A DNA stretch of 64,000 nt from Lasiodiplodia sp. COLG20 (lineage: Eukaryota > Ascomycota > Dothideomycetes > Botryosphaeriales > Botryosphaeriaceae), in assembly GCA_009801085.1 (NCBI GenBank), contig VNWV01000003.1, positions 3,224,001 through 3,288,000 on the forward strand, read 5' to 3'. Numbering within the stretch: the stretch's first letter is position 1; each line of letters opens with the position of its first letter. Shown here piece after piece: positions 1 to 64,000 of the stretch. A program made the translations under genes and the position numbers. The notes beneath the pieces are model-generated. The model saw nothing but the letters and a program-made list of their open reading frames with translations. It was not told the origin of the DNA and did no database searches.

Positions 1-1707
1 TATTGTATTTTCTACATATTCTGCCTACGCAACAGACAAGTGCATTAGAGTAGGAACGCGGGCGGCTTGCAACACAACTTTCGGTTCGATGAAAGTTAGT
101 TGCATGACGGGGTTGCCGATGATATCTGACGTGCAGAAGTTCCATCAGCATGCACTAGCCCTGCTTGGCTGTTGCGCCATAGGTTCTGCTGCGGTTAACA
201 TGCCAAGAGTAAGCGCCGTGGACTAGCCCATCACCACCAGCCTCGCTCTTACATGCGCCACCTACCTTGCAGTCGCACAGCCTCAATTATATTGTACCTT
301 CTTCTTGACTCATCTGCATCGGCCCACCTTCACTATCCCACCAACTTCTCTGCCAAGTTGTTGAAAAATGCAATGAGCCTTTCAAGGTCACTGCAGTCAT
401 ACAAAGAGATCGCTGTCACCACGGCGCGCAATATAACCTAGTTAGTGTTGATGGTAATCAAGAGTCTAATAATAGAGAAGAATTTATCCCATCCGCTTTG
501 GTTTTGAATTTAAGTACTAATATTCTTTACACTATACTTGCCCTATACTTATAAACATTACTAGTATACTAAAAATAAGAACCTTAGGTTTGTTATTCTC
601 GCCACGTTATATAGAGGAAGTTATAGTTAGTTCTATAGGATTTTATAAGTCGTAGATAAATCTATAATATTGAAAATTTCCTAAAGTGCTGGGTATACCG
701 AAGGTCGTAAAGGACTAAACCCTTATAAGATATATACGGTTAAGACATACTAACCCACATAGGCAGTTGACGAAGTGAAATATATATCTAGACTTGAGGC
801 CCCCTCGTAAGGATATAGAAAGTCGTGGAAGTTATAGAGTAGTAAAATTCGAGAGAACACCATCACAAGAATAAATCACATCTCGAGGATCAGAATGTTT
901 TGTGCTGAGACCATCGCCATTCGCCAATAGGCGAACAACGGTTTAATATTTACTAATGTCTAGCACCAAGGCTCAATAAGTGAGCGCTTCATTCGTGCCG
1001 CAGCTGTAACGGCGAGAAAACGACGGAAGACCGCAAGTGCTTCCAGGATCTGGCTCTGGCTGTATGCTTTTCCGTCCAGAGAATCAAGCAAAAACGCCGG
1101 TGCCATGGACTCCACTTTCCTTTTCTTCGCCTTCTCCCCCGGCTTTTCTGATCCATCAAAGCAATCGAAGAACAAAAAAAACCAGAAGTTAACAGGTGCT
1201 CCCCCGCCAAAAGACTGAACACTTTCCAAGACCCGAAAAGCAGCAAGTATGGAAAAGAAAGAAAGTGGTTGGCAAGGAACACCCAATCAAACACACTGAA
1301 ATCAAACCATGAGCCGGTCTCGTCCCTTTCTTGCCCCCGCTCCGTATATTCTAGACAACATGAGATCCCATAACCGGCATGAATAGAGATCCCATTCCTT
1401 AAAAACCGTCCGTACTGTAGAAAGGCAGAAAAGCAGAAAACGCTGGAGAGGTATCAAGTACAGAAAGTAGGAAAGCAAATCGTAAGCACCTGCTGTAGCA
1501 TAGAAACATAAGAAAAGGTCGTAAAACCCCTGTGATATACAGCCTTCCTGAGTCCGGGGTTGGGAATGAGGAAGTAAAGACAAGGAAAGTGAAACAGCCG
1601 AAAAGAAAGAAAGAAAACACCGAATTGCGCCGCTGATGATTGAGCATTGCTGTTGAAACCGGGACAGCAATGCCAGAGGAATTGAGCGTCTTAATGATGT
1701 TAAGCCA
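1..1707. other. Left-edge region without a supported gene
   Basis: No reading frame here looks coding. The frames on the minus strand at 960-1733 are short, low in complexity, and lie directly downstream of the RasGEF stop codon, so this stretch probably contains its 3' untranslated region. The part from about 445 to 960 is AT-rich and is described separately. Confidence 0.6.
445..960. repeat. AT-rich block, possible RIP-degraded transposon relic
   Basis: The base composition changes sharply here. The stretch is full of TA dinucleotides and stop codons in all frames, while both flanks are near 50% GC. In Pezizomycotina such blocks are usually repeats mutated by repeat-induced point mutation (C to T). 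I cannot recognise the original element, see no terminal repeats, and cannot measure a RIP index by eye, so the origin is an inference. Confidence 0.4.
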
Positions 1708-4700
1708 TCACAAACTGCCCCTTGGAGTCGCACTGTGTTCAGAGGACGATTTGAATGTCGACAGAGCGTTCAAGAAGTCGAACCGCTCTCTTGTACTCCC
1801 GTTGAATTGCCTCACACTGTCGTTGTCGGAAATCGGGCTGGGTTGCTTAGGTTCTCTGGGCTCCAGCAGGAGTGACCGGCGGTAATAGTTCTGCACGTTG
1901 CTTTGGTCGCTGTCGCGGACACGCTCGATCTGCGACTGCATCCACTCTTGCATCTCCGGGACAGGAGCAAGGGGGTACGGAACTTGGAAGCGCTGCAGTT
2001 GACCAATAATCTTTGCCGTACGCATGTGCTTGTCGAAGTTGATAACGCTGATGCCCGAGTCAGCACCTCCGTCACCAGGGATCTGGCGTGTCGTCTGGTT
2101 GCCAACGTCGACAAAGGTCAGATCCGTGAGGTAGATGCCAACGAATGGAATGCAGGGAGCGATGTGGTTTTCCAGGCGCTTCCGAAGGACGGCGTAGTTG
2201 CGGCCGACATTGACAATTGCACGAAGCTCCTCGAGGCGACCCTTGGTCTTGGCCGAGACGGCGTCCCAGGTTCGCTTCAACCGCATGACCATCGACGAGT
2301 TCAGAGAGCAAATGATGGCCATGAGCGAGTCGTAATTGTTGAGCTCCAGGCATTTCACCGCGATCTTTACCCACTGTTTGATGATAACAGCGCGCTTCTT
2401 AGGATCCTCCAACTGAAGAATGGTGTCGGCCACGAGATTGGCGAGATCGGTCGAGAGCTTTGACATGGCGCGAACGTTGACAGCCCTTCCGTTCTTCTTG
2501 GTCCACTCAGATGCCAGCAATTCCTCGGGTTGGATCGTGCAAAACAACTTGGACTCAATAAGCGTGAATTGCCTGGCCAGCTCCAGCGGGTCGAAGTCCA
2601 GAATGCTCAGGGTGATAGAGGCTCCGTTGCGAATGTTCCGCAGGGCATTCATCTGGCTTTTGGTGATGATTGGGTTAGGCACATTCGGGTCTGCCGCAGT
2701 GTACACGGTTGCGGAAGTGTTCGTCTTGCCCTGGGACGACATCAAGCGGGGAGTGCTGCTTCCCGCGCGGATTTGGCTGACTTTCGTCACTAGCTCGGCC
2801 AGACGCTTTCCAGCCGAGGGCAGGGCAGTCCTAAGCTTCCCAGTCGCAAACGTTAGGATGAGACCGAGCGCCTCGGCATCAGTATCCGCTTGCCAGTGGC
2901 CCTCCAACCAACCTTTGAAAACGTTGTGGACACGCAACCGGACGGGGACAGCGATCTCGCTGCTGTCTCCAACGTAGTTGAAACGATCAATCAAACATTG
3001 AGCAAGCTCAACTGGCGTTGTAAACAGGCGGAAAGTGAGATAGAATGTGGTCACGAATGTCGCATCCGGAGTCGCTTCATGGGTGGTGAGTTGCTCAATC
3101 AGTGCAGGCAGAGATCCACCCGCAATCTGGCCATCTTTGTAAACGAGTTCATGTACGTATGTCTTTTCCAACATCTGCGCCTCAACGCCATACGCATCTT
3201 CGCTGGTCGTCGAACGCAGTTCCGAAATGCTGGGGTAGCTGTTGATCATGTCATTGGCCTTGGGGCTGGAAGGAGCATCGTCAGGGGTCGTCGCCCGTGT
3301 AGAAGTGTGCGAGATGATGCTAGCCGCATCGCCGCGAACGCTGTTGGGATAAGTGCTGGTCGAGTCCGAAGCGTTGACGCCTTCCAAGCCCAATCCGACG
3401 TTGTTTCCAGCAAAACGGAAGTTGACGCTGTTGGTACTGGGAGAGTCGTCTGCGGTGCTACCCGAGGGAGCAGGCAGATGTGGAATGGGGAGCTTAGCCA
3501 GAGAGGGCAGGGAATCCTTGGAAGAGCGGAAGGAGGACACAGTGGGGCTCTGGAGGCTTGCGACTTGCGTAGTGGGAGAAGGAGAAGGGAGAGAAGCGGG
3601 TGGTTCGGGCAAGGGTTTCTCATCAAGTGAAGCAGGGCGGCTCGTGTCCTTTGGAGGAGCCGGCAAGGGTTTGGCGATATTTTCCTCGGAAGAACGCTCG
3701 TTGGTCGCGTCTGAAACACCAGTGAGGTCAAGGCTCTCGAAGATGGTGTCAGAAATTCCAGCTCCTGTGCGCTCGAACTCGAAGTCGCCGATTCTTTCGA
3801 TGACGATTTTAGCCTTCGTCACACAGTCGCCGGCGGCGCGGACACAGTTGGTGGCAGCGATGACGATTTCCTTGCCTTGTGCAGGCATGAACTCCTCGTT
3901 GTGGGCCTCGGAGTGCGCAAACATGTCTTTCGTCGCTTGCACGAGCTCAGACAGCTTCTCATGCATCGCGTCCCTTGCTTGCGAAAGTGGTTCCGAGCGA
4001 CGAGCGTCGCGTTCCCATACCTCTTCCACGACACTCAGAAGTTGGCGACACGCAATGACAGATTGTTGGGTAGTGGAGAGGAGCTCGCTGGACGAGCGTG
4101 ACTGGAGGTGTAACCCAATGAACGAGCCAATCGAGCCCAGAAACGAGTCCTGGGCGGCAGAAAGTCGTTCCGACGCAAGGTTGTATCTGCGCTGGCCGCT
4201 CACCTGACTTGTGTACGACGCTCTATGGGAGATCGAGACGCGCTTCGACGGGGTGGATTTCGAGGGAGACAGCGCTGGCAGAGACTGCACTGGTACAGGA
4301 TCTGTGATGCTGGTGTTGGTGCGAGGTGTGTTAATACCGCTCAGGCCGGCTCGTTCGTCGCTCGTTCTCGCCGCGTCGGTGGGTGACACAGCCGTAACGC
4401 TTTCGGGTGGTTCGGTTGCACCATCCTCGGCTGACTGCGATTGCTCAACGTTGCTTTCGGGAACATCATGCGGCGGCGTGGGTGGCCTCTCTGTGTCGTC
4501 CATTGGGCCATCGACCAGCGGTTGCAGCGGGGGCTGGAGTTCCTGCGCAAAGACGTCAAGAAAACGAACGGCTCGGACAACCACTTTGAATGCTTTCAAA
4601 ACAAGCTCGTCGAGGAGGTCGTAGATAGGCTCCTCGGCGGGGTCGCCTTGGGACACGACCTGCTGCAGGTGCTTCGCTGTTTTCACGAGTGAGGACAGGT

Positions 4701-5532
4701 CACCTAACAGGCCTTTCCGCATCCGTCGGATACCGATGTGAGCTTGTACGTTCTGCGATTCCCTCGTCAAGCAATCGGACCTCTCCTATAATGGAGTTAG
4801 CGTAGATCCATAAAAACGTTTCCTCCGACCCAGGGGCTTTCCTCGCTCGAGACTAACCAAGAGAAAACGGACGCCTGCAATCATCGACCTAACGTAGTCC
4901 TGCTTTGCAAATACCATCGTGTTCCCGCTCTCTCCACTCCTCACGAGGTCCCAGAGGTGCGTAAGGGCGTTCAGAAGGCTGTTGATTGACGGATGGTCGA
5001 AAGGTTCGCAGTAATTGGTAGGGAGCCAGCCGCGGGCTCCAGAAATAAGGAGGGTGCCGTCCGCCCAGCCATTAGGGTGTATCGAGTGGACCAGGATGAC
5101 ATCTCCTTGGTTAATGGGAACCGTGATGGAGCACTCGTCCCCGACGGAGGAGATTGTGGAGGAGGGGTGAAAGTGGTAGAATGCACGGAGGTAGTTGGGA
5201 AAGGATTCGGGCTCCGCCGTGGGTATTTCGGCTTCGAGGTTGACGCGAGGCGTTAATGGTGGTGACATTTGAAACTGCGACGTGGACCCTGTTGTCCGCC
5301 GGCTTCTTGGCGAGGACTGCACACTCCGGGGGCCATCGTTGTTCCATGTTGTTGAGGGCTTCTTCTTGATGGTGAGCGGCGCAACGCACGCGCTGGTGCG
5401 GTCCATGCCCTCTCTGAGCGCGATATCGGACATCTTGGAGTCCTTCGCGTGCTTGGCGTCCCGTCTGCGAGTATTCTTGGAGCCAGAGTCTTCCAGCAGA
5501 ATACTTGACACGGACAGCGAGGACAGTAACAT
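1708..5532 (-). CDS. Cdc25-type Ras guanine nucleotide exchange factor (SH3 + REM + RasGEF)
   Basis: Likely activates Ras at the plasma membrane by exchanging GDP for GTP, upstream of cAMP/PKA signalling as for yeast Cdc25. Two exons are read: 5532-4858 and 4785-1708. The 72-nt intron has a GTTAGT donor and TATAG acceptor and keeps frame, giving about 1250 residues, in the Cdc25 size range. An SH3 domain lies near residues 113-181 (ALYxY-like YLRAFYHF start, GWLPTNY end). The middle is Ser/Pro-rich and probably disordered. The RasGEF N-terminal (REM) module begins near residue 755 and the catalytic domain spans about 950-1180, with the conserved helical-hairpin region (LNNYDSLMAIICSLNSS) and a TDLTFVDVGN segment. 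The start at 5532 is the first Met of the SH3 exon; an upstream exon cannot be excluded. Family assignment is firm; the start codon is not. Confidence 0.93.
4786..4857 (-). other. Intron of the RasGEF gene
   Basis: This 72-nt intron runs from GTTAGT to TATAG and joins ...RFLL to ERSDCLTRE... in phase 0. Without it the SH3-bearing and catalytic parts would appear as two separate genes. Confidence 0.85.
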
Positions 5533-8500
5533 AAAGGCAGAGTGCGCCGCGCCGTTACGAGAGGGTCAGCATTAGATGGGTCGCTGATTTAGACGACGTG
5601 GATATGGAGCGGCGGGATTAGAAGCAATTGGAAGACCGGGGCCGGCGAATCTCGAGCGGCGAGGTGGCGGCGATTGAGTCTGCTGCTGTCATGTTGTCAG
5701 CTGTCTGTGTTGATGTTGTTATTGTTTGGTGGGTGAGGTCCTGTGGTGGCGAGGAATGCGCCTACCCAACAGTGAGAGAAACGGCCGAAGAATGCAGCTA
5801 TGCGCTCCTGACAACGGAAAGACACATAGCTACGGGTGGGGAAAGATGGCAGGTGCAGTAGCAAGAGAGGGGACCGAGACGGGGCCTCTAGGGTTTTAGG
5901 GCTTGTCCTGACTGCAGCGCGCACGCAGGTGGTGCTCGTGTGGGCAAGACTGGGGAGCGGAGGAGCGTACAGTGATTAAGGCGTGACCGCGGAGGCAGAT
6001 CAGCAATGGTGCGGGAGCGCGCGGCGAGGCGGAGGCGGAATGCTCGTCGCAGAGAAGGGCCTCGGGGCGTGTCCAGACACTGCAGGTTTCTGGGGGAGCA
6101 GGACTGAGGCGGCGGGAAGGTGCTCGGCGCGCGCAAATGGTGTTGCAATGGTGCAAGGTGGAGGGGAGCTTTAATGGCTTGCTGGCGACGCAAGGGTCTG
6201 GGGGCAGTTTGGCCGGGCAGGCAGGGCAGTCAAGGGCTAGCAAAGCTCAAGCGGCATCGTCGCCTCGAATCGCCGTCAGCCCACTTTTCCGCCGTCGAGG
6301 AATTGGTCCAGGCGATCAGATATAGCAGGAGCGATATTGGAGCGGGCAGCCGCGCGGGCACGATTCGCCTTTGGGAACTGACCAGGGTCCGCAGACGCAG
6401 CATGGGGTGCAGCCCGAGCACGCGCGCCGTTCTCGTCCTGTCGAATCCGCGTGGCGCACATCAAGCATCCACGCCGGCGGCCGCAGACGCGACCGCGCGA
6501 GACCCATTGCCCGGCCCAGCCGCCGCGAGGCCAGCTGCAGCTCATGCGGCATCGGCGGGCGCGCAGGTCGCGAGAGCGGCCGGCCTGAGGCTGGGCCTGA
6601 GTCAGCCCGACGACGCTGTACGGACGACGTCTCGCAAATGTGCCTGCGCCCTCGGCAGCGCTATGCCCGAAGCGCAGCGGGCGGACGCGCCCCCGTCACA
6701 GTGCCGGCGTGCGCGCGGCGTGCAGGCTGCATTGGATGCCCTGCCCGGCAGCGCGCAGCCATGGCAGAGACCCCATAAGAGGCGCCGGCCCAGGTCCCCG
6801 CGACGGCGCACAGGTGCGTGACCCGCGCGCGGCCCAGGGGCAGGGCACCCGCGGAGCTTTCTGGCCCTGTGGGTGTTGCAGAGCGCGACGGAGCGGCGTC
6901 ATTTCGCAGCGCCCGCGCAGTCACGGATCGACCGCCACGCCCGTCCTTTTGGGAAATCGCCAAGCCAGACGTGCAGCGGCGGTGCACCACGCGAGTCGTC
7001 ACCGCACGCCAGGCCTGCCAACGGCCGCCGTTCCCCGCGCGCGCCGCCGGCACCTTCGCTTCGTCTTCATCATCTCCAATTTCCTCACCGCGCCCCTTTG
7101 CCTACCAGCCCGACCCAGCGCCCTGACCATCCTGCCCACGGCATGCCATCGACCCCTAGCTGCTTTCGGCAGCGATGGTCTCCGCGCCCCCCACCCGCAC
7201 GAGCCCACCTCCAGAGCTCCGCGTCGTCAAGCTTCTGTGCCTGCGCCAGCAGCCTGGTTCTGCCCGCCCCATCGCTGTCGCAGCGAGCCCACATGTCCGG
7301 TGGGAAGTCGAAACGCTGAGCTCAACGCCGGCTTGCCACCAGCCGTTCGCTCTCTCGCTGGCCGGTCATGATGCCACAAACGTAGCCTGTCCGCCGCGGG
7401 CTGCATTGCAGGGCGACCGGTGACGCGCCGTTTTCGCCCTGCTCTTTTTTTTTCTCCGTCCTTGCTCAGCTCAGCATTGGAAATCGTCATCATCTCTCTG
7501 TTCTCGCGCTCAGCTTGGTGGAGACACTACTGGAAGCTGGCTCCACCATGGCCTTTCCCTCGGGATGCCTGGGTCGATCACCAAGGGGTGGCGATGTCGG
7601 CCGCCTGCAGGTCCCACTGCAGCAACGAGCGAGACTGGGTCCATTATCCAACACCCCCAGGTTTAGTCATAGCTGAAAAGCCGTCTCCCGTTTGGCGCTG
7701 CCATCGGGTGGAGACTGCCAGCCGCAGCCGTTGTGGCCCAGATCTATGACACCACTTCGAATCTCGCTCACCGGCCGTTGGTAGACCCAGTTGTCTGTCC
7801 AAGTATGACGAGTCAGCCAGCTCGCATTAGCCGACACCCGCCCAAGTTGGCAAGCTGTCTCGTCTGTGCTGCGCTTGATGTGCTGCTCAAATTGGACATG
7901 CAGATTGCCTGCAACGGATAGCTGTGGACGAGTACACTCTATCCCACTTGTTGACTCCTGGCACAGCCATCCGCACCCAGAACCCGCATTAGCACAAATT
8001 CTGCGACGAACGGCCGGCATGATACCATTGTCCATTCATCACAAGTATCGCCGCTTGTCCGGATGAGGGCTTCAACTATGCGGGGTGACAAGGCGGAGTG
8101 AGGATGCTCAAGCCCGAATGAGTCCCGCACTATCATGATTGCTCCAAGGACCACCCTGGCTTTGACCGCGCACACATGGATGTTGCTGTTCGTATCATGT
8201 GCTAGGCCTCGGCTTGGACCAGGCCGGTTCCTACTGGAAAACCCTGTCAGCACGCGCCAGCAGATCGGAAGGTCAAGCCTTGCGAATCGAAAGGAGCATT
8301 TCGCACCTGCTGAGAAAAGATGCTAAAGACATCGCGTCCAGTAGCTGCGATTGCGTTGCGCCTCCCGAACACGCACAGAGCACTGGCTGTGCCGGTGCGT
8401 CGTCCGGCACTTGGCTGATCGTCATATCACCGTGCAATGCTCAAGCCGCCGCGCACACCGTTCTCTCCTGGACACTGCCCGTCATCGCTTCCTTGCATCA

Positions 8501-11500
8501 CCCCCAGATGGAAAGACTGTTGCATGTCGCTCGACGCTGCCGGACTCCGACATGCGATGATCCTCAGCGCGACGCTCGACGCACGTGGCACTTGTGCATC
8601 CCAATTCGTCTCCCCACGAGCACCATACATTGACAACATTCGCGGAGACGCGATCATCATCTCCCCAGTCAATACATGGAGTAAGGTCCAGAAAGTGCGC
8701 AATGAGACGTTTTGCCTGTTTTTGTAGCACGTCGGGTCGCGCGCGCGCCGTCGTTGTCTAGTCGTCCTAGTGGGGAAATTGAGCGTCCGGCGACTGCTCG
8801 AGCTAGCCTCTCAGGAGAAGGAGATCGTCAGTCGCGTATGCGAGTTTTTCCTTGAATCGAGACCACCGAACGAACTGTTTTGGGTTCCCTCGAAGCACGT
8901 AGGGCTTATACACACGAGATACTTTCTAGTGTTTGAGAACGCGGGAAGCTAACATGCCGCAGCGTTCCTGTCACGACTCTCAGCCCTGTACCGCTCCTGA
9001 CACCGGCAGGGGCTTCCGGCGCAGCTAAGCCAGCTTTCGTCAGGTCAGTGTGTCATGTAGCTTGAGAACTAGTCTGACGAGCATCTGGCGCCTCTCCCGC
9101 TCTTGACAAGATGCTGCGACTTGCCGATGCATGCAATCTTCCTTCCGCTGGCCCTACCATGGTCCTCAGGCTCCCCGGCTGTGCAGCTGTCGCACTGCCA
9201 GTTTCTGCCCCGACTCCTCAATCGACGTCTCTCCCACGTGGATGCATGGATCAGCGGCCCAGCATCCCCACAACTATTGAGAGCAGCAATTGACCAGTTC
9301 GGCGTGGACGTGGCCGAACTCGGTCGTTCACGGCGCACCGCTCGTGCCATGCGGAGTACAGTCCACGGCGTGGCTCGTATCTGCTGTCGCGCGCGGATCT
9401 TGGACTTCTACCACGTTGCCCTTTCAGGCGCAAGTCTGTCCAGGCGCCCCTGACCCAGCAGTGTAAATCTGTATAACGTTATCAAAGATGCGATTAGTGA
9501 TTGCTCGGCTCAGCACATGATCAATGAAAGACGTCGCCGGTGTTGGGCCGACACCTAGCGTTCACAGCACCAGGCACATGCTTGAATCGTGATGGTGAAA
9601 GCTCCCGAGATATCACCAGCGGTTTCCCCGGAGTGCCTGACCATCGGGGATGTTCAACCCATTAGTGTCAGCAACTCCACCACGGCGTCAAACCGGTGAC
9701 GACCCACCGTCGAGCAGCCAACGATGCGGCTCTACAACCGTTCTCTCTCCAGGGTCCCGCTGCCAGGGGTCGGCGATCGACGTTGTGTGGAGAACAGACT
9801 CTGCCTTTTCTTTTACCCGCTCGGCGTACTCCGGGTCACGTACGGCGAAATATCTACTCGAGCCAATGTGCGTCGCAATCACCTACAATGCAACCTAGGT
9901 GATGACGTCTTGTCAGTGCGACCGGGAGCTTGCCGAGAAAAGGATCGAAGGTTAATCCTATACCACCGCACAGCGACCATGCATAGGGCGGGAAAGCTTG
10001 AGAGAAATTCGGCCGTTTCCCCAGTAATCGTTCCTTCGATGACGAAAAGTTATCGCGCTCGGTGCTTGCCGATCGATAGGGCATTCCGCCGAACGGCCTC
10101 ATCCAGGGCCCATTCCGCATGCCGGGGACCCCAACTGCCAGAAATCCGATGCCAACCAGGCCTCTGTCGCTTCGTGTCAACAACGACGCTGTCTTTCGCG
10201 CGGTTACGGGCGTACAGCGCGCTTGGCGCTTGTGCGCACTCTGTGAACCAGTCGAATCACGGCAACTTCGTTTCATGAAACTGCCATTCACACAGCTACG
10301 GCCGCTGGCAGAACACACCGTCGCCACCGCCACACAGCCTACACGATGAATACGCATCGCTTCTCAGAATCGGCGCCAGCGGAAAGCATCGTTGGATGCC
10401 GCACCGAGATAGGATCTAAAGCGGCCCGCGCGTCTCCGGAACACGGATTGACCAAGCCGCATCCGTGCAAAGGCGACGGAGCCCGATAAGCAAATCAGGG
10501 CGGATATCTTCGGGCTGCATCAGCCATGTCAAAACCGCGAGCCCGGACACGTGCGCTTCGTGCGGCAATCTCGCTTTCCCACCAGTCAACCTCGAGTGTG
10601 GAACTCGTGTGCATTTGTTGCCCTTGGCACAAATGCTGGGGCCGTCAACAATTTGACTTTGATCACAAATCCCCACGCTGGCTTCTGCCTACGTCCATTG
10701 GGCGAGGGCCTAGACCCACGTGGGGAGACCAAGGCGCGAAGCGCCCTCACTCCACGGCGAAGGCAGATGCCGTCCTTCATCCACGACACCCACCGTCCAT
10801 CCCCAAGTGACAATCAAGATTTTACGACTACCAGCACATACTCGTCACCGCTCTGGTGTTGGATCTCTGAAGATTTGGACGTGGTAGGCGGCTATGAAGA
10901 TGAAGATCTCCAGCAGGCGCGAAGACAGCCAATGAGATGGCGCAAATTAGCTGGACAACAACAGTCACGCACACTCTGTGATATGGCTCCACTGACCGGT
11001 GAGGCGAGCAAAAATCTTTCTTGGGCAACGAAGATACCCTGCAGAAGACGATAGGATTCTGCGAGGTCCATGTGGTCTGTCGGTAACTGCGCCAAAGGGA
11101 AAAATTCAGGGCTCGCGGTGTAGCGGAAGCCTCTCGCACGCAGAAGAGGGCTGACCGGCAAGTGTCCTCCCGTCATTTCAGGCTGACGCGTCTTGGAGGT
11201 GGGATGCGGGAAGGTGAAGAACGGGCTACTACTCGAACAACAGCTACGTTGCATCTGCTTTCCACCTGCAACATCCATTTCGCTTGGTCACGGTAGAGCC
11301 TCATTGATACCTTTACTCCATATTCCTGAGAGAATATTCCTCCTTGCAGCTCATTCCAGTACCTCAAATCTCTTCTCAAGTTCTTCAAGTATTGTTGTCC
11401 TAATCTTGACCTAGATTGTCCCTCGTCAACACCGCGCATAGACATACGAGTCGTCGCTGGAGTACGCGTCACTGCAAACGGCAGTATGCGATACTCGGGA

Positions 11501-14284
11501 AGGCGTTGCACGTTGAAACGGCTGAATAGTTCAACGACTGACTGTATCTTCCCGTTGACTTAGTACGCGCATCGGCCCGCCAGCTTTGCCTCTAAAGGCA
11601 GCAACGCTATGCGCAACTGCCTCTGAAGATAGTCCGCTAATGCACCATGCGATTTACCTTCCCGTCTTTCCGCTCGCCCACCACGCCTCTCCGCCCGACT
11701 CCGGACTCAAGCTGAAACACACAGCGCGCCGATCTACGCGTCGGAGCCCAGAACAGATCGTCATGGTGCCATTGCCGAATGAGTATAGCAAGAGTATCCA
11801 TTATCTCAGCCGCAATATAGGATCCGTGTGTATGGTCCCGAACTCCGTCCATGATTTGTGCAATTGCTGCAGACTGTGGGCCCAATGTTGAGAGTCGCAT
11901 TCTTCTGTTCTTTATTGAGGTTTACGCTTTTATTTTCTTTTTAGCTCTTAACCTTGTCTCTTCCCCTTTCCAGGACGGCATCCACATCCCACAGTTCCCC
12001 GCCGCGCCGTTGTCGTATCTGCAAGCCTCTGTTCGCAGGTCGTTGTCTACCCGAACGAGTATTCCGGGACGCCGCGCGGGCCTGGGTAGGTAGGGGGCCG
12101 CACTCGCTTACGCGGGAACGCCGCGTCCGCATCCCGATATGCTATTCTTTAGGTACAGCCCGCAGTAAGCTGAGCTTCGGACGTATCTTTGAAAGTCTTC
12201 GTTGCCCTCGGGCCCCTGCACATGGCGCTCCCAATACTTGTCAGGGTGACGTTGCAGGGACGGCTTCAGAAAGAATGAAAGGAGAGCACTGACGTCGCCG
12301 CGAGGTACGGAGATTTCCAGCGCGGGTTGGGTTGGGTTGGCAGAAAAGAAAGCGACTGCTCGTGCTCTTGGCCAGCCGCCCGCACGCACTCGCTCGCAAC
12401 ACGGCCCTTTGGTGTTTGATACAGATTGGAGATTGGCACCGCAGGCTGGCTTCTAGAGCTTCTAAATCGAACCTTCTACCAAGCCATTAATCTCCCCTCT
12501 CCTTTCTTTCTCTCTTTTAGCCTCGCGCACCTCGAGCCCTGCGCCGCTCAGCCAAGAGGCCTCGTGCGGAAGCGGTAGCTATCCCTTGGCGATAAGCTAC
12601 CTGCGGAATCCCACGCCGGCGCGGGATCTGCTTTCTAGTTGGTGCCGATCGAGAATATCGAAAGGGAAAAAAAAATTACTTCTAGGGGCTCCTCCGATGG
12701 CAGCCACGGGGCGGCGTTGTGGCGCGGCCGTCACATCAGGGTCTCTCTACGTTTTGGGCGGGTGCGAGATTCTCGCCATCTCGCTTTCTCGCACGCATTT
12801 CGCAACCGGGCCCGACCGAGCGAGCGAGCGAGCGATGCGAAACGACGAACCCCGACCGCGACGTCGCATAGCGTCTTGTCGCACCTTCTTTTCTCTGTCC
12901 CCTTCTTCCGCCGCGGCGCCTCCTCCTCCTGTTGCTCTTGTTTTCGTGTGGCGTTCAGTCGGTCCCATCCGCTAAATCGCACCGGACCCAGCGCTAAGAG
13001 AACGCATCGTTGGAAAATACGAAGCCCAAAAAAAGGGTCCGCGGCGGGGAGGCGCGGCAGCTAGGAAACAGGGAAGCAAAAAAATTAAGGGCTAAGAGGG
13101 CAAGGAGAACGGGAAGGAAGAGGAAAGGAAGGGAACTAGTCATCCGGCTCCGTCGTTGCTGGTTGCCTGGCCTGGCACCCATCGCCTCGGGATGATCGAC
13201 GCCCCTAGCATATTAAATCATCCGACACAGTGGGAAGGAAGAGGTTCCTAAGAGAGAGACTAGCCTGAGGTTCCCGGCGAGATTGGAGGGTAGGCTGCGC
13301 CTTTGTCGCGACATTTGGTGGTCCACAGGGCTGGTGGGTCCCGGGATTGTTCGGTACCATCGTGATCGCATGCCGAAGACCTTCTTTCTCATGCACTAAT
13401 TTTCGATTTTCCGGGGCAGTGAAGAGAAGGGAAGAGACGAGTGACCTGAGGTGGAACGTGTGATGAGCAACCCGCAGCCAGAAAGGAGGTTGTCTTGGAG
13501 CCAGCTCCGACGAGCACAGGCGTTTGTCTTCGAATAGAGCCCGGCCAATGGCAGTGCAACACCGTATTCTTTAGTCTATTTTCGGCTCTTTTTCAGAAGA
13601 CGAGAGCTAATTGTTACTATACATGATATGAGTGTAGTGTGATCCGGTCTCGTTGAAACGAAGAGGCAAAAGACAAATTTACTGTTGCCGCGGCAGCAGG
13701 CATTGTTGGTACCCGTCATTGCTGCGACACGGCTGGAATAGCGTCAAGTCAGGGACGGCTCGAGCGCCACGCCGTCCACAATGGTGCGAAGACGAGTCGT
13801 TCGTCACAACCATCGTCATTGAGCTGGATCATCACTTCATGCAGGACCTCTGAGCGGGCAGGCGGAACCCCTGAAGGCCGATGATGTGCTTCCGTCCTAC
13901 TTTTCTCCGCAGGATTCGGGTCAGCCGGCAGGCCCTCCGGCATTGCTGATCAAAAAAGGCAGCAAAAACCAGAGAGGGTGTTTGGGGATCTCTCGCCAAG
14001 CCTTCTCCTACCGCCTGAATCAAGACCCAAATGTGGGACTGTGCCGCGGTTCAGGAGACACGGCTCAAATACCAGCTGCGGGCCATCTGCATGCTTTTGC
14101 TTCGTGAAAAAAACCGGGTCCAAGTACTTTTAAACCAAAGTTTGCTGGTCATTCACCCGTTTCACTATACGGCAGGCAAGCTTCTAGAGCTTGATTGGGA
14201 AAAACGTGACCTCGTAAAAGTGAGAGTCGCTCATGATCGAGTTGCGGTTGAAAGTCTTTCACTTCCTGCGAATCCAGGAGGAAC
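5533..14284. other. 8.75-kb gene-free stretch
   Basis: No open frame here has the look of a real protein. The longest frames (for example 6120-6821 plus) are Arg/Ala/Pro-rich products of high GC and overlap equally long frames on the other strand. Segments around 7040-7150, 7440-7520 and 12880-12930 are pyrimidine-rich and resemble fungal promoter or 5'-leader DNA. A short CGAG microsatellite sits near 12816-12834. The stretch could hold the RasGEF promoter with a long leader, non-coding transcripts, or decayed sequence; nothing visible decides between these. Confidence 0.55.
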
Positions 14285-16909
14285 TCAGCTGCTGGTTTGC
14301 TTGCCCTCGGCCGGCGCTTTTCCATTCAAGTCGGAGGCGCTCCCAGCACCAGTCCACCGGGCAGCGTCCTGTTCTTCTCGGATCGCCTCCTCCCGATCCT
14401 CCTCCTCGATCTCCTTCAAGACTGATGGTTCCTCCTCGTAATCGTCTGGAACTAGGCGATCCTCCTGGTAGTCATCCGGAACCAAATAATCCTGCTCTTC
14501 CTCCGCTTGGCTGCGTTGCTGCGCGCCGAGCTCCTGTAGACCCTTATCCAGCTTGTCGTTCTCCCGCATCCTACTAAGAGCGCGTAAAGAGGAAAGATCT
14601 AGCTCGACCTCCTGGAGCTGCATCTGTCGTATCGTATCCAGAGCTTTATCGACCTCCTGCAGTCGAGCGTACCCTCTAACGAGAGAATTCCAAGTGACAT
14701 CATTTGGTTCCTGATTGTACTTGCGCATGATTTCAAGCACCCGTTCTGCGGCTTCGGGCTGCTTATGCCGCATGAATGCATTGACCAAAATATCCCATGT
14801 ATACTTTGAAGTAAGTGGAACTGCATGGACACGCTTGTCAGTCATCTGACGCAAAATTGTGGGTACCATCTGTAGGGTATTGGCATTCTGGCCCAGGGCG
14901 AAGAGGAAGGCATTGAAGAAGTGGTCGGTTCGTCCAAGTGAAGAGATGACCGGGTTGTCAGGGCGCTCGATCTGGCGCTGAAAAACATGATAGAGGCGGA
15001 CCACCTCCTCTGGGCTTTGTCGAGAGACGAGTTTAAGATAAGCTGTCAACACGATGGCGATGGCATGAGGGGAAGGGCTCATGGTCGTAGCAACAGTTTT
15101 ACCGAAGAAGTGAGGCGGCACACCCAATGCGATCGGAATTGAAGGGTCGAAATGTTCATGATAGGTCTTTGCCAGATCGGCAAAAGTGGTTGCTGTACTG
15201 GCCGGTTCAAAATGCTGGAGGTAGATGCAGTGGATGATGTCTGTGGCAACGACCCGGGGTCTTTCGAGGTTTGGTAGAGCCTTTCCCGCGTCCCTTACGA
15301 TTGATTGGAGCATTTCTGGGTGTTTTCCATCCTTAAGGCCCTTCAACAAAACAGTGTACGTATAATCGTTCGGCTCGATCCCGTTTCGCTGCAAGAGTCG
15401 ATATACGGTGAATGCCGCCTGTAGATCGCCATGGTCAACAGCGTTGTGCATGACCACTGTGTAGAGGTAAATGTTGAGCTTGACACCCATGGTAGTCAAC
15501 TCCGACAGAATCTCGGTTGTAGCAGGATAGTCGTTTGCTTTGGTAGCGCTGCTTCGAAGTATTTGCGTGCAGACGGACGCGAAAACCTCGTCTCGGGGAG
15601 GCGCTCCAAGCTCAAGACGCCTCCGTAATTCTCTTACGGCCATTTTATACTCGCCGTGTTTGCCAAAGAAATATGCGAGGTGGTAAGTTGTGAACCTCGC
15701 GGGATTAAAAGCAGTTCCACGGAGCATCTTCCACAGCTGAGCACCCTCCTCAAGGGAACTGTGGGTCAAGACAAGGTGCACAAATTTTTGAGATAGTGCC
15801 CGGCCGAGGGTCTTCTTTTGTTGCAGGAGGAATTCTAGAGTGTAAAGGAATCCAGGAGGTAATCTAAGCTTGTCGCTTTCAGCACGCTGGAGGTGGCTAC
15901 TCATGAAGTGCTCTAGAATGTCAGCAACAGCGTAGCTAGGTGCCTTTTTCCCTCCACTTATAGCTTCCAGGGTCGGCAAAACTGCATCTCGATCATGATG
16001 GAGCAGCCATAGCATCATCTCGCCCCAGATGTTCTTTTTCCCTTCGGGCGAGTACTCTTCGCGCATGCGAATGATCCATGCCTTCCTAATAGAGGCTGAA
16101 TCTCGCCCCAGACGTAGAAGTCTCTTGACTGCCTGTTCTGTCAAGGCGTTGACTTCTAGCTGAGACGATCGCAGTTCTACAGGTAGCCTGACGTCGTAGA
16201 TGGCATTAAGCTGTGCGAACTTTTTGATCCACCATGCATCCTGTTGTGGGAAGTCATCGAGGGGAGGGAGAGAAGCAGCTTTCTGGAGCCTCCGCTCGAG
16301 GTTCTCAGTAAGTGTGCCGCTATAAGAGCTAATCATGAAGTCCAGCCGGCGCGCTTCTCTGAATCTTGAATTCATCAGGTAGCGAATTTGTTTTTCGTCG
16401 TCCAATGGGATTGCCTCCAGGAGAGCCTCCTCTTCCTCCTCTTCAACCAAATAGTCGTCTTCTTCAGACGTAGAGTAGGAGCGGCGTTCCTGGCGGGAAG
16501 ATAATGCCAATGTTTTGAAATATTGCAGTCGCGATCGAGCCGGTGCGAGTGGTGTATGTGAGGCGGCTGCTATGGAATGTCGTTGTGATGTCCTCTGTAA
16601 AGAGGTGTGGGATCTTGCGCGGCCATTGTCGATGCAGCATCGTTGGCATGGGTGCTGTTCCCCTTGACCGGCATGCTGCCCGGGCATTTCCTCATTGTAA
16701 TTTGATCCAGCGATGTTCGCTACGCGTCTCGTTCTCGGTATTCCAGCGCAACGGCTCGAATGGGCGGCAGCGACTTCGGCGGTCATCCATCTCCGGGTAT
16801 GCTGCAGCGGCGCGGCTCTCTCGAGGGCATACGGGGCGGAAAATGGCAGCACAGGCGGCGCATTGCCTCTGATGGTCCGCGCATGGTGGATGATCGGATT
16901 GCTGAACAT
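14285..16909 (-). CDS. Mitochondrial pentatricopeptide repeat (PPR) protein
   Basis: A single-exon protein of 874 residues. PPR proteins bind organellar RNA through 35-residue helical hairpins and act in maturation or translation of mitochondrial mRNAs. Clear PPR units are seen at about residues 480-527 (YTVVMHNAVDHGDLQAA, then NGIEPNDYTYTVLLKGL) and 701-764 (TWDILVNAFMRHKQPEAA, then QEPNDVTWNSLVRGYA); weaker helical repeats fill the region between. The N terminus is rich in Arg, Ser and Ala and poor in acidic residues for about 150 residues, as expected of a mitochondrial presequence plus a disordered linker. An acidic run (about residues 150-165) follows. The C terminus is Glu-rich. The specific RNA target cannot be read from sequence. 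It is divergently paired with the Cwf18 gene. Confidence 0.85.
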   Translation of the reverse strand: MFSNPIIHHARTIRGNAPPVLPFSAPYALERAAPLQHTRRWMTAEVAAAHSSRCAGIPRTRRVANIAGSNYNEEMPGQHAGQGEQHPCQRCCIDNGRARSHTSLQRTSQRHSIAAASHTPLAPARSRLQYFKTLALSSRQERRSYSTSEEDDYLVEEEEEEALLEAIPLDDEKQIRYLMNSRFREARRLDFMISSYSGTLTENLERRLQKAASLPPLDDFPQQDAWWIKKFAQLNAIYDVRLPVELRSSQLEVNALTEQAVKRLLRLGRDSASIRKAWIIRMREEYSPEGKKNIWGEMMLWLLHHDRDAVLPTLEAISGGKKAPSYAVADILEHFMSSHLQRAESDKLRLPPGFLYTLEFLLQQKKTLGRALSQKFVHLVLTHSSLEEGAQLWKMLRGTAFNPARFTTYHLAYFFGKHGEYKMAVRELRRRLELGAPPRDEVFASVCTQILRSSATKANDYPATTEILSELTTMGVKLNIYLYTVVMHNAVDHGDLQAAFTVYRLLQRNGIEPNDYTYTVLLKGLKDGKHPEMLQSIVRDAGKALPNLERPRVVATDIIHCIYLQHFEPASTATTFADLAKTYHEHFDPSIPIALGVPPHFFGKTVATTMSPSPHAIAIVLTAYLKLVSRQSPEEVVRLYHVFQRQIERPDNPVISSLGRTDHFFNAFLFALGQNANTLQMVPTILRQMTDKRVHAVPLTSKYTWDILVNAFMRHKQPEAAERVLEIMRKYNQEPNDVTWNSLVRGYARLQEVDKALDTIRQMQLQEVELDLSSLRALSRMRENDKLDKGLQELGAQQRSQAEEEQDYLVPDDYQEDRLVPDDYEEEPSVLKEIEEEDREEAIREEQDAARWTGAGSASDLNGKAPAEGKQTSS

Positions 16910-17215
16910 GGAGCGAGGTTATCTGGGCATGGTTGGGAATGTCGCGGAGGAAGAAGCTCGAGCAGGCGGCGGCGACGGTCCGAAATTTTGGAGCTCCAAT
17001 CCATCTCTCCTCCGCCGCCCGCCGACACCACCGTCTGGTCGCCTGCTTAGCCCCGCCACTTGCCGCCTGCCTTACCTTCGCCGAGCTCAAATACTGCCCT
17101 GCGATTCGCGCGCTACGCGTTTGAACAACAGAAACGCCTTCACGCAACACGCTACTGCTTCACGTCGACCTCTAGCCCGCGACAAATCTCCCGGCATACA
17201 AGCCTCATCGCACCC
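16910..17215. promoter_or_regulatory. Divergent promoter of the PPR and Cwf18 genes
   Basis: These 306 bp separate two start codons pointing away from each other, so both promoters and both 5' leaders must fit here. I see no TATA box; the segment is GC-rich with short pyrimidine tracts. Confidence 0.6.
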
Positions 17216-17857
17216 ATGTCCTCCCACGCCTCTCTCAGCGCCGCCGCTGACGAGCGCAAGGCACGCCTCGCCAAACTCAAATCGCTGAAGCGTAAAGCGC
17301 CCGACGAGCCGTCCGACAACGAACCTGACACCGCCGCGACGCAAGCAGACGATCGCGAAGGCTCCTCCACCCCCGACGTCTCCAGGCTTTATCTCTCCGG
17401 CCGCAACTTCGATGTCGAAACAAAGGGACCCAGGCTGGGCTTCGAGAGCAACCCGGCCGAAAACCAGGTGACGCTAGAGGCGAAGGCGGCCGAGCTGGCC
17501 GAGCGCACCAAAGCTGAAGCTGCGGCCGACGAGGCTGCGGACAAGCCGCTGGATCTGTTCAAGCTGCAGCCGAAGAAGCCCAATTGGGATCTGAAACGTG
17601 ATCTGGACAAGAAGCTGGAGGTGCTGAATGTGAGGACGGAGAACGCGATTGCGCGGTTGGTGAGGGAGAGGATTGAAAATGCCCAGAAGGAGGCAAAGAA
17701 GAAGGCTGGAGCGGGCACCGCCGAACTTGAGCCTACGGACAAGGATGGTGAGGCGGTGGGTATGGACGGCGCGATGCTGGCGGAGGCCATGCGTGAAAGG
17801 GAGAGGGAGGATGAGGCCGAGAGAGAGAGGGAAAAGGGAGATGAAGAGCTGGTATGA
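17216..17857 (+). CDS. cwf18: Cwf18/CCDC12-family pre-mRNA splicing factor
   Basis: A 213-residue, intronless protein of the Cwf18 (human CCDC12) family, which associates with the active spliceosome around Cdc5/Prp19. Family hallmarks visible are the N-terminal ERKARLAKLKSLKRK stretch, a LYLSGRNFDVETKGPRLGF segment, and the DLFKLQPKKPNWDLKRDLDK core at about residues 117-140 followed by a helix with LVRERI. The C-terminal third is a highly charged Arg/Glu helix. I chose the Met at 17216 rather than an in-frame Met at 17060, because the extra 52 residues are low in complexity and the family normally begins just before ERKARL. The gene shares a promoter with the mitochondrial PPR gene. Confidence 0.9.
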   Translation: MSSHASLSAAADERKARLAKLKSLKRKAPDEPSDNEPDTAATQADDREGSSTPDVSRLYLSGRNFDVETKGPRLGFESNPAENQVTLEAKAAELAERTKAEAAADEAADKPLDLFKLQPKKPNWDLKRDLDKKLEVLNVRTENAIARLVRERIENAQKEAKKKAGAGTAELEPTDKDGEAVGMDGAMLAEAMREREREDEAEREREKGDEELV

Positions 17858-18721
17858 ACCAAGAGGCGGGATATCACGGCGTTATGGCGCTAAGTAAAGC
17901 CTTGGAGGGCTGGTTGACTGAGCTTCTTCATGCATCGACGGAGCACGGGGTCTGGGTTCGTTTAGAAGACTCTGCATGATGATTCCTCGTCGCCGATAAA
18001 CTACATTCAGACCCTGCGCGCAAGACTATGAGGACCCGGCGGTGCTGGTTTCAGAGAATGGCAGAAGGATCCTGGACCAAGCAAATGAGAGGCCAAGAAG
18101 TCTAGGGCAAGTTTTGGACATTGCCTGGTCTCCATTTGCAGCAGAGCAAGGTACAACAAGCGGGAACAAACAGGAAGTAGTTGCATCTACTCTTAAGCCA
18201 GTATGTGCTACGTTAGATGTCCTAGAGGCGAAGAGACATTCAAGCCGCCTTCACTTAAGACAGGCTCGTAGTATTACTGATTCACAACACTTTCGACTCT
18301 TGATCAGCGCTTGGAAGCTTTGTATTCTCTCATATAAAAGTCTGTACGGCAGATGTGGCGTGGCTAACCTTTAACATCAGTTAGTATCGCAGTGACTTCT
18401 CACCTTTAGCTATTACGAGGAGCATTTTTATATATAAAGCTGGAATACAACGAATGCCAATGGGTATCTAGAAGAGCACCTCGGAGCTTCTGTGAACCGA
18501 ATCCTCTCGGACCTTACTGCATAGCTCCTAATTCAGCAGGTTTACGCTGATAGGCGATTCCGGAGATCAGGAAGGAGAAATCACGCGCAACTTTTGAGGG
18601 AATGGCCTTCCAACCATTCTTTAGGGCCGCCCATAAGGACACGCTCGAAAAGGTTGCCATTCCCGCGCGGCAAACGATAAAGGCCCAGTGTAAAGTCCCG
18701 CCACTCCTTTTCCACACCAAT
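17858..18721. other. Convergent intergenic region
   Basis: This is 864 bp between the ends of two genes running toward each other. It must hold both 3' untranslated regions. It becomes AT-richer from about 18160. No coding frame is supported. Confidence 0.6.
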
Positions 18722-19731
18722 TTATCTTCCGCCCGTATTCATTGCTTGAGTCATGGCGAGGCGCTTGCTGTAAGGGCTTAAGCTTCTTTCCCTAAAGCTT
18801 GCTGGCGGGGGGCCAGCGTTGCCCGGTGGTGGCCGCTGAGGCCTGTCGGAACGTCCGTTACGCTCTCTGTATTGGGGACTGGCCCGCCTTCGCGGGCTAC
18901 GTGACCGACGGCGAGGAGGGCTGAGGCGAGGAACTCTTGCGCGCTGGCTGTATGGAGAAATCGATCTTTCAAAATCACGGCTGCGGCTTCTGTGATGGCT
19001 TCTGCTTCTCGAGACGTCATTCTGGGGAGACACGAATGATCGACTTCGTGGCCTGCCGCGCTCTCCAGGGCTGAATGAGCTCCGCCTCCTCCTGGTATTC
19101 CGCTCTTTCGCGCGTGGTCTGTCGTCTTTGTCGGAGTGGTAAGAGCCTGCGGACGAGCTCACGGAGCGGCGCCTACGCTTGCGGTCGTCACCGGCCGGTG
19201 AGTGCCTGGAGCGCTTGGGCGCTTCCTGTCGGTGTGAAGGCGAGCGCGAGGGTGAGCGGTTCGTCGAGATAGTTGATACGGATGAGGAGGAGTAGGATGA
19301 TACAGAACGGGAGCGCTTCCGCGGGCGGGACTGCAGGTCGTCATCGTCGCGGCTATGCTTGCGACCCCTCTCGTCGGCCTTTTTTGCTAGGGTTTCGTCC
19401 GCGACGCCCTTCCTGGCAACATGTCAGCGTCATTCGGCTGTGAGCAGGTGCTGGAGTGAACGTACTTTCGGAGCAGGTCGTTGGGCACATCGCTCGTGAG
19501 TTGCGGCTTAAGCTTCGGGTTGAACAGCTGTTGGGTACGGCTGGGCCGGCTCACGTACGGGCGCTCCTGAGTAGAGGCTTTGCACTCGTAGCTATAGTGA
19601 CGTAGAGAGGTGTTAGTCGGATCTGGTCGACGAAGGCGGGCGGGGATTCGCATATCTTTTTTCAGGCACTTCTGGCAGGTGGTGCTGGGCGTGGCCTTGG
19701 AGCGGCCGGTGTATGCAGGGCCGCGGTACAT
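18722..19731 (-). CDS. Zinc-knuckle (ZCCHC10-like) protein with RS-rich tail
   Basis: Three exons are proposed: 19731-19656, 19601-19466 and 19412-18722, giving 300 residues. The N terminus has a CCHC knuckle beginning TTCQKCLKK, then HYSYECKA and the conserved block RPYVSRPSRTQQL typical of ZCCHC10-like proteins; DLLRKKGVADETLAKK follows across the second intron (GTACGT donor, TGCCAG acceptor, 53 nt). The last exon is an Arg/Ser-rich domain with many RS, SR and SPxR elements, as in splicing-associated proteins, so a nuclear RNA role is likely. The first intron is unusual: the only solution giving a standard C-x2-C-x4-H-x4-C knuckle uses AT-AC ends. Left unspliced, it is in frame and puts about 18 extra residues in the knuckle loop. 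The start at 19731 (MYRGPAYTG) fits the family better than upstream Mets. Confidence 0.82.
19602..19655 (-). other. Putative AT-AC intron
   Basis: This 54-nt segment starts ATATGCG and ends CTCTCTAC on the coding strand. A good branch site (GACTAAC) lies about 15 nt before the end. Removing it joins ...CLKK and GHYSYEC, which restores the spacing of a CCHC zinc knuckle. No GT-AG pair in the region does this. The segment has no in-frame stop, so retention is also possible. Confidence 0.5.
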
Positions 19732-20919
19732 GGCTGGAGCCAGCGGGAGAAGCTCGAGCGGGGGTTGTTGTCGCAAGGAGAAGCGCGGAGGAGGGGCGGT
19801 GCGGCTCTGGACGCAGGTCGTTGCGCGATGGCATGCGGCTCGCACTCAGGCAGAATGACGACGCTGGGCGCGCAATCCAATGCGATCGCGCGCTGGCTTG
19901 CCCCAGGCAGACAGACCGCACTTCACAACGGCTCGACGTTTTTCCCGCGCTGCACCGACGGGAGTGCGAATAAATTACGCCCCCGGCGCCCCCTCAACGC
20001 GGAGTCTTTCACCGGACGCCTCTTCAAGCGGCCGCACAATTGTACCATCCTTCTCAATCCGGCTTTGCGAATAACGGCATTATTGCTCGAAGCCTAGATC
20101 AAACATCCGGATATTCATGTAGACTTGCAAAGCCCAATTGATATCTCGATGGAGACTGCAATCGCCTACGCAAGAAGAGTGCAGCATTGCTGCGCAACAT
20201 GTTGGGAAAAAGAAAAAACCATTTTGCACCATGCCGGGCATGTGGATTGTCCCTCCACCGGAGCAGTCATTTAGTCTCATCGAAGCTGCGGACGGCCGGG
20301 GAGTTTCTGTGGGCGGCTGTACTGGCTGTCCCCAAACGGGAATATTACGGCGCTCGTGGGGACCTCCTGCCAAGGCTCGGGGGTGGTTTTGCTGCATCCG
20401 CTGGGCTGGGCGCCCGACAGACGAAGAGCCCTCACCACGCCTGCTTGGCCAACAAGCATCTCCCGACGCAGCTCTCCAGCAAGCAAGCAGTCCACGCTCG
20501 CGCTGGCGCATCTTCCCCGCCCGCCGCTCCGTGCTTCAGCTGCGCGCCTTGTGTCCAAGCACCACTCCCGGGCTCCCGCGTCGGCGCTCCTGACTCCTCG
20601 AGCCTCGCCGACCTGAGGACCCACTCGTCGCTGCGTGCGCCCACTTCAACTGCCCTGTCGCACCGCGATGAAATCACCGCCAACCTTCTGAGCCGAGCCC
20701 GCCAAATGCACGATGTCCAGCCTTATGGTCCTGGCTTTCACGACTTTCCTTGAGCATTCCGGTTCCTGAGATCACCTGGCTTTCGACATTTCCATTTCCC
20801 TTTGCGAGCGAGCACGCCCGGGTACCCACCGCGCTTCCAAGCCCCGGATTGCGACCACCCTTCTCTGCATTCTACTGTCATCATACCCCGCAAAGCTCGC
20901 CCCACGCTGGCTGGAGAGA
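19732..20919. promoter_or_regulatory. Divergent intergenic region between zinc-knuckle and R3H genes
   Basis: These 1188 bp separate two divergent start codons and must contain both promoters. The part from 20500 to 20910 is pyrimidine-rich on the plus strand, typical of a fungal 5' leader for the R3H gene. No coding frame is supported. Confidence 0.5.
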
Positions 20920-23666
20920 ATGTCCTCTCAAGGCCCCGCCGTCAGCGAGACCTCCAACCTGAGGCCGTCGTTTGCAAAGGTATGGTTTGCGCCGCTTTCC
21001 AGTTCCCAGAGACGCCCTGTTGCTTCGTCCCGCTGCCATCTCACTTTGCTTGCTCAAAATTTCCTGCCCCTACCGCCCCGCAACACCACGCCTATCCCGA
21101 GCCATAACTGACAATTCGCAGGTTGCAGCTTCAGCTTACATGCCTCATAATTCTAAAAACGTTGCTTCTGGCACCAAGTCTGCCGAAGGCCAGCAAGCTC
21201 CTGTTATCCTGCAGACACCGTCAGAAGCCCCGGAAGCGCAAATAACGCATGCCCCGGTTGAGAATGGAGAAAAAGACGAGAGCTCCAACCAGGAGCATGC
21301 TCCAGACACCAATGGCTCCTCCAAGGATGCCCATGCGCAGAATGGCGTAAGCCCGGACTCCAATGCCGAGCATTCATTGCACTCGGTAGGCGGCGCAGTG
21401 AAGCCCGTGGTTGCTGATGACGATGCAACCCAGGTGTCTTCCTCCAACAGCTCGGCAAAGCCGCCGAGCGTGGATGGCAAGAGTGTCGCGTCCGGAACGA
21501 CTTTCGCGCTCGACGAGAAGGAAAGCATTCGCCCAGACGATAGCGCCAGCATTCGTGCCGTGGAAGAGGATCGCGAAGATGTATTCACGCCCCCTGATTC
21601 CATCGCAGCCGGATCCAGGGTTGGCTCGGAGAACGGCATTGGTCGAGCTTTCCGTGACCAACTGAACGAGATTTCCGTCATGGGGGCCTCTTCTCAGCGC
21701 GGTGTTCCACCTGGCCGGAATGTCCAGATCCTAGGCAGCAGTGATGCTACTCAGGGCGGTTCCGGTCGCGCTATATCACTACCTCTCGGTGCCATCAAGG
21801 AAAACGACGGCGCTTCCCAGCCGCAACCGGCCCCTGATGAAAAACTTTTAGAAGCTCTACAGTCTCCCAGAGACAGATTGTTTGTGCTCAAGCTAGAGCA
21901 AGACGTGCTCGATTTTCTAAGAAATGCAGGGTACGTTATATCTTTCGAACCATCAATATTAAGAGACTGACGAACTGTGAAGCGAGAAGGAGTTGGATGT
22001 TCCAAATTGCAATGCGTTCTACCGAATGCTTGCGCATCGATTTGCTGATTACTATCTTCTCGGCCATGTTGTCGATCCGGTCACAAGTGCCGTGAAGATT
22101 ACCAAGACCCCCTATAGTAGAATGTAAGCAGTCTGTTGAAGGATCAGTGATGTCCGCTAATAAGTTTGTAGGCCCCCGCCACTCTCGAGCCTTCCGAGCT
22201 CCCTATCATCGGGTCCCGAGACTCCTCCAATCATAGTGCCTGCTCGAAAGATTATGCGCCGAGGAGAGAGTGGAGGTACTCCATCAGGCACCAACACAAC
22301 GGCCAACTCTGAAGGACCTTCAAAGACAACGTCTGAGGCCGGTGCCGATAGTGGAAGTGATGCTGGGCAAGGGCCTAGGAAGCTGACTAGAGAAGAACGT
22401 GAGGCCAAATACAAAGAAGCCCGACAGCGCATCTTTGGAAGTGCCGAGGACGGTGACCTTGGAGAAGCGGCCAACAATGAGAGCAAAGACATGTCGCGAT
22501 CAAGTTCCGCTGCTGGGAAAAAGACCAAAAAGAAGAATCGCAACAATGACGACGACGGATTTGAGGCGAGGTCCCAATTCAGCCCCTACTATCCCGGACA
22601 GTATGGAGCCCCGGGGTATCCGAGCGATGGGCCCCCTATGTACTATGGCCCATACACCAACATGGTGCCTCCGTCAACCAACATGAACCCGAATGGAACG
22701 CCGCCCATGCAGTACAACAACGGCTATCCGGTCATGGTTCAGCAGGATCCTCAGCAGCAGTTTGCCTGGCAGTACCAGCAGTTTGGGGCCGGCAATGGGG
22801 CTATGAACGCAGGGCCGTATGGATCTCCGGTGCCGATGAACTATGACCTCTCGCAGGACTTCCAGCGCATGTCCTTCCAGCCTGGAAACGCATCTAACCA
22901 AACACCAAAGATGTCGAACCCTACGCTGGCTAGTTTTCCGGACGGATATAGGCCGCAGTCGCAGGGCATGAACCAGCCATGGCAGATGTCGGGTCAGGTG
23001 CCATATCAATTTGCTCAGCAAAGCTATGACAACCGACCGATGTCGGCGGGCCAAAATCCCTATCCTTATGGCCAGTTGCCCAACCCGCAGTTCGGCAACA
23101 ACCGCAACCAACACCCCCTCCCCGGTAGCTTCAACCGGCAGCAGTTCAACCCGCAGAGCCAGACGTTTGTGCCCAGCTTCCCTGGTCCCGGGATGCGCGG
23201 AGGAGCACCGTTTGGCATGCCGGGGCAGTCGCCGCAGATGGGAGTGGTCGCTCCAAACATGGTCAACTTCCCCAACTTCAACATGCCCATGCACCAGCAG
23301 CAACCTCCGCGCCCAAACCAGCCCACTTCGCAGCCGCAGTTCAACCGCCCGCCTGGAAACCCAGCGTTTGTGAAGAATCAGGGCCAGGGTATGGCCCATC
23401 CTCTGCCGCAGCCGGTATCGGCCGCACACAATCAGGCACAGAGATCTGCCTCGGGCGGCAGTCAAAGCAGCATCGCCAAATGGGGTACTCCAGCGCACCT
23501 GCCGCCGAAACCCCCACCTCCGGCCTCAATGCAGCCCAGCCAGAAGTTCGTAAATGGGCCACCCAACCGGGTTCCGTCCGGACCGCCGCCGCAGCAGAAC
23601 CCGAACGGCACGTACCCTATCCCTAGCATAATCGGGACGGGCAATGGAGCGCGTGCTGCCAAATAG
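20920..23666 (+). CDS. R3H/SUZ-domain RNA-binding protein
   Basis: Four exons (20920-20979, 21122-21930, 21983-22123, 22172-23666) keep frame and give about 834 residues. The R3H signature is split by an intron: Arg304 and His308 lie in FYRMLAHRFADYY, after a helix DRLFVLKLEQDVLDFL. A SUZ-like basic segment follows (ITKTPYSRM, then PARKIMRRG, and later LTREEREAKYKEARQRIFG). R3H plus SUZ proteins bind single-stranded RNA or mRNA; yeast Rbs1 is a related architecture. The C-terminal 400 residues are rich in Gln, Asn, Pro, Met and Tyr, a low-complexity region likely to support condensation into mRNP granules. The first exon is only 20 codons; its GTATGG donor and CGCAG acceptor are clear. Cytoplasmic mRNA metabolism is the inferred role. 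Confidence 0.88.
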
Positions 23667-24218
23667 AGGTCTTGCGCCTGCGCTTTCAGCCATGATCGCC
23701 CTGCATTTCCAGGAGTTGGTCGATGTCGGCGAGGAAGCTTGCTTGCAACATGGAAAAATGCTTTTTTGGTCTGTGCGAGGTGTGAGGTCTTATTTATTCC
23801 CAATTCACGGCGAGGAGTCTAGATGTCGGCCCGGTATGTCGGCGATTCACGGTCAATCGATGCATCTTCAAGGCGTAAACGGCAAGGATGGATAAATTTT
23901 TGAGGCCTGGATGATGTGCAAGGTTGGCGATGAAGTAAAAGTTGAGTCGTGGGATTTCTCTCTACTCGGTGATTGAGCAGGCGGGGTTAGGCTTCTTAAT
24001 TAGATAATTCATGATGGTTTTGCTCTTGTCAATGGACGGTGAAAGTCAAAAAGGGCCGGGGATGTGGTACGACGTTGTTGCGGGGCGCGGCGGATGTGCG
24101 TAGTACGGCGGGCTCAGCGGCCACCTGCGCAACCGCCGCAACGTTGACCAGAAAAGTCACAGGTCGCGGCACGTCGATCAGCATCAGCCGTTCCCGCACC
24201 TCCACACAACCGCCAGTC
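23667..24218. other. Intergenic region upstream of uL3m
   Basis: This is 552 bp between two genes on the same strand, holding the 3' end of the R3H gene and the promoter of the ribosomal protein gene. No distinct element is recognised. Confidence 0.55.
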
Positions 24219-25339
24219 ATGCCAGCAAGACCGCAAGTCAGGCTAGGGCAATTAGCTCTGCCTTTGCGGCCCCGGCCAACCGCCTTGCCGCTCAATGCCT
24301 CGTCCTCGCCGCGCCACGCGGTCGCCGCCGCAGCACGACAACCACAGCAGCTCCAGCAGCAGACCCGAGGCATCAGGTCCATCGTCGCGCACCCCTCGCC
24401 CACCGACCGCTTCAACCGCGGGCCCAACATGCGCGTGCTGGGCGCCTCGTCGACGGCGGCGCTGGAGCGCAAGGAATACACGACGCCGCTGCGGACGGGG
24501 GCGCTGGCGGTCAAGAAGGGCATGACGGCGCTGTACGACCCGGAGACGGGCGTGCGCACGCCGTGCACGGTGCTGCAGCTCGACCGCTGCCAGGTCGTCG
24601 CGCACAAGACGCGCGACTGCCACGGCTACTGGGCCGTCGCCATCGGCGCCGGCTGGAAGCACCCCAGCAACGTCACGCGCCCGCTGCTGGGCCACTTCGC
24701 GGCGCAGGGCGTCAGCCCCAAGCGGTGGGTGAAGGAGTTCCGCGTCCGCGACGAGAAGGGCCTCCTGGCCGTCGGCGAGGTCGTCGGTGCCGAGTGGTTC
24801 AAGGAGGGCCAGTTTATAGATGCCAGGGCGGATAGCAGGGGTATGGGTTTTGCGGGTGTAAGTGGCGGCCCTTTTTTATTTTCTCTAAGACTACCGGGAA
24901 ATGGTGAGCAAAGAGCATATGAGGTACTGATGCTTTGTCCGTTAAACAGGGTATGAAGCGTTGGGGCTTCGGTGGTCAGCCCGCCTCCCACGGTCAGTCG
25001 CTCACTCACCGTGTGATGGGTTCGTCCGGTGGTTCGCAGGGCTCTGGTTCGAGAGTGTTGCCTGGCAAGCGCATGCCTGGTCGTATGGGAGGCGAGCGCG
25101 TTACCGTGCAGAACCTCAAGGTCCTGAAGGTTGACCCCGAGAATGGAATCGTCGTTGTCAACGGTATGGTTTCATCTCCTTTAATGTGAAAGATTTACCC
25201 TTTGCTGACTGAGTACGTAGGTGCCGTTTCTGGCCCGAAGGGATGCATTGTCCAGATCCAGGATGCCATCAAGAAGCCGTGGCCCGATGTTCCTCTTATC
25301 ACTTCGACAAAGCCAACGGAGCAATCTGCTACCGCTTAG
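24219..25339 (+). CDS. MRPL9: Mitochondrial large-subunit ribosomal protein uL3m
   Basis: Three exons (24219-24857, 24950-25163, 25221-25339; introns of 92 and 57 nt) give 323 residues. The protein is uL3 of the mitochondrial ribosome (yeast MRPL9), which lies near the peptidyl transferase centre and helps assemble the large subunit. The core starts with GALAVKKGMTALYDPETG. The signature region reads FIDARADSRGMGFAG, then GMKRWGFGGQPASHG across the first intron, followed by the SLTHRVMGSSGGSQGSGSRV loop, KRMPGRMGGERVTVQNLKV and a C-terminal AVSGPKGCIVQI strand. The first 45 residues are Arg/Ala/Pro/Gln-rich without acidic residues, a mitochondrial targeting sequence. I prefer the Met at 24219 to the in-frame Met at 24039. 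Confidence 0.93.
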
Positions 25340-27066
25340 ACGTCATGGAGCAAAAGACTCCATGGCACGAACGGTCAGGTTTCCCTGTACAAATCAGATT
25401 CTGTACGATTTTAAGCAGTTCAAGAGGCAAGCATGCAACTGTGGAGGGAGGGGATATAACTGGGTTGGACTCGACCCAGAGGGCGCATCTGTGGGATAAC
25501 AAAATTAACATACAGTCATATTTGTCAAAGCTTGACAATGAGTTGCTTGAGTATTTGTCTGCATATGTTGACCAGGAACCTGCTCATAGAGGGAAATCCA
25601 CAGTCAGTTGTGAATAACCGCTCCCCTTTACGCCAGACTATCGGCCCTTTCTTAAAGCCCCACGATGCTCTTCGTCTAAACTAAAGCATTATCTAGCTTA
25701 CCTTTCGCCCCACTTCGAAACGTCTCATCATTCCAGCTCTCTAGCTTAAGTTCTATGCAGCAGCAATAGACTTCCATATCAAGCTGTTTGGTGACGACAC
25801 TCATCGGTATGCAGTCTTTTGCGATCAAATAACGACAGTCATGGTTATTTATCGACGTTGTTTTGCCCTTGACTTATCCCCCAGAGCGAGTATGCATGTG
25901 TGCGTCAAATCCAGATGGCGGCAGTCCCCCACTATCACCATTTCTCTGACTAGTATCAGTACACCGAGGAGCGTTGCAGCAAAAAGCTAGCTACATTTCT
26001 TCTTTGTATATCAGGCGTGAATCGTGGGCAGTGGACTTCATCGTCTTGACGTAAAGCCAACCACCTCGCTGTTGGCTGCTGCGTCCAGTATTTAGGTGTA
26101 GATATGCTATAGCTCCCTATCAGTGATCACAGATCATGCCGAGGATCAGCAACTAGCAGCAGTGGAAAGGGTTCAACACTAGACCCTTCGACATCTAAAT
26201 AAAATCAGACTCATTTACAGTGGCGACTTTGGTAGGTGGGGGTTTCGTCAGACTTAAGGAGTGTACCACACCCTAAGGAACTAATAACTTTGTTTTTGCA
26301 AATATCAGCTTAAAAAGAATGTTGAAGCTGTGATATGGAAACCTACCAGTTTCACACAGTTTATATTAATTGTACAGATGAAGCCTTCATGCCATGAAGG
26401 GTGTAGCGGTGCAATCACGATTGCTTGAGCGCGTACGCTGAGTGTCTTGATGCCTTCAACCTTATGCGAATAGCTTGCTCATGTTGTGTGTGCAGCACGG
26501 GTCTGAGTCGCATTGATGAGTAAGCTAACTTGTCCGTCATGCACACAAGACAACGTGGTAGTAGAGTCATTATCATTTTTTTCTTTATGATTCTCCGATA
26601 GATACACATCTTCTTTTCTGCTGTATAATCCATGTCAAATATTCGTCATCTTGTAACCGCAACCGTCATAGCGACCAAGCCATCAACTGTTTTGTGCAAC
26701 CCACTTTCCGGAGTCAAGCTTTGACCTTTCTTCGTATAACTGCTGTGAAAATTTGAGCTGGCTAGCTCGTGAAGACTCGCAATTCCAGCTCGAGCCAGGA
26801 TGTGGGCCATACGCTGAGAAGCTCAATGATAGTTTTTTTAGACCATGCCCTAAAAGACAAGGCGCCGATGATCAGCAATTCCTAAAAATTTCGATGTCAT
26901 GTTCTCAGTGTATCTCAACTGGAGGCCTGATGTTGGATATGTCGATCTCTCTGTTAGCCCTAAAAACATGTCGCATTCTTACTGGATTCGGCGATGGGTG
27001 GCGTCGGCGAACGAGGATCCCGTCAAGAAAATCAAGATAACGCACTCGGGTCCGCTCAGGCAGCCA
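25340..27066. other. 1.7-kb intergenic region, AT-rich in part
   Basis: No supported gene. Base composition is AT-richer than in neighbouring genes, especially 26160-26650. A frame at 25243-25617 begins inside the last uL3m exon in another frame and resembles nothing known. The region could include decayed repeat sequence, but I see no terminal repeats. Confidence 0.5.
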
Positions 27067-28281
27067 TCAATCGTCCCAGAGCCCGAATCGTCTCCAGGAT
27101 GAGTCAATGGCACCATCTCGAGCTTGCCTGCGGACCCAGAAGGGATGGTAGGTGGAATAGTCTGTACAGGCGTGTCAGCAAACAAACAGGATTAGCGGCA
27201 CGGGGCCTTTTACCTCGCTCGCCATCCAGCCCCAGCTGAGAAGCAACATTGACATAGCCTTCGGCATTCTTCTCGCCCGCCTTAACAACCTTCTTCAACA
27301 TGTCCTCATCCCCAGCCCAAGGCGTGCGGCAGTATGGGCAAGTCACATTGTGACCTCCCTTAGTAGCAGCCCACTGCTCGAAGCATGACTTGTGCACATT
27401 GTTACCGCAGGCAGCTTTGCACCACACGATCTCTTCGCTATCGTCGAATTGCTCACAGCAGATAGGGCAGTCGCCTTCTACAGATTTGCGTCCGCTATCC
27501 TTGTCGCCGGTATCGCCCGAGGGGATCGGCGGTGCTGCAGAGAATATATCTCTGAGCTCGGATGAGACGAAAGCAAGCTGGTACTGAAGTTGCGGGGGGG
27601 CCTTGAGCACGCGGATAAGCACCTATAGCGCATTAGTAGGCATCCCAGCACTTGCATAACTTACCAAAACACACATAAATGATGTGCTTGCACTGGTGGC
27701 CCTTGGCTGCGTGCGGGCACGTGCAGCTAGGGAGAAGCGAGATGTTGACGTTGTAAACGTTGCCAGTTGTCCCAGCGATTTCGACGTTCTCCTCCGGGCA
27801 ATCATCTGTTCCGCCACGAGAGCGTTCGATGACGAACATGCTATTGTTGATCAGTATTATTACACGTGAGGGCTTGCGAGGGAGCTGGGCTCACCGCTGT
27901 GTCAGTGCTCGCTCTTTCACAGCATTGAACGACTGAGGCGCCTTGTCGCGGAATCTATGGATCGTCAGCTCAACTACGTCATATGCAAAAATAGGTGCTG
28001 AGATCTTGCCGTCTCAGCCGTTTCTCAGCCACCGGAGCCGGCTTTGTCTTGGCCTGCTTTGCAGACGCGGAAGCACCGGCATTGTCGACGGTTGAAGTGG
28101 GCAGTTTCTGCGCAGCAGCCTTGCTGCGCCGCTTCTTGACTGGAGACTCGGCACCTTCGGACGGCTGGTCTTCGGCGTACGAAACGGGCTTGCGTTTGCG
28201 TCCACTCGAGCGTGGCTGTGAAAGAGGTTGGTCGTGTGCTGCCACACCGCTCATGTTCACAGTGGGGTCTGGTACGCCCAT
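27067..28281 (-). CDS. SWIM and RING zinc-finger protein, probable E3 ubiquitin ligase
   Basis: Five exons (28281-28010, 27954-27895, 27840-27675, 27622-27214, 27161-27067) give 333 residues. The N-terminal 90 residues are basic and disordered with a likely nuclear signal (KKRRSK). A SWIM zinc motif follows, with Cys150, Cys152, Cys161 and His163 in CTCPHAAKGHQCKH. A RING-type finger has ligands near Cys218, 221, 234, 238, His243, Cys246, 261 and 264, an order closest to C4HC3. The SWIM-then-RING arrangement is known from ZSWIM2-like and MEKK1 ubiquitin ligases, so ubiquitin transfer is likely; the substrate is unknown. Intron 1 has a GC donor. Intron 3 uses a GTGTGT donor, chosen because it gives HIIYVLIRVLK in frame whereas the neighbouring GTAAGT shifts the frame. 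The protein ends RRFGLWDD. Confidence 0.85.
27955..28009 (-). other. GC-AG intron
   Basis: This 55-nt intron begins GCAAGA and ends CATAG, with a CTGAC branch-like site. Splicing in phase 2 joins ...KRLR to RFRDKAPQ and keeps the frame into the SWIM exon. Without splicing the frame ends after about 12 more residues. Confidence 0.75.
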
Positions 28282-29153
28282 GACTGGCGTGGTTTCTCGT
28301 ATGCGGCTGAGGATGACGCGGCTGAAGAGGTGAGTTGGAGCGATGAAGTGGCGGGTGGATGCCGTGGAGGTGCGTGGGGACGGGCGGATTTAGGTTAGAA
28401 CGGTTAGGTATCGATAACCTGGGGAGGCGCCAAAGCTTGACACGCGGGAACCGCGACCGGTACCCAAGCAAGCGCGCTTGCACGTGATGGCCGAAGCTTA
28501 ACGGATCTACCGTTCCTTGGGACTTGTTCCACTAAAGGATTGCATCCTACTTACGTGGGTAGCTGGGTCCTATGTGAGATCTGCATTTTGTTGCGGCATT
28601 TCACTTCAACTGCCCACATAGGCATGTAGGTAGCCCATCCATTGCAGCAAACGGAAGGTCAAATGTTCCGCTACCTCCGCAACGGAACCGCTGCTCGCCA
28701 TTGGTGCCGGCGCCTTGGGGTGATAGGGGACCCCCTTTGTGACCCGACCTCTGCTGATCCACAGTGGGACGAATTTCTACCGACGATTCGCGTTGCCCCT
28801 TGGCGAATCCCGGCCCAGCGTCGTGCCATGTTTTGAGGCGCACCGCCGCTCCGTAGCGAAGCGTCCCTGATCGTCCGACATCATTTAAGTGGGCTTCGGA
28901 TCTGCATTGCATCTGGTAATCAACTCCGGACGGATTAATGCTGTGTGATTTGTTGCTTCTATCTAGAAATTAAGAGGATTTTTGGTGATGACCAGTGTGC
29001 AAGTACTCTAGGAACGGAAAACCCAACCCACACCTGTAGCCCAAACGCCCGCTGCCCTACCCAACGCTTTTTCGCAAATCCGACCGATGCCCGCCTCCGC
29101 TCTGGAGGCTCGCTAAATGTTCCGCAGACTGGGAGATTCGTTACCACGTGAGA
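28282..29153. other. Intergenic region with a possible degenerate palindrome
   Basis: These 872 bp lie upstream of the SWIM-RING gene and downstream of the SUR7 gene. No coding frame is supported. At 28556-28616 there is a short segment with ends matching the 83-bp palindrome family found at 50-62 kb; see the separate entry. Confidence 0.5.
28556..28616. repeat. Possible shortened copy of the 83-bp palindrome
   Basis: The segment begins TGGGTAGCTG and ends CAACTGCCCA, inverted repeats agreeing at 8 of 10 positions and matching the ends of the four full copies. It is 61 bp, about 22 bp shorter, and its centre does not match clearly. It could be a decayed copy or chance. Confidence 0.3.
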
Positions 29154-30262
29154 TTATGCCTTGTTCCGGCCAAAGCCGAGCCGCTGCTTTAGGGTCTGCT
29201 TCTCCGGGTCACCATCCGGCGCCATGGTGTAAGCCTTCTTGCTACCCAGCTTCCTGCCCGTTCGGACATCCCTCCGACTGGCGCAGCAGCAGCAGAGGCC
29301 AGACTGGATGATGAAGGCAATCAGGATGCAACCAGCCGACGTCCACATGAAGCCGAACATCTGGGCACCAAGAACGGCCTTGATGTTGAGATCGTCGACT
29401 TGGGTGAGGGCGATCTTGAAAACAATGAAGATGGCCGTGGCGATGATACAGGCCACGAAAATGCACAACAGGGTGAACAACGACAAGATGGCAATTGGGC
29501 CGGCAGCCCATCTTGTGTAAACGGACAGAGGCGTCAGGAAAATCAGCAGGGTGGACAAGCAAGTTCCAGTCAGGAACAAGCCAAACATCCACTGCGAGGC
29601 CACCTTGAGAATATCAAGGTAGGTCAATGCTTCCTCGGGAATAGCAACTGTGATATAGGTTAGCATTTGATGTCATCTGATGTCATTGAAGGCAATGGCT
29701 TCGGCCACTTACTGGTTGCACCGGCGAACAGCTCATTGAGCAGGATCTCGACGGGATTGAACCAGTAGAGGGTTTCGGGGTGGGAACATTCCGTTACACC
29801 CTCGTTGATGTAGCCCTCGCAGAAGTTCCATAGGCCGACCTGGTAGAAATCGTGGAGACCGAGGGTCTGGGCTATGCTGTTGAGCAGGGTGGCGTTGGGG
29901 ATGGAGGTGGGCACGATGTGGCTGAGATCGAGCTTCATGAACCAGGTGTCGCGGAGGACGGGCTTGTCGTGCGTGTTGCCGATTTCGACAAGCAGGAGAA
30001 AAAGAGCAGACAGGAAGAAGAAAACAGACGAAATAACGGCAAAGATTTTGCGGGTGCGGGTTGCCCGTTTCATCTGTTTCTTAGAGAGCGTGGTGTTGGA
30101 ACGCTTCAGGCCGCCGCCGGGCGTTGTGTTCCATGGCGTTTCCTCGAAGTGCGGGCCGCGGGGAGCATCTTGGGCGTTGGTAGCAGTGGCCGAAGTCCTT
30201 CCAGAGGCAACGGGCCCGTTGGAGCGTGACGAGGGCGTGCGAGACGGCGGCGAGGACGGCAT
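29154..30262 (-). CDS. SUR7/PalI-family plasma-membrane protein
   Basis: Two exons (30262-29713 and 29647-29154, intron 65 nt) give 347 residues. The protein has four membrane segments: residues about 72-94, 203-223, 233-260 and 280-303. The first extracellular loop carries the claudin-like GLWNFCEGY motif (about 143-151) and further cysteines, as in SUR7 proteins. In yeast and Aspergillus these proteins stabilise MCC/eisosome membrane patches and influence the cell wall. The N-terminal 70 residues are Ser/Thr/Pro-rich and cytosolic. The last membrane segment ends in a CCCC cluster, a plausible palmitoylation site, followed by a basic tail. The PalI pH-sensor branch of the same superfamily is the alternative. 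Divergently transcribed from the PLC-like gene. Confidence 0.87.
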
Positions 30263-30957
30263 TGCGATGCCTGGCGAAGGAGGATGGAAGCGGGAGAGAA
30301 AGCTCTGCTGGTGTCGAGCCAGAAGAAGACCAGGCTGTGAGTGGACGGGCGGGCCGGGGTGCTGGGCAACGCCTGGAGCGCTGCGGTGGAAAGGACCGAC
30401 ATTATGAGACGGGCGGGCAGCTCACCGTGCTATGATCTCAGGCCGGTGTTTGCGACGCGTCAGGGCTGCTGCGGCTGGGCAGCGCCTGCAGGCTGGCGTT
30501 GATGCAAGAGGCGCAAAGCGGGTCTGGAAAGCGGCGCCGCGCCGTGATTGGCGACGATCAAGGCGCCGCCACGAAACAGCCTCCCTGCCGTGAGAGCGGC
30601 CAGGCACCCGACCGCTGCCATCCAGGCCCTCGCGAGCCCCGTCTTCGGCGCGCCCATGCCGTGAAGATGTCAGAGAGCTGCGCTAGGCGGGAGCCAGCAC
30701 TGGTTAGCAGGCTGCCGGTCCGCCAGCCTGGCGCCGGGTGCAGCGGTTATCCCTCCTGACGGCCCTGCTATTTACTGCGTCTCAGACGTCATCCTGGCCT
30801 GTCTCTCAGCTGCCGTTCTTTTTCTCCACCGCCCGTGGTCCCATGCGTTGCTCTTTCCCCGTAGTCCGCCTTGGCCTGTCGCTGTCTTCCTCCCCAGTCG
30901 AGCGTCGAGCTCTCTTTCTCTCCACCCTCCGCCCGCTCTGCTGCTGATCGCGCCAGC
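30263..30957. promoter_or_regulatory. Divergent region between SUR7 and PLC-like genes
   Basis: These 695 bp separate two outward-facing start codons. The right half is rich in CT tracts on the plus strand (30800-30940), as is usual for 5' leaders of well-expressed fungal genes. No TATA box is evident. Confidence 0.5.
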
Positions 30958-32496
30958 ATGCGTCTCTCCACCTGCTGGCTTGCCGCTCTTTTGTCCGCCG
31001 GCGTCCTCGCCCAAGGAAACGATGACAACGACAACTCCCGCTCCGCTTCTGCGAGCGCTAGCACGGTTGTGCTCACCGGCACAAACACGAGGCCCAGCGC
31101 AACGGTGCCCACCGGCACCTACATCTCCTACTCATCCACCGTTCGCGTGAGCACTGGCGACGACGACGACGGGACCGGCACCAAGACCAGGACTCCTACC
31201 GCAGGCGCCTCGACCAGCGTCAGCGAAGAGAAGACGGTCACGGTGAAGACGCAGCACACCATCACCTTGCTCACCGGCGCCGACGGCACCCGCACGTACA
31301 CCGGCGGCCCTCTAACTCCAACCCCTGGAAATTCCACGGCCACCGAGACCAGCAGCTCGGCCGCTCCCACTAACACTCAGCCATGCAACGGCTACACGGA
31401 ACTCTGCGCGCGCAAGTATTCCAACGTCACAGAGGTCTGCGCGCACAACTCGCCCTTCACCGTCAAGAACAATGCCGCGGCCAACCAGAACTACGACGTG
31501 ACGACGCAGCTGAATGATGGCATCCGCATGCGTAGGTGGCATTGAAGCCCTGAAAAAAATGACTTTGATGCTGATTTGACGTAGTCCAAGCACAGGCCCA
31601 CTACAACGGCACTGGGCAATTCAACCTGTGCCACACCTCTTGCGACATCCTCAACGCCGGCACCCTGGTCGACTATCTCAAAAAGGTAGCCAGCTGGGTG
31701 CAGCAGCATCCTTACGACATTGTTACCATCCTTATTGGAAACGCCGACTATGTAACGGCCACCAATTTCACCACCCCGATCGAGGAATCCGGCCTCAAGC
31801 CGTATGCGTACGAGCCATCGGTGATTCCCATGGGCGTCAATGATTGGCCGACCTATTCCGAGATGATCCTCACGTCGAAGCGCGTCGTTTTCTTCTTGGA
31901 CTACCAGGCGAACCAAACGGCTGTCCCCTACCTCATGGACGAATTTAGCCAGCTGTGGGAGACGCCTTTTGATCCGACCGATCAGGCGTTCCCCTGCACC
32001 GTCCAGCGGCCCCCGGAGCTTCCTCAGGACCAGGCCAAAAGCCGCATGTACATGATCAACCACAATCTCAACGCGGAGATCTCGATTCTCGGCAACTCAA
32101 TCCTGGTGCCAAACAAAGTCAATCTGACTCTAACAAACGCCAATACCACTGACTACGGCGCCCTGGGCCTTTCGGTCAATCAGTGCACGAGTAAGTCTGA
32201 CCCTGCGGCTCCAATATGAAACCTCGGCGTGCACCCGAGAAACCTTGAAACGCGGAAGAGGCGCTAACCTTGTCACAGACATGTGGGGCAGGCCCCCGAA
32301 CCGCCTGAACGTGGATTATTACAACATTGGCAACATCAACGGAAGCGTGTTCGCTGCAGCTGCAGCTGCCAACAACGTCACGTACAACGGCAAATGCTGC
32401 GGACTCGATAGCACTTCGGACGGCGTGACGGACTCGGCGGCGCGGCCGCTGCTGGCCCTGGCCATCTCCGTCTTTGTTGGGGTCGCCCTTTTGTAA
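30958..32496 (+). CDS. Secreted, GPI-anchored PLC-like phosphodiesterase
   Basis: Three exons (30958-31531, 31585-32190, 32279-32496; introns 53 and 88 nt) give 465 residues. A signal peptide covers residues 1-18. A Ser/Thr-rich, probably O-glycosylated stalk runs to about residue 140. A PI-PLC-like TIM-barrel domain follows. Two histidines sit where the catalytic pair of PI-PLC enzymes is expected: His163 in CAHNSPF and His197 in GIRMLQAQAH. Several N-x-T/S sites are present. The C terminus is hydrophobic (LLALAISVFVGVALL) after small residues, a typical GPI-anchor signal, placing the protein at the cell surface. The calcium-binding residues of true PLCs cannot be confirmed, so the substrate is open. 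The Met at 30958 is chosen over one at 30871 because it directly starts the signal peptide. Confidence 0.87.
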
Positions 32497-32993
32497 AGCT
32501 CCTTAATCATTCTGAAAAGCGCATTGGGCGGATTCTCGTTCTGGAAACTTCTCGGCCGGCGGTCACGTATATTACGACACTTGGGTTCTCAGCATTGGCG
32601 ACGGCGTTTTTGAGGGGTTTGAAGGCGGGATTAGCGACAGCGATCATAGACACACGGTCGGCCCTCGGAGGCATCAATGCATTGCTATAGCAGCATCCTA
32701 ATCTTAAAAATCATCTCGCTTTCCCTCCTCGCTCATTTTGCGGGAGAAACCTCGCATCTCCGAATTTATTGACGACTGTGCGCTTCTCCAGGCCCTCCAC
32801 CATGGGAACGCCCCAGCTGCTATTTGCGGTGACGGTTGCAGGCGGTAAAGACCGGGCACGATCCTGGGCTCGTATCCTCCGTATTCTTCGGCACCTGCTT
32901 CCGTGGTGCCGCAGGGTGTTCCCGCACATCGCGTCGCCTTGCCTTCCTTGGCTGGTCGTTACTCGCCGCGTGCAGCCAGAAGCTAAGCACTAG
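32497..32993. other. Convergent intergenic region
   Basis: These 497 bp lie between the stop codons of the PLC-like gene (plus) and the resolvase gene (minus) and must hold both 3' ends. Nothing else is seen. Confidence 0.6.
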
Positions 32994-33196
32994 CTACAGC
33001 TCAGCCACCTCCCTCAGGGCCTGCTCTCCCAACCCGAGCAACGCACGTCGGTTGCCCTCCCACTGCGCCCACGCGGCCGCTTGCAAGAGGCAGTCGGCCA
33101 AGTCGTCCAGTTTCTTAGGATCGATTGGCGGTGGTGCGCTGGCGGCACCGGCTGCGGCCGGCGCTTCTGACGCGTCGTCGTCCTTAGCACGCTTTT

Positions 33197-33230
<34 letters not shown>

Positions 33231-34328
33231 TCCTCCACCAGTCCTTTTCGCAGCTCTGGCCAACTTTAACAGGAAGACATCACGCATGCTGCGGGCCCCG
33301 GCCGTGCCGAAGCGGAGCTGCACGTCGCAGTCCGGCCGAGCAGATGCGGATCGACTGGCGTTCGTCAGCAGCCATTGCTCGACCAGCTTGATTTTGACCT
33401 TCTTCTCGATCTTCGTCTTGCTCAGCTTCTTCTTCTTCCCCTTACTACTCGCTCGTGCCACGTCTTCCGCCGTGTCCTCCTCCTCCTCCTTCGCAACAGC
33501 CTCGGGCCCGACGTCTTCCTCGGCCTTGGAAGCCTTCGCGCGCGAACGGGGAGAGGATCGTTTGACGGAAGCGCCATTAGCTGACGCTTCGGCCAGAATC
33601 GCCCGGCCAGTTTCCGAGTTATCCATCCAGAAGGAGGCAACGCGCGCTGGGCTGACGGGGAAGACGCTGGGAAACGAGGGCGCTTCTGGGGCAGCGGTTG
33701 GCAGGCGCCCGGAAGCCGCCGCCGCCCCCTCCTGCCTGAGGGTCTCGAGGATGGCCCAGATCATGCCCTCGAGCATGTTGACGTGGTAGGTCCACTCCTG
33801 GATGGCGGACGAAGCGTTGGTGCGGTAGCGCTGCTGCTCGATCAGGATCGTCTGCGGCGCGTAGGGGAGCAGCTTGCGCTTGAGCAGCGCGTAGGCAGCG
33901 CGCGAGAGGACCGACGGCCGGAATGACTCCTTGGCCGCTTGCGTGAGCTGGCTGCTCAGCTGGACCGCAGGGTCGTCTGTGGAGGACGCCTGCTCCTCCT
34001 CCTGCCGGGCCAGGTCGCTGACGGAGATGGGCTCCCACGCCACCACCTCGAGCTTCACGCGGGGGCTGGCCGACGAGAGGGCTTTGCTGGGCGGCTGGAC
34101 GGATACGTCGCACACGCAGAAGGCCATGTTGCGGATGCCCATGTCCACACTGAGGATGCGGCTTGTGGTGCTGCTGCCGCTGCCGCCATTTTGGAGTTTG
34201 GGGACGTTGAGGTCCGAGTGGAAACGTCCTGTAAGTTCTGGTTTCGTGCCGCTAACGCCGCTGCCGATGCGTGAGAGAAGCGTTTTGAGGTGGGCCGTTG
34301 TGATGGCGCCTCTACCGCGCTTCGACAT
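32994..34328 (-). CDS. Cce1/Ydc2-type mitochondrial Holliday-junction resolvase
   Basis: An intronless protein of 444 residues. Cce1/Ydc2 enzymes cut four-way DNA junctions in mitochondria and are needed to resolve linked mtDNA molecules. The RNase H-like core is visible: ILSVDMGIRNMAFCV with Asp62, ILIEQQRYR with Glu164, and a C-terminal KLDDLADCLLQAAAW with Asp408, Asp409 and Asp412. A SAP-like DNA-binding segment lies at residues 13-40 (LKTLLSRIGSGVSGTKPELTGRF). Two low-complexity insertions separate the catalytic parts: an acidic/basic stretch at about 255-310 and a Ser run near 365-375. Such insertions are common in filamentous fungi. The N terminus is basic but short as a targeting signal. 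All acidic residues needed for activity appear present. Confidence 0.9.
33201..33229. repeat. Trinucleotide repeat coding for serine
   Basis: About ten perfect GCT units on the plus strand encode a poly-Ser run in the resolvase, between the second catalytic motif and the C-terminal Asp motif. The tract stays in frame whatever the unit number, so length may vary between strains. Confidence 0.85.
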
Positions 34329-36596
34329 GAGAAGAGCGTCTCAACTATTGCACCGGTCCAATCCGTCCACCGTGAAAGAAAAGCAATACTCCGTGTTGCG
34401 TAGAAGCATTGATGACGCGTGTGCCCTTTCTGCTTTCGGCTGTATTCTTCACAGTCTCATGGTTAAGTGTGGAGAGTGCATACCTTTGTGGTGCTCCCGC
34501 AGTGGAAGACGCGACAGAAAATCGAAACGCGCAAGGGATCGCCGGGTAAATTACGGACGAGTATCCAGAGGATACCCCGGCACGTGATAGCTTCCTTCAT
34601 TGGACCAGGGAACTGCCCGAACGTATAGATGGCCTCGAGTAGAAGACGGAGATCTGTAGAGTGACACTATTATAGCTGATTAAATACTGCTTGAAAATCC
34701 AAATAATAACATCTAAACGTCAGGACCGATGCAGAAATATCGAGCATTTATTGCTTGAATCAGTGAACAACTCTTGTCGAAATGTAACCGATCGAGTAAA
34801 GTCAATATCAGTCGACAAATTAAAAGCCACCGATGGTATACTCTAAGTATGTTGGTAGAGAATGTCGCGTTCGTAAGTAGTGAGACAGGTTCCCACCTGA
34901 CGACAAGTTCGCTTTCCCTACGTCGGTGTTAATCCGCATTACTGAAGCATTGGCGCCCAGAACTCCTCCAAGGTGATAGCACGAGTTGTATTCTAGCTCT
35001 AGCGAGCCTCAAACACCATTTATGTTAATCTTACTTGCGGATGTGCTGCATATATAGGCGGCATAGTAAGCGCTGCCGCCTTGGCTGAACGGTTCCAGAG
35101 GCTGCTTATAGGCGATAGAATAAGATTTCGAAACGATTCAGATAGCTTGCTATCTGACACTAGCACGGCTGTGTTTCCCCGAACATCGAGTTTTGCTGGA
35201 ATGTAGTGAGGCTTGGTAGCATGTGATTGCATTGCCTATGCTGTCACTTTATCAACAACAATGCTCCATAACCATACCAAATATTTGCGCCGCATACCAG
35301 GCACTACCATCGGTGGCCATAATTAGCAAGGGTGGTCACTAAAAGTTCTATTTATATATTCCGGTCTTCGACCCTCACTTCATAGACCCGGCCAAGAATA
35401 CCAGTAACGAGTGGGGAATCGACGTAGACGCCTTCCCTGCTTAAGCTGTGACTTGGCCGCCGCACGCGAGGGTGGGGTACGGTCGGAGGGTGTAATGGGA
35501 AAAAACAGGCGGTCCTCGAAGAGCCTGTTTCTGTGCCGACAGGCATAGTTTTTTGCCTACCCCACAATGTGAACCAGTGTAGATGTTTGTTTCTCTAAGG
35601 CGGCAGTGCTTCTCCCTCAGAAGACCGTCGTCATCAGAATGTTTTTTTTTTTGGCGGTGAAGAATAAGTGGCGTCCAGGCGAGTTTCGAATTGTAGCCGC
35701 GACGCATCCGACTGCCTAATGCGGTAATCATAATAAACGCTGTGCTTTCAGCCTCTCCAAGCCTGGGCGGAGGAAGCTAACTCGCCGATGCATTATGGCC
35801 AAGAAATACAGAAGAGGCTCAACATAAAAAGAAATGCTCATCAATACCTTCTCTGAATTGAGTCCGGTGGATACTTCAAATCAGCGATGAAAAGCGTTTG
35901 AGTGATTCCAATTGGTTCACGTAAACCAATCGCTTTGGTTTGATCACCCGTTTCGAAAGGACACCTAGGCAGGATCTCTGGATCCCACGCAGGGCCATAT
36001 CTCGATTGGCTGTATATCCAAGATCCCGCGGCGTTCGTGTGAGAAAATGATCGAATACAAAAGTTGGGAATGAGTCAACAGGTGAAGGAACAGGTGGCCG
36101 AATAGAAATACCAGGCAGCAAAGTGGAATAAATTGGACGCGCTGCTTGGCCGGCCTTTTCTACCTTTCTGAATTCTCTTGCACACACAATTCATTCCTTT
36201 GGCTTTCTATCCGATGGTGCGATCGCTGGCCCGAGGAGCTGATGGTCCGGCAGCAAAGATGTCAGTCCAGGAAGTGACCAGACATAGAGGCTTCAAGTAG
36301 CCGAGAGCCTTGGAAGATGATTGCACATGATCAGCGGAGCAACAACTGGTTGACGTTGGAGAGAAGGTGGACGAACCCCACTCTCCAGACTGGAGCTTGG
36401 GCGCGGACGGCGGTCGGTGGTGTGGCTCGTGCAAGGGAGGCTCGGCTGCGCTAGCGATTCCAGAAGCGTGGCCTTAATCGGAGCGCGACTCTAGACACGC
36501 AGCGCTTCAACTCACCACCACCACTCCCTACCCGCCCTCTTCCAGCTTTCGAGATACCCCGGTCTTTCCCGCCTAATACGCCTCACGACTAGCACT
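34329..36596. promoter_or_regulatory. 2.3-kb divergent intergenic region
   Basis: The stretch lies between the resolvase and Sec61 beta start codons. The left part, roughly 34640-35060, is AT-rich; the last 200 bp before Sec61 beta is CT-rich and probably its promoter and leader. Frames at 35020-35232 and 35876-36187 (minus) are short and unlike known proteins. I see no terminal repeats that would mark a transposon. Confidence 0.5.
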
Positions 36597-37423
36597 ATGG
36601 TACGTCCGCCCCGCCGTGTTCCTCCGTCTGCGGCTTCAATGGTTGCACCAGCATCTTGCGCTCGAGGCGACGGGGGAAGATCAGCTCCGCGCGAGCCTTA
36701 GACTTCATTGAATTTGCGCGCGGACTTTCCGCCGTGTCTACTCCTACGGCTTTCTCGAGAGCGCTCTATCCCTCTTCTAGGCGCTGGCGACATCGTTCGC
36801 TCGCCTTTGCCTGCCTGTCACATCACCTTTTGCTTGCGCATCAAGCTGACCCTCGACCTCCCGCAGTCTTCCCCTCGCTCCAGCTCCCCCGTCAACTCGC
36901 CGCCGGCGACCGGCTCCACCACTGCCCGTCCCTCGTCTCCCAAGCCCCCCGGTGGCCCTGCTGTGGCCATCAGGAGGAAGGCTGCCGCCGACCGCGCCGA
37001 CAAGGCCGCCAATGCTCGCCCCAGCAGCACTCGCGCCGCCGGCGCTGGCGGTAGCAGCAGCACCATGCTGAGTACGTACTCCCTCGTATATGTCCAACCG
37101 CTTAAGACTCTGGCAATGGGCCTTTTTGAGCGCATCGATGAGGAGGATTCCGGAATGGCATGCTACAAGCGCGCCCTGCTGCCTCAATGGTCTCACAGAA
37201 GGAAAGACGATGATGGACAAGCTAACAACCTCAAAGGGCTCTACACCGACGAGTCTCCCGGCCTCAAGGTCGACCCCGTCGTCGTTCTCGTCCTGTCCGT
37301 TGGCTTCATCATCAGCGTTGTCGCTCTGCACGGTAAGCTCCACATTCGATGAAAACGCTAGCAGCGTAAGCTGACAAGTTCCCCACAGTCATCGCCAAGA
37401 TCACCAAGAAGTTCTCCGCATAA
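36597..37423 (+). CDS. sbh1: Sec61 beta, ER protein translocon subunit
   Basis: Four exons: 36597-36599, 36867-37071, 37237-37332 and 37389-37423, giving 112 residues. Sec61 beta is the small tail-anchored subunit of the ER translocation channel. The cytosolic part is Ser/Pro/Ala-rich with RRKAAADRADKAANARPSSTR; the family core MLRLYTDESPGLKVDPVVVL leads into one membrane segment (VVVLVLSVGFIISVVALHVIAKI), and the protein ends ITKKFSA. The first exon is just the ATG: a GTACGT donor follows it immediately and a 267-nt intron leads to SSPRSSSPVNSP. Branch sites are acceptable in all three introns (267, 165, 56 nt). Length matches the family. Confidence 0.9.
36600..36866 (+). other. Intron directly after the Sec61 beta start codon
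   Basis: A 267-nt intron separates the ATG from the second codon, with GTACGTCC at its start and CCCGCAG at its end. The second exon opens in frame as SSPRSSSPV. Confidence 0.75.
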
Positions 37424-39103
37424 AGGGCCGCACGCTACTACAATTCGGTTCTGATGAACCAGGGTTCTCTTCAAGACCGGGCTAGCTCGAGAATGGGCAA
37501 GAACAATATTGCGGCAAGGCAATGTGACTGGGCGTCGAGAGGAGGAGCTTTCCTCGCATTCTAAAAAAAAGCTGGCTACGGCTGTAGATACAGCCGCTTT
37601 AAACTCGTTCTCGAAAGCAAAGGCTACAACTGTGATGTATCATACCACATGGGTTTGGGGGGAATTGGGAATATTAAACTTCTTTTTATGGCGCATCAAC
37701 ACGGTCGATGATTACTTTTGTAACTGTGGCATGCTTAGCTATTCCACAATCTGCATCGTGGAACCCTTTCAAGGTACGTTGTTATTGGCTGACAGTTTAC
37801 CCATACATCCATGTCCCAACAGTGCACTAGTACAAGCTGCATTGCCGGGGTATTCGCCTTGACGCTAAGACCGCTCGAAAAGTCCGACTTTGAGCCTTAT
37901 AGTAACCCTTGAAGCCTACCAAGGCCTAGAACTAGGAGTAACCGAGAGAAAACACAGAAAATAAAGTCGGCCGTATGTCGTGTCTTAACACTAACTTTTG
38001 TTTGCGTGATTCATAGATCAGACTCGTAACAACATCTCAAAGACGTACAATCATGATGCACGACATAAGCCTCCGGGGTTATGCGTAAGTGAAGCGGATG
38101 GAGAACCTCCGAAATAGGCTGGACGTAAAGGAAAAGGAATCATGAGAGAAAAGAAAAAGGAGCCTCCATCCGCTGCTGTGGGAAAGTTCAGTTTCATCGC
38201 GAGGCGGGATGGTACCAGTTTTACACCACCTCACGCATTATCCGTTCGTTTTTTCTTGCATCCCGATCGTGCTCTTTTAACTTTTTGCGAGGGGAGACCA
38301 CGCCGAGCATTGTCTCACCCCAGGTATCACCCCAAAAGATTACCACTCCACCACCACTTCGAAGCCTCAGCCTTCATCATTACTTCATTTTTTTTTTTTT
38401 CGCCAGTCTTACCACACCGCCGCCACGCGAGAATTTGAGGACCAAATGAGCTGGTTCATGATAGCTCATCGGGTAGGAATGAAAAGCAAGCCGGCTGCGC
38501 GTGTATCAAACACCTCTTCTTTGGAAGGAAGGGGGAGGGTAGGTAGAACCGGCATGGTGGCAAACAAACATTACTCTGCATCAAGACGGAAGGCCGCGAC
38601 GCCGTCCTAAAAACCCCTCACCTCGGACATGCGCTACGCCTTCCGCCATCAGGCGTCCGAAACAAGGCCAATGGAAGACGGACTACACACCCACACATAT
38701 TATTGCTTTTCTTTCCCCTTTGCCCCTCCTCTTTCTTACCTCATCTCACCGTGCTATTCCCTTCTTTTGGATTTTGTTCGCCTACTGCCTTGACTCCTCT
38801 CTTTTTTTTTTCTTTTTTTGCTGTTGCCTATCCTCCTCGTCTGGTACAAGAGAAACATGTGGAACTTCAAAGAGAATTATACAACTGTCCCGACCAACCG
38901 GCGTGAACTCTGTCGGAAACCTGCATGATATGTTATGCAGCCTGCCTTGGTAATCATCGCTTCTTCCTTCCTAGGCTCACATTAAGTCTCCGATATATGG
39001 CATATGTTTTCCCCTCGAAAGATCACCCAAAGAAAATCCCAACCCTAAGCCTTTCCCCTTCGACTTCCGACATGCTACATCAAAGAAAATTTTCCAAGAT
39101 AGT
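37424..39103. other. Convergent intergenic region
   Basis: This is 1.68 kb between Sec61 beta (plus) and an unknown gene (minus). It contains pyrimidine-rich segments and T runs near 38387-38400 and 38806-38819. Frames such as 38142-38438 are low in complexity and are not supported as genes. Confidence 0.5.
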
Positions 39104-40963
39104 TCAAAGATCCAACTCTCCGGCAAACTCATCGTCATCCAGCGCCCTGTCTCTCCTATATTTCTCTTCTCGTTGCCTGACCAGCCTTTCCGTCTCCGAG
39201 TCGGCATCGTCCTCGTCTTCTTCCCTGAGCGGCTGCTCGGGAGGTACTGAGCTGGACTTGCTTTTCTTCTTTTTGCCCCCCTTCTCGCTCTGTGCCTTCT
39301 CCCTCTCCGCCATCCGTCTCGCGAAGTTTAGCGCCATATACGATTCGCCCAGGCTGGTACCTCGCAGCACGCTTCCATAGCTGTTGGATGCGCTGTCGCT
39401 GCTGAATCCTCCAACCGGAAGCGGTACATCAACAGCGCTAAGGGACGCTTCGTTGGGCCTCAAAGAACTCGGAGGTGGCCTTTCGCGGGTCGGATAGAAG
39501 ATACCGGTGTTGTTGGCGTCGACAAAACTACTTGACAAAAGAGAGGTAGACGTATTTGGGGGAGTGGACTGATATGCGGGCGCAATGCTGCGAGCGGAGG
39601 AAGCGCTGATCTCAGGTGCGGTCGAGGAAAGGGCTGTCGTCGTGGTTGCTCGCACAGGAGTGTATGTCGGCAAGCCGGTGGCCGGTTGTGTCTTGACCTT
39701 CTTCTTCTTTTTCTTCTTCGGCTCCTTTGGCGCTGACTTGGCTTCCTCGGTGAGTGACGATCTCCTTCCCAGGCTGGCAGTTGGACGTTGAGGAATCTCT
39801 TCCTTGTTGAAATTGATGGGACTTTCCGCGTAGTTTGGCTTACTCTGGGGAGGAGATTGCTGCTTCTCCGGGCCCGCACTCACATTGACACCGTCGCTGA
39901 TGGCGGCTTGTGCTTTTGACTTCCCTTTGTCGGGGGACACCGATGCCGGTGTATCGACGGGATTGCGGGCGGTATTTTCCACAGCATAGTTGTGATATTG
40001 GTCAGACGATGCTGACATCAAGTCTTCAGTAGGAATCTCTTCGGTGTAGACTTTCTCCGGTTCTGACTTCCACCGCTCTGCCTCCTCAATTTCCCTTTGA
40101 ATTGATCGAAGCGTCTCTTCGGAAAGCGATGAATCGGCGGAGGTCTCAATGGAGCTCAAAGGTCGATCATCCGGCGGCGATTGGGTCGGTGTTACGATTC
40201 TAGGCCCCAGACTCAGACGGACGGCCTTACGCGCGCTTCCAGGACGATCTCCATTGGACTGCTTCAGCGAAGAGCGGCGCGGGGCCGGGCTGTGTTTGAG
40301 GACGGGCGGCATGGTGGAGGAGCGCACAAGCTCAGCGCGAGGATCCCGGGAAGGCCTGCTACTTGCTCCGTTCGCAGCAGGGGCGGAGCTGCTCAGCTGC
40401 TCCTGGTCCTCGAGCAAGGGCAGAAAACCGGGTAGCAGCTGAAGGATTTCCGAATCTCTTTCACGGACGCTGCCCAAAGAATCCGGTTGAACGGCGGCGG
40501 AGTCGGAATGCCTAGCCCCGGAGGTCGCAACCTCTTCCGACACTGCCTCGGCCCTTTTGCGCGCGTCTTCCTCGCGCTGCTTTGTGAACCACCTCGCCTC
40601 ATTGTCGTCGTCCATGAAATGGGGCGCCGGGGCGTGGTCGTCGGCCATTGCCTGCTCGTGGTCGCGCTCCTGCTGGGCAGCGCGGCGCTTCTGGCGTTCG
40701 TCGGCGCGCAGGTCATAGCGGCGGTTCTTCTCGGCGACATAGTCGTTGAATTGCCCCTGTTTCTTCGCAATGTAGCGGGCGACCTTGGCGTCGAGCTCCT
40801 GGCGTTTCTGCTCGAGGCTCTGCAGCAATGCGTCGTCGAACTCGGGGGGGTCGCGGTGGCGGATCCACGAGGTGTCGGGCATGTGAAGGTAGCGGTAGTT
40901 GTTGCGGTACGGGTCGTGGATGTGCTCGGGCGGCGACGGGGCCCGCGGATGGGTGGCCGCCAT
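39104..40963 (-). CDS. Unknown, largely disordered protein with N-terminal coiled coil
   Basis: A single exon of 619 residues whose family I do not recognise. The N-terminal 120 residues look the most constrained: a Tyr/Asn-rich segment (HDPYRNNYRYLHMPDTSWIR) followed by a charged helix from about residue 45 that is likely a coiled coil (LLQSLEQKRQELDAKVARYIAKK). The middle is Ser/Pro-rich with a poly-Lys stretch (KKKKKKKVK). The last 90 residues are conserved-looking: SYMALNFARRMAEREK, a Lys/Ser run, an acidic EEDEDDADSE block, then RLVRQREEKYRRDRALDDDEFAGELDL. The basic runs suggest a nuclear protein. I begin at the Met at 40963; an in-frame Met at 41170 would add 69 Pro/Arg-rich residues of leader type. 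Confidence 0.75.
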   Translation of the reverse strand: MAATHPRAPSPPEHIHDPYRNNYRYLHMPDTSWIRHRDPPEFDDALLQSLEQKRQELDAKVARYIAKKQGQFNDYVAEKNRRYDLRADERQKRRAAQQERDHEQAMADDHAPAPHFMDDDNEARWFTKQREEDARKRAEAVSEEVATSGARHSDSAAVQPDSLGSVRERDSEILQLLPGFLPLLEDQEQLSSSAPAANGASSRPSRDPRAELVRSSTMPPVLKHSPAPRRSSLKQSNGDRPGSARKAVRLSLGPRIVTPTQSPPDDRPLSSIETSADSSLSEETLRSIQREIEEAERWKSEPEKVYTEEIPTEDLMSASSDQYHNYAVENTARNPVDTPASVSPDKGKSKAQAAISDGVNVSAGPEKQQSPPQSKPNYAESPINFNKEEIPQRPTASLGRRSSLTEEAKSAPKEPKKKKKKKVKTQPATGLPTYTPVRATTTTALSSTAPEISASSARSIAPAYQSTPPNTSTSLLSSSFVDANNTGIFYPTRERPPPSSLRPNEASLSAVDVPLPVGGFSSDSASNSYGSVLRGTSLGESYMALNFARRMAEREKAQSEKGGKKKKSKSSSVPPEQPLREEDEDDADSETERLVRQREEKYRRDRALDDDEFAGELDL

Positions 40964-43653
40964 TGTGCGTGGAGTGGTCGGCGGCGTGAAGCTGGATGCC
41001 GGGTGACATAAGCGGACAGCCGGGCGGTGCGATGGCGACGAGGACGGCGGGAGCGCGGGCAGCTTGGGGAGGAGGATCGGGCTGGGGCGTGGTGCGAAGA
41101 TCGCGTGGAGTTTGGTGTGAAGATCTCGAGGGGCAGGCTGGGCGAAGTTCCAGCCGGCGGGCGCGCGCACGAGGCGGTCAACGGCGCTGGTCTTGCGGTG
41201 GGACGGCGTCAGAAGGCGTCTCCCGGGCGCAGATAGGGTGCATCAGCAGCATGGGCGCTCTGGCATGTGCTCGACGAGGCGGCAGGCGAGGACGAAGCGA
41301 AGAAGCTGGTCTGGCCCTGGCATGGCTCCCGGAGCCCACCACGGCCGCAGCGCGGTGCGGCGCTTCTCCGTCTTCGGCGATCGCGGTAAGGCTGAGCGCT
41401 GAGGGTTTTCGACTGTTCCATTGTGCCGCCGTCGTTTTGATCATCCAGATCCGGCAGTCCCGGGCAGCGCCGTCTGCCCTAACAGCAGTAAGCGAGCTCC
41501 AGCTGAAGCCGCCGCCTGCCACAGCCAACGGCGCGCTCCCCCCGCCCAGGCATGTAACACCACTGCCCTCCGCCTGACCATGCCGCCCTGCGCCGAGCCT
41601 CGACGACTCGAACACCCTCTGCGGCTTGACCGTTTTGCAGATTCCGCACTCCGCAAGGACTTCCCTGTGCTGTGCCCGACTGCCGGCCAATGAGCTGCCC
41701 GGGCGCCAATCCGCCATCGACATGCAGTTTCTGCCCGCACTCGTGATAGCGACAAGGCGTTTGATACGCCTGCTGACGGCGCCGTGGACGGCACGCTAGG
41801 CAACTCGAGGCCGTTCTCCGGGTCGAAGTACTGAGCCGCTGCTATCCCACTCCAGCTGATGCTCCACACGGCCATGACTAAAGCCATCTGCGCTAGCCAG
41901 AGTGCTGCATGCATGGAAGCAAGGCATGACGCACAGCTTCCATCTGGCATCGTCCGTCTGCACGCTGACACGGCACCCGAGGGCGTGCTACCAGGACAAC
42001 AGCTTTGCGCGGTTGGCCAATGACTTGTAATCACCAAAGCCAGCTGCATGACAACCTTGCCTTTATTTTTGACTCCACCACAAAAGCTTGGCGAGTCTTT
42101 GATAAACAAGCTTGGTGCTTGCCCTCACCAACACCAGCCCTTCTGTTGATCAGTATGTACCCTCGTATCATATGCGGCGGCTGTGGAACTTGGCAAGGCG
42201 GATGTTCCGTGTGGCTGCAGCAAGATATCTACCGTTGCCCATTTCTGGCTCGCCTATCCACGTGTTGATCACATGGCGCATCCACGTGCATGAGTCCTCT
42301 TTGGGTCAATGGTATTCCGTCCCGTTCAGTTTGACTCCGGAAAGAGGCAAGCGTCGATTGGCTGACTGATGTGGTGACTTCCAATTGTGAGTCAGGTGTC
42401 TGCCTGACCAAAGATCACATCATTCACTCACGCCGTGGAATGTGGCTCAGCCAGAGCCGGCAGTTCAGCACGTATACTACGGCGGATTGGCCAAACACTT
42501 GTGGCCAGGTTCTGCGACTTGTTCACTAATGGCAATCTCTAGCCGAAGATCATCCCTCGATGCAGTCATGCAAGGAGGTGGGCATGTCGCTTTGTCCAGC
42601 AAATATACCCACAAAGAAACCTGATCATCTTCGTCCAGGTTGAGAGCCTATGCAGCTTCGCAGCGCGGCGCAGCGTCTGGCTTCTGGATCGCTTCTTGAA
42701 GCACACTGTAAGGCTGTGCAAGAATTAAGGTGCGTCGAATTTGAATTCTCACCATCGGGCGGGAATGCGGCACGGAAGATTCAAAAACAAGCTTTGAGGG
42801 GGATGCCCCAAAAATAGGGCAGTGCAAGCACAGCCAGTATTGGATGCCGACTGTGGATGCGGCACTTCGTATAAATCCAGGCAACAACTTCTCGCTTGGC
42901 CCCCAGCAGCGGCAAGCTGCGCCCCAGACACCAACAACAACCTTAACATTTTGAACAGCAACGGTAACAGCCGCTCAGGTCACTCGAGCCTGTACCACTC
43001 TACGTCTAGTGATATCACTTTCATACATTGGAATGCGGTGGCACAGGCAACAGCGCGGTTGTATGCAGGGGCAACAATCCGCCACACAGCCTTTGCCGTC
43101 ACACGATTACCCGCCCGATCTAGCCGTGTGCTGGGTACTGATCCACTGCAAGCCTGCCGTTTCGGTTGAGCAAGGCTGTTCTGGTGTCTACGGCCGGGAT
43201 GCTTGCATGCGCTGTAACTGAGGAGCCGCCGTTGCCTGATATTTGAAGCATTGCCTGCGAAGGATTCAAGCCAATTTTACCCATTCCCAACTGTTTGGGA
43301 GTGCTTGTCCTCCCATATAGTCTTGCGACGTCCATCTCCCACCCAAAGTGTCCGCTGCTCTTCTCAATTCCATTCTGCGCTATCCGTTTCCAACCCAGCT
43401 GCTCCCTCTACTAGGTCTCCTCACCTCACTGTGCCTCTCTGAACACGCATTCAACCCACAAACCGTCTGCTCTGACTGCGCACCAACGTCTGGTTATTGA
43501 GCGGACAAGCTCTCCAGCGCCTCCTGGATAACTCCTTCCCCGCTACATCGCTATTACCGCAGAGGCGATCCGCATCCGTTGCTTCACTTCTCGACCACAT
43601 AAAGTCCTGTCGTCCCTCGACAGAGCTTCCCCATTGAAGAACATTCCCTGAAG
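40964..43653. promoter_or_regulatory. 2.7-kb divergent intergenic region
   Basis: Separates the unknown disordered-protein gene from the NCE102-like gene. The final 300 bp (43350-43650) is CT-rich and leads straight to the NCE102-like ATG, consistent with a promoter and long leader. Short frames occur on both strands with no recognisable products. Confidence 0.5.
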
Positions 43654-44296
43654 ATGGCGCTTAAAATCATCAATGCGGTCGCCAGAGTGTTTCAGCTCCT
43701 GTGTGCTGCAGTTGTCCTCGGCCTCTCCATCACCTTAATCAAAAGCCAAGTCTATGGCTCCGTTGCGGCCAACAACTATGCGGCATTCACAGGAGGTTTC
43801 GGCTTGCTCGTCGGTCTGCTGGGAATCGCTGCCGTCTTCATTGAGCCGCTTGCTGGTCTCATCATGGTTGCCGCCGACGCTCTGGCTGCGCTGTTCCTCC
43901 TTGCGGGTGGCATTGTAAGCCCTTCCTCCCCAACCAAGCCCCCAGCTTCACTGCTGCAGCACACATGAGAGGATCGCAAAGTCAACAGCGGCTAATTCGC
44001 ATTTATAGGCCGTCGCCGTCAAGCTCCGAAACGTTTCTTGCAGCTCCAAGAGCGATTCAAACAAGTACTACCTGGGCAAAAACGAGCTCACCAACGGCGG
44101 CTGCATTAAGGATAATAAGGGAAACTTGCGCGACTGCGGTTCCTCTCTCGACTCTGCGCTCGATCGCTGTGTCAAAAACAGCGCGGACGCAGCCTTCATG
44201 ATCATCACGGCCGTCTTTTGCATCGGCACGATTGCCACGACTCTGCTGGCGATGAAGAGAGGCGGTGGCATTGGAAGGAAGGGCGTTGTTGTATAA
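43654..44296 (+). CDS. NCE102-like MARVEL-domain membrane protein
   Basis: Two exons (43654-43914 and 44009-44296, intron 94 nt) give 182 residues. Four membrane segments are visible: RVFQLLCAAVVLGLSITLI, FTGGFGLLVGLLGIAAVFI, a segment from LAGLIMVAADALAALFLLAGGI and AFMIITAVFCIGTIATTLLAM near the C terminus. The third extracellular loop carries several cysteines (NVSCSSKSD, GGCIKDNKGNLRDCG, DRCVKN). Size and layout match the Nce102 family, which organises sphingolipid-sensitive plasma-membrane patches next to eisosomes and was first named for non-classical export. A generic MARVEL protein is the alternative. The tail is short and basic. The promoter is probably the CT-rich stretch immediately upstream. 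Confidence 0.85.
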
Positions 44297-46772
44297 GAGA
44301 GCAGCAGCGGTATAAGACGCCCTCTGAAGGAGGATAGGAACATGTAAAATTGCGGACTGGTTAGGGATTGGATACAGAGTGCGTGCTATGGCGAGGAGGA
44401 CATATGATTATGGAGGATACCCCCTAGTCTCTACGGTTTGCTTGGAAGTTTCCTTCTGCTTTTTGTCAGAACCATTACCCGTCCATGAGCTCCCAAATCT
44501 TCTTCAACGTTTCATAATGGGGTATGCCATCTCATCGATGCGAAGGTGCCACGAACCAAGGGGTTTGTCTCATTTATCGTAGGATACGTCTTTGATCATT
44601 ATTGTTAAAGAGCACACCCGACGATCTGCGTGTCCCCGACCGGCACAACTCGTATCTACAGAATATTGGCAACCGTTGTCCACTCGCGTGGTCTTTTTTT
44701 TTTTTTTTTTTTGCTCTCCACCGCTACGAGTTCCTTCTACTAACAACCATATACTTCCTGCTCACCTCACGCTGCTGAAAAATATTTACTTTTCCTTTTT
44801 CAGAAGAAGCTATCTATGCCGATCACACGTGTAAATCATGGTTGCGCATGTTTCAGCATTGACAGGGAAGCATAGGATATCAAGCCATTATATAGATCAA
44901 GATTGGCCGAAAATACAGATATCGAGAGTGTGGTAATTTACATGTACCGTGGTCAAGGGAGGAGCTCAAGCCTCGGGGAAAGAACGAGCACGGCCGTGTA
45001 ATAGTAATTGTTTGCTTTCGTGCATGCTAAAGTATAGCGTTGCATGGATTGGGTCATTAGTCTTTCACCTAAACATTTTTCTTGGCGGTTTTGGCAGTTC
45101 CATCTTGCAAGAGATATGCCTGCCAATGACGTGGTGCTACAATGAACTCGAACAGCTCCACCACTTCTCATTTAGTGGGGGATATATTTAGTCACAGCAG
45201 TGCGAGTTTCTTCTGAGATTTATGTTTAATTTGCTTCATCAGGGGTCATTATGCGAGGATACAGGGTACGTAAATGATGGCGGGGCTGGCTCGTTGTAGC
45301 CGAACTCTAGTTCTAGTCAAGTATAAAAGTCCAAAAGCTGGGGGTAAGGATTAATGCAGAATTAGCTGCGTTTATAGGAATTGGATGACATCTGAAACGC
45401 GGTTCGATGCTCGGATAATGGCCGTTCGTTGATGGAGTCCAGGCGGGGGAAGAGGCACTAAGAAGCGCGGCGGTTGGCAGCGTACCCCATTTTGGAAGTC
45501 GCCCAGGAAGAGGATAAAGATAGCCTAGTATCTGAGGTGGACGTAATCCTGCTTCTTGGCTTGCTCAGCCTGGTGTGTCATTTGAGAGAATTTTCAAAAT
45601 TGCATGTCCACGTGTGAGTGACGATCGGATGACGACAGAAGACCGGCGATGAAGAAGGCGCATAAAACCCTGGGCGAATAATGCTCATTTCCCGCACGAG
45701 GAGAACCATCAAACACCATTAGAGAATTTGGAGGAAGATTAAGTGCGCTCAAAAACATTGGTATTGTTGTAGCACGGACGGGAGGCCAAGCTGACTTCCC
45801 TTCGGAACAGGATCGGTGCATGAATCGAAGCCAGCTACCCACACTTTCACCCTGGTACTGCTGTAATCCAGTGGCTGGGCGCGACGGCTGGTAGCAAATG
45901 AGGTTGGTGACATCAGGGTGAGAAGAAGTTGGATGCAAGCCGAGTCTGAGAGCAGTCGCAAATGCCAGGAGCGAAGACGCAGCGCGGATGGGGGCGGAGG
46001 GGTGGCGTGCAAGAGATTGGAGGAGCTGGAGGGGCGTGGACTTACGAGGTGAGGTGCGTTTAAGGCAAAGAGCCAGTCGGACGCTCTACAGCCACCAACG
46101 GACTACACTCCGACACAATAGCCCTGTCAATCATGTCGGGGATGCGCACTGGAGCGAGGGTCCTTCGGAGGCGTGGGTCCACTGTGGGTAAACTGCCAAA
46201 ATACCGCCAGTGACCTCGACCCGGAGTCTCTTGCGGCCTCATGTCGTCACTTGGGCCTCAGCGGCTGCTACTCGTGCTACCAGCGCGGTATATTTGAGCC
46301 ACTGCCCCTGGCCCGTTGTGCACTAAGGAGCCTGTCTCTCTCGTGCCGCAGCAGACACGGGCCGGAGCCCGCAACCACGACCCGGCCCGGGCAACCTCTC
46401 GTTGCACTTCATGCGGCTGCCTCGATGCCGGATCCAGAAAGGCGAAGCAGGCAGCGGGCTGGACCAGAAGCTGCAGCATCTCATCTGCCGCCGCTACTGC
46501 TCTTCTGGTATGGTACGGGGCGAGTGGCGGCAGCAGGACGTGGTGACTGGGTGAGGCGACTTTTGGTTGACGGCCTCAGTAGAGGAAGGCGGGAGACTCT
46601 GCTCGGAGCCGTTTGCGCCGGCGCTGCCATTCGCTCCACTGCCGCACAACATCACACTGTCTTGGCACCTCCACCGTTCTGCTCCATCTCCAGCAGGCGC
46701 GCCACTGCCGCTGCCGAACCCCTCTGGTGGCTACAAGTCTCGATGTGACCGCCTACATGCTCACGCTCCGCG
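44297..46772. other. 2.5-kb intergenic region
   Basis: No supported gene. It includes a run of 19 T at 44694-44712 and an AT-richer part up to about 45400. The last few hundred bases before the Zn2Cys6 gene are GC-rich with many short overlapping frames on both strands, which I regard as promoter DNA. Confidence 0.5.
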
Positions 46773-49268
46773 ATGGCGCGCCAACTACTGCCGCATTCGA
46801 CTGCGCCGCCCACCCTTGACCCGCCCGCTGCCCCAGCCAACGGCCAGAAGCGCAAACGCCCGAACGGCATCCTTGCCGTGGCATGCCTGGCCTGCCAGAA
46901 AAGAAAACAAAAGGTCTTTCCTCCCCCAGACCCGTCTAGCCAAGCCTCCAGCCAATTAACGCCGCATTCACAGTGCGACGGCGCCCGTCCTGTCTGCCGC
47001 TCTTGCGCATCCAAGAAGATTGCCTGCGTCTATGACGTCCCTGAGGGACAGACCAGGCTTGCCGCCCTAAAGAGCAACAACGCCCAGCTCCAAAGCCGTG
47101 TGTGGGCTTCAGGCAATCTCCTCTGGGCTCTGAAAACCTCGCCGCCAAACGACGTTGCACAAATTCTGGAGCGCATCAGATCCAGCGACGACCCCTCGCT
47201 CATCCTCGACGACTTCGGCCTCGAGCCCGGAGCCTTGAAACCGCCGCCCTCGCGAGCTGCCTCAGCACCAACCTCTCCTCTGCAATTTTCCTCAGAGCCT
47301 GCCTATTACCCGTTGGAGTCCATCTCTATCGATAATTTACACCCATCAAATGAACACTGTCTCTCAGCTTCCGTGCTTGCCCTTCTTAGGTCTCCGGCAA
47401 ACCGCGAAGCTTTGCAACTTTTTCTTCAATGCACCGGCCTTCTCTTCCACGTCTTAAGCAAGACACAGGCTGCTGCCGTGCTAGAAGAAGTCCTCAATAA
47501 TGCCGATACTGCCATTGCCAAACCCTTACTTTGCGAGGTCTGCGCCTTGGCCGCTGTGGCCGCCCAATATCTCCAAGGAAACACGGCCCCTAGCACCAGC
47601 CACCACTTCTACAATATCGCGAGGCAGTACTTGGACGACGCCATAGTAGCCGATCCCTTGCGCGCGATGAAATCCTGTGCCCTGTTGGCCATGTATAACA
47701 TTGTTACCAAGGCATCTGTTGCATTGGCGTTCGTTGGTATGGCTCCTCTGTCTCACTACGATATATTAAATTTCTTCGACGTGATTTAGGTATAAACACA
47801 AGCTTAAGTTCTTAGGCTAATTAAATTGGCAAAGAAATGGGTCTTGGTCTAGGGACAAGCCAGAAAATGCCCAAGGGAGACCCTCCAGCCCGTATTTCCC
47901 TTCAGTTGTGGCATGGCTACAGGAACGCTTGGAGAACACTGTTGTGTTGTAAAGGGCAAGCGATTTAATCCCTTTCAGACCCGCCTACCGCTAACCCTTG
48001 ACAGATGGTTGGTTGTTGCTCCAGGTTACCCACTACGCGATGACTGGATTGAGAACCCCATCGCAGTATGTCCTTTCTCGATATCCATTCCCTTTGCTAA
48101 CAAACACAGTCTAGCGATGCCCCGTCAGGATCCGTCCCTTTGATCGCAGACAGTGTTCAGAGGGAAATGACGCGACTCGCCATCATAAAGACGAGAATGG
48201 GTCTGACGCCTTTTTCGTTCACCGAGTCCTCGAAAGATGCCATCGAAAGTATCAAGGCAGATTTGCACAGATGGTACGATCAGCTGGATCCTTCAATGCA
48301 GCTAGCTCCAATCTCTGGGCAAACGATCGATCGGAATTGCAGGCGCGGTATTTATCTCATGCACTGTCTTCACCTGGGAACAATGATGTTTCTTCAACGG
48401 CAAATTCTCCAGGAATACGTCTCAACCGCAAATTTTGATCCCAGATTAGCGGAGGACACTATCCGAAACCTTTCTGATTCGGTCGAGGAGGGGTTTACTG
48501 CATCGACAACTAGCGCGAGGATTCTTGGCCTCATTCATGCAGATGGCGGCATCTTTCAACGCTGTTGGCTGTGCATGTGAGTAAAGTGGCATACTCCTTG
48601 AATATAATCGTCTTGGTTAACGCAGCATTGGCAGTTACCAGTCATATATGGCTACAACGGAGATACTGTTCATGACGACACAGAAACTCCTGCACGGCTT
48701 TCCGGGGGCACAATGCCGTCCGGATCTAGCTGTGGCGACTCAATCTCTGGCAGTGCTGGAGTTCTGTGCTAACGCGGATCATCTCGCCAAGGAACTCCTG
48801 AGTTCTGTCCAGAACCACTACGAGTACCTCGATTCCATAACCAGGGATGACGTGAACAGCATTGAGCAGATGTATTGCTTCAGCCCGCCTCAAGAAGCAG
48901 CCGTAGCCCATTTGAGCATGCCATGGGAAACCCTACTGAAGCTTCCCACAGGAGATTCTAAGCTTCACAAGCTATCGCAACATCTGATGGCCAGAATCTG
49001 CTCTCCGCTTACGGATATCAAGGTAATTGGGCAGCGTGGCTTTAGAGGTCCTGTGGCATCATCCAGTATCCCTATGCCCTTAAGCAGTGCCGAGGAGGCT
49101 GCCATCGGTACACATTTAGATTGGTCAGCCGACGGCGGACTTTGTGGACCAGATGCACCAACGAACTCTGTGGGAGATTTGATTTTCATGAACCTCGGAA
49201 ATGATGTTTTCGACCATTCGAACGATCTCCATGGATGGACTAATAAGGAAAACTCTCTTGGTTCTTGA
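46773..49268 (+). CDS. Zn2Cys6 transcription factor with fungal middle domain
   Basis: Six exons (46773-46913, 46974-47736, 47835-47943, 48005-48065, 48110-48576, 48626-49268) keep frame to give 727 residues. The binuclear zinc cluster has Cys38, 41, 48, 55, 58 and 65, a C-x2-C-x6-C-x6-C-x2-C-x6-C pattern, and is split by intron 1 right before the third Cys. A fungal-specific transcription factor domain fills most of the rest (helices around LLRSPANREALQLFL, ALLAMYNIVTKASVALAFVEMGLGL, GYRNAWRTLL, WLVVAPGYPLRDDW). The target genes are unknown; the secreted repeat protein is 3.5 kb downstream, which alone is no evidence of control. Introns 1 and 3 have poor donors (GTCTTT, GTGTTG) although their branch sites and acceptors are good, so part of the model is uncertain. 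Confidence 0.8.
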
Positions 49269-50437
49269 TTAGGATCGAATTGGTTTTCGGATGCATAGGT
49301 TTGTTACTACTCACAGCTTTACGCTTAATATTTCTTTTTCTTTTCAGGACTTCTGGAGTCATTGTGGTCACACCACGGTTGATTTACGAGAGCTCGCCTA
49401 CTTTGCTTTGGCAGATACTTGCGCACAGCAAGGTCTGACTTACGGGCCTTTTGGTTTTGACCACGTCTTACTGCCGATATTCTTCAAGTGCCGTATTTTT
49501 CAGTATATTTTTGAATTCGGTGTTGACCCTTCGCAATACTTCTAATGTCATAGTTTACTATCCAGCATAAATAGAATGAATACTCTTTCCGTGATCTCTC
49601 GTATTTGCTCCTTGAACTACTCTGCTTTATTGACGCTAATGCTGTGTTCATCTAGCCGAGGGAATGACAGCTTGCCCTGCAGCAGATCCATGCAACTATC
49701 CTAGACTATTTAGGAAGCAGCGAAATGACCACCTTCCACTTTTGCATTCTAGTGACGTAGTTGGAAAACCCGCCCGTCCGGAGGGCTTCAAGGGCCTGCT
49801 GCAAGACTGTATCCCAACAGCTAAACAGAAGTCCGAAACATACAGAAAGAAAGGAAAAATGGGGCAGTATGAAGCTGGCTAAGGGGTAAACGACGAAGTC
49901 AAACAGCACATATGGAAAAGGGAGGGAGCGCTCGACGTGTACTGGACCTGTCACAGGGATGAGGGATTTCAGCTGCGTCTCCTTGTATTTTAGCCGTCTG
50001 CATACATTCATGATTACCAAGAGTAGGACCTGTTCCGCCACGAGATATTAAGGAATGTGTAGATCTAGTTAATCTTACAGTATGCATCTTTCCCTTGCTT
50101 TGTGGACGTGGCTGCCGCTGACTGCTTGGCACCGAGCGGAAAATACTCCGTTTCAGCGTGAATGGTGGATTTTGATACACCAAAGGCTTAAATGTGGTCA
50201 TCCTTGCATTTCAGGCAAGAAGAGGGGTTGTGTTGCTGGATTACATGGGTTGTTGGGACAGTCAACGAACTCAAAGTCTGCAACCAAATACGACAGACAG
50301 CTGGATATTGGAAGAACTGAGCAAATGCTCTTTTAAGAATATTAGACAGGGGGGTATCGCAGCCGAAGGCTAGCGTGAAGGATAGTACGGCCCTAGGCGT
50401 AGCTATGCCTCAGCTCGTTCTTAGAAAATGACATATG

Positions 50438-50520
50438 TGGGTAGCTGAAGCTATCGTCGGGACGAAAATGTGGAATTAAAAATTCTACATACACGTCCGG
50501 ACGATAGCTTCAACTACCCA
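50438..50520. repeat. 83-bp palindromic element, copy A
   Basis: Begins TGGGTAGCTGAAGC and ends GCTTCAACTACCCA; the arms match at 25 of the first 27 positions and fold into a hairpin with an A/T-rich centre. It is bordered by TGACATATG on the left and TGACATGGG on the right, agreeing at 7 of 9 positions, which may be a target-site duplication. It carries no coding capacity. Four copies in this window are all 83 bp. Confidence 0.8.
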
Positions 50521-52623
50521 TGACATGGGCAAAAAACAAATTCACGCTAGCCACCAGCTGCGAGAAAGTATTCGCTACTGCGAGGGCGCGTTTGCCACGG
50601 CATGACGTGGAGTGGCTGCGGTGCTGCTCTATAGGCGCAATGCACATACCAGCTTACCAGCAGGAGCCGCAGCCCTCTGAAGGGCGCAGTATCACGGCGG
50701 GTCGTCAACGCTACGGTAATTCAATTTTCGATCTGGATCCGTTTGTCGCGACTATTGTTAAAGTGAAGTTCTACATCCACATTTACTCTTCCATACATTA
50801 ACAGGCCTTTTCCCAGTGGTATCCGTGCCTTCAATGAGATCCTATTTCCTCAGAAACCAGCATTTAGCATGCTCCAATGCGAATTGCAAGATAAATGGGC
50901 TGGGCACTAGCAGCCAGGCTTGGTTAAGATGGATTTGTAAGCACCAATGACAACCATGCGACAACAACCAAAGGAATGAAGGTGGACTGATGTGGACAGC
51001 GATCCTGCCCCCGCGTGGTGGCGAGGGTTCCGGCGTCTGTGTCGACTAGCCGTTTCGGCTTCCGGTTCCGTTCGTCAGGCCGAGGTTGTCATGGTGCAAC
51101 GATGTCAATTGTACAGCCGAGAGGGGGCTTGGTGGAGTCTTGCATATGCATTCGAAATAAAGTCAATGGTAACACAGCAAAGGCCGGATGTACTTCCTTT
51201 CTCGTGAAATGTGTGGAGCGGTGTGCGGATAATTCGCATGTGGCTTTTCTTGAATATGCGATGCTGTCACATAGAAGGATTTGAAAAAAGAGATCGGGTA
51301 ATGATTTGTTTCGCAGCATAAGAAATGTGAAAAGGCATCGGATGCGGGCCAGATACCCATGTAGCCACCTACCATGTTCGACGAAAAGCCGTGATTATCG
51401 CGAGCCTCGAAAAAACACCACGTCGGAAAAGGCGACGAAAGCGAAACCGAATTACTAGATAAACTATAATCATGTAGGAATGCGACGGGAAATACCTACT
51501 TGCTGAGTCTTGCTAGGGGGAACGGAAAACGGCACAGATACCACGAGCGGTATGCAGAAATTCCCGGTCTGAGCAGCCCTACGACGATCAATGCATGACC
51601 TCGGATGAGGGTTGCATTGCCCTGATTGGAGCTGGCCCAGCATCTGCTGGATCTGTGTGAGCTGTGAAGGTCGCTTATGTTGTTGTACTATTTCCGTCGG
51701 AGACTAGAAATCTGCAAGGAGCGCGGCCAATAGAGACGAAGAGTCAAACGTCGACGTGATGAGCGGGGTGCCCCGATACCCCGGTCGAGCGCATCATCCG
51801 ATATGCAAAGCAGAGGCGTCCAATGGGTCGGCTACACATGTGTGGAAAAATCTCGACAGGAGCCGGACGCCCATCCGCCGTCGGAGCTGCTCCGAGACAC
51901 GTCCAGTCGCATGGCCAGCGGTGGGACGATGAAAGTTAAACTTGCACCTTTTCCTGTGGAATCTGTTCGTGGGCCTTGTGCTCCGTCTTTGGAATTTGTG
52001 CCGTCGCGGGCCTGAAGGCTGTGCAGGCATAAGTCCGTGGCTAAATCCGCCAAAAGTCGCGGCCGTGGCGTGCTCCTTTACTCATCGTTTTGGAATCATC
52101 AGGCGTCAACAGCAATGGTGGGAGATAAGGGTGATCTTATACTTGTGCTGATGCGAGTTGGGAGGCGAGCTGCCCCGTTAAGCCAGACTCCAGCAAAAGT
52201 CTCCGGGGCATTGGAGAGTCACGGGATCGGGGAGGGACGGGACGCGTGTAAGGCGGCTGGATCGGGCCGAAGGCGCGCGGCTTGGGGATGCATATATTGC
52301 CAGCCCGCCAAGCCGGCTTGGTGGTGTTTCAAAACGAGAGGCTCCCCAATTTGCGGCGGGAACTTCCAACGTCATTGCAAGGCGCGGCGAGACCCAGCCG
52401 CCGTGCGCGTCGATCAGTTGTGGGCGGCCCTGAGCAGAATAGACAGACTTGGGGTGAAACGAGAAGGTGGTGGCGCAGATCGGTTGCGCAGCCCCCTGAC
52501 CACACGAACGCACAGAAGACCGTCTGGTCAACGCTACCATTGCCTTGAGACAGCGTGGGCCACCAGTGAGACACGTATTTTGGCCCCGTTATGAGCTCAA
52601 GGCGCCGGGCTAACACGAGGCCC

Positions 52624-52630
52624 TATATAA
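52624..52630 (+). promoter_or_regulatory. TATA box of the secreted repeat protein gene
   Basis: A perfect TATATAA lies 120 bp before the ATG at 52744. The sequence in between is CT-rich (leader type). This is the clearest TATA promoter in the window and agrees with the strong codon bias of the gene. Confidence 0.7.
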
Positions 52631-52743
52631 GGCCCAACTCCTACCTCTCCCCGTGCTACAACACCCTTCTTTTCTACCCCGCATTATTCCTGTTTCAAAC
52701 CGACATTCCTTACAGCAGATCTACGCTCTTTCAGTCAGCCAAC

Positions 52744-53145
52744 ATGCGTATTTCTTCCGCCACCGCCCTTGCGGCCCTCGTCCTTGCCGCCAACGCCGCC
52801 CCGGCCGAGCTGCCCACCCACAAGACCTCCAAGGCTGGCGTCGTCGAGCTCACCGGCAGCCGCGTCCAGGAGCGCTCTCCCTTCGACTGGTCGGATATCT
52901 CAAAGCCCTTTGAAAAGGTTGGCTCGTTTCTCACCGGCAAAACGGACGAGAGCTCCAACGAGAAGCGCTCTCCCATCGACTGGGACGACGTGAAACGTCC
53001 TTTTGAATCTGTTGGCGATGCAATCACCGGCAACACCGAGAAGAACGAGAAGAGAGAGGCCGCTCCCTGGGGCTGGGAAGAATTCAAGGCTCCTTTCGTT
53101 AAAGTGGGGGATGCTATCACTGGCAACAACAAGGACGACAACTAA
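52744..53145 (+). CDS. Small secreted protein with three repeats at Kex2-type sites
   Basis: An intronless protein of 133 residues without cysteine. Residues 1-19 form a signal peptide (ALAALVLAANA). After a short pro-region, three diverged repeats of about 29-31 residues follow, each preceded by a dibasic or basic site: VQER before residue 45, NEKR before 76 and NEKR before 105. The shared pattern is a short hydrophobic/Pro start, DW or GW, an acidic pair, then KPFxxVG and TGN/TGK. The third repeat starts EAAPWGW, and KR followed by EA is the context trimmed by Ste13-type peptidases in alpha-factor precursors. Codons end strongly in C or G, and a TATA box lies upstream, so expression is probably high. 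The layout fits Kex2-processed repeat proteins (KEPs); a secreted effector-like protein that is not processed is the alternative. No tailoring enzyme genes are nearby. Confidence 0.85.
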   Translation: MRISSATALAALVLAANAAPAELPTHKTSKAGVVELTGSRVQERSPFDWSDISKPFEKVGSFLTGKTDESSNEKRSPIDWDDVKRPFESVGDAITGNTEKNEKREAAPWGWEEFKAPFVKVGDAITGNNKDDN

Positions 53146-55215
53146 ATGTCGACGGCGGAGTGGAAACCACGCGAGCACGGGCAATTGAATGAAAACCGTG
53201 CAGGCTGATACCGGAAACGAGAACGCATCTTACTGGAACCGATTCTACTGTTGATATTTTTCCTTTTTCTTTGTCAATTTTTTCTTTCAGTCTCCAGTCA
53301 ACCGAGACGTCATTTGCTGCGTAAAGAACCAAGACAATCGAGTACAGGCAGAAGGAAATTCAATTCTTACTCTCCATTTTTCGGATGCCAGGAACAAGTG
53401 CGAGGTCAGGACGCGGTCAAATTGCCAGATTCGTCAGTTCGTCGGCGTGCATGCAGCTGACCCTTGACGGTGATCCGCAACCGGTGTGAATTTGGCTCGG
53501 ACGGGGGCCGGGAGCACGGAAGGTCGATTCCACTATTGTGGAGTCGGAGATCCCTATCAGGCGTGAAGGTGCACGGCGACAGTAGATATGTACGTGGACC
53601 GGCAAGGCTGAACCCCCCGTCAGCCCTTTCTTATTGTAACCGTCGATCACTGGCGCTAACGTCCCCCTCGTGCGGAGGCGCTGAGCCGTGTGTGTAAGCC
53701 GGCGTGTGCATGTCATGTTGGTAGTATAGCCTCCGTCCCGCTGCAAGACCAAAACGCATGGCAACGGCTTAGCGGCGAAGTATACTGGATCGGCTGCGGC
53801 TGCGCTTGCGGCTCGACCACCAGCCACTGCCGCCGGCTGCCTACAAGTGCTTTCTTTTTTTTCCCTTGCAATAGGACGCCGTGCATTGACCCTGGCCAAC
53901 CACCTACGCCGGACTGGTCCGGCCAGCCCCCCTGTGAGCGGCTCACATCCTTTGCTCCCCACTCCATCCTGGAGCCGACCCGCACTGAATTTCCTGTTTC
54001 GCGGTCCGGTGGACGGCTTGACGGCTGGTCGGCCGGGCGGCTGGGATTGCTGCAGCGAAACCACAGCTCCCAATACGCCCGCTCCGACGGCCTTCCGGAG
54101 GTCGACGTCCAAGTGGCGAAATGCTAACTAGTGATAATGCGCTGATCTGCTCCAGATTGTCGGGTTTAAGGGTGGATCTATGGGAAGTCAAGTGCCGGTC
54201 CGTATCCTTGCAAGCCGGACGGTGGCTTGCTTTGCCCGCGGGCCGGCAGTTGCAAACAATGCGCAAGAGAGGCCCTTTCCGGTTACTGCATCCAAAAGTG
54301 CCGCAAAATCTGCTGGCTGCGTCTGGGGGGAAAGGAGCACGATATGTATGCTTAGATGCTTGGCGCTATGCGCCCCCTTCTGCCTTGATCTGCTTACACG
54401 CCGCCCTGTCGCTGTTGGTGGAGGCACTTTGAGCTTGGCCCCGCTCTGCCCCGTTCTTCCTCCTGTGCTGCCTTGTCCTAGACGCTCACGCGGCCACGGA
54501 CCACCCGTCAGCGGGTCCAGGCGCCTCTGCCGTCGATCGAGCTCCGGATCCTTGAAGTATGATAGCTGACGGCGGCCGAGTATATGGTCGCTTACGGCCA
54601 CATGCCAGCCTCCGGGCCAATGACGCGGTATCAACCCACCCGGTCGTCGTTCGTCGTTCGTAACTCCGACTGCGAGCAGCTGCTTCGGGCACAGTGCCCC
54701 AAGGGCAGCGCCACCCGGGGCATGAGACTGCCATGGCTAGGCCCGAGATTGCCGTCGGAATTTGACGGTTGATCCGGGATACTCAGAGTGGAGCTCCGCC
54801 ATCTGAGTGCTGCCTGATCTCTGATTGCTCGGCGTGGGGATGCACACAGGGCCCTGGATACGACGGGAGAGCTTCCGGTGCGCCTGAGGGATTCCAGAGC
54901 ACGCTGCGGGTGCGCCATCGTACCGAACCTTGTTCGAGCCTTCTAGTTTCATAACAGCAAGGATCAGCATGGGCTGCCCTCCGCGGCCGTGGACTGACGG
55001 GAGGCAGAAACTTTTCACACGTCTTCGCTGGCTGATGACTTGTCGCCACTCCCCGCACCTCGCCTGGTCAGTGCAGCTGTTCGGCCGCATCTGGGGCGCT
55101 GCCGGTATTTCAGTACCGCTTTCTCTTCGCTGCCTACCCGGACTCGCTGCTCCGGCTCGCCATCTTCGCAACCGACGCTGTGCATGATCTCCGGCCAGGC
55201 CCCTGACTAGCAACA
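53146..55215. other. 2.1-kb intergenic region
   Basis: GC-rich, with overlapping frames on both strands (for example 53417-54112 minus) that have no recognisable products and irregular composition. I regard them as chance. No repeats were noticed. Confidence 0.5.
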
Positions 55216-55943
55216 ATGATGCGGCTCGCGGTGAGCAGATCCAAGGCCGACTTCCTCCAGAGCCTGGGCCTATCCAACGACAATCCGGCAGATCGACAGG
55301 TGTACATCGCCATCAAGGTGAGAGCCGGGAGTCGGAGGGCCCACCCATGTGCTGCGTACTGACGAACCCCCCACCCAGCGCGAGGCCATGGAGGGTCGCG
55401 CCCGGCTGTGCCAAAACCGCGACAATCTCATGCCCCAATGCCGGGACGACGTGACGGTGCAGCCGCCCTTTTCGTCCAGCCAGATGATGGAGACGGCCAT
55501 GCACCGCGAGGTCCTCCGCATCTACAGCCTGGCCAGTCCGACCACGCGGCCCTACTACCAGCTCGGCCGCTTCATGGATGGCGAGAACGTCGACAACTGG
55601 GTCATCCGCTGGATGCTTTGGAACACGTTCCGGTACGGCATGAACAGGAAACGCCATCCAGGTAACTGCCCTCCTCATCCTCCTCCTCCTCCGCCGCCGC
55701 CTTCTCCCGCAACACCACCACCACCCGCCCGGCTCTTTGAACGCTGACCACGCAGACTCGGACGATTTGCTGAATTCTCCGGAAGGGTCCCCTACTCTTA
55801 ACACCGTATCGCCTGTCGTGTCACAAGCGCCAGCTGGCACCGACGGACGGACAGGTACGTCTCCGGCTTTTGGATTCCTCGAAACAATGCGTCCTCTACG
55901 CCCGTCATTTTACGGTGCGGCGTTCATAAGTACTGAAAAATGA
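55216..55943 (+). CDS. Unknown small protein, three exons
   Basis: Exons 55216-55317, 55379-55661 and 55756-55943 give about 190 residues. The introns (61 and 94 nt) have good donors (GTGAGA, GTAACT) and CAG acceptors. The first two exons look like a real, compact domain: KADFLQSLGLSNDNPADRQV, a helix with KREAMEGRARLCQNRD, LMPQCRDDVT, MMETAMHREVLRIYSLAS, YYQLGRFMDGENVDNWVIRW and MLWNTFRYGMNRKRHP. Two Cys and many aromatic residues are present. There is no signal peptide or membrane segment. The third exon is Ser/Pro-rich and may contain a further intron, since a GTACGT occurs at 55855. I do not recognise the family and assign no function. Confidence 0.65.
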
Positions 55944-56913
55944 TGTAGTTCCTTACGATCCTGTGAGGGATGCATGATTGGCACGGCTTTGCTTTCGTTT
56001 GGCGCAGTTTTTTTTTTTTTTTTTTTCTTCTGGGACCGTGGAATAGAAACATGGAGGCGGGACCCTTCTTTTTTGAACGTCTTTTTTTCCGAGGCCGTGG
56101 CTATTGTCTTTTTGGCATCGTTTGCGCGAGCTGGGAGGATAGATTGCAATATCGATCGAACTTTCTTGGCAGTTGCTACTAGCAGTTCTGCGCTTAACAC
56201 GAGGAGCAGTTCGAGTGGACGGTCGAAGTGATGATGCGGATCAATTAAGATCCGCTTGGGGGAAGCGCGGAGCAAGCTCCGCATCATGCGCTCTGTGGAC
56301 GGTGCGGTCAGCCTAATGCATGAAGTCCAACAACCACCTGCAACCAGAGAAAGAGTGTTTGCCGGAAGGGTTGTTTACGATAGCTATGGTAGCAATCTGT
56401 TCGAAAGAAGATGGTATTCTTGACGTAGACCGCACTATAGAAATTAGATCCTGCCAGTACAATAAACGTGGACCACTTCTGCTCTTATAGTGTGGGCTGT
56501 CGGGAACATATCTCGTTCATCCTAACCGAAGAGGGCGGATTCCCGTGAACACTTCAACAACGTCAGCCCAGAATGACTTTTGGCAGCCCATTCAGGCTGT
56601 ATCGAGGCCCTAAGGCCTTTTATGGAGAAATTTTGCTGGTCATAGTTCCACTAAATAAAGGTTAAAAGCACTTTGGATCCGTGCACAGCCCTGACTGAAT
56701 AGCTCACTTAATACGCGTTTCTGCACAACCTCCACTTCTGTGTCGGCTTTGCCTCCGATTGGCGCGTATCGGTACACCCTATCGACTACGGCTTACGTCA
56801 AGCAATCCGTCCATGACGTGGGAAATTCTAAAGGCGACCAGGCGCAGAAGGGTAGCGCAGCCGAAAGCTAGTTTGGATTTATTTTCGTATCAGGCGTTTG
56901 TTCGAGCTCACCA

Positions 56914-56996
56914 TGGGTAGCCGAAGCAATTGCTTGGACGGAAATGTGGAATGAATAATTATACATCAACGTCCAGATGATAGTCTCTACTTCCCA
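56914..56996. repeat. 83-bp palindromic element, copy B
   Basis: Starts TGGGTAGCCGAAGC and ends TCTACTTCCCA. It aligns without gaps to copy A over 83 bp at roughly 78% identity. Several differences are C/T or G/A, and the hairpin is weaker than in copies A and C. Confidence 0.75.
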
Positions 56997-57582
56997 TAAG
57001 TTGGATACCATTGCTCGCAAAGACTGCAGAGGATTATTTCTTCTGCGTGCCCACAGTTACTGCCTGTTCCGACGTTCTGCATTATTCTTCGCGCTAACCT
57101 TCGGCTCTAATAGCCATCTGTAGCAGCTAGAGAATACGAGGACGGAGGTCACTGTAGGCGACGTTCGGCAAGAGATCGATGCAGGGAAAAATATGGGGAG
57201 CAGCCGATTGGTTGGATTATACTTCCCCGAATCAGGTCGAGTTTATGAAGGGTGCGTCATTTACACTGCTTCTACACTTTGCTCGTCCCTGAAAAATCAT
57301 TAGACCATCCCATCAGCTATTACATAGTATGCGTATTTCCTCATGACCGGGCGGTCTGACGATATGACCCGGCCCATTCCATGTACCACAACATGAACTT
57401 AGCGAGCGTATCGGAGATTTCTTTCGTTGACGCGAGTTTTATTTGAGACAGGTGGCCGTCAGACTTGTACATGTAGATGGATGTCCGCCGGAGGCTAGAG
57501 TGAGGATTAGCAGGGTGCTGGAACAACAGAGGGTAATTATGCTCCGTATCACGGGAGGCGAAGAATAATCCTGCAATCTTCC

Positions 57583-57665
57583 GTAGGCACTGAAGCGATC
57601 ATCCGGACGTAAATGCTGAGTTAATAACTTTACATTTACGTCCGGACAGTTGCTTCAACTACCCA
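57583..57665. repeat. 83-bp palindromic element, copy C
   Basis: Starts GTAGGCACTGAAGC and ends GCTTCAACTACCCA. The inner arms TCCGGACGTAAATG and CATTTACGTCCGGA are perfect complements. It is 586 bp downstream of copy B, in the same orientation by its right end. Confidence 0.78.
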
Positions 57666-58003
57666 TCATGAGCTTGAACTTGCCGGCTACACCTATGCTT
57701 GAATCTAGACAGATGGAAGGAAGCCAGTTCATTCTGTTTGCTGGCGTCAATTAATGATACATGCTATTGGAGCTTTTTGCCCATGATCCTGCAACGCCAC
57801 TGCTGCTCGTGCTCATACCATTGATCCCACCATCCCTCTTTTGCGCGAGTAATCTGAAATGGATGAAGTTTGAAAAAAGGAAAGTAAAACAAAGGTAAGG
57901 AAAGTTGGGAAGCCAATCTCAGCCGAAGTGCCGAGATGTTATGATTATCATGCCGTGTTGGTTAATTGAGACACATCACTGAGCGTCAGAGATTCGTATC
58001 TCC

Positions 58004-59514
58004 CTAGCGGTTGACGGCGGTAAAGCCAAGGCCTCCAGGTTGGCCTTGCCCATCCTCAGAGGACTGGGCCTCACCCATCTCAGTGTCCTGCGTGTCCGGC
58101 TGCGCAGTCCTCCTCTCGCCATTTGCGTCCGACCTGATTTCAGGTCCAGCACTGAGCATCTCGCCCGTGGCACCCGGAGCAGGAGCTGCCGCAAAGGGAC
58201 GACCGTAATCGCCGCTGGCGGCAGATGTGCTGTTCTCTGCGCTGACCGGTCTTTCTCTATCATCATGCCTGCCTTCGCCAAACTCTGGTTGCGGTAGAGG
58301 CAAGGTGGGTGCAGTACCGCCGGCAGCGGAAACCCCAGGCAGCGGAGCCGACCCGCTGTATGGAGTGGATGACGGAGTTCCATTGAGACCTGTGGGTACG
58401 GATGTGTTGCCATAAGGGACCGCGGAACCCGGACGAACTGGATCAGGAGTGGATTGGGCTGACGACATAGCGCGCAAGGGGTGAATGTGTGGCTGCTGGG
58501 TAGTGTTGCTGACCGATCCAGGGGAGTGGTGAGGCGGCATGCTGCCGCTTTGGTGGCCTTCGAGGGGAGGTGTCTTTTGACGGTTGGTGCGCTTACTCCG
58601 TGTCGGCTTCTCTTGCGGCTGCGATACGTCAGGCTTCAGAGAGCTTCCAAGTGGAGGAGATGGGTCTTGGCGTACAGTTGGAGGAGGGCTAGTGCTGCGG
58701 TCCGAGTCGTCCACGTTGGGGGCCATTCTCTCGGCAAGGCGCTCCAACAAGAAAGCTCTTTCCAGCCGCATCTTCAAGATGGCGCGGTCGAGGCGCACTT
58801 TGCGCAGCCGTGCAGCCTCGTTGTTTGCCTCAATCTCATTTAGACGGCGCTTGAGGGCAATGCACTTGCGGTAATAGGCCGCCTCGACCGAGGGAGGCAG
58901 TGGTGTAGCATTATCTGCTTCCTTTGGTCAGTATACTAGTGGACTCCAATGATAGTGCCATCAAGGGAAGTGAGTAGAAATGAAGATGCGATCCCACGTC
59001 GTAACGCAACTGGATTCTTTTGACGTTCCATGGCATCAATCCGTGGCAGTGGCTGTTTCCGAGGCTCTACAGTCATGGCGGGTGGGCGGGCGATGCGTAG
59101 GGAACTTATGACCGGTGTTGATATGTGATGCGCTCTCAGCAGATCAACCACGCCGGGGTGTTCAATCCTCGCGCGCTTCTCCCAATATTCTTCCTGGTCG
59201 CCCTCGCCACCCCATACTCCTCGGCGCACAGGTATCCATTGTCGCGCTGGGAGTTCGCCCGACCAGGCCTTTATTGTCTTTTGCGCCGAGGTCTCGATGG
59301 GCGTGAACAGGGCTGGAGGTCGCTCGACCTGGCGCTCGGGCTGGGGCACAAGAGCGGCCGCCAAGGAGGGGATAGTCGGTCGGATCCAAGGATTGGGCGC
59401 GCGGATAAGTCCAGTTGCGGCAGACGGGGGTGAGATCGACAGTGGGAATGCAAAGGCATTGAGGTGGTGGTGATGAGGGCAAGAGAAGGGCTAATACAGA
59501 CCTGCAGGCGGCAT
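58004..59514 (-). CDS. Coiled-coil protein resembling INO80 subunit F/TFPT
   Basis: Two exons are proposed: a 13-nt first exon (59514-59502, coding MPPA plus one base) and 58917-58004, joined across a 584-nt intron; 308 residues. Splicing gives MPPAADNATPLPPSVEAAYY in frame. The recognisable part is a basic coiled coil at residues 17-70 (YYRKCIALKRRLNEIEANN, then RLRKVRLDRAILKMRLERAFLLERL). That pattern is like the small helical TFPT/INO80F-type subunits of the INO80 chromatin remodeller. The remaining 235 residues are Ser/Pro/Gly-rich and disordered, with a TRSKRTNRQK basic patch. Nuclear function is likely; INO80 membership is an inference from the coil alone. A frame inside the intron (58936-59364) could instead be exonic, but no splice choice tied it in. 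Confidence 0.6.
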
Positions 59515-59927
59515 TTTGGGCTGCTGCGATGCGCGAGGAAGCAGAGGAGGGTTGAAGAAGATGGTGCGACTGCGTCAAGGGTTGGAGGATGGACAGACAG
59601 CGAGGCGCGCGGAGGTGAGGTTGGTTGAGGAGCTTCGAAGGAGCTCCGGAGTCGTGGCGCGCAAGGCTCCGGCTGACTTTGGGTGGTCCGAGCGCCTGGG
59701 GTTGCGGCGCCCGCGCTACGACGCGTCCGCCTCTCACGCGTCACCTAACCTCATCTATCCTCTCATCAACGTCTCACCCATTGGTTCAGGCCTGTCGTTG
59801 CTCTGTTGACTCTTGGTCTCGACGGTCTCGCCAATGGTGCTACTGGACTCATTCGCGCAGCAGCAGACCCAATTTTTTTTTCTACTGCGAGTATTGATGG
59901 CATTAACTATAGTGAGGTAGATCCTCT
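59515..59927. promoter_or_regulatory. Divergent promoter region
   Basis: These 413 bp separate the start codons of the coiled-coil protein gene (minus) and the HET-domain gene (plus). A run of nine T occurs at 59873-59881. No other element is evident. Confidence 0.5.
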
Positions 59928-62300
59928 ATGAACTTACCAGACTCGGAAGCTATGGCGCAAAGGAGTCAAAATGCTGCAAACGCGCAGTCCCAACAAAGAG
60001 TCCAGTCTCAGGCTCTGCGTATGGAATTGCAGCATCTCCGACTAGCACAGATGCCACAACAACAACAGGCCAAGTCTCAGGCTCTGTATGCGGAAATGCA
60101 ATATCTCCAACGGCCCCAGCAGCAGCAACAACAACAGGCCAAGTCTCAAGCTTTGTATGCGGAAATGCAGCATCTCCAACGGCCCCAGCACCAGCACCTA
60201 CAAATGGCCAAGTCTCAAGCTCTGTACGGGGAAATGCAGCATCTCCAACTGCCCCGGGCGCAACCACAAGCACAGCAGGCCAAGTCTCAAGTTCTTCGTC
60301 AAGAGATGAGTCATCCCCTATTGGGACAACAGTTCATGAAGTCGCAACCAATGAGGGAATCTATGCGGCAATATCCTCCATCAGCGTCAAGCACACCGGG
60401 CGCCGATACCTGGACGAGCGAGCAAGAGCATGTTGAAGAAACCACTTTTGGGCGTTATGACTTTCCACCATCAACTTCCACGCTATTTTCATCCGCCATT
60501 TGGGGTGTCGGTTGTGAGGATTACGAATACGACATTTTGAAAGGACCTCGAGAAATCCGAATTTTGTGTATCAACCCTGGCCTACCACCCGATGAACTTG
60601 ATTGCGACTTGTATCACTGCGAGCTCGATGCAAAACTTGCGTATTCTGCTTTGTCCTACGCCTGGGGGACGGACAAAACCCCAACTGTGACAATTTTTTG
60701 TAACGGGCGCCGCCTGAGAATCATGCCCAGCTTGTACAGCGCCCTTCAGAGGATTCGCCACCACGCCCATCCCATCTACATCTGGGCCGATGCCGTCTGT
60801 ATAAATCAACGAAATGAAATCGAAAAGGGCCATCAGGTTCGTTTAATGAGAGCCATATACCAAAAGGCAAGATCAGTCTTGATATGGCTGGGCCCCGACG
60901 AGCATAATCAAGCTCTAGCAGTATTCGACACCAGCAGAAAGATTTTTGAAGAAGACATGAGCCATGTTCCACACTCAAGCGACAACCTATGGTCGGGATT
61001 TGCTAACCTTTTTGATCGCTCTTGGTTCTGGAGGCTATGGTGCCTCCAAGAGATCGTGCTTGCGTCCTCTGCCGAACTGATGTGGGGACCTGAGATTATA
61101 AGCTGGGAGTGCCTTGGCTTCGCAGCAGCCTGGATTAGAACCATGGAGCATCAGATTGCGCGTGGAATTCCTGGCCTCTACAACGCCTACCTCATGTACG
61201 CTCTTTCTATCAGCAGTGATAAGCATGACCCAGTCTCGTTCCTGCATCTTCTCTCTCTCACCCGCCAGTTCAAGGTATCGGATGCGCGAGACCGAATTTA
61301 CGCCCTCCTTGGGCTGCCCACCACAGATTCCGACCCGGAGAACGGCGAGCTGTACGTGGACCCTGATTATACCAAGACGCTCCCAGAAGTCTACGAGGCC
61401 TTAGCGAGGAAAATGCTTCTTTCTTCTCAAGGCTTGCGGGCCCTCTCGACCGTGCAGCATGGTTTGGAAGTCGAAGAGACTCTGCCGTCTTGGGTCCCCC
61501 AATGGGATCGCCTCTTCACATACGCGCTGGCTCAGGGCGGAACTTCTCTCAAGAACTTTGCGGCCTCAGCTGCTCTCCCGATGGTCGTACCAAGGTTTTT
61601 CAGATCGCTGCTGGTTGTTGAAGGCCTGGAGTTTGACGCTGTAGCCTGGGTGTCGGATATACTACCTGACGCTGTCGATTCGCACCCTGAGCTCGAATAT
61701 CTCAATACAGTATGGGATACAGTAACTTCCTTCATGCATACCTATCCTGATGGGACCGACATCTATACGGCTTTTTGCTGGACCGTTACTGCCGGCAAAG
61801 ACTGGTATGGCATGCTCGTGGAGAATGAAGTGGAGCATCTTGCGGATTTCGCGGCGTGCCAGGAGGCTTACTTTGCCTCTCCTCTACCCGACACGGGAAT
61901 GCGTGGGCGGCTCACACTTTCTCACGTCCACGAGTCAAGGCGCCAGACGGTCATGAATCTGCCGCGGGAAGAGTTCTACCGTGAGATTGCAGCTTCAGCC
62001 CCCACGAATGGCAGATGCGATGCAGATGCGGACCGGTTCGTAACAGCTATGGCGTATGCTTGCCACTTTCGGCGCTTCTTTATAACCAGAAAGGGTTTCA
62101 TTGGCATTGGGCCGCCCTGCCTGAAAAGGGACGATTTGGTGTGCATCCTCAATGGCGGTATCATGCCGTTTCTGCTCAGACACAGAGAGGAACATTATAA
62201 GCTTGTCGGAGACGCATACATCTACGGGATTATGAATGGCGAAGCTTGTGAGCAGTCGTCTCGAGCAAATCTACGGACGCGTTCGTTCGCCTTAAGTTGA
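59928..62300 (+). CDS. HET-domain protein with Gln-rich N-terminal tandem repeats
   Basis: A single exon of 790 residues. HET domains are fungal TIR-like signalling modules that trigger incompatibility cell death after non-self recognition. The motifs are clear: LAYSALSYAWGT (about residue 235), YIWADAVCINQRNEIEKGHQ (about 283) with VLIWLGP, and WFWRLWCLQEIVLAS (about 365). The region after it (SDARDRIYALLGL, about 450) is also typical. Residues 25-140 form a Gln-rich array of about six 23-residue repeats, core KSQALYAEMQ, before the HET domain. No WD40, TPR or NACHT partner is present in the same frame; the remaining 340 residues match the usual HET-family C-terminal part. A second Met 24 bases in (59952) is an alternative start. 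A palindromic element begins 58 bp past the stop. Confidence 0.9.
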   Translation: MNLPDSEAMAQRSQNAANAQSQQRVQSQALRMELQHLRLAQMPQQQQAKSQALYAEMQYLQRPQQQQQQQAKSQALYAEMQHLQRPQHQHLQMAKSQALYGEMQHLQLPRAQPQAQQAKSQVLRQEMSHPLLGQQFMKSQPMRESMRQYPPSASSTPGADTWTSEQEHVEETTFGRYDFPPSTSTLFSSAIWGVGCEDYEYDILKGPREIRILCINPGLPPDELDCDLYHCELDAKLAYSALSYAWGTDKTPTVTIFCNGRRLRIMPSLYSALQRIRHHAHPIYIWADAVCINQRNEIEKGHQVRLMRAIYQKARSVLIWLGPDEHNQALAVFDTSRKIFEEDMSHVPHSSDNLWSGFANLFDRSWFWRLWCLQEIVLASSAELMWGPEIISWECLGFAAAWIRTMEHQIARGIPGLYNAYLMYALSISSDKHDPVSFLHLLSLTRQFKVSDARDRIYALLGLPTTDSDPENGELYVDPDYTKTLPEVYEALARKMLLSSQGLRALSTVQHGLEVEETLPSWVPQWDRLFTYALAQGGTSLKNFAASAALPMVVPRFFRSLLVVEGLEFDAVAWVSDILPDAVDSHPELEYLNTVWDTVTSFMHTYPDGTDIYTAFCWTVTAGKDWYGMLVENEVEHLADFAACQEAYFASPLPDTGMRGRLTLSHVHESRRQTVMNLPREEFYREIAASAPTNGRCDADADRFVTAMAYACHFRRFFITRKGFIGIGPPCLKRDDLVCILNGGIMPFLLRHREEHYKLVGDAYIYGIMNGEACEQSSRANLRTRSFALS
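60003..60350 (+). repeat. 69-bp tandem repeats in the HET gene
   Basis: The core AAGTCTCA-like word recurs at about 60003, 60072, 60141, 60210 and 60282 (spacings 69, 69, 69 and 72), with a weaker unit near 60340. Each unit codes 23 or 24 residues: KSQALYAEMQ, an LQ-rich link and a Gln run. The two middle units are nearly identical, which points to recent unequal exchange or slippage. Confidence 0.85.
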
Positions 62301-62357
62301 ACTCGATTGTTGCTACACAGCACAGCCAGTAACACCGCGATTAATACCATCATCACG

Positions 62358-62440
62358 GGGGGAGCTGAATCTAACGTCCGGATACATTTGTACAATTTTT
62401 AAATGGACATTCACGTCCGGACGTTCGCTTCAACTGCACA
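62358..62440. repeat. 83-bp palindromic element, copy D
   Basis: Aligns without gaps to the other copies from GGGGGAGCTGAATC to GCTTCAACTGCACA. Inner arms AACGTCCGGA and TCCGGACGTT are complementary. It starts 58 bp after the HET stop codon and probably lies in that gene's 3' untranslated region. Confidence 0.75.
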
Positions 62441-62760
62441 CGTAGGAAGAAGATATAGAGCCCTTAACAGGGCGCAGTCTCCAATTTTGACTATAGACCC
62501 AAGCGCTGACTTCGGCGACAACCAGTAACTTTACTGAGCTTCCCCATCATGGATATCTAGGAATGGTGAATCAATCTGGCAACCAGGGCAGGTGTTTCCA
62601 CAGTGACTTTACAGCGATTTCCGTGTCTTGAACGCCACGACCACACTAGACCTATCCACGCATAATAAACATCTGGTCAGCCTCCCATTCTTCGATGCCG
62701 ATATGATAGCCGTGACCGCGGTATGTACGAGGCGCCATCAGGCTTGCCCGATGCCGCGCA
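62441..62760. other. Short intergenic stretch
   Basis: These 320 bp lie between palindrome D and the right-most gene. They may contain the last exon of the minus-strand gene at 62761-63296, which could not be fixed. Confidence 0.4.
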
Positions 62761-63296
62761 TCACGCATCCGTCACGCACAGACGCGGGAACGGCGATGTT
62801 TTACTCACCGAGAGGATGTGGAGCTCGGAGAACTGGTCGGCCGTGAGCTGGCGCTGCATCCAGACGCGGTTCGGCAGGGTGATGGTCGCGATGGAGGCGC
62901 CCATGTTGGGGTAGTCGGCACACTCCTTGCGCTGCGCCTCCGGGATCAGGTCCAGAGCGAGGATCTCGATGTGACGATGGCCGCGGGGGATGGCCTTGTG
63001 CGACAGGCGGAGGGCCGGGTCTGGGGAAGGGTCAGTGCATGATTATCAGAAAGGATGGTGCGGAGGGTGTAGATGCGGCAGACAGCAGGGCGCGAAGCTG
63101 AGATGGGGCGGTGACGTTCAGTGCTGAAACAAAGGTAGCGATATGGCGATGGTGCTCGAGCATATCGGCTGCTGGGATGTGACGTACTGGCTGACATGTT
63201 TTCTTCAAGTTGCGCCTTCGACATCAATAGGACATCCGCAGTCTCGCCGGTGCTGGAGTGCTTGTAGACGACGATCTCCTGCTTAGGGCCGCTCAT
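62761..63296 (-). CDS. Unknown small protein, C terminus unresolved
   Basis: Exon 63296-63188 codes MSGPKQEIVVYKHSSTGETA, followed by DVLLMSKAQLEENMSA; a 167-nt intron (GTACGT to CCCCAG) joins it in frame to exon 63020-62809, which codes NPALRLSHKAIPRGHRHIEI and on to YPNMGASIATITLPNRVWMQ and LTADQFSELHILS. A good GTGAGT donor follows at 62808, so at least one more exon is likely, but none of the acceptors downstream gives a convincing tail. Without splicing the frame ends at 62761 (122 residues), and that limit is given here. High third-position GC supports coding. I do not recognise the family. There is no signal peptide or membrane segment. Confidence 0.6.
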
Positions 63297-64000
63297 GGTG
63301 ATAGGTTCGTGGTCGTCGTGGAAGAGGCTTTCAAAGTAGCTGAAGGTCCTTGGTTGAAGGAGATTCCTTGGGGTGCTTATGGCGGAATCGATGGTGGTGG
63401 TTGGAGAGGGAGGAGCTTGAGGATCCAGGGTTGCGGCCTTTGAAGGGAGGACAAGCGGAGCAGATATGGGATAAGAATGCCGTGATTGTAAAAGAAAGGC
63501 GGCGGCGGTGGTAGTGTTACTTTCAACGCTGGTGTTAAGTGGACCATGCACGGATGGTAGAGGCCCGGAATAAAGCAGCACCGGAGGTCCGGAAAGGGAA
63601 ATGGCCGCCCTTCAGGTGGGCCTTCCTCTCTGCTCTCTTTGTTGGCATGCCAGCACACGAATAAATACCAAGCATCCAATAAAAACCTAGTAGAGCTGAT
63701 TTTCTTTTCCTGATTGGGTATCATGTGACCTTCCAAATACTCGCTAACTTTATGCATGCTGGCCTTGCTCCTCGAACCCAATCGAATGGGATTTCTTCAA
63801 GAATTACGACTTTTCCCAGACAGAACCATTACCAACCATACTTGCTTCCTGCCTCCTTCTTGTTCCTCTTTCCTGTGGCGAAATGCTCCTCCAAAGCGTC
63901 TTTCTGAGTGGCAGCATTGTTTATCAACTGCTTCAAAGAGTGCTTGCCTGGTGCAATAGACCTGACCGGGTTGTGCTGGATCGTCTCGCCAGCGGCTCTC
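63297..64000. other. Right-edge region
   Basis: Upstream of the last minus-strand gene; it should contain its promoter and leader. No further gene is supported before the window ends. Confidence 0.5.

Follow-up and report, generated by a model that had tools for sequence, protein, structure and literature searches.

An 83-bp hairpin core found in either orientation within a short TA-flanked inverted-repeat element of Lasiodiplodia sp. COLG20

The four 83-bp palindromes in the window (the whole 64-kb stretch of Lasiodiplodia sp. COLG20 DNA that was analysed) are the hairpin cores of a longer, non-coding element that is flanked by TA and carries terminal inverted repeats, and they are not free-standing. 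The borders of the 83 bp coincide with those of a segment that is found in either orientation, and in close relatives the core is reversed while the flanks are unchanged. We consider it likely that the element is a Tc1/mariner-type MITE with TA target sites and that its core inverts in place, probably via template switching. As far as a broad open-access literature search shows, with most subscription papers lying outside it, the kind of element is a known one, a Tc1/mariner-type MITE, and the flipping core is new; no description of the family or of a flipping MITE core appeared among the titles that this search listed.

The four cores and the element around them

The copies lie at window positions 50438-50520, 56914-56996, 57583-57665 and 62358-62440, where the initial annotation had placed them, and they align end to end without gaps over 83 columns as it had stated. 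Their divergence, described there as up to about a fifth of positions, was understated, as the pairs differ at 18, 21, 23, 28, 31 and 34 of the 83 positions. A search with a profile of 30 sequences gave E-values of 1.5e-25, 5.1e-13, 2.6e-17 and 9.5e-16 for copies 1, 2, 3 and 4, respectively; the seed included copy 1 (as the window copy and again as locus L001) and not copies 2 to 4, so only the last three values are independent. When the copies were folded as single-stranded DNA, copies 1, 3 and 4 folded better than all of 200 shuffles (z = -13.2, -7.5 and -4.2, respectively), with a hairpin of -32.5 kcal/mol in copy 1. In copy 2 the hairpin was largely lost (z = -1.0) and 29 of 200 shuffles folded equally well. 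None of the 15 open reading frames of at least 250 aa in the window covers a core.

Core copy 1 (50438-50520, minus strand) is in reverse relative to its own flanks, which are clear (polarity score -8). It sits in a decayed element of 231 bp at 50345-50575 (plus strand), which extends 93 and 55 bp beyond the core and has terminal-repeat scores of 26 and 17 of 31. The left terminal inverted repeat (GACAGGGGGGTATCGCAGCCGAAGGCTAGCG, 50345-50375, plus strand) has a first base other than T, and the right one (50545-50575, minus strand) is degraded in its outer half, as read from the sequence. Core copy 2 (56914-56996, plus strand), the one with most of its hairpin lost, has an ambiguous orientation to its flanks (flank difference 4) and lies in a probable element of 280 bp at 56843-57122, which reaches 126 and 71 bp beyond the core and has terminal-repeat scores of 21 and 19 of 31. 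The terminal repeats of core copy 3 (57583-57665) are unrecognisable except for a weak remnant near 57470-57499 (scores 10 and 8). Core copy 4 (62358-62440) is of an older-looking type (CTAACGTCC...GGACGTT), and its terminal repeats are likewise unrecognisable (scores 7 and 9, obtained for the copy as L030).

Two open reading frames of the same window were recorded. A HET-domain (heterokaryon incompatibility) protein of 790 aa is encoded at 59928-62300 (plus strand), and core copy 4 follows directly behind its stop codon, 57 bases from the end of the frame; one relative of this protein was found at 85%, and the best named ones are from Macrophomina (58%) and Botryosphaeria (57%). A small secreted-type open reading frame at 52744-53145 (plus strand), with a TATATAA box approximately 120 bp upstream, contains three similar repeats, RSPFDWSDISKPFEKVGSFLTGK, RSPIDWDDVKRPFESVGDAITGN and WGWEEFKAPFVKVGDAITGN, of which the second and third are preceded by KR. 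We take this frame to resemble a KEX2-processed repeat precursor.

In the genome (43.5 Mb, 88 contigs), a search for the core, as had been suggested earlier, used a pattern of both core arms in which a single letter of the right arm could vary, and gave 75 forward and 71 reverse matches, compared to 0 and 0 for the back-to-front control. A total of 167 distinct copies was obtained from 183 core places after removal of duplicates and of places cut by the end of a locus. The fixed length noted for the window copies is real, since 154 of these 167 copies are exactly 83 bp (since partial matches to the profile were lengthened to reach both ends of the model, small indels near an end could go unnoticed), as are 35 of 38 cores at loci selected by their terminal repeats. 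The copy number of the family is very roughly 1,000, calculated from 674 exact arm matches and 0.68 arm matches per core, a ratio measured on the 38 cores at terminal-repeat-chosen loci. Whole elements range from 162 to 377 bp, and 52 of the 63 measured are 214-255 bp long. The family is one of short, non-coding, scattered elements with a high copy number.

The flanks of 77 distinct copies share sequence on both sides of the core, with an A arm that ends in ...TTAGAAAAATAACATATG and a B arm that starts with TGACATGAGCAAAAAACAAAT. Both flanking arms end in a terminal inverted repeat of approximately 31 bp, TACAGTCCCCTCTCGCAGCCGATGGCTAGCG or its variant TACAGAGGGGTGCTGCAGCCGATGGCTAGCG, outside the core. 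The flanking arms are asymmetric, mostly 76-110 bp for A and approximately 55 bp for B, with the 83-bp core between them, and unlike the core their inner parts vary in length. At a strict score, which 1 of 400 random stretches reached, A and B flanks were found at 90 of 112 well-preserved cores; at a looser score the count rose to 107 of 112, but 121 of 400 random stretches also scored as high. Among the 167 cores, 63 had both terminal repeats, 42 had one and 62 had none at a score of at least 15 within 200 bp, which was reached by 1 of 400 random 200-bp stretches.

The terminal-repeat pattern, with at most one mismatch, matched the genome at 184 forward and 222 reverse places, and the pattern read backwards gave 0. 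The first 40 listed terminal-repeat loci outside those already sampled were used as test loci and were therefore not selected by the core. The core was held by 35 of the 40, although only in part by L091, L093 and L102. In the five others, the core had its centre deleted (L106) or was absent except for a few bases (L101), and in three cases (L088, L097 and L124) the terminal repeat was solitary, with no second end or core in the approximately 0.4 kb fetched. Of the full elements, 46 of 50 terminated in TA on either side, and the bases beyond it were near random; the 50 elements were chosen with a template starting with TA, and the sharp drop outside it is the stronger part of the evidence for the ends. 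We infer from this target-site check that TA is duplicated on insertion.

It might be argued that the 83-bp palindrome is an independent MITE that inserted often, also into another element family and in either orientation. The sharp limits of the 154 copies, the occurrence of both orientations and the 22 of 112 well-preserved cores that fall below the strict flank threshold, 5 of them also below the lenient one, are consistent with that explanation. In contrast, the commonest bases beside the core are alike in both orientations (ACATATG in 16 of 42 forward and 14 of 27 reverse copies, and TGACATG in 15 of 42 and 9 of 27, respectively), so that independent insertions would need one identical site, and the common flanks of 90 good cores and the recovery of the core at 35 of the 40 loci chosen through their outer repeats also argue against it. 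Independent insertion is therefore largely refuted and we regard it as very unlikely; given the outer terminal repeats and the common flanks, the 83 bp as a free-standing element is largely rejected. The proposal of a MITE family that depends on an enzyme elsewhere for its movement was right about the kind of element and not about its extent, the 83 bp being the core of a longer TA-flanked element with terminal inverted repeats. The initial annotation had itself named pieces of a larger known transposon as the finding that would speak against its reading, and pieces of a larger transposon are what the copies are, though no named transposon was found.

Several loci depart from the common layout. 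Five cores stand in a row at L047:1210-1955, the first four spaced 141-143 bp apart, and two cores separated by 53-59 bp occur in L070, L080, L107, L126 and L142, indicating that duplication of the core inside elements is recurrent. L040 and L057 resemble inverted duplications of one core. The cores at L041:1494 and L051:1501 are older-looking and have another common flank (TTGTCCGAATTAAYTCC), and are perhaps a sister subfamily with different arms.

Orientation of the core

The centre of the core is asymmetric within the near-palindrome, with nine positions that differ in the commonest form, and the direction of the core can therefore be scored. When the flanks of 51 full elements were set from A to B, the core was forward in 29, reverse in 18 and unclear in 4; copies that were not 83 bp, had unclear flanks or did not have the stated terminal repeats were excluded from these counts. 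The A arm was longer than the B arm in 49 of the 51, so that the call does not depend on the letters of the flanks alone, and a flank difference as large as that demanded occurred in 2 of 400 random stretches. Polarity scores, obtained for 93 copies, were bimodal, with peaks at +9 and at -9/-8, and 13 copies scored between -2 and +2. The forward and reverse groups have majority sequences that are exactly reverse-complementary, as is partly expected from the way the groups were defined.

Evidence for the reversal that is independent of this definition comes from two pairs of close relatives. L022 and L026, whose flank distance of 0.014 makes them the closest pair of the set of 51, have cores that are identical after flipping, with 17 of 17 asymmetric positions reversed and subfamily-typical variants included. 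L126 and L143 share a stretch of 55 bp that separates two cores, and between them the second core is flipped at 9 of 9 asymmetric positions; the first core of L143 is damaged. Both clean flips span at least positions 8 to 76 of the 83.

Two further comparisons concern related copies. In the duplicated pair L025 and L027, the younger core has the same orientation (82 of 83 positions direct), and the old cores were not decisive as a third flip, with 59 positions matching directly and 68 after flipping and the L027 core matching its own reverse complement at 68. No haplotigs or allelic pairs with differing orientation were seen among the sampled loci.

A flank tree was built from 51 elements with at least one terminal repeat and clearer polarity (29 forward and 22 reverse, a set different from the 51 full elements). 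It contained 14 orientation changes compared to a mean of 16.7 after shuffling, and 63 (F) and 54 (R) of 500 shuffles were as low. The well-supported branches force only 3 changes, and 35 of 48 inner branches are open. The nearest flank relatives agreed in orientation in 24 of 51 cases, against a permutation mean of 25.5. As far as can be judged from these weakly resolved flanks, orientation is nearly random relative to descent.

At flank distances below 0.1, the cores of opposite pairs differed by 0.059 after flipping (15 pairs) compared to 0.084 for equally oriented pairs (35). At flank distances of 0.10-0.20, the cores of opposite pairs were slightly more different (0.122 compared to 0.107, and 0.117 compared to 0.098). 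The correlation between core and flank distances was weak (0.26 and 0.18), and this would fit a history in which a few inversions were spread by gene conversion between dispersed elements, the arms being self-complementary so that a donor core could be copied in either direction. L079, which as read by eye joins the arms of two subfamilies and looks chimeric, is also in keeping with such exchange; through it a few old inversions could be scattered, and exchange between elements can contribute to the orientation pattern. Against gene conversion as the source, each flipped pair shows the relative's own core in exact reverse complement, down to the variants of its subfamily; copying from a donor of another subfamily would not produce this, whereas a donor from the same subfamily could. 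We consider spread by gene conversion rather unlikely, and it may accompany inversion in place; the likelihoods that we attach to the alternatives are not mutually exclusive.

With inversion in place as the preferred explanation, it could further be supposed that the core is an actively invertible cassette in approximately 1,000 dispersed nuclear copies, and that it turns over frequently enough, through a dedicated enzyme or during the element's own amplification, to bring orientation to equilibrium even between nearest relatives. This seems improbable to us. If it were true, one culture would be expected to contain single insertions in both orientations, and insertions could act as orientation switches near genes.

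Mirrored flanks, arm pairing and the transposase search

In L060, the flanks of the core mirror each other over 104 bp per side with 0 mismatches, and the outer 50 bp are DNA from outside the element. The resulting palindrome is 291 bp in total, and a surrounding stretch of 303 bp has a folding energy of -190 kcal/mol. The mirrored 50-bp flanks were ruled out as a second repeat family, because a 22-mer from them occurs at only those two places genome-wide with up to 3 mismatches allowed. At L047:1634 the mirrored flanks are 42 bp long with 2 mismatches. Long mirrored flanks of ordinary composition were found in only these 2 of the 167 copies, and they point to fold-back copying.

From the mirrored flanks, together with the precedents in yeast and chloroplasts discussed below, we infer inversion in place by template switching or recombination from arm to arm. 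The palindrome would become single-stranded or be extruded, and a polymerase would then switch between the 27-bp arms (or the arms would recombine) and copy the centre backwards, inverting it where it stands. Occasional fold-back copying that ran past the core would turn the flank into a longer palindrome, as in L060.

A recombinase or the element's own transposase might instead recognise the arms and flip the core, as in bacterial invertible elements. Such an enzyme would suit both the span of the clean cases, at least positions 8 to 76 of 83, and the fact that both orientations are common. However, at positions 8 and 12 of the arms the alleles tend to go with the side of the flank (p = 0.01 and 0.03, respectively, uncorrected for 34 positions), which suggests variable breakpoints, and the fold-back copying in L060 and L047 extends beyond any fixed site; we find an enzyme-driven flip highly doubtful. 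Arm position 24 follows the polarity of the core (p = 0.01, likewise uncorrected for 34 positions). Position 8 was flipped in both clean cases, contrary to its flank-side trend.

Homogenisation of the core arms, which template switching would be expected to cause, was weak and not clearly above that of the terminal repeats. In 50 full elements, the two arms differed at 2.92 of 27 positions within a copy compared to 3.06 between copies, and 136 of 2000 permutations were as low. The values were 1.58 and 1.79 for the outer 14 positions (7 of 2000 permutations as low) and 1.34 and 1.27, respectively, for the inner 13, which had no excess likeness. The terminal repeats of the same 50 elements had 6.96 differences within and 7.77 between copies (19 of 2000), an effect similar to that in the arms. 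For all 154 cores, in which subfamilies of different age are mixed, the values were 3.78 and 4.26 (0 of 2000).

These comparisons bear on the possibility that selection maintains the hairpin for a role as a small-RNA precursor or a regulatory structure. L006, a consensus-like copy, forms a very stable hairpin (-40.5 kcal/mol, z = -17). In 28 elements chosen by their terminal repeats, the core was nearly free of indels, with a gap fraction of 0.004 compared to 0.30 in inner arm A and 0.14 in inner arm B, and pairwise identity was 0.84 for the core, compared to 0.76 and 0.82 for the two inner arms and 0.84 and 0.90 for the terminal repeats. Among 150 distinct cores, 117 compensated arm changes were counted at positions 1-34, more than in any of 1000 shuffles (mean 83.5, maximum 107), a comparison that ignores relatedness. 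However, the covariation of the arms is little beyond that of the terminal repeats, in which indels are hardly present either (gap fraction 0.004-0.009, the repeats having been cut as fixed 31-bp pieces), window copy 2 persists without most of its pairing, and Rfam at the gathering score matched neither the window nor the four loci tested. Private double changes gave no support for pairing selection, with 1 seen compared to a shuffle mean of 0.2 and a maximum of 3. Selection on pairing was set aside, because the excess over shuffles ignores relatedness and the terminal-repeat control shows only a weak effect. The selection on structure proposed in the initial annotation is thus unsupported by the arm comparison; we see no need for it, hold it to be most unlikely, and assign no host function to the hairpin.

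Transposition would be by a Tc1/mariner-type transposase, which was not found in the assembly. Searches with Pfam-type profiles matched the genome at 8 loci, three for DDE_3 and five for DDE_1, and none of the 8 carries the terminal repeats of the family at the ends of the transposase itself. No autonomous partner was found among these 8 loci and the approximately 100 of 406 terminal repeats listed, so that a longer partner may have been missed among the 406. A search with PF01359 gave no match here and none in the control genomes either.

The transposase loci have features of their own. A broken DDE_3 (Tc1-like) remnant with 5 stops inside the match lies at L060:870-2040, its extent judged by eye, and adjoins the 291-bp palindrome; its possible left end, TACAGTACTAAGAC, is unlike the repeats of the family. 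The core-bearing copy in L060, approximately 150 bp beyond the apparent end of the remnant as judged by eye, makes this the only DDE locus that matches the family's ends, and its nearness to the remnant may be chance. Open DDE_1 (pogo/Fot-type) frames of 575 and 568 residues from stop to stop are present at L065:952-2676 and L063:901-2604 (minus strand), respectively, and the frame in L065 is accompanied by inverted repeats of its own near 799 and 2677. At L061:496-1803 an open frame of 436 residues matches DDE_3, with inverted repeats that start near 518 and 1953.

Comparison with known systems

The human mariner MITE MADE1 is about 80 bp long and nearly pure hairpin. In MADE1 the hairpin is the entire element, whereas in the family described here a longer element surrounds it. 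The letters of the terminal repeats look different from those of the mimps of Fusarium. The mimps are Tc1/mariner-type MITEs that the family resembles in being approximately 200 bp long and non-coding, with terminal inverted repeats of approximately 30 bp; in the part of the mimp literature used here, they are 200-220 bp, have repeats of approximately 27 bp resembling those of impala and are moved by impala in a heterologous system (PMC3599309). Unlike mimps, the elements described here have an 83-bp palindromic core and a partner transposase that was not found. Galileo of Drosophila is similar in that its inverted repeats are extended by inverted internal sequence and in that chimeric copies occur; it belongs to the P superfamily with repeats of hundreds of bases, and a flipping core is not among the features described in the portion of that report drawn on (PMC3573991).

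In chloroplasts, segments of 5-50 bp flip between stem-loop inverted repeats of 11-24 bp (cited second hand from passages of PMC12928735; also PMC3123225), and these hairpin-flanked small inversions are reported there as recurrent (PMC12928735, PMC3123225). They are found at single loci of an organelle, whereas the inversions described here are nuclear and within a mobile element. Homoplastic microinversion hotspots without stem-loops are described in birds, in the text consulted (PMC3123225), so a hairpin is not the sole route to such inversions. The L060 palindrome can be compared with yeast foldback inversions, in which hairpin-primed copying leads to an inverted duplication; those are, in the excerpt used, large chromosome rearrangements selected in mutants (PMC7467729), compared to 291 bp in L060.

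Small inversions mediated by hairpins are reported from single loci, namely yeast genes and chloroplasts. In the present family, hundreds of copies with individual flanks constitute a natural experiment on the rate of inversion, its breakpoints and its dependence on arm mismatches, and one genome with a few re-sequenced strains could yield those parameters. The findings also suggest that, in repeat libraries built by consensus alignment, such a family may be divided or its core taken for the element.

The proposed mechanism has a precedent in Saccharomyces cerevisiae, in which template switching between short inverted repeats is reported to lead to inversion of the spacer and homogenisation of the arms (PMC8604942, in the sections cited). 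There, as here, the arms are short, and the centre is turned in place, as we propose for the core; in yeast the process is described as recurrent and reversible, with arm homogenisation (PMC8604942). The ten events given in that part of the yeast report were in coding genes and changed 2-5 bp (PMC8604942), whereas here a dispersed family is involved and 9-17 asymmetric positions are turned.
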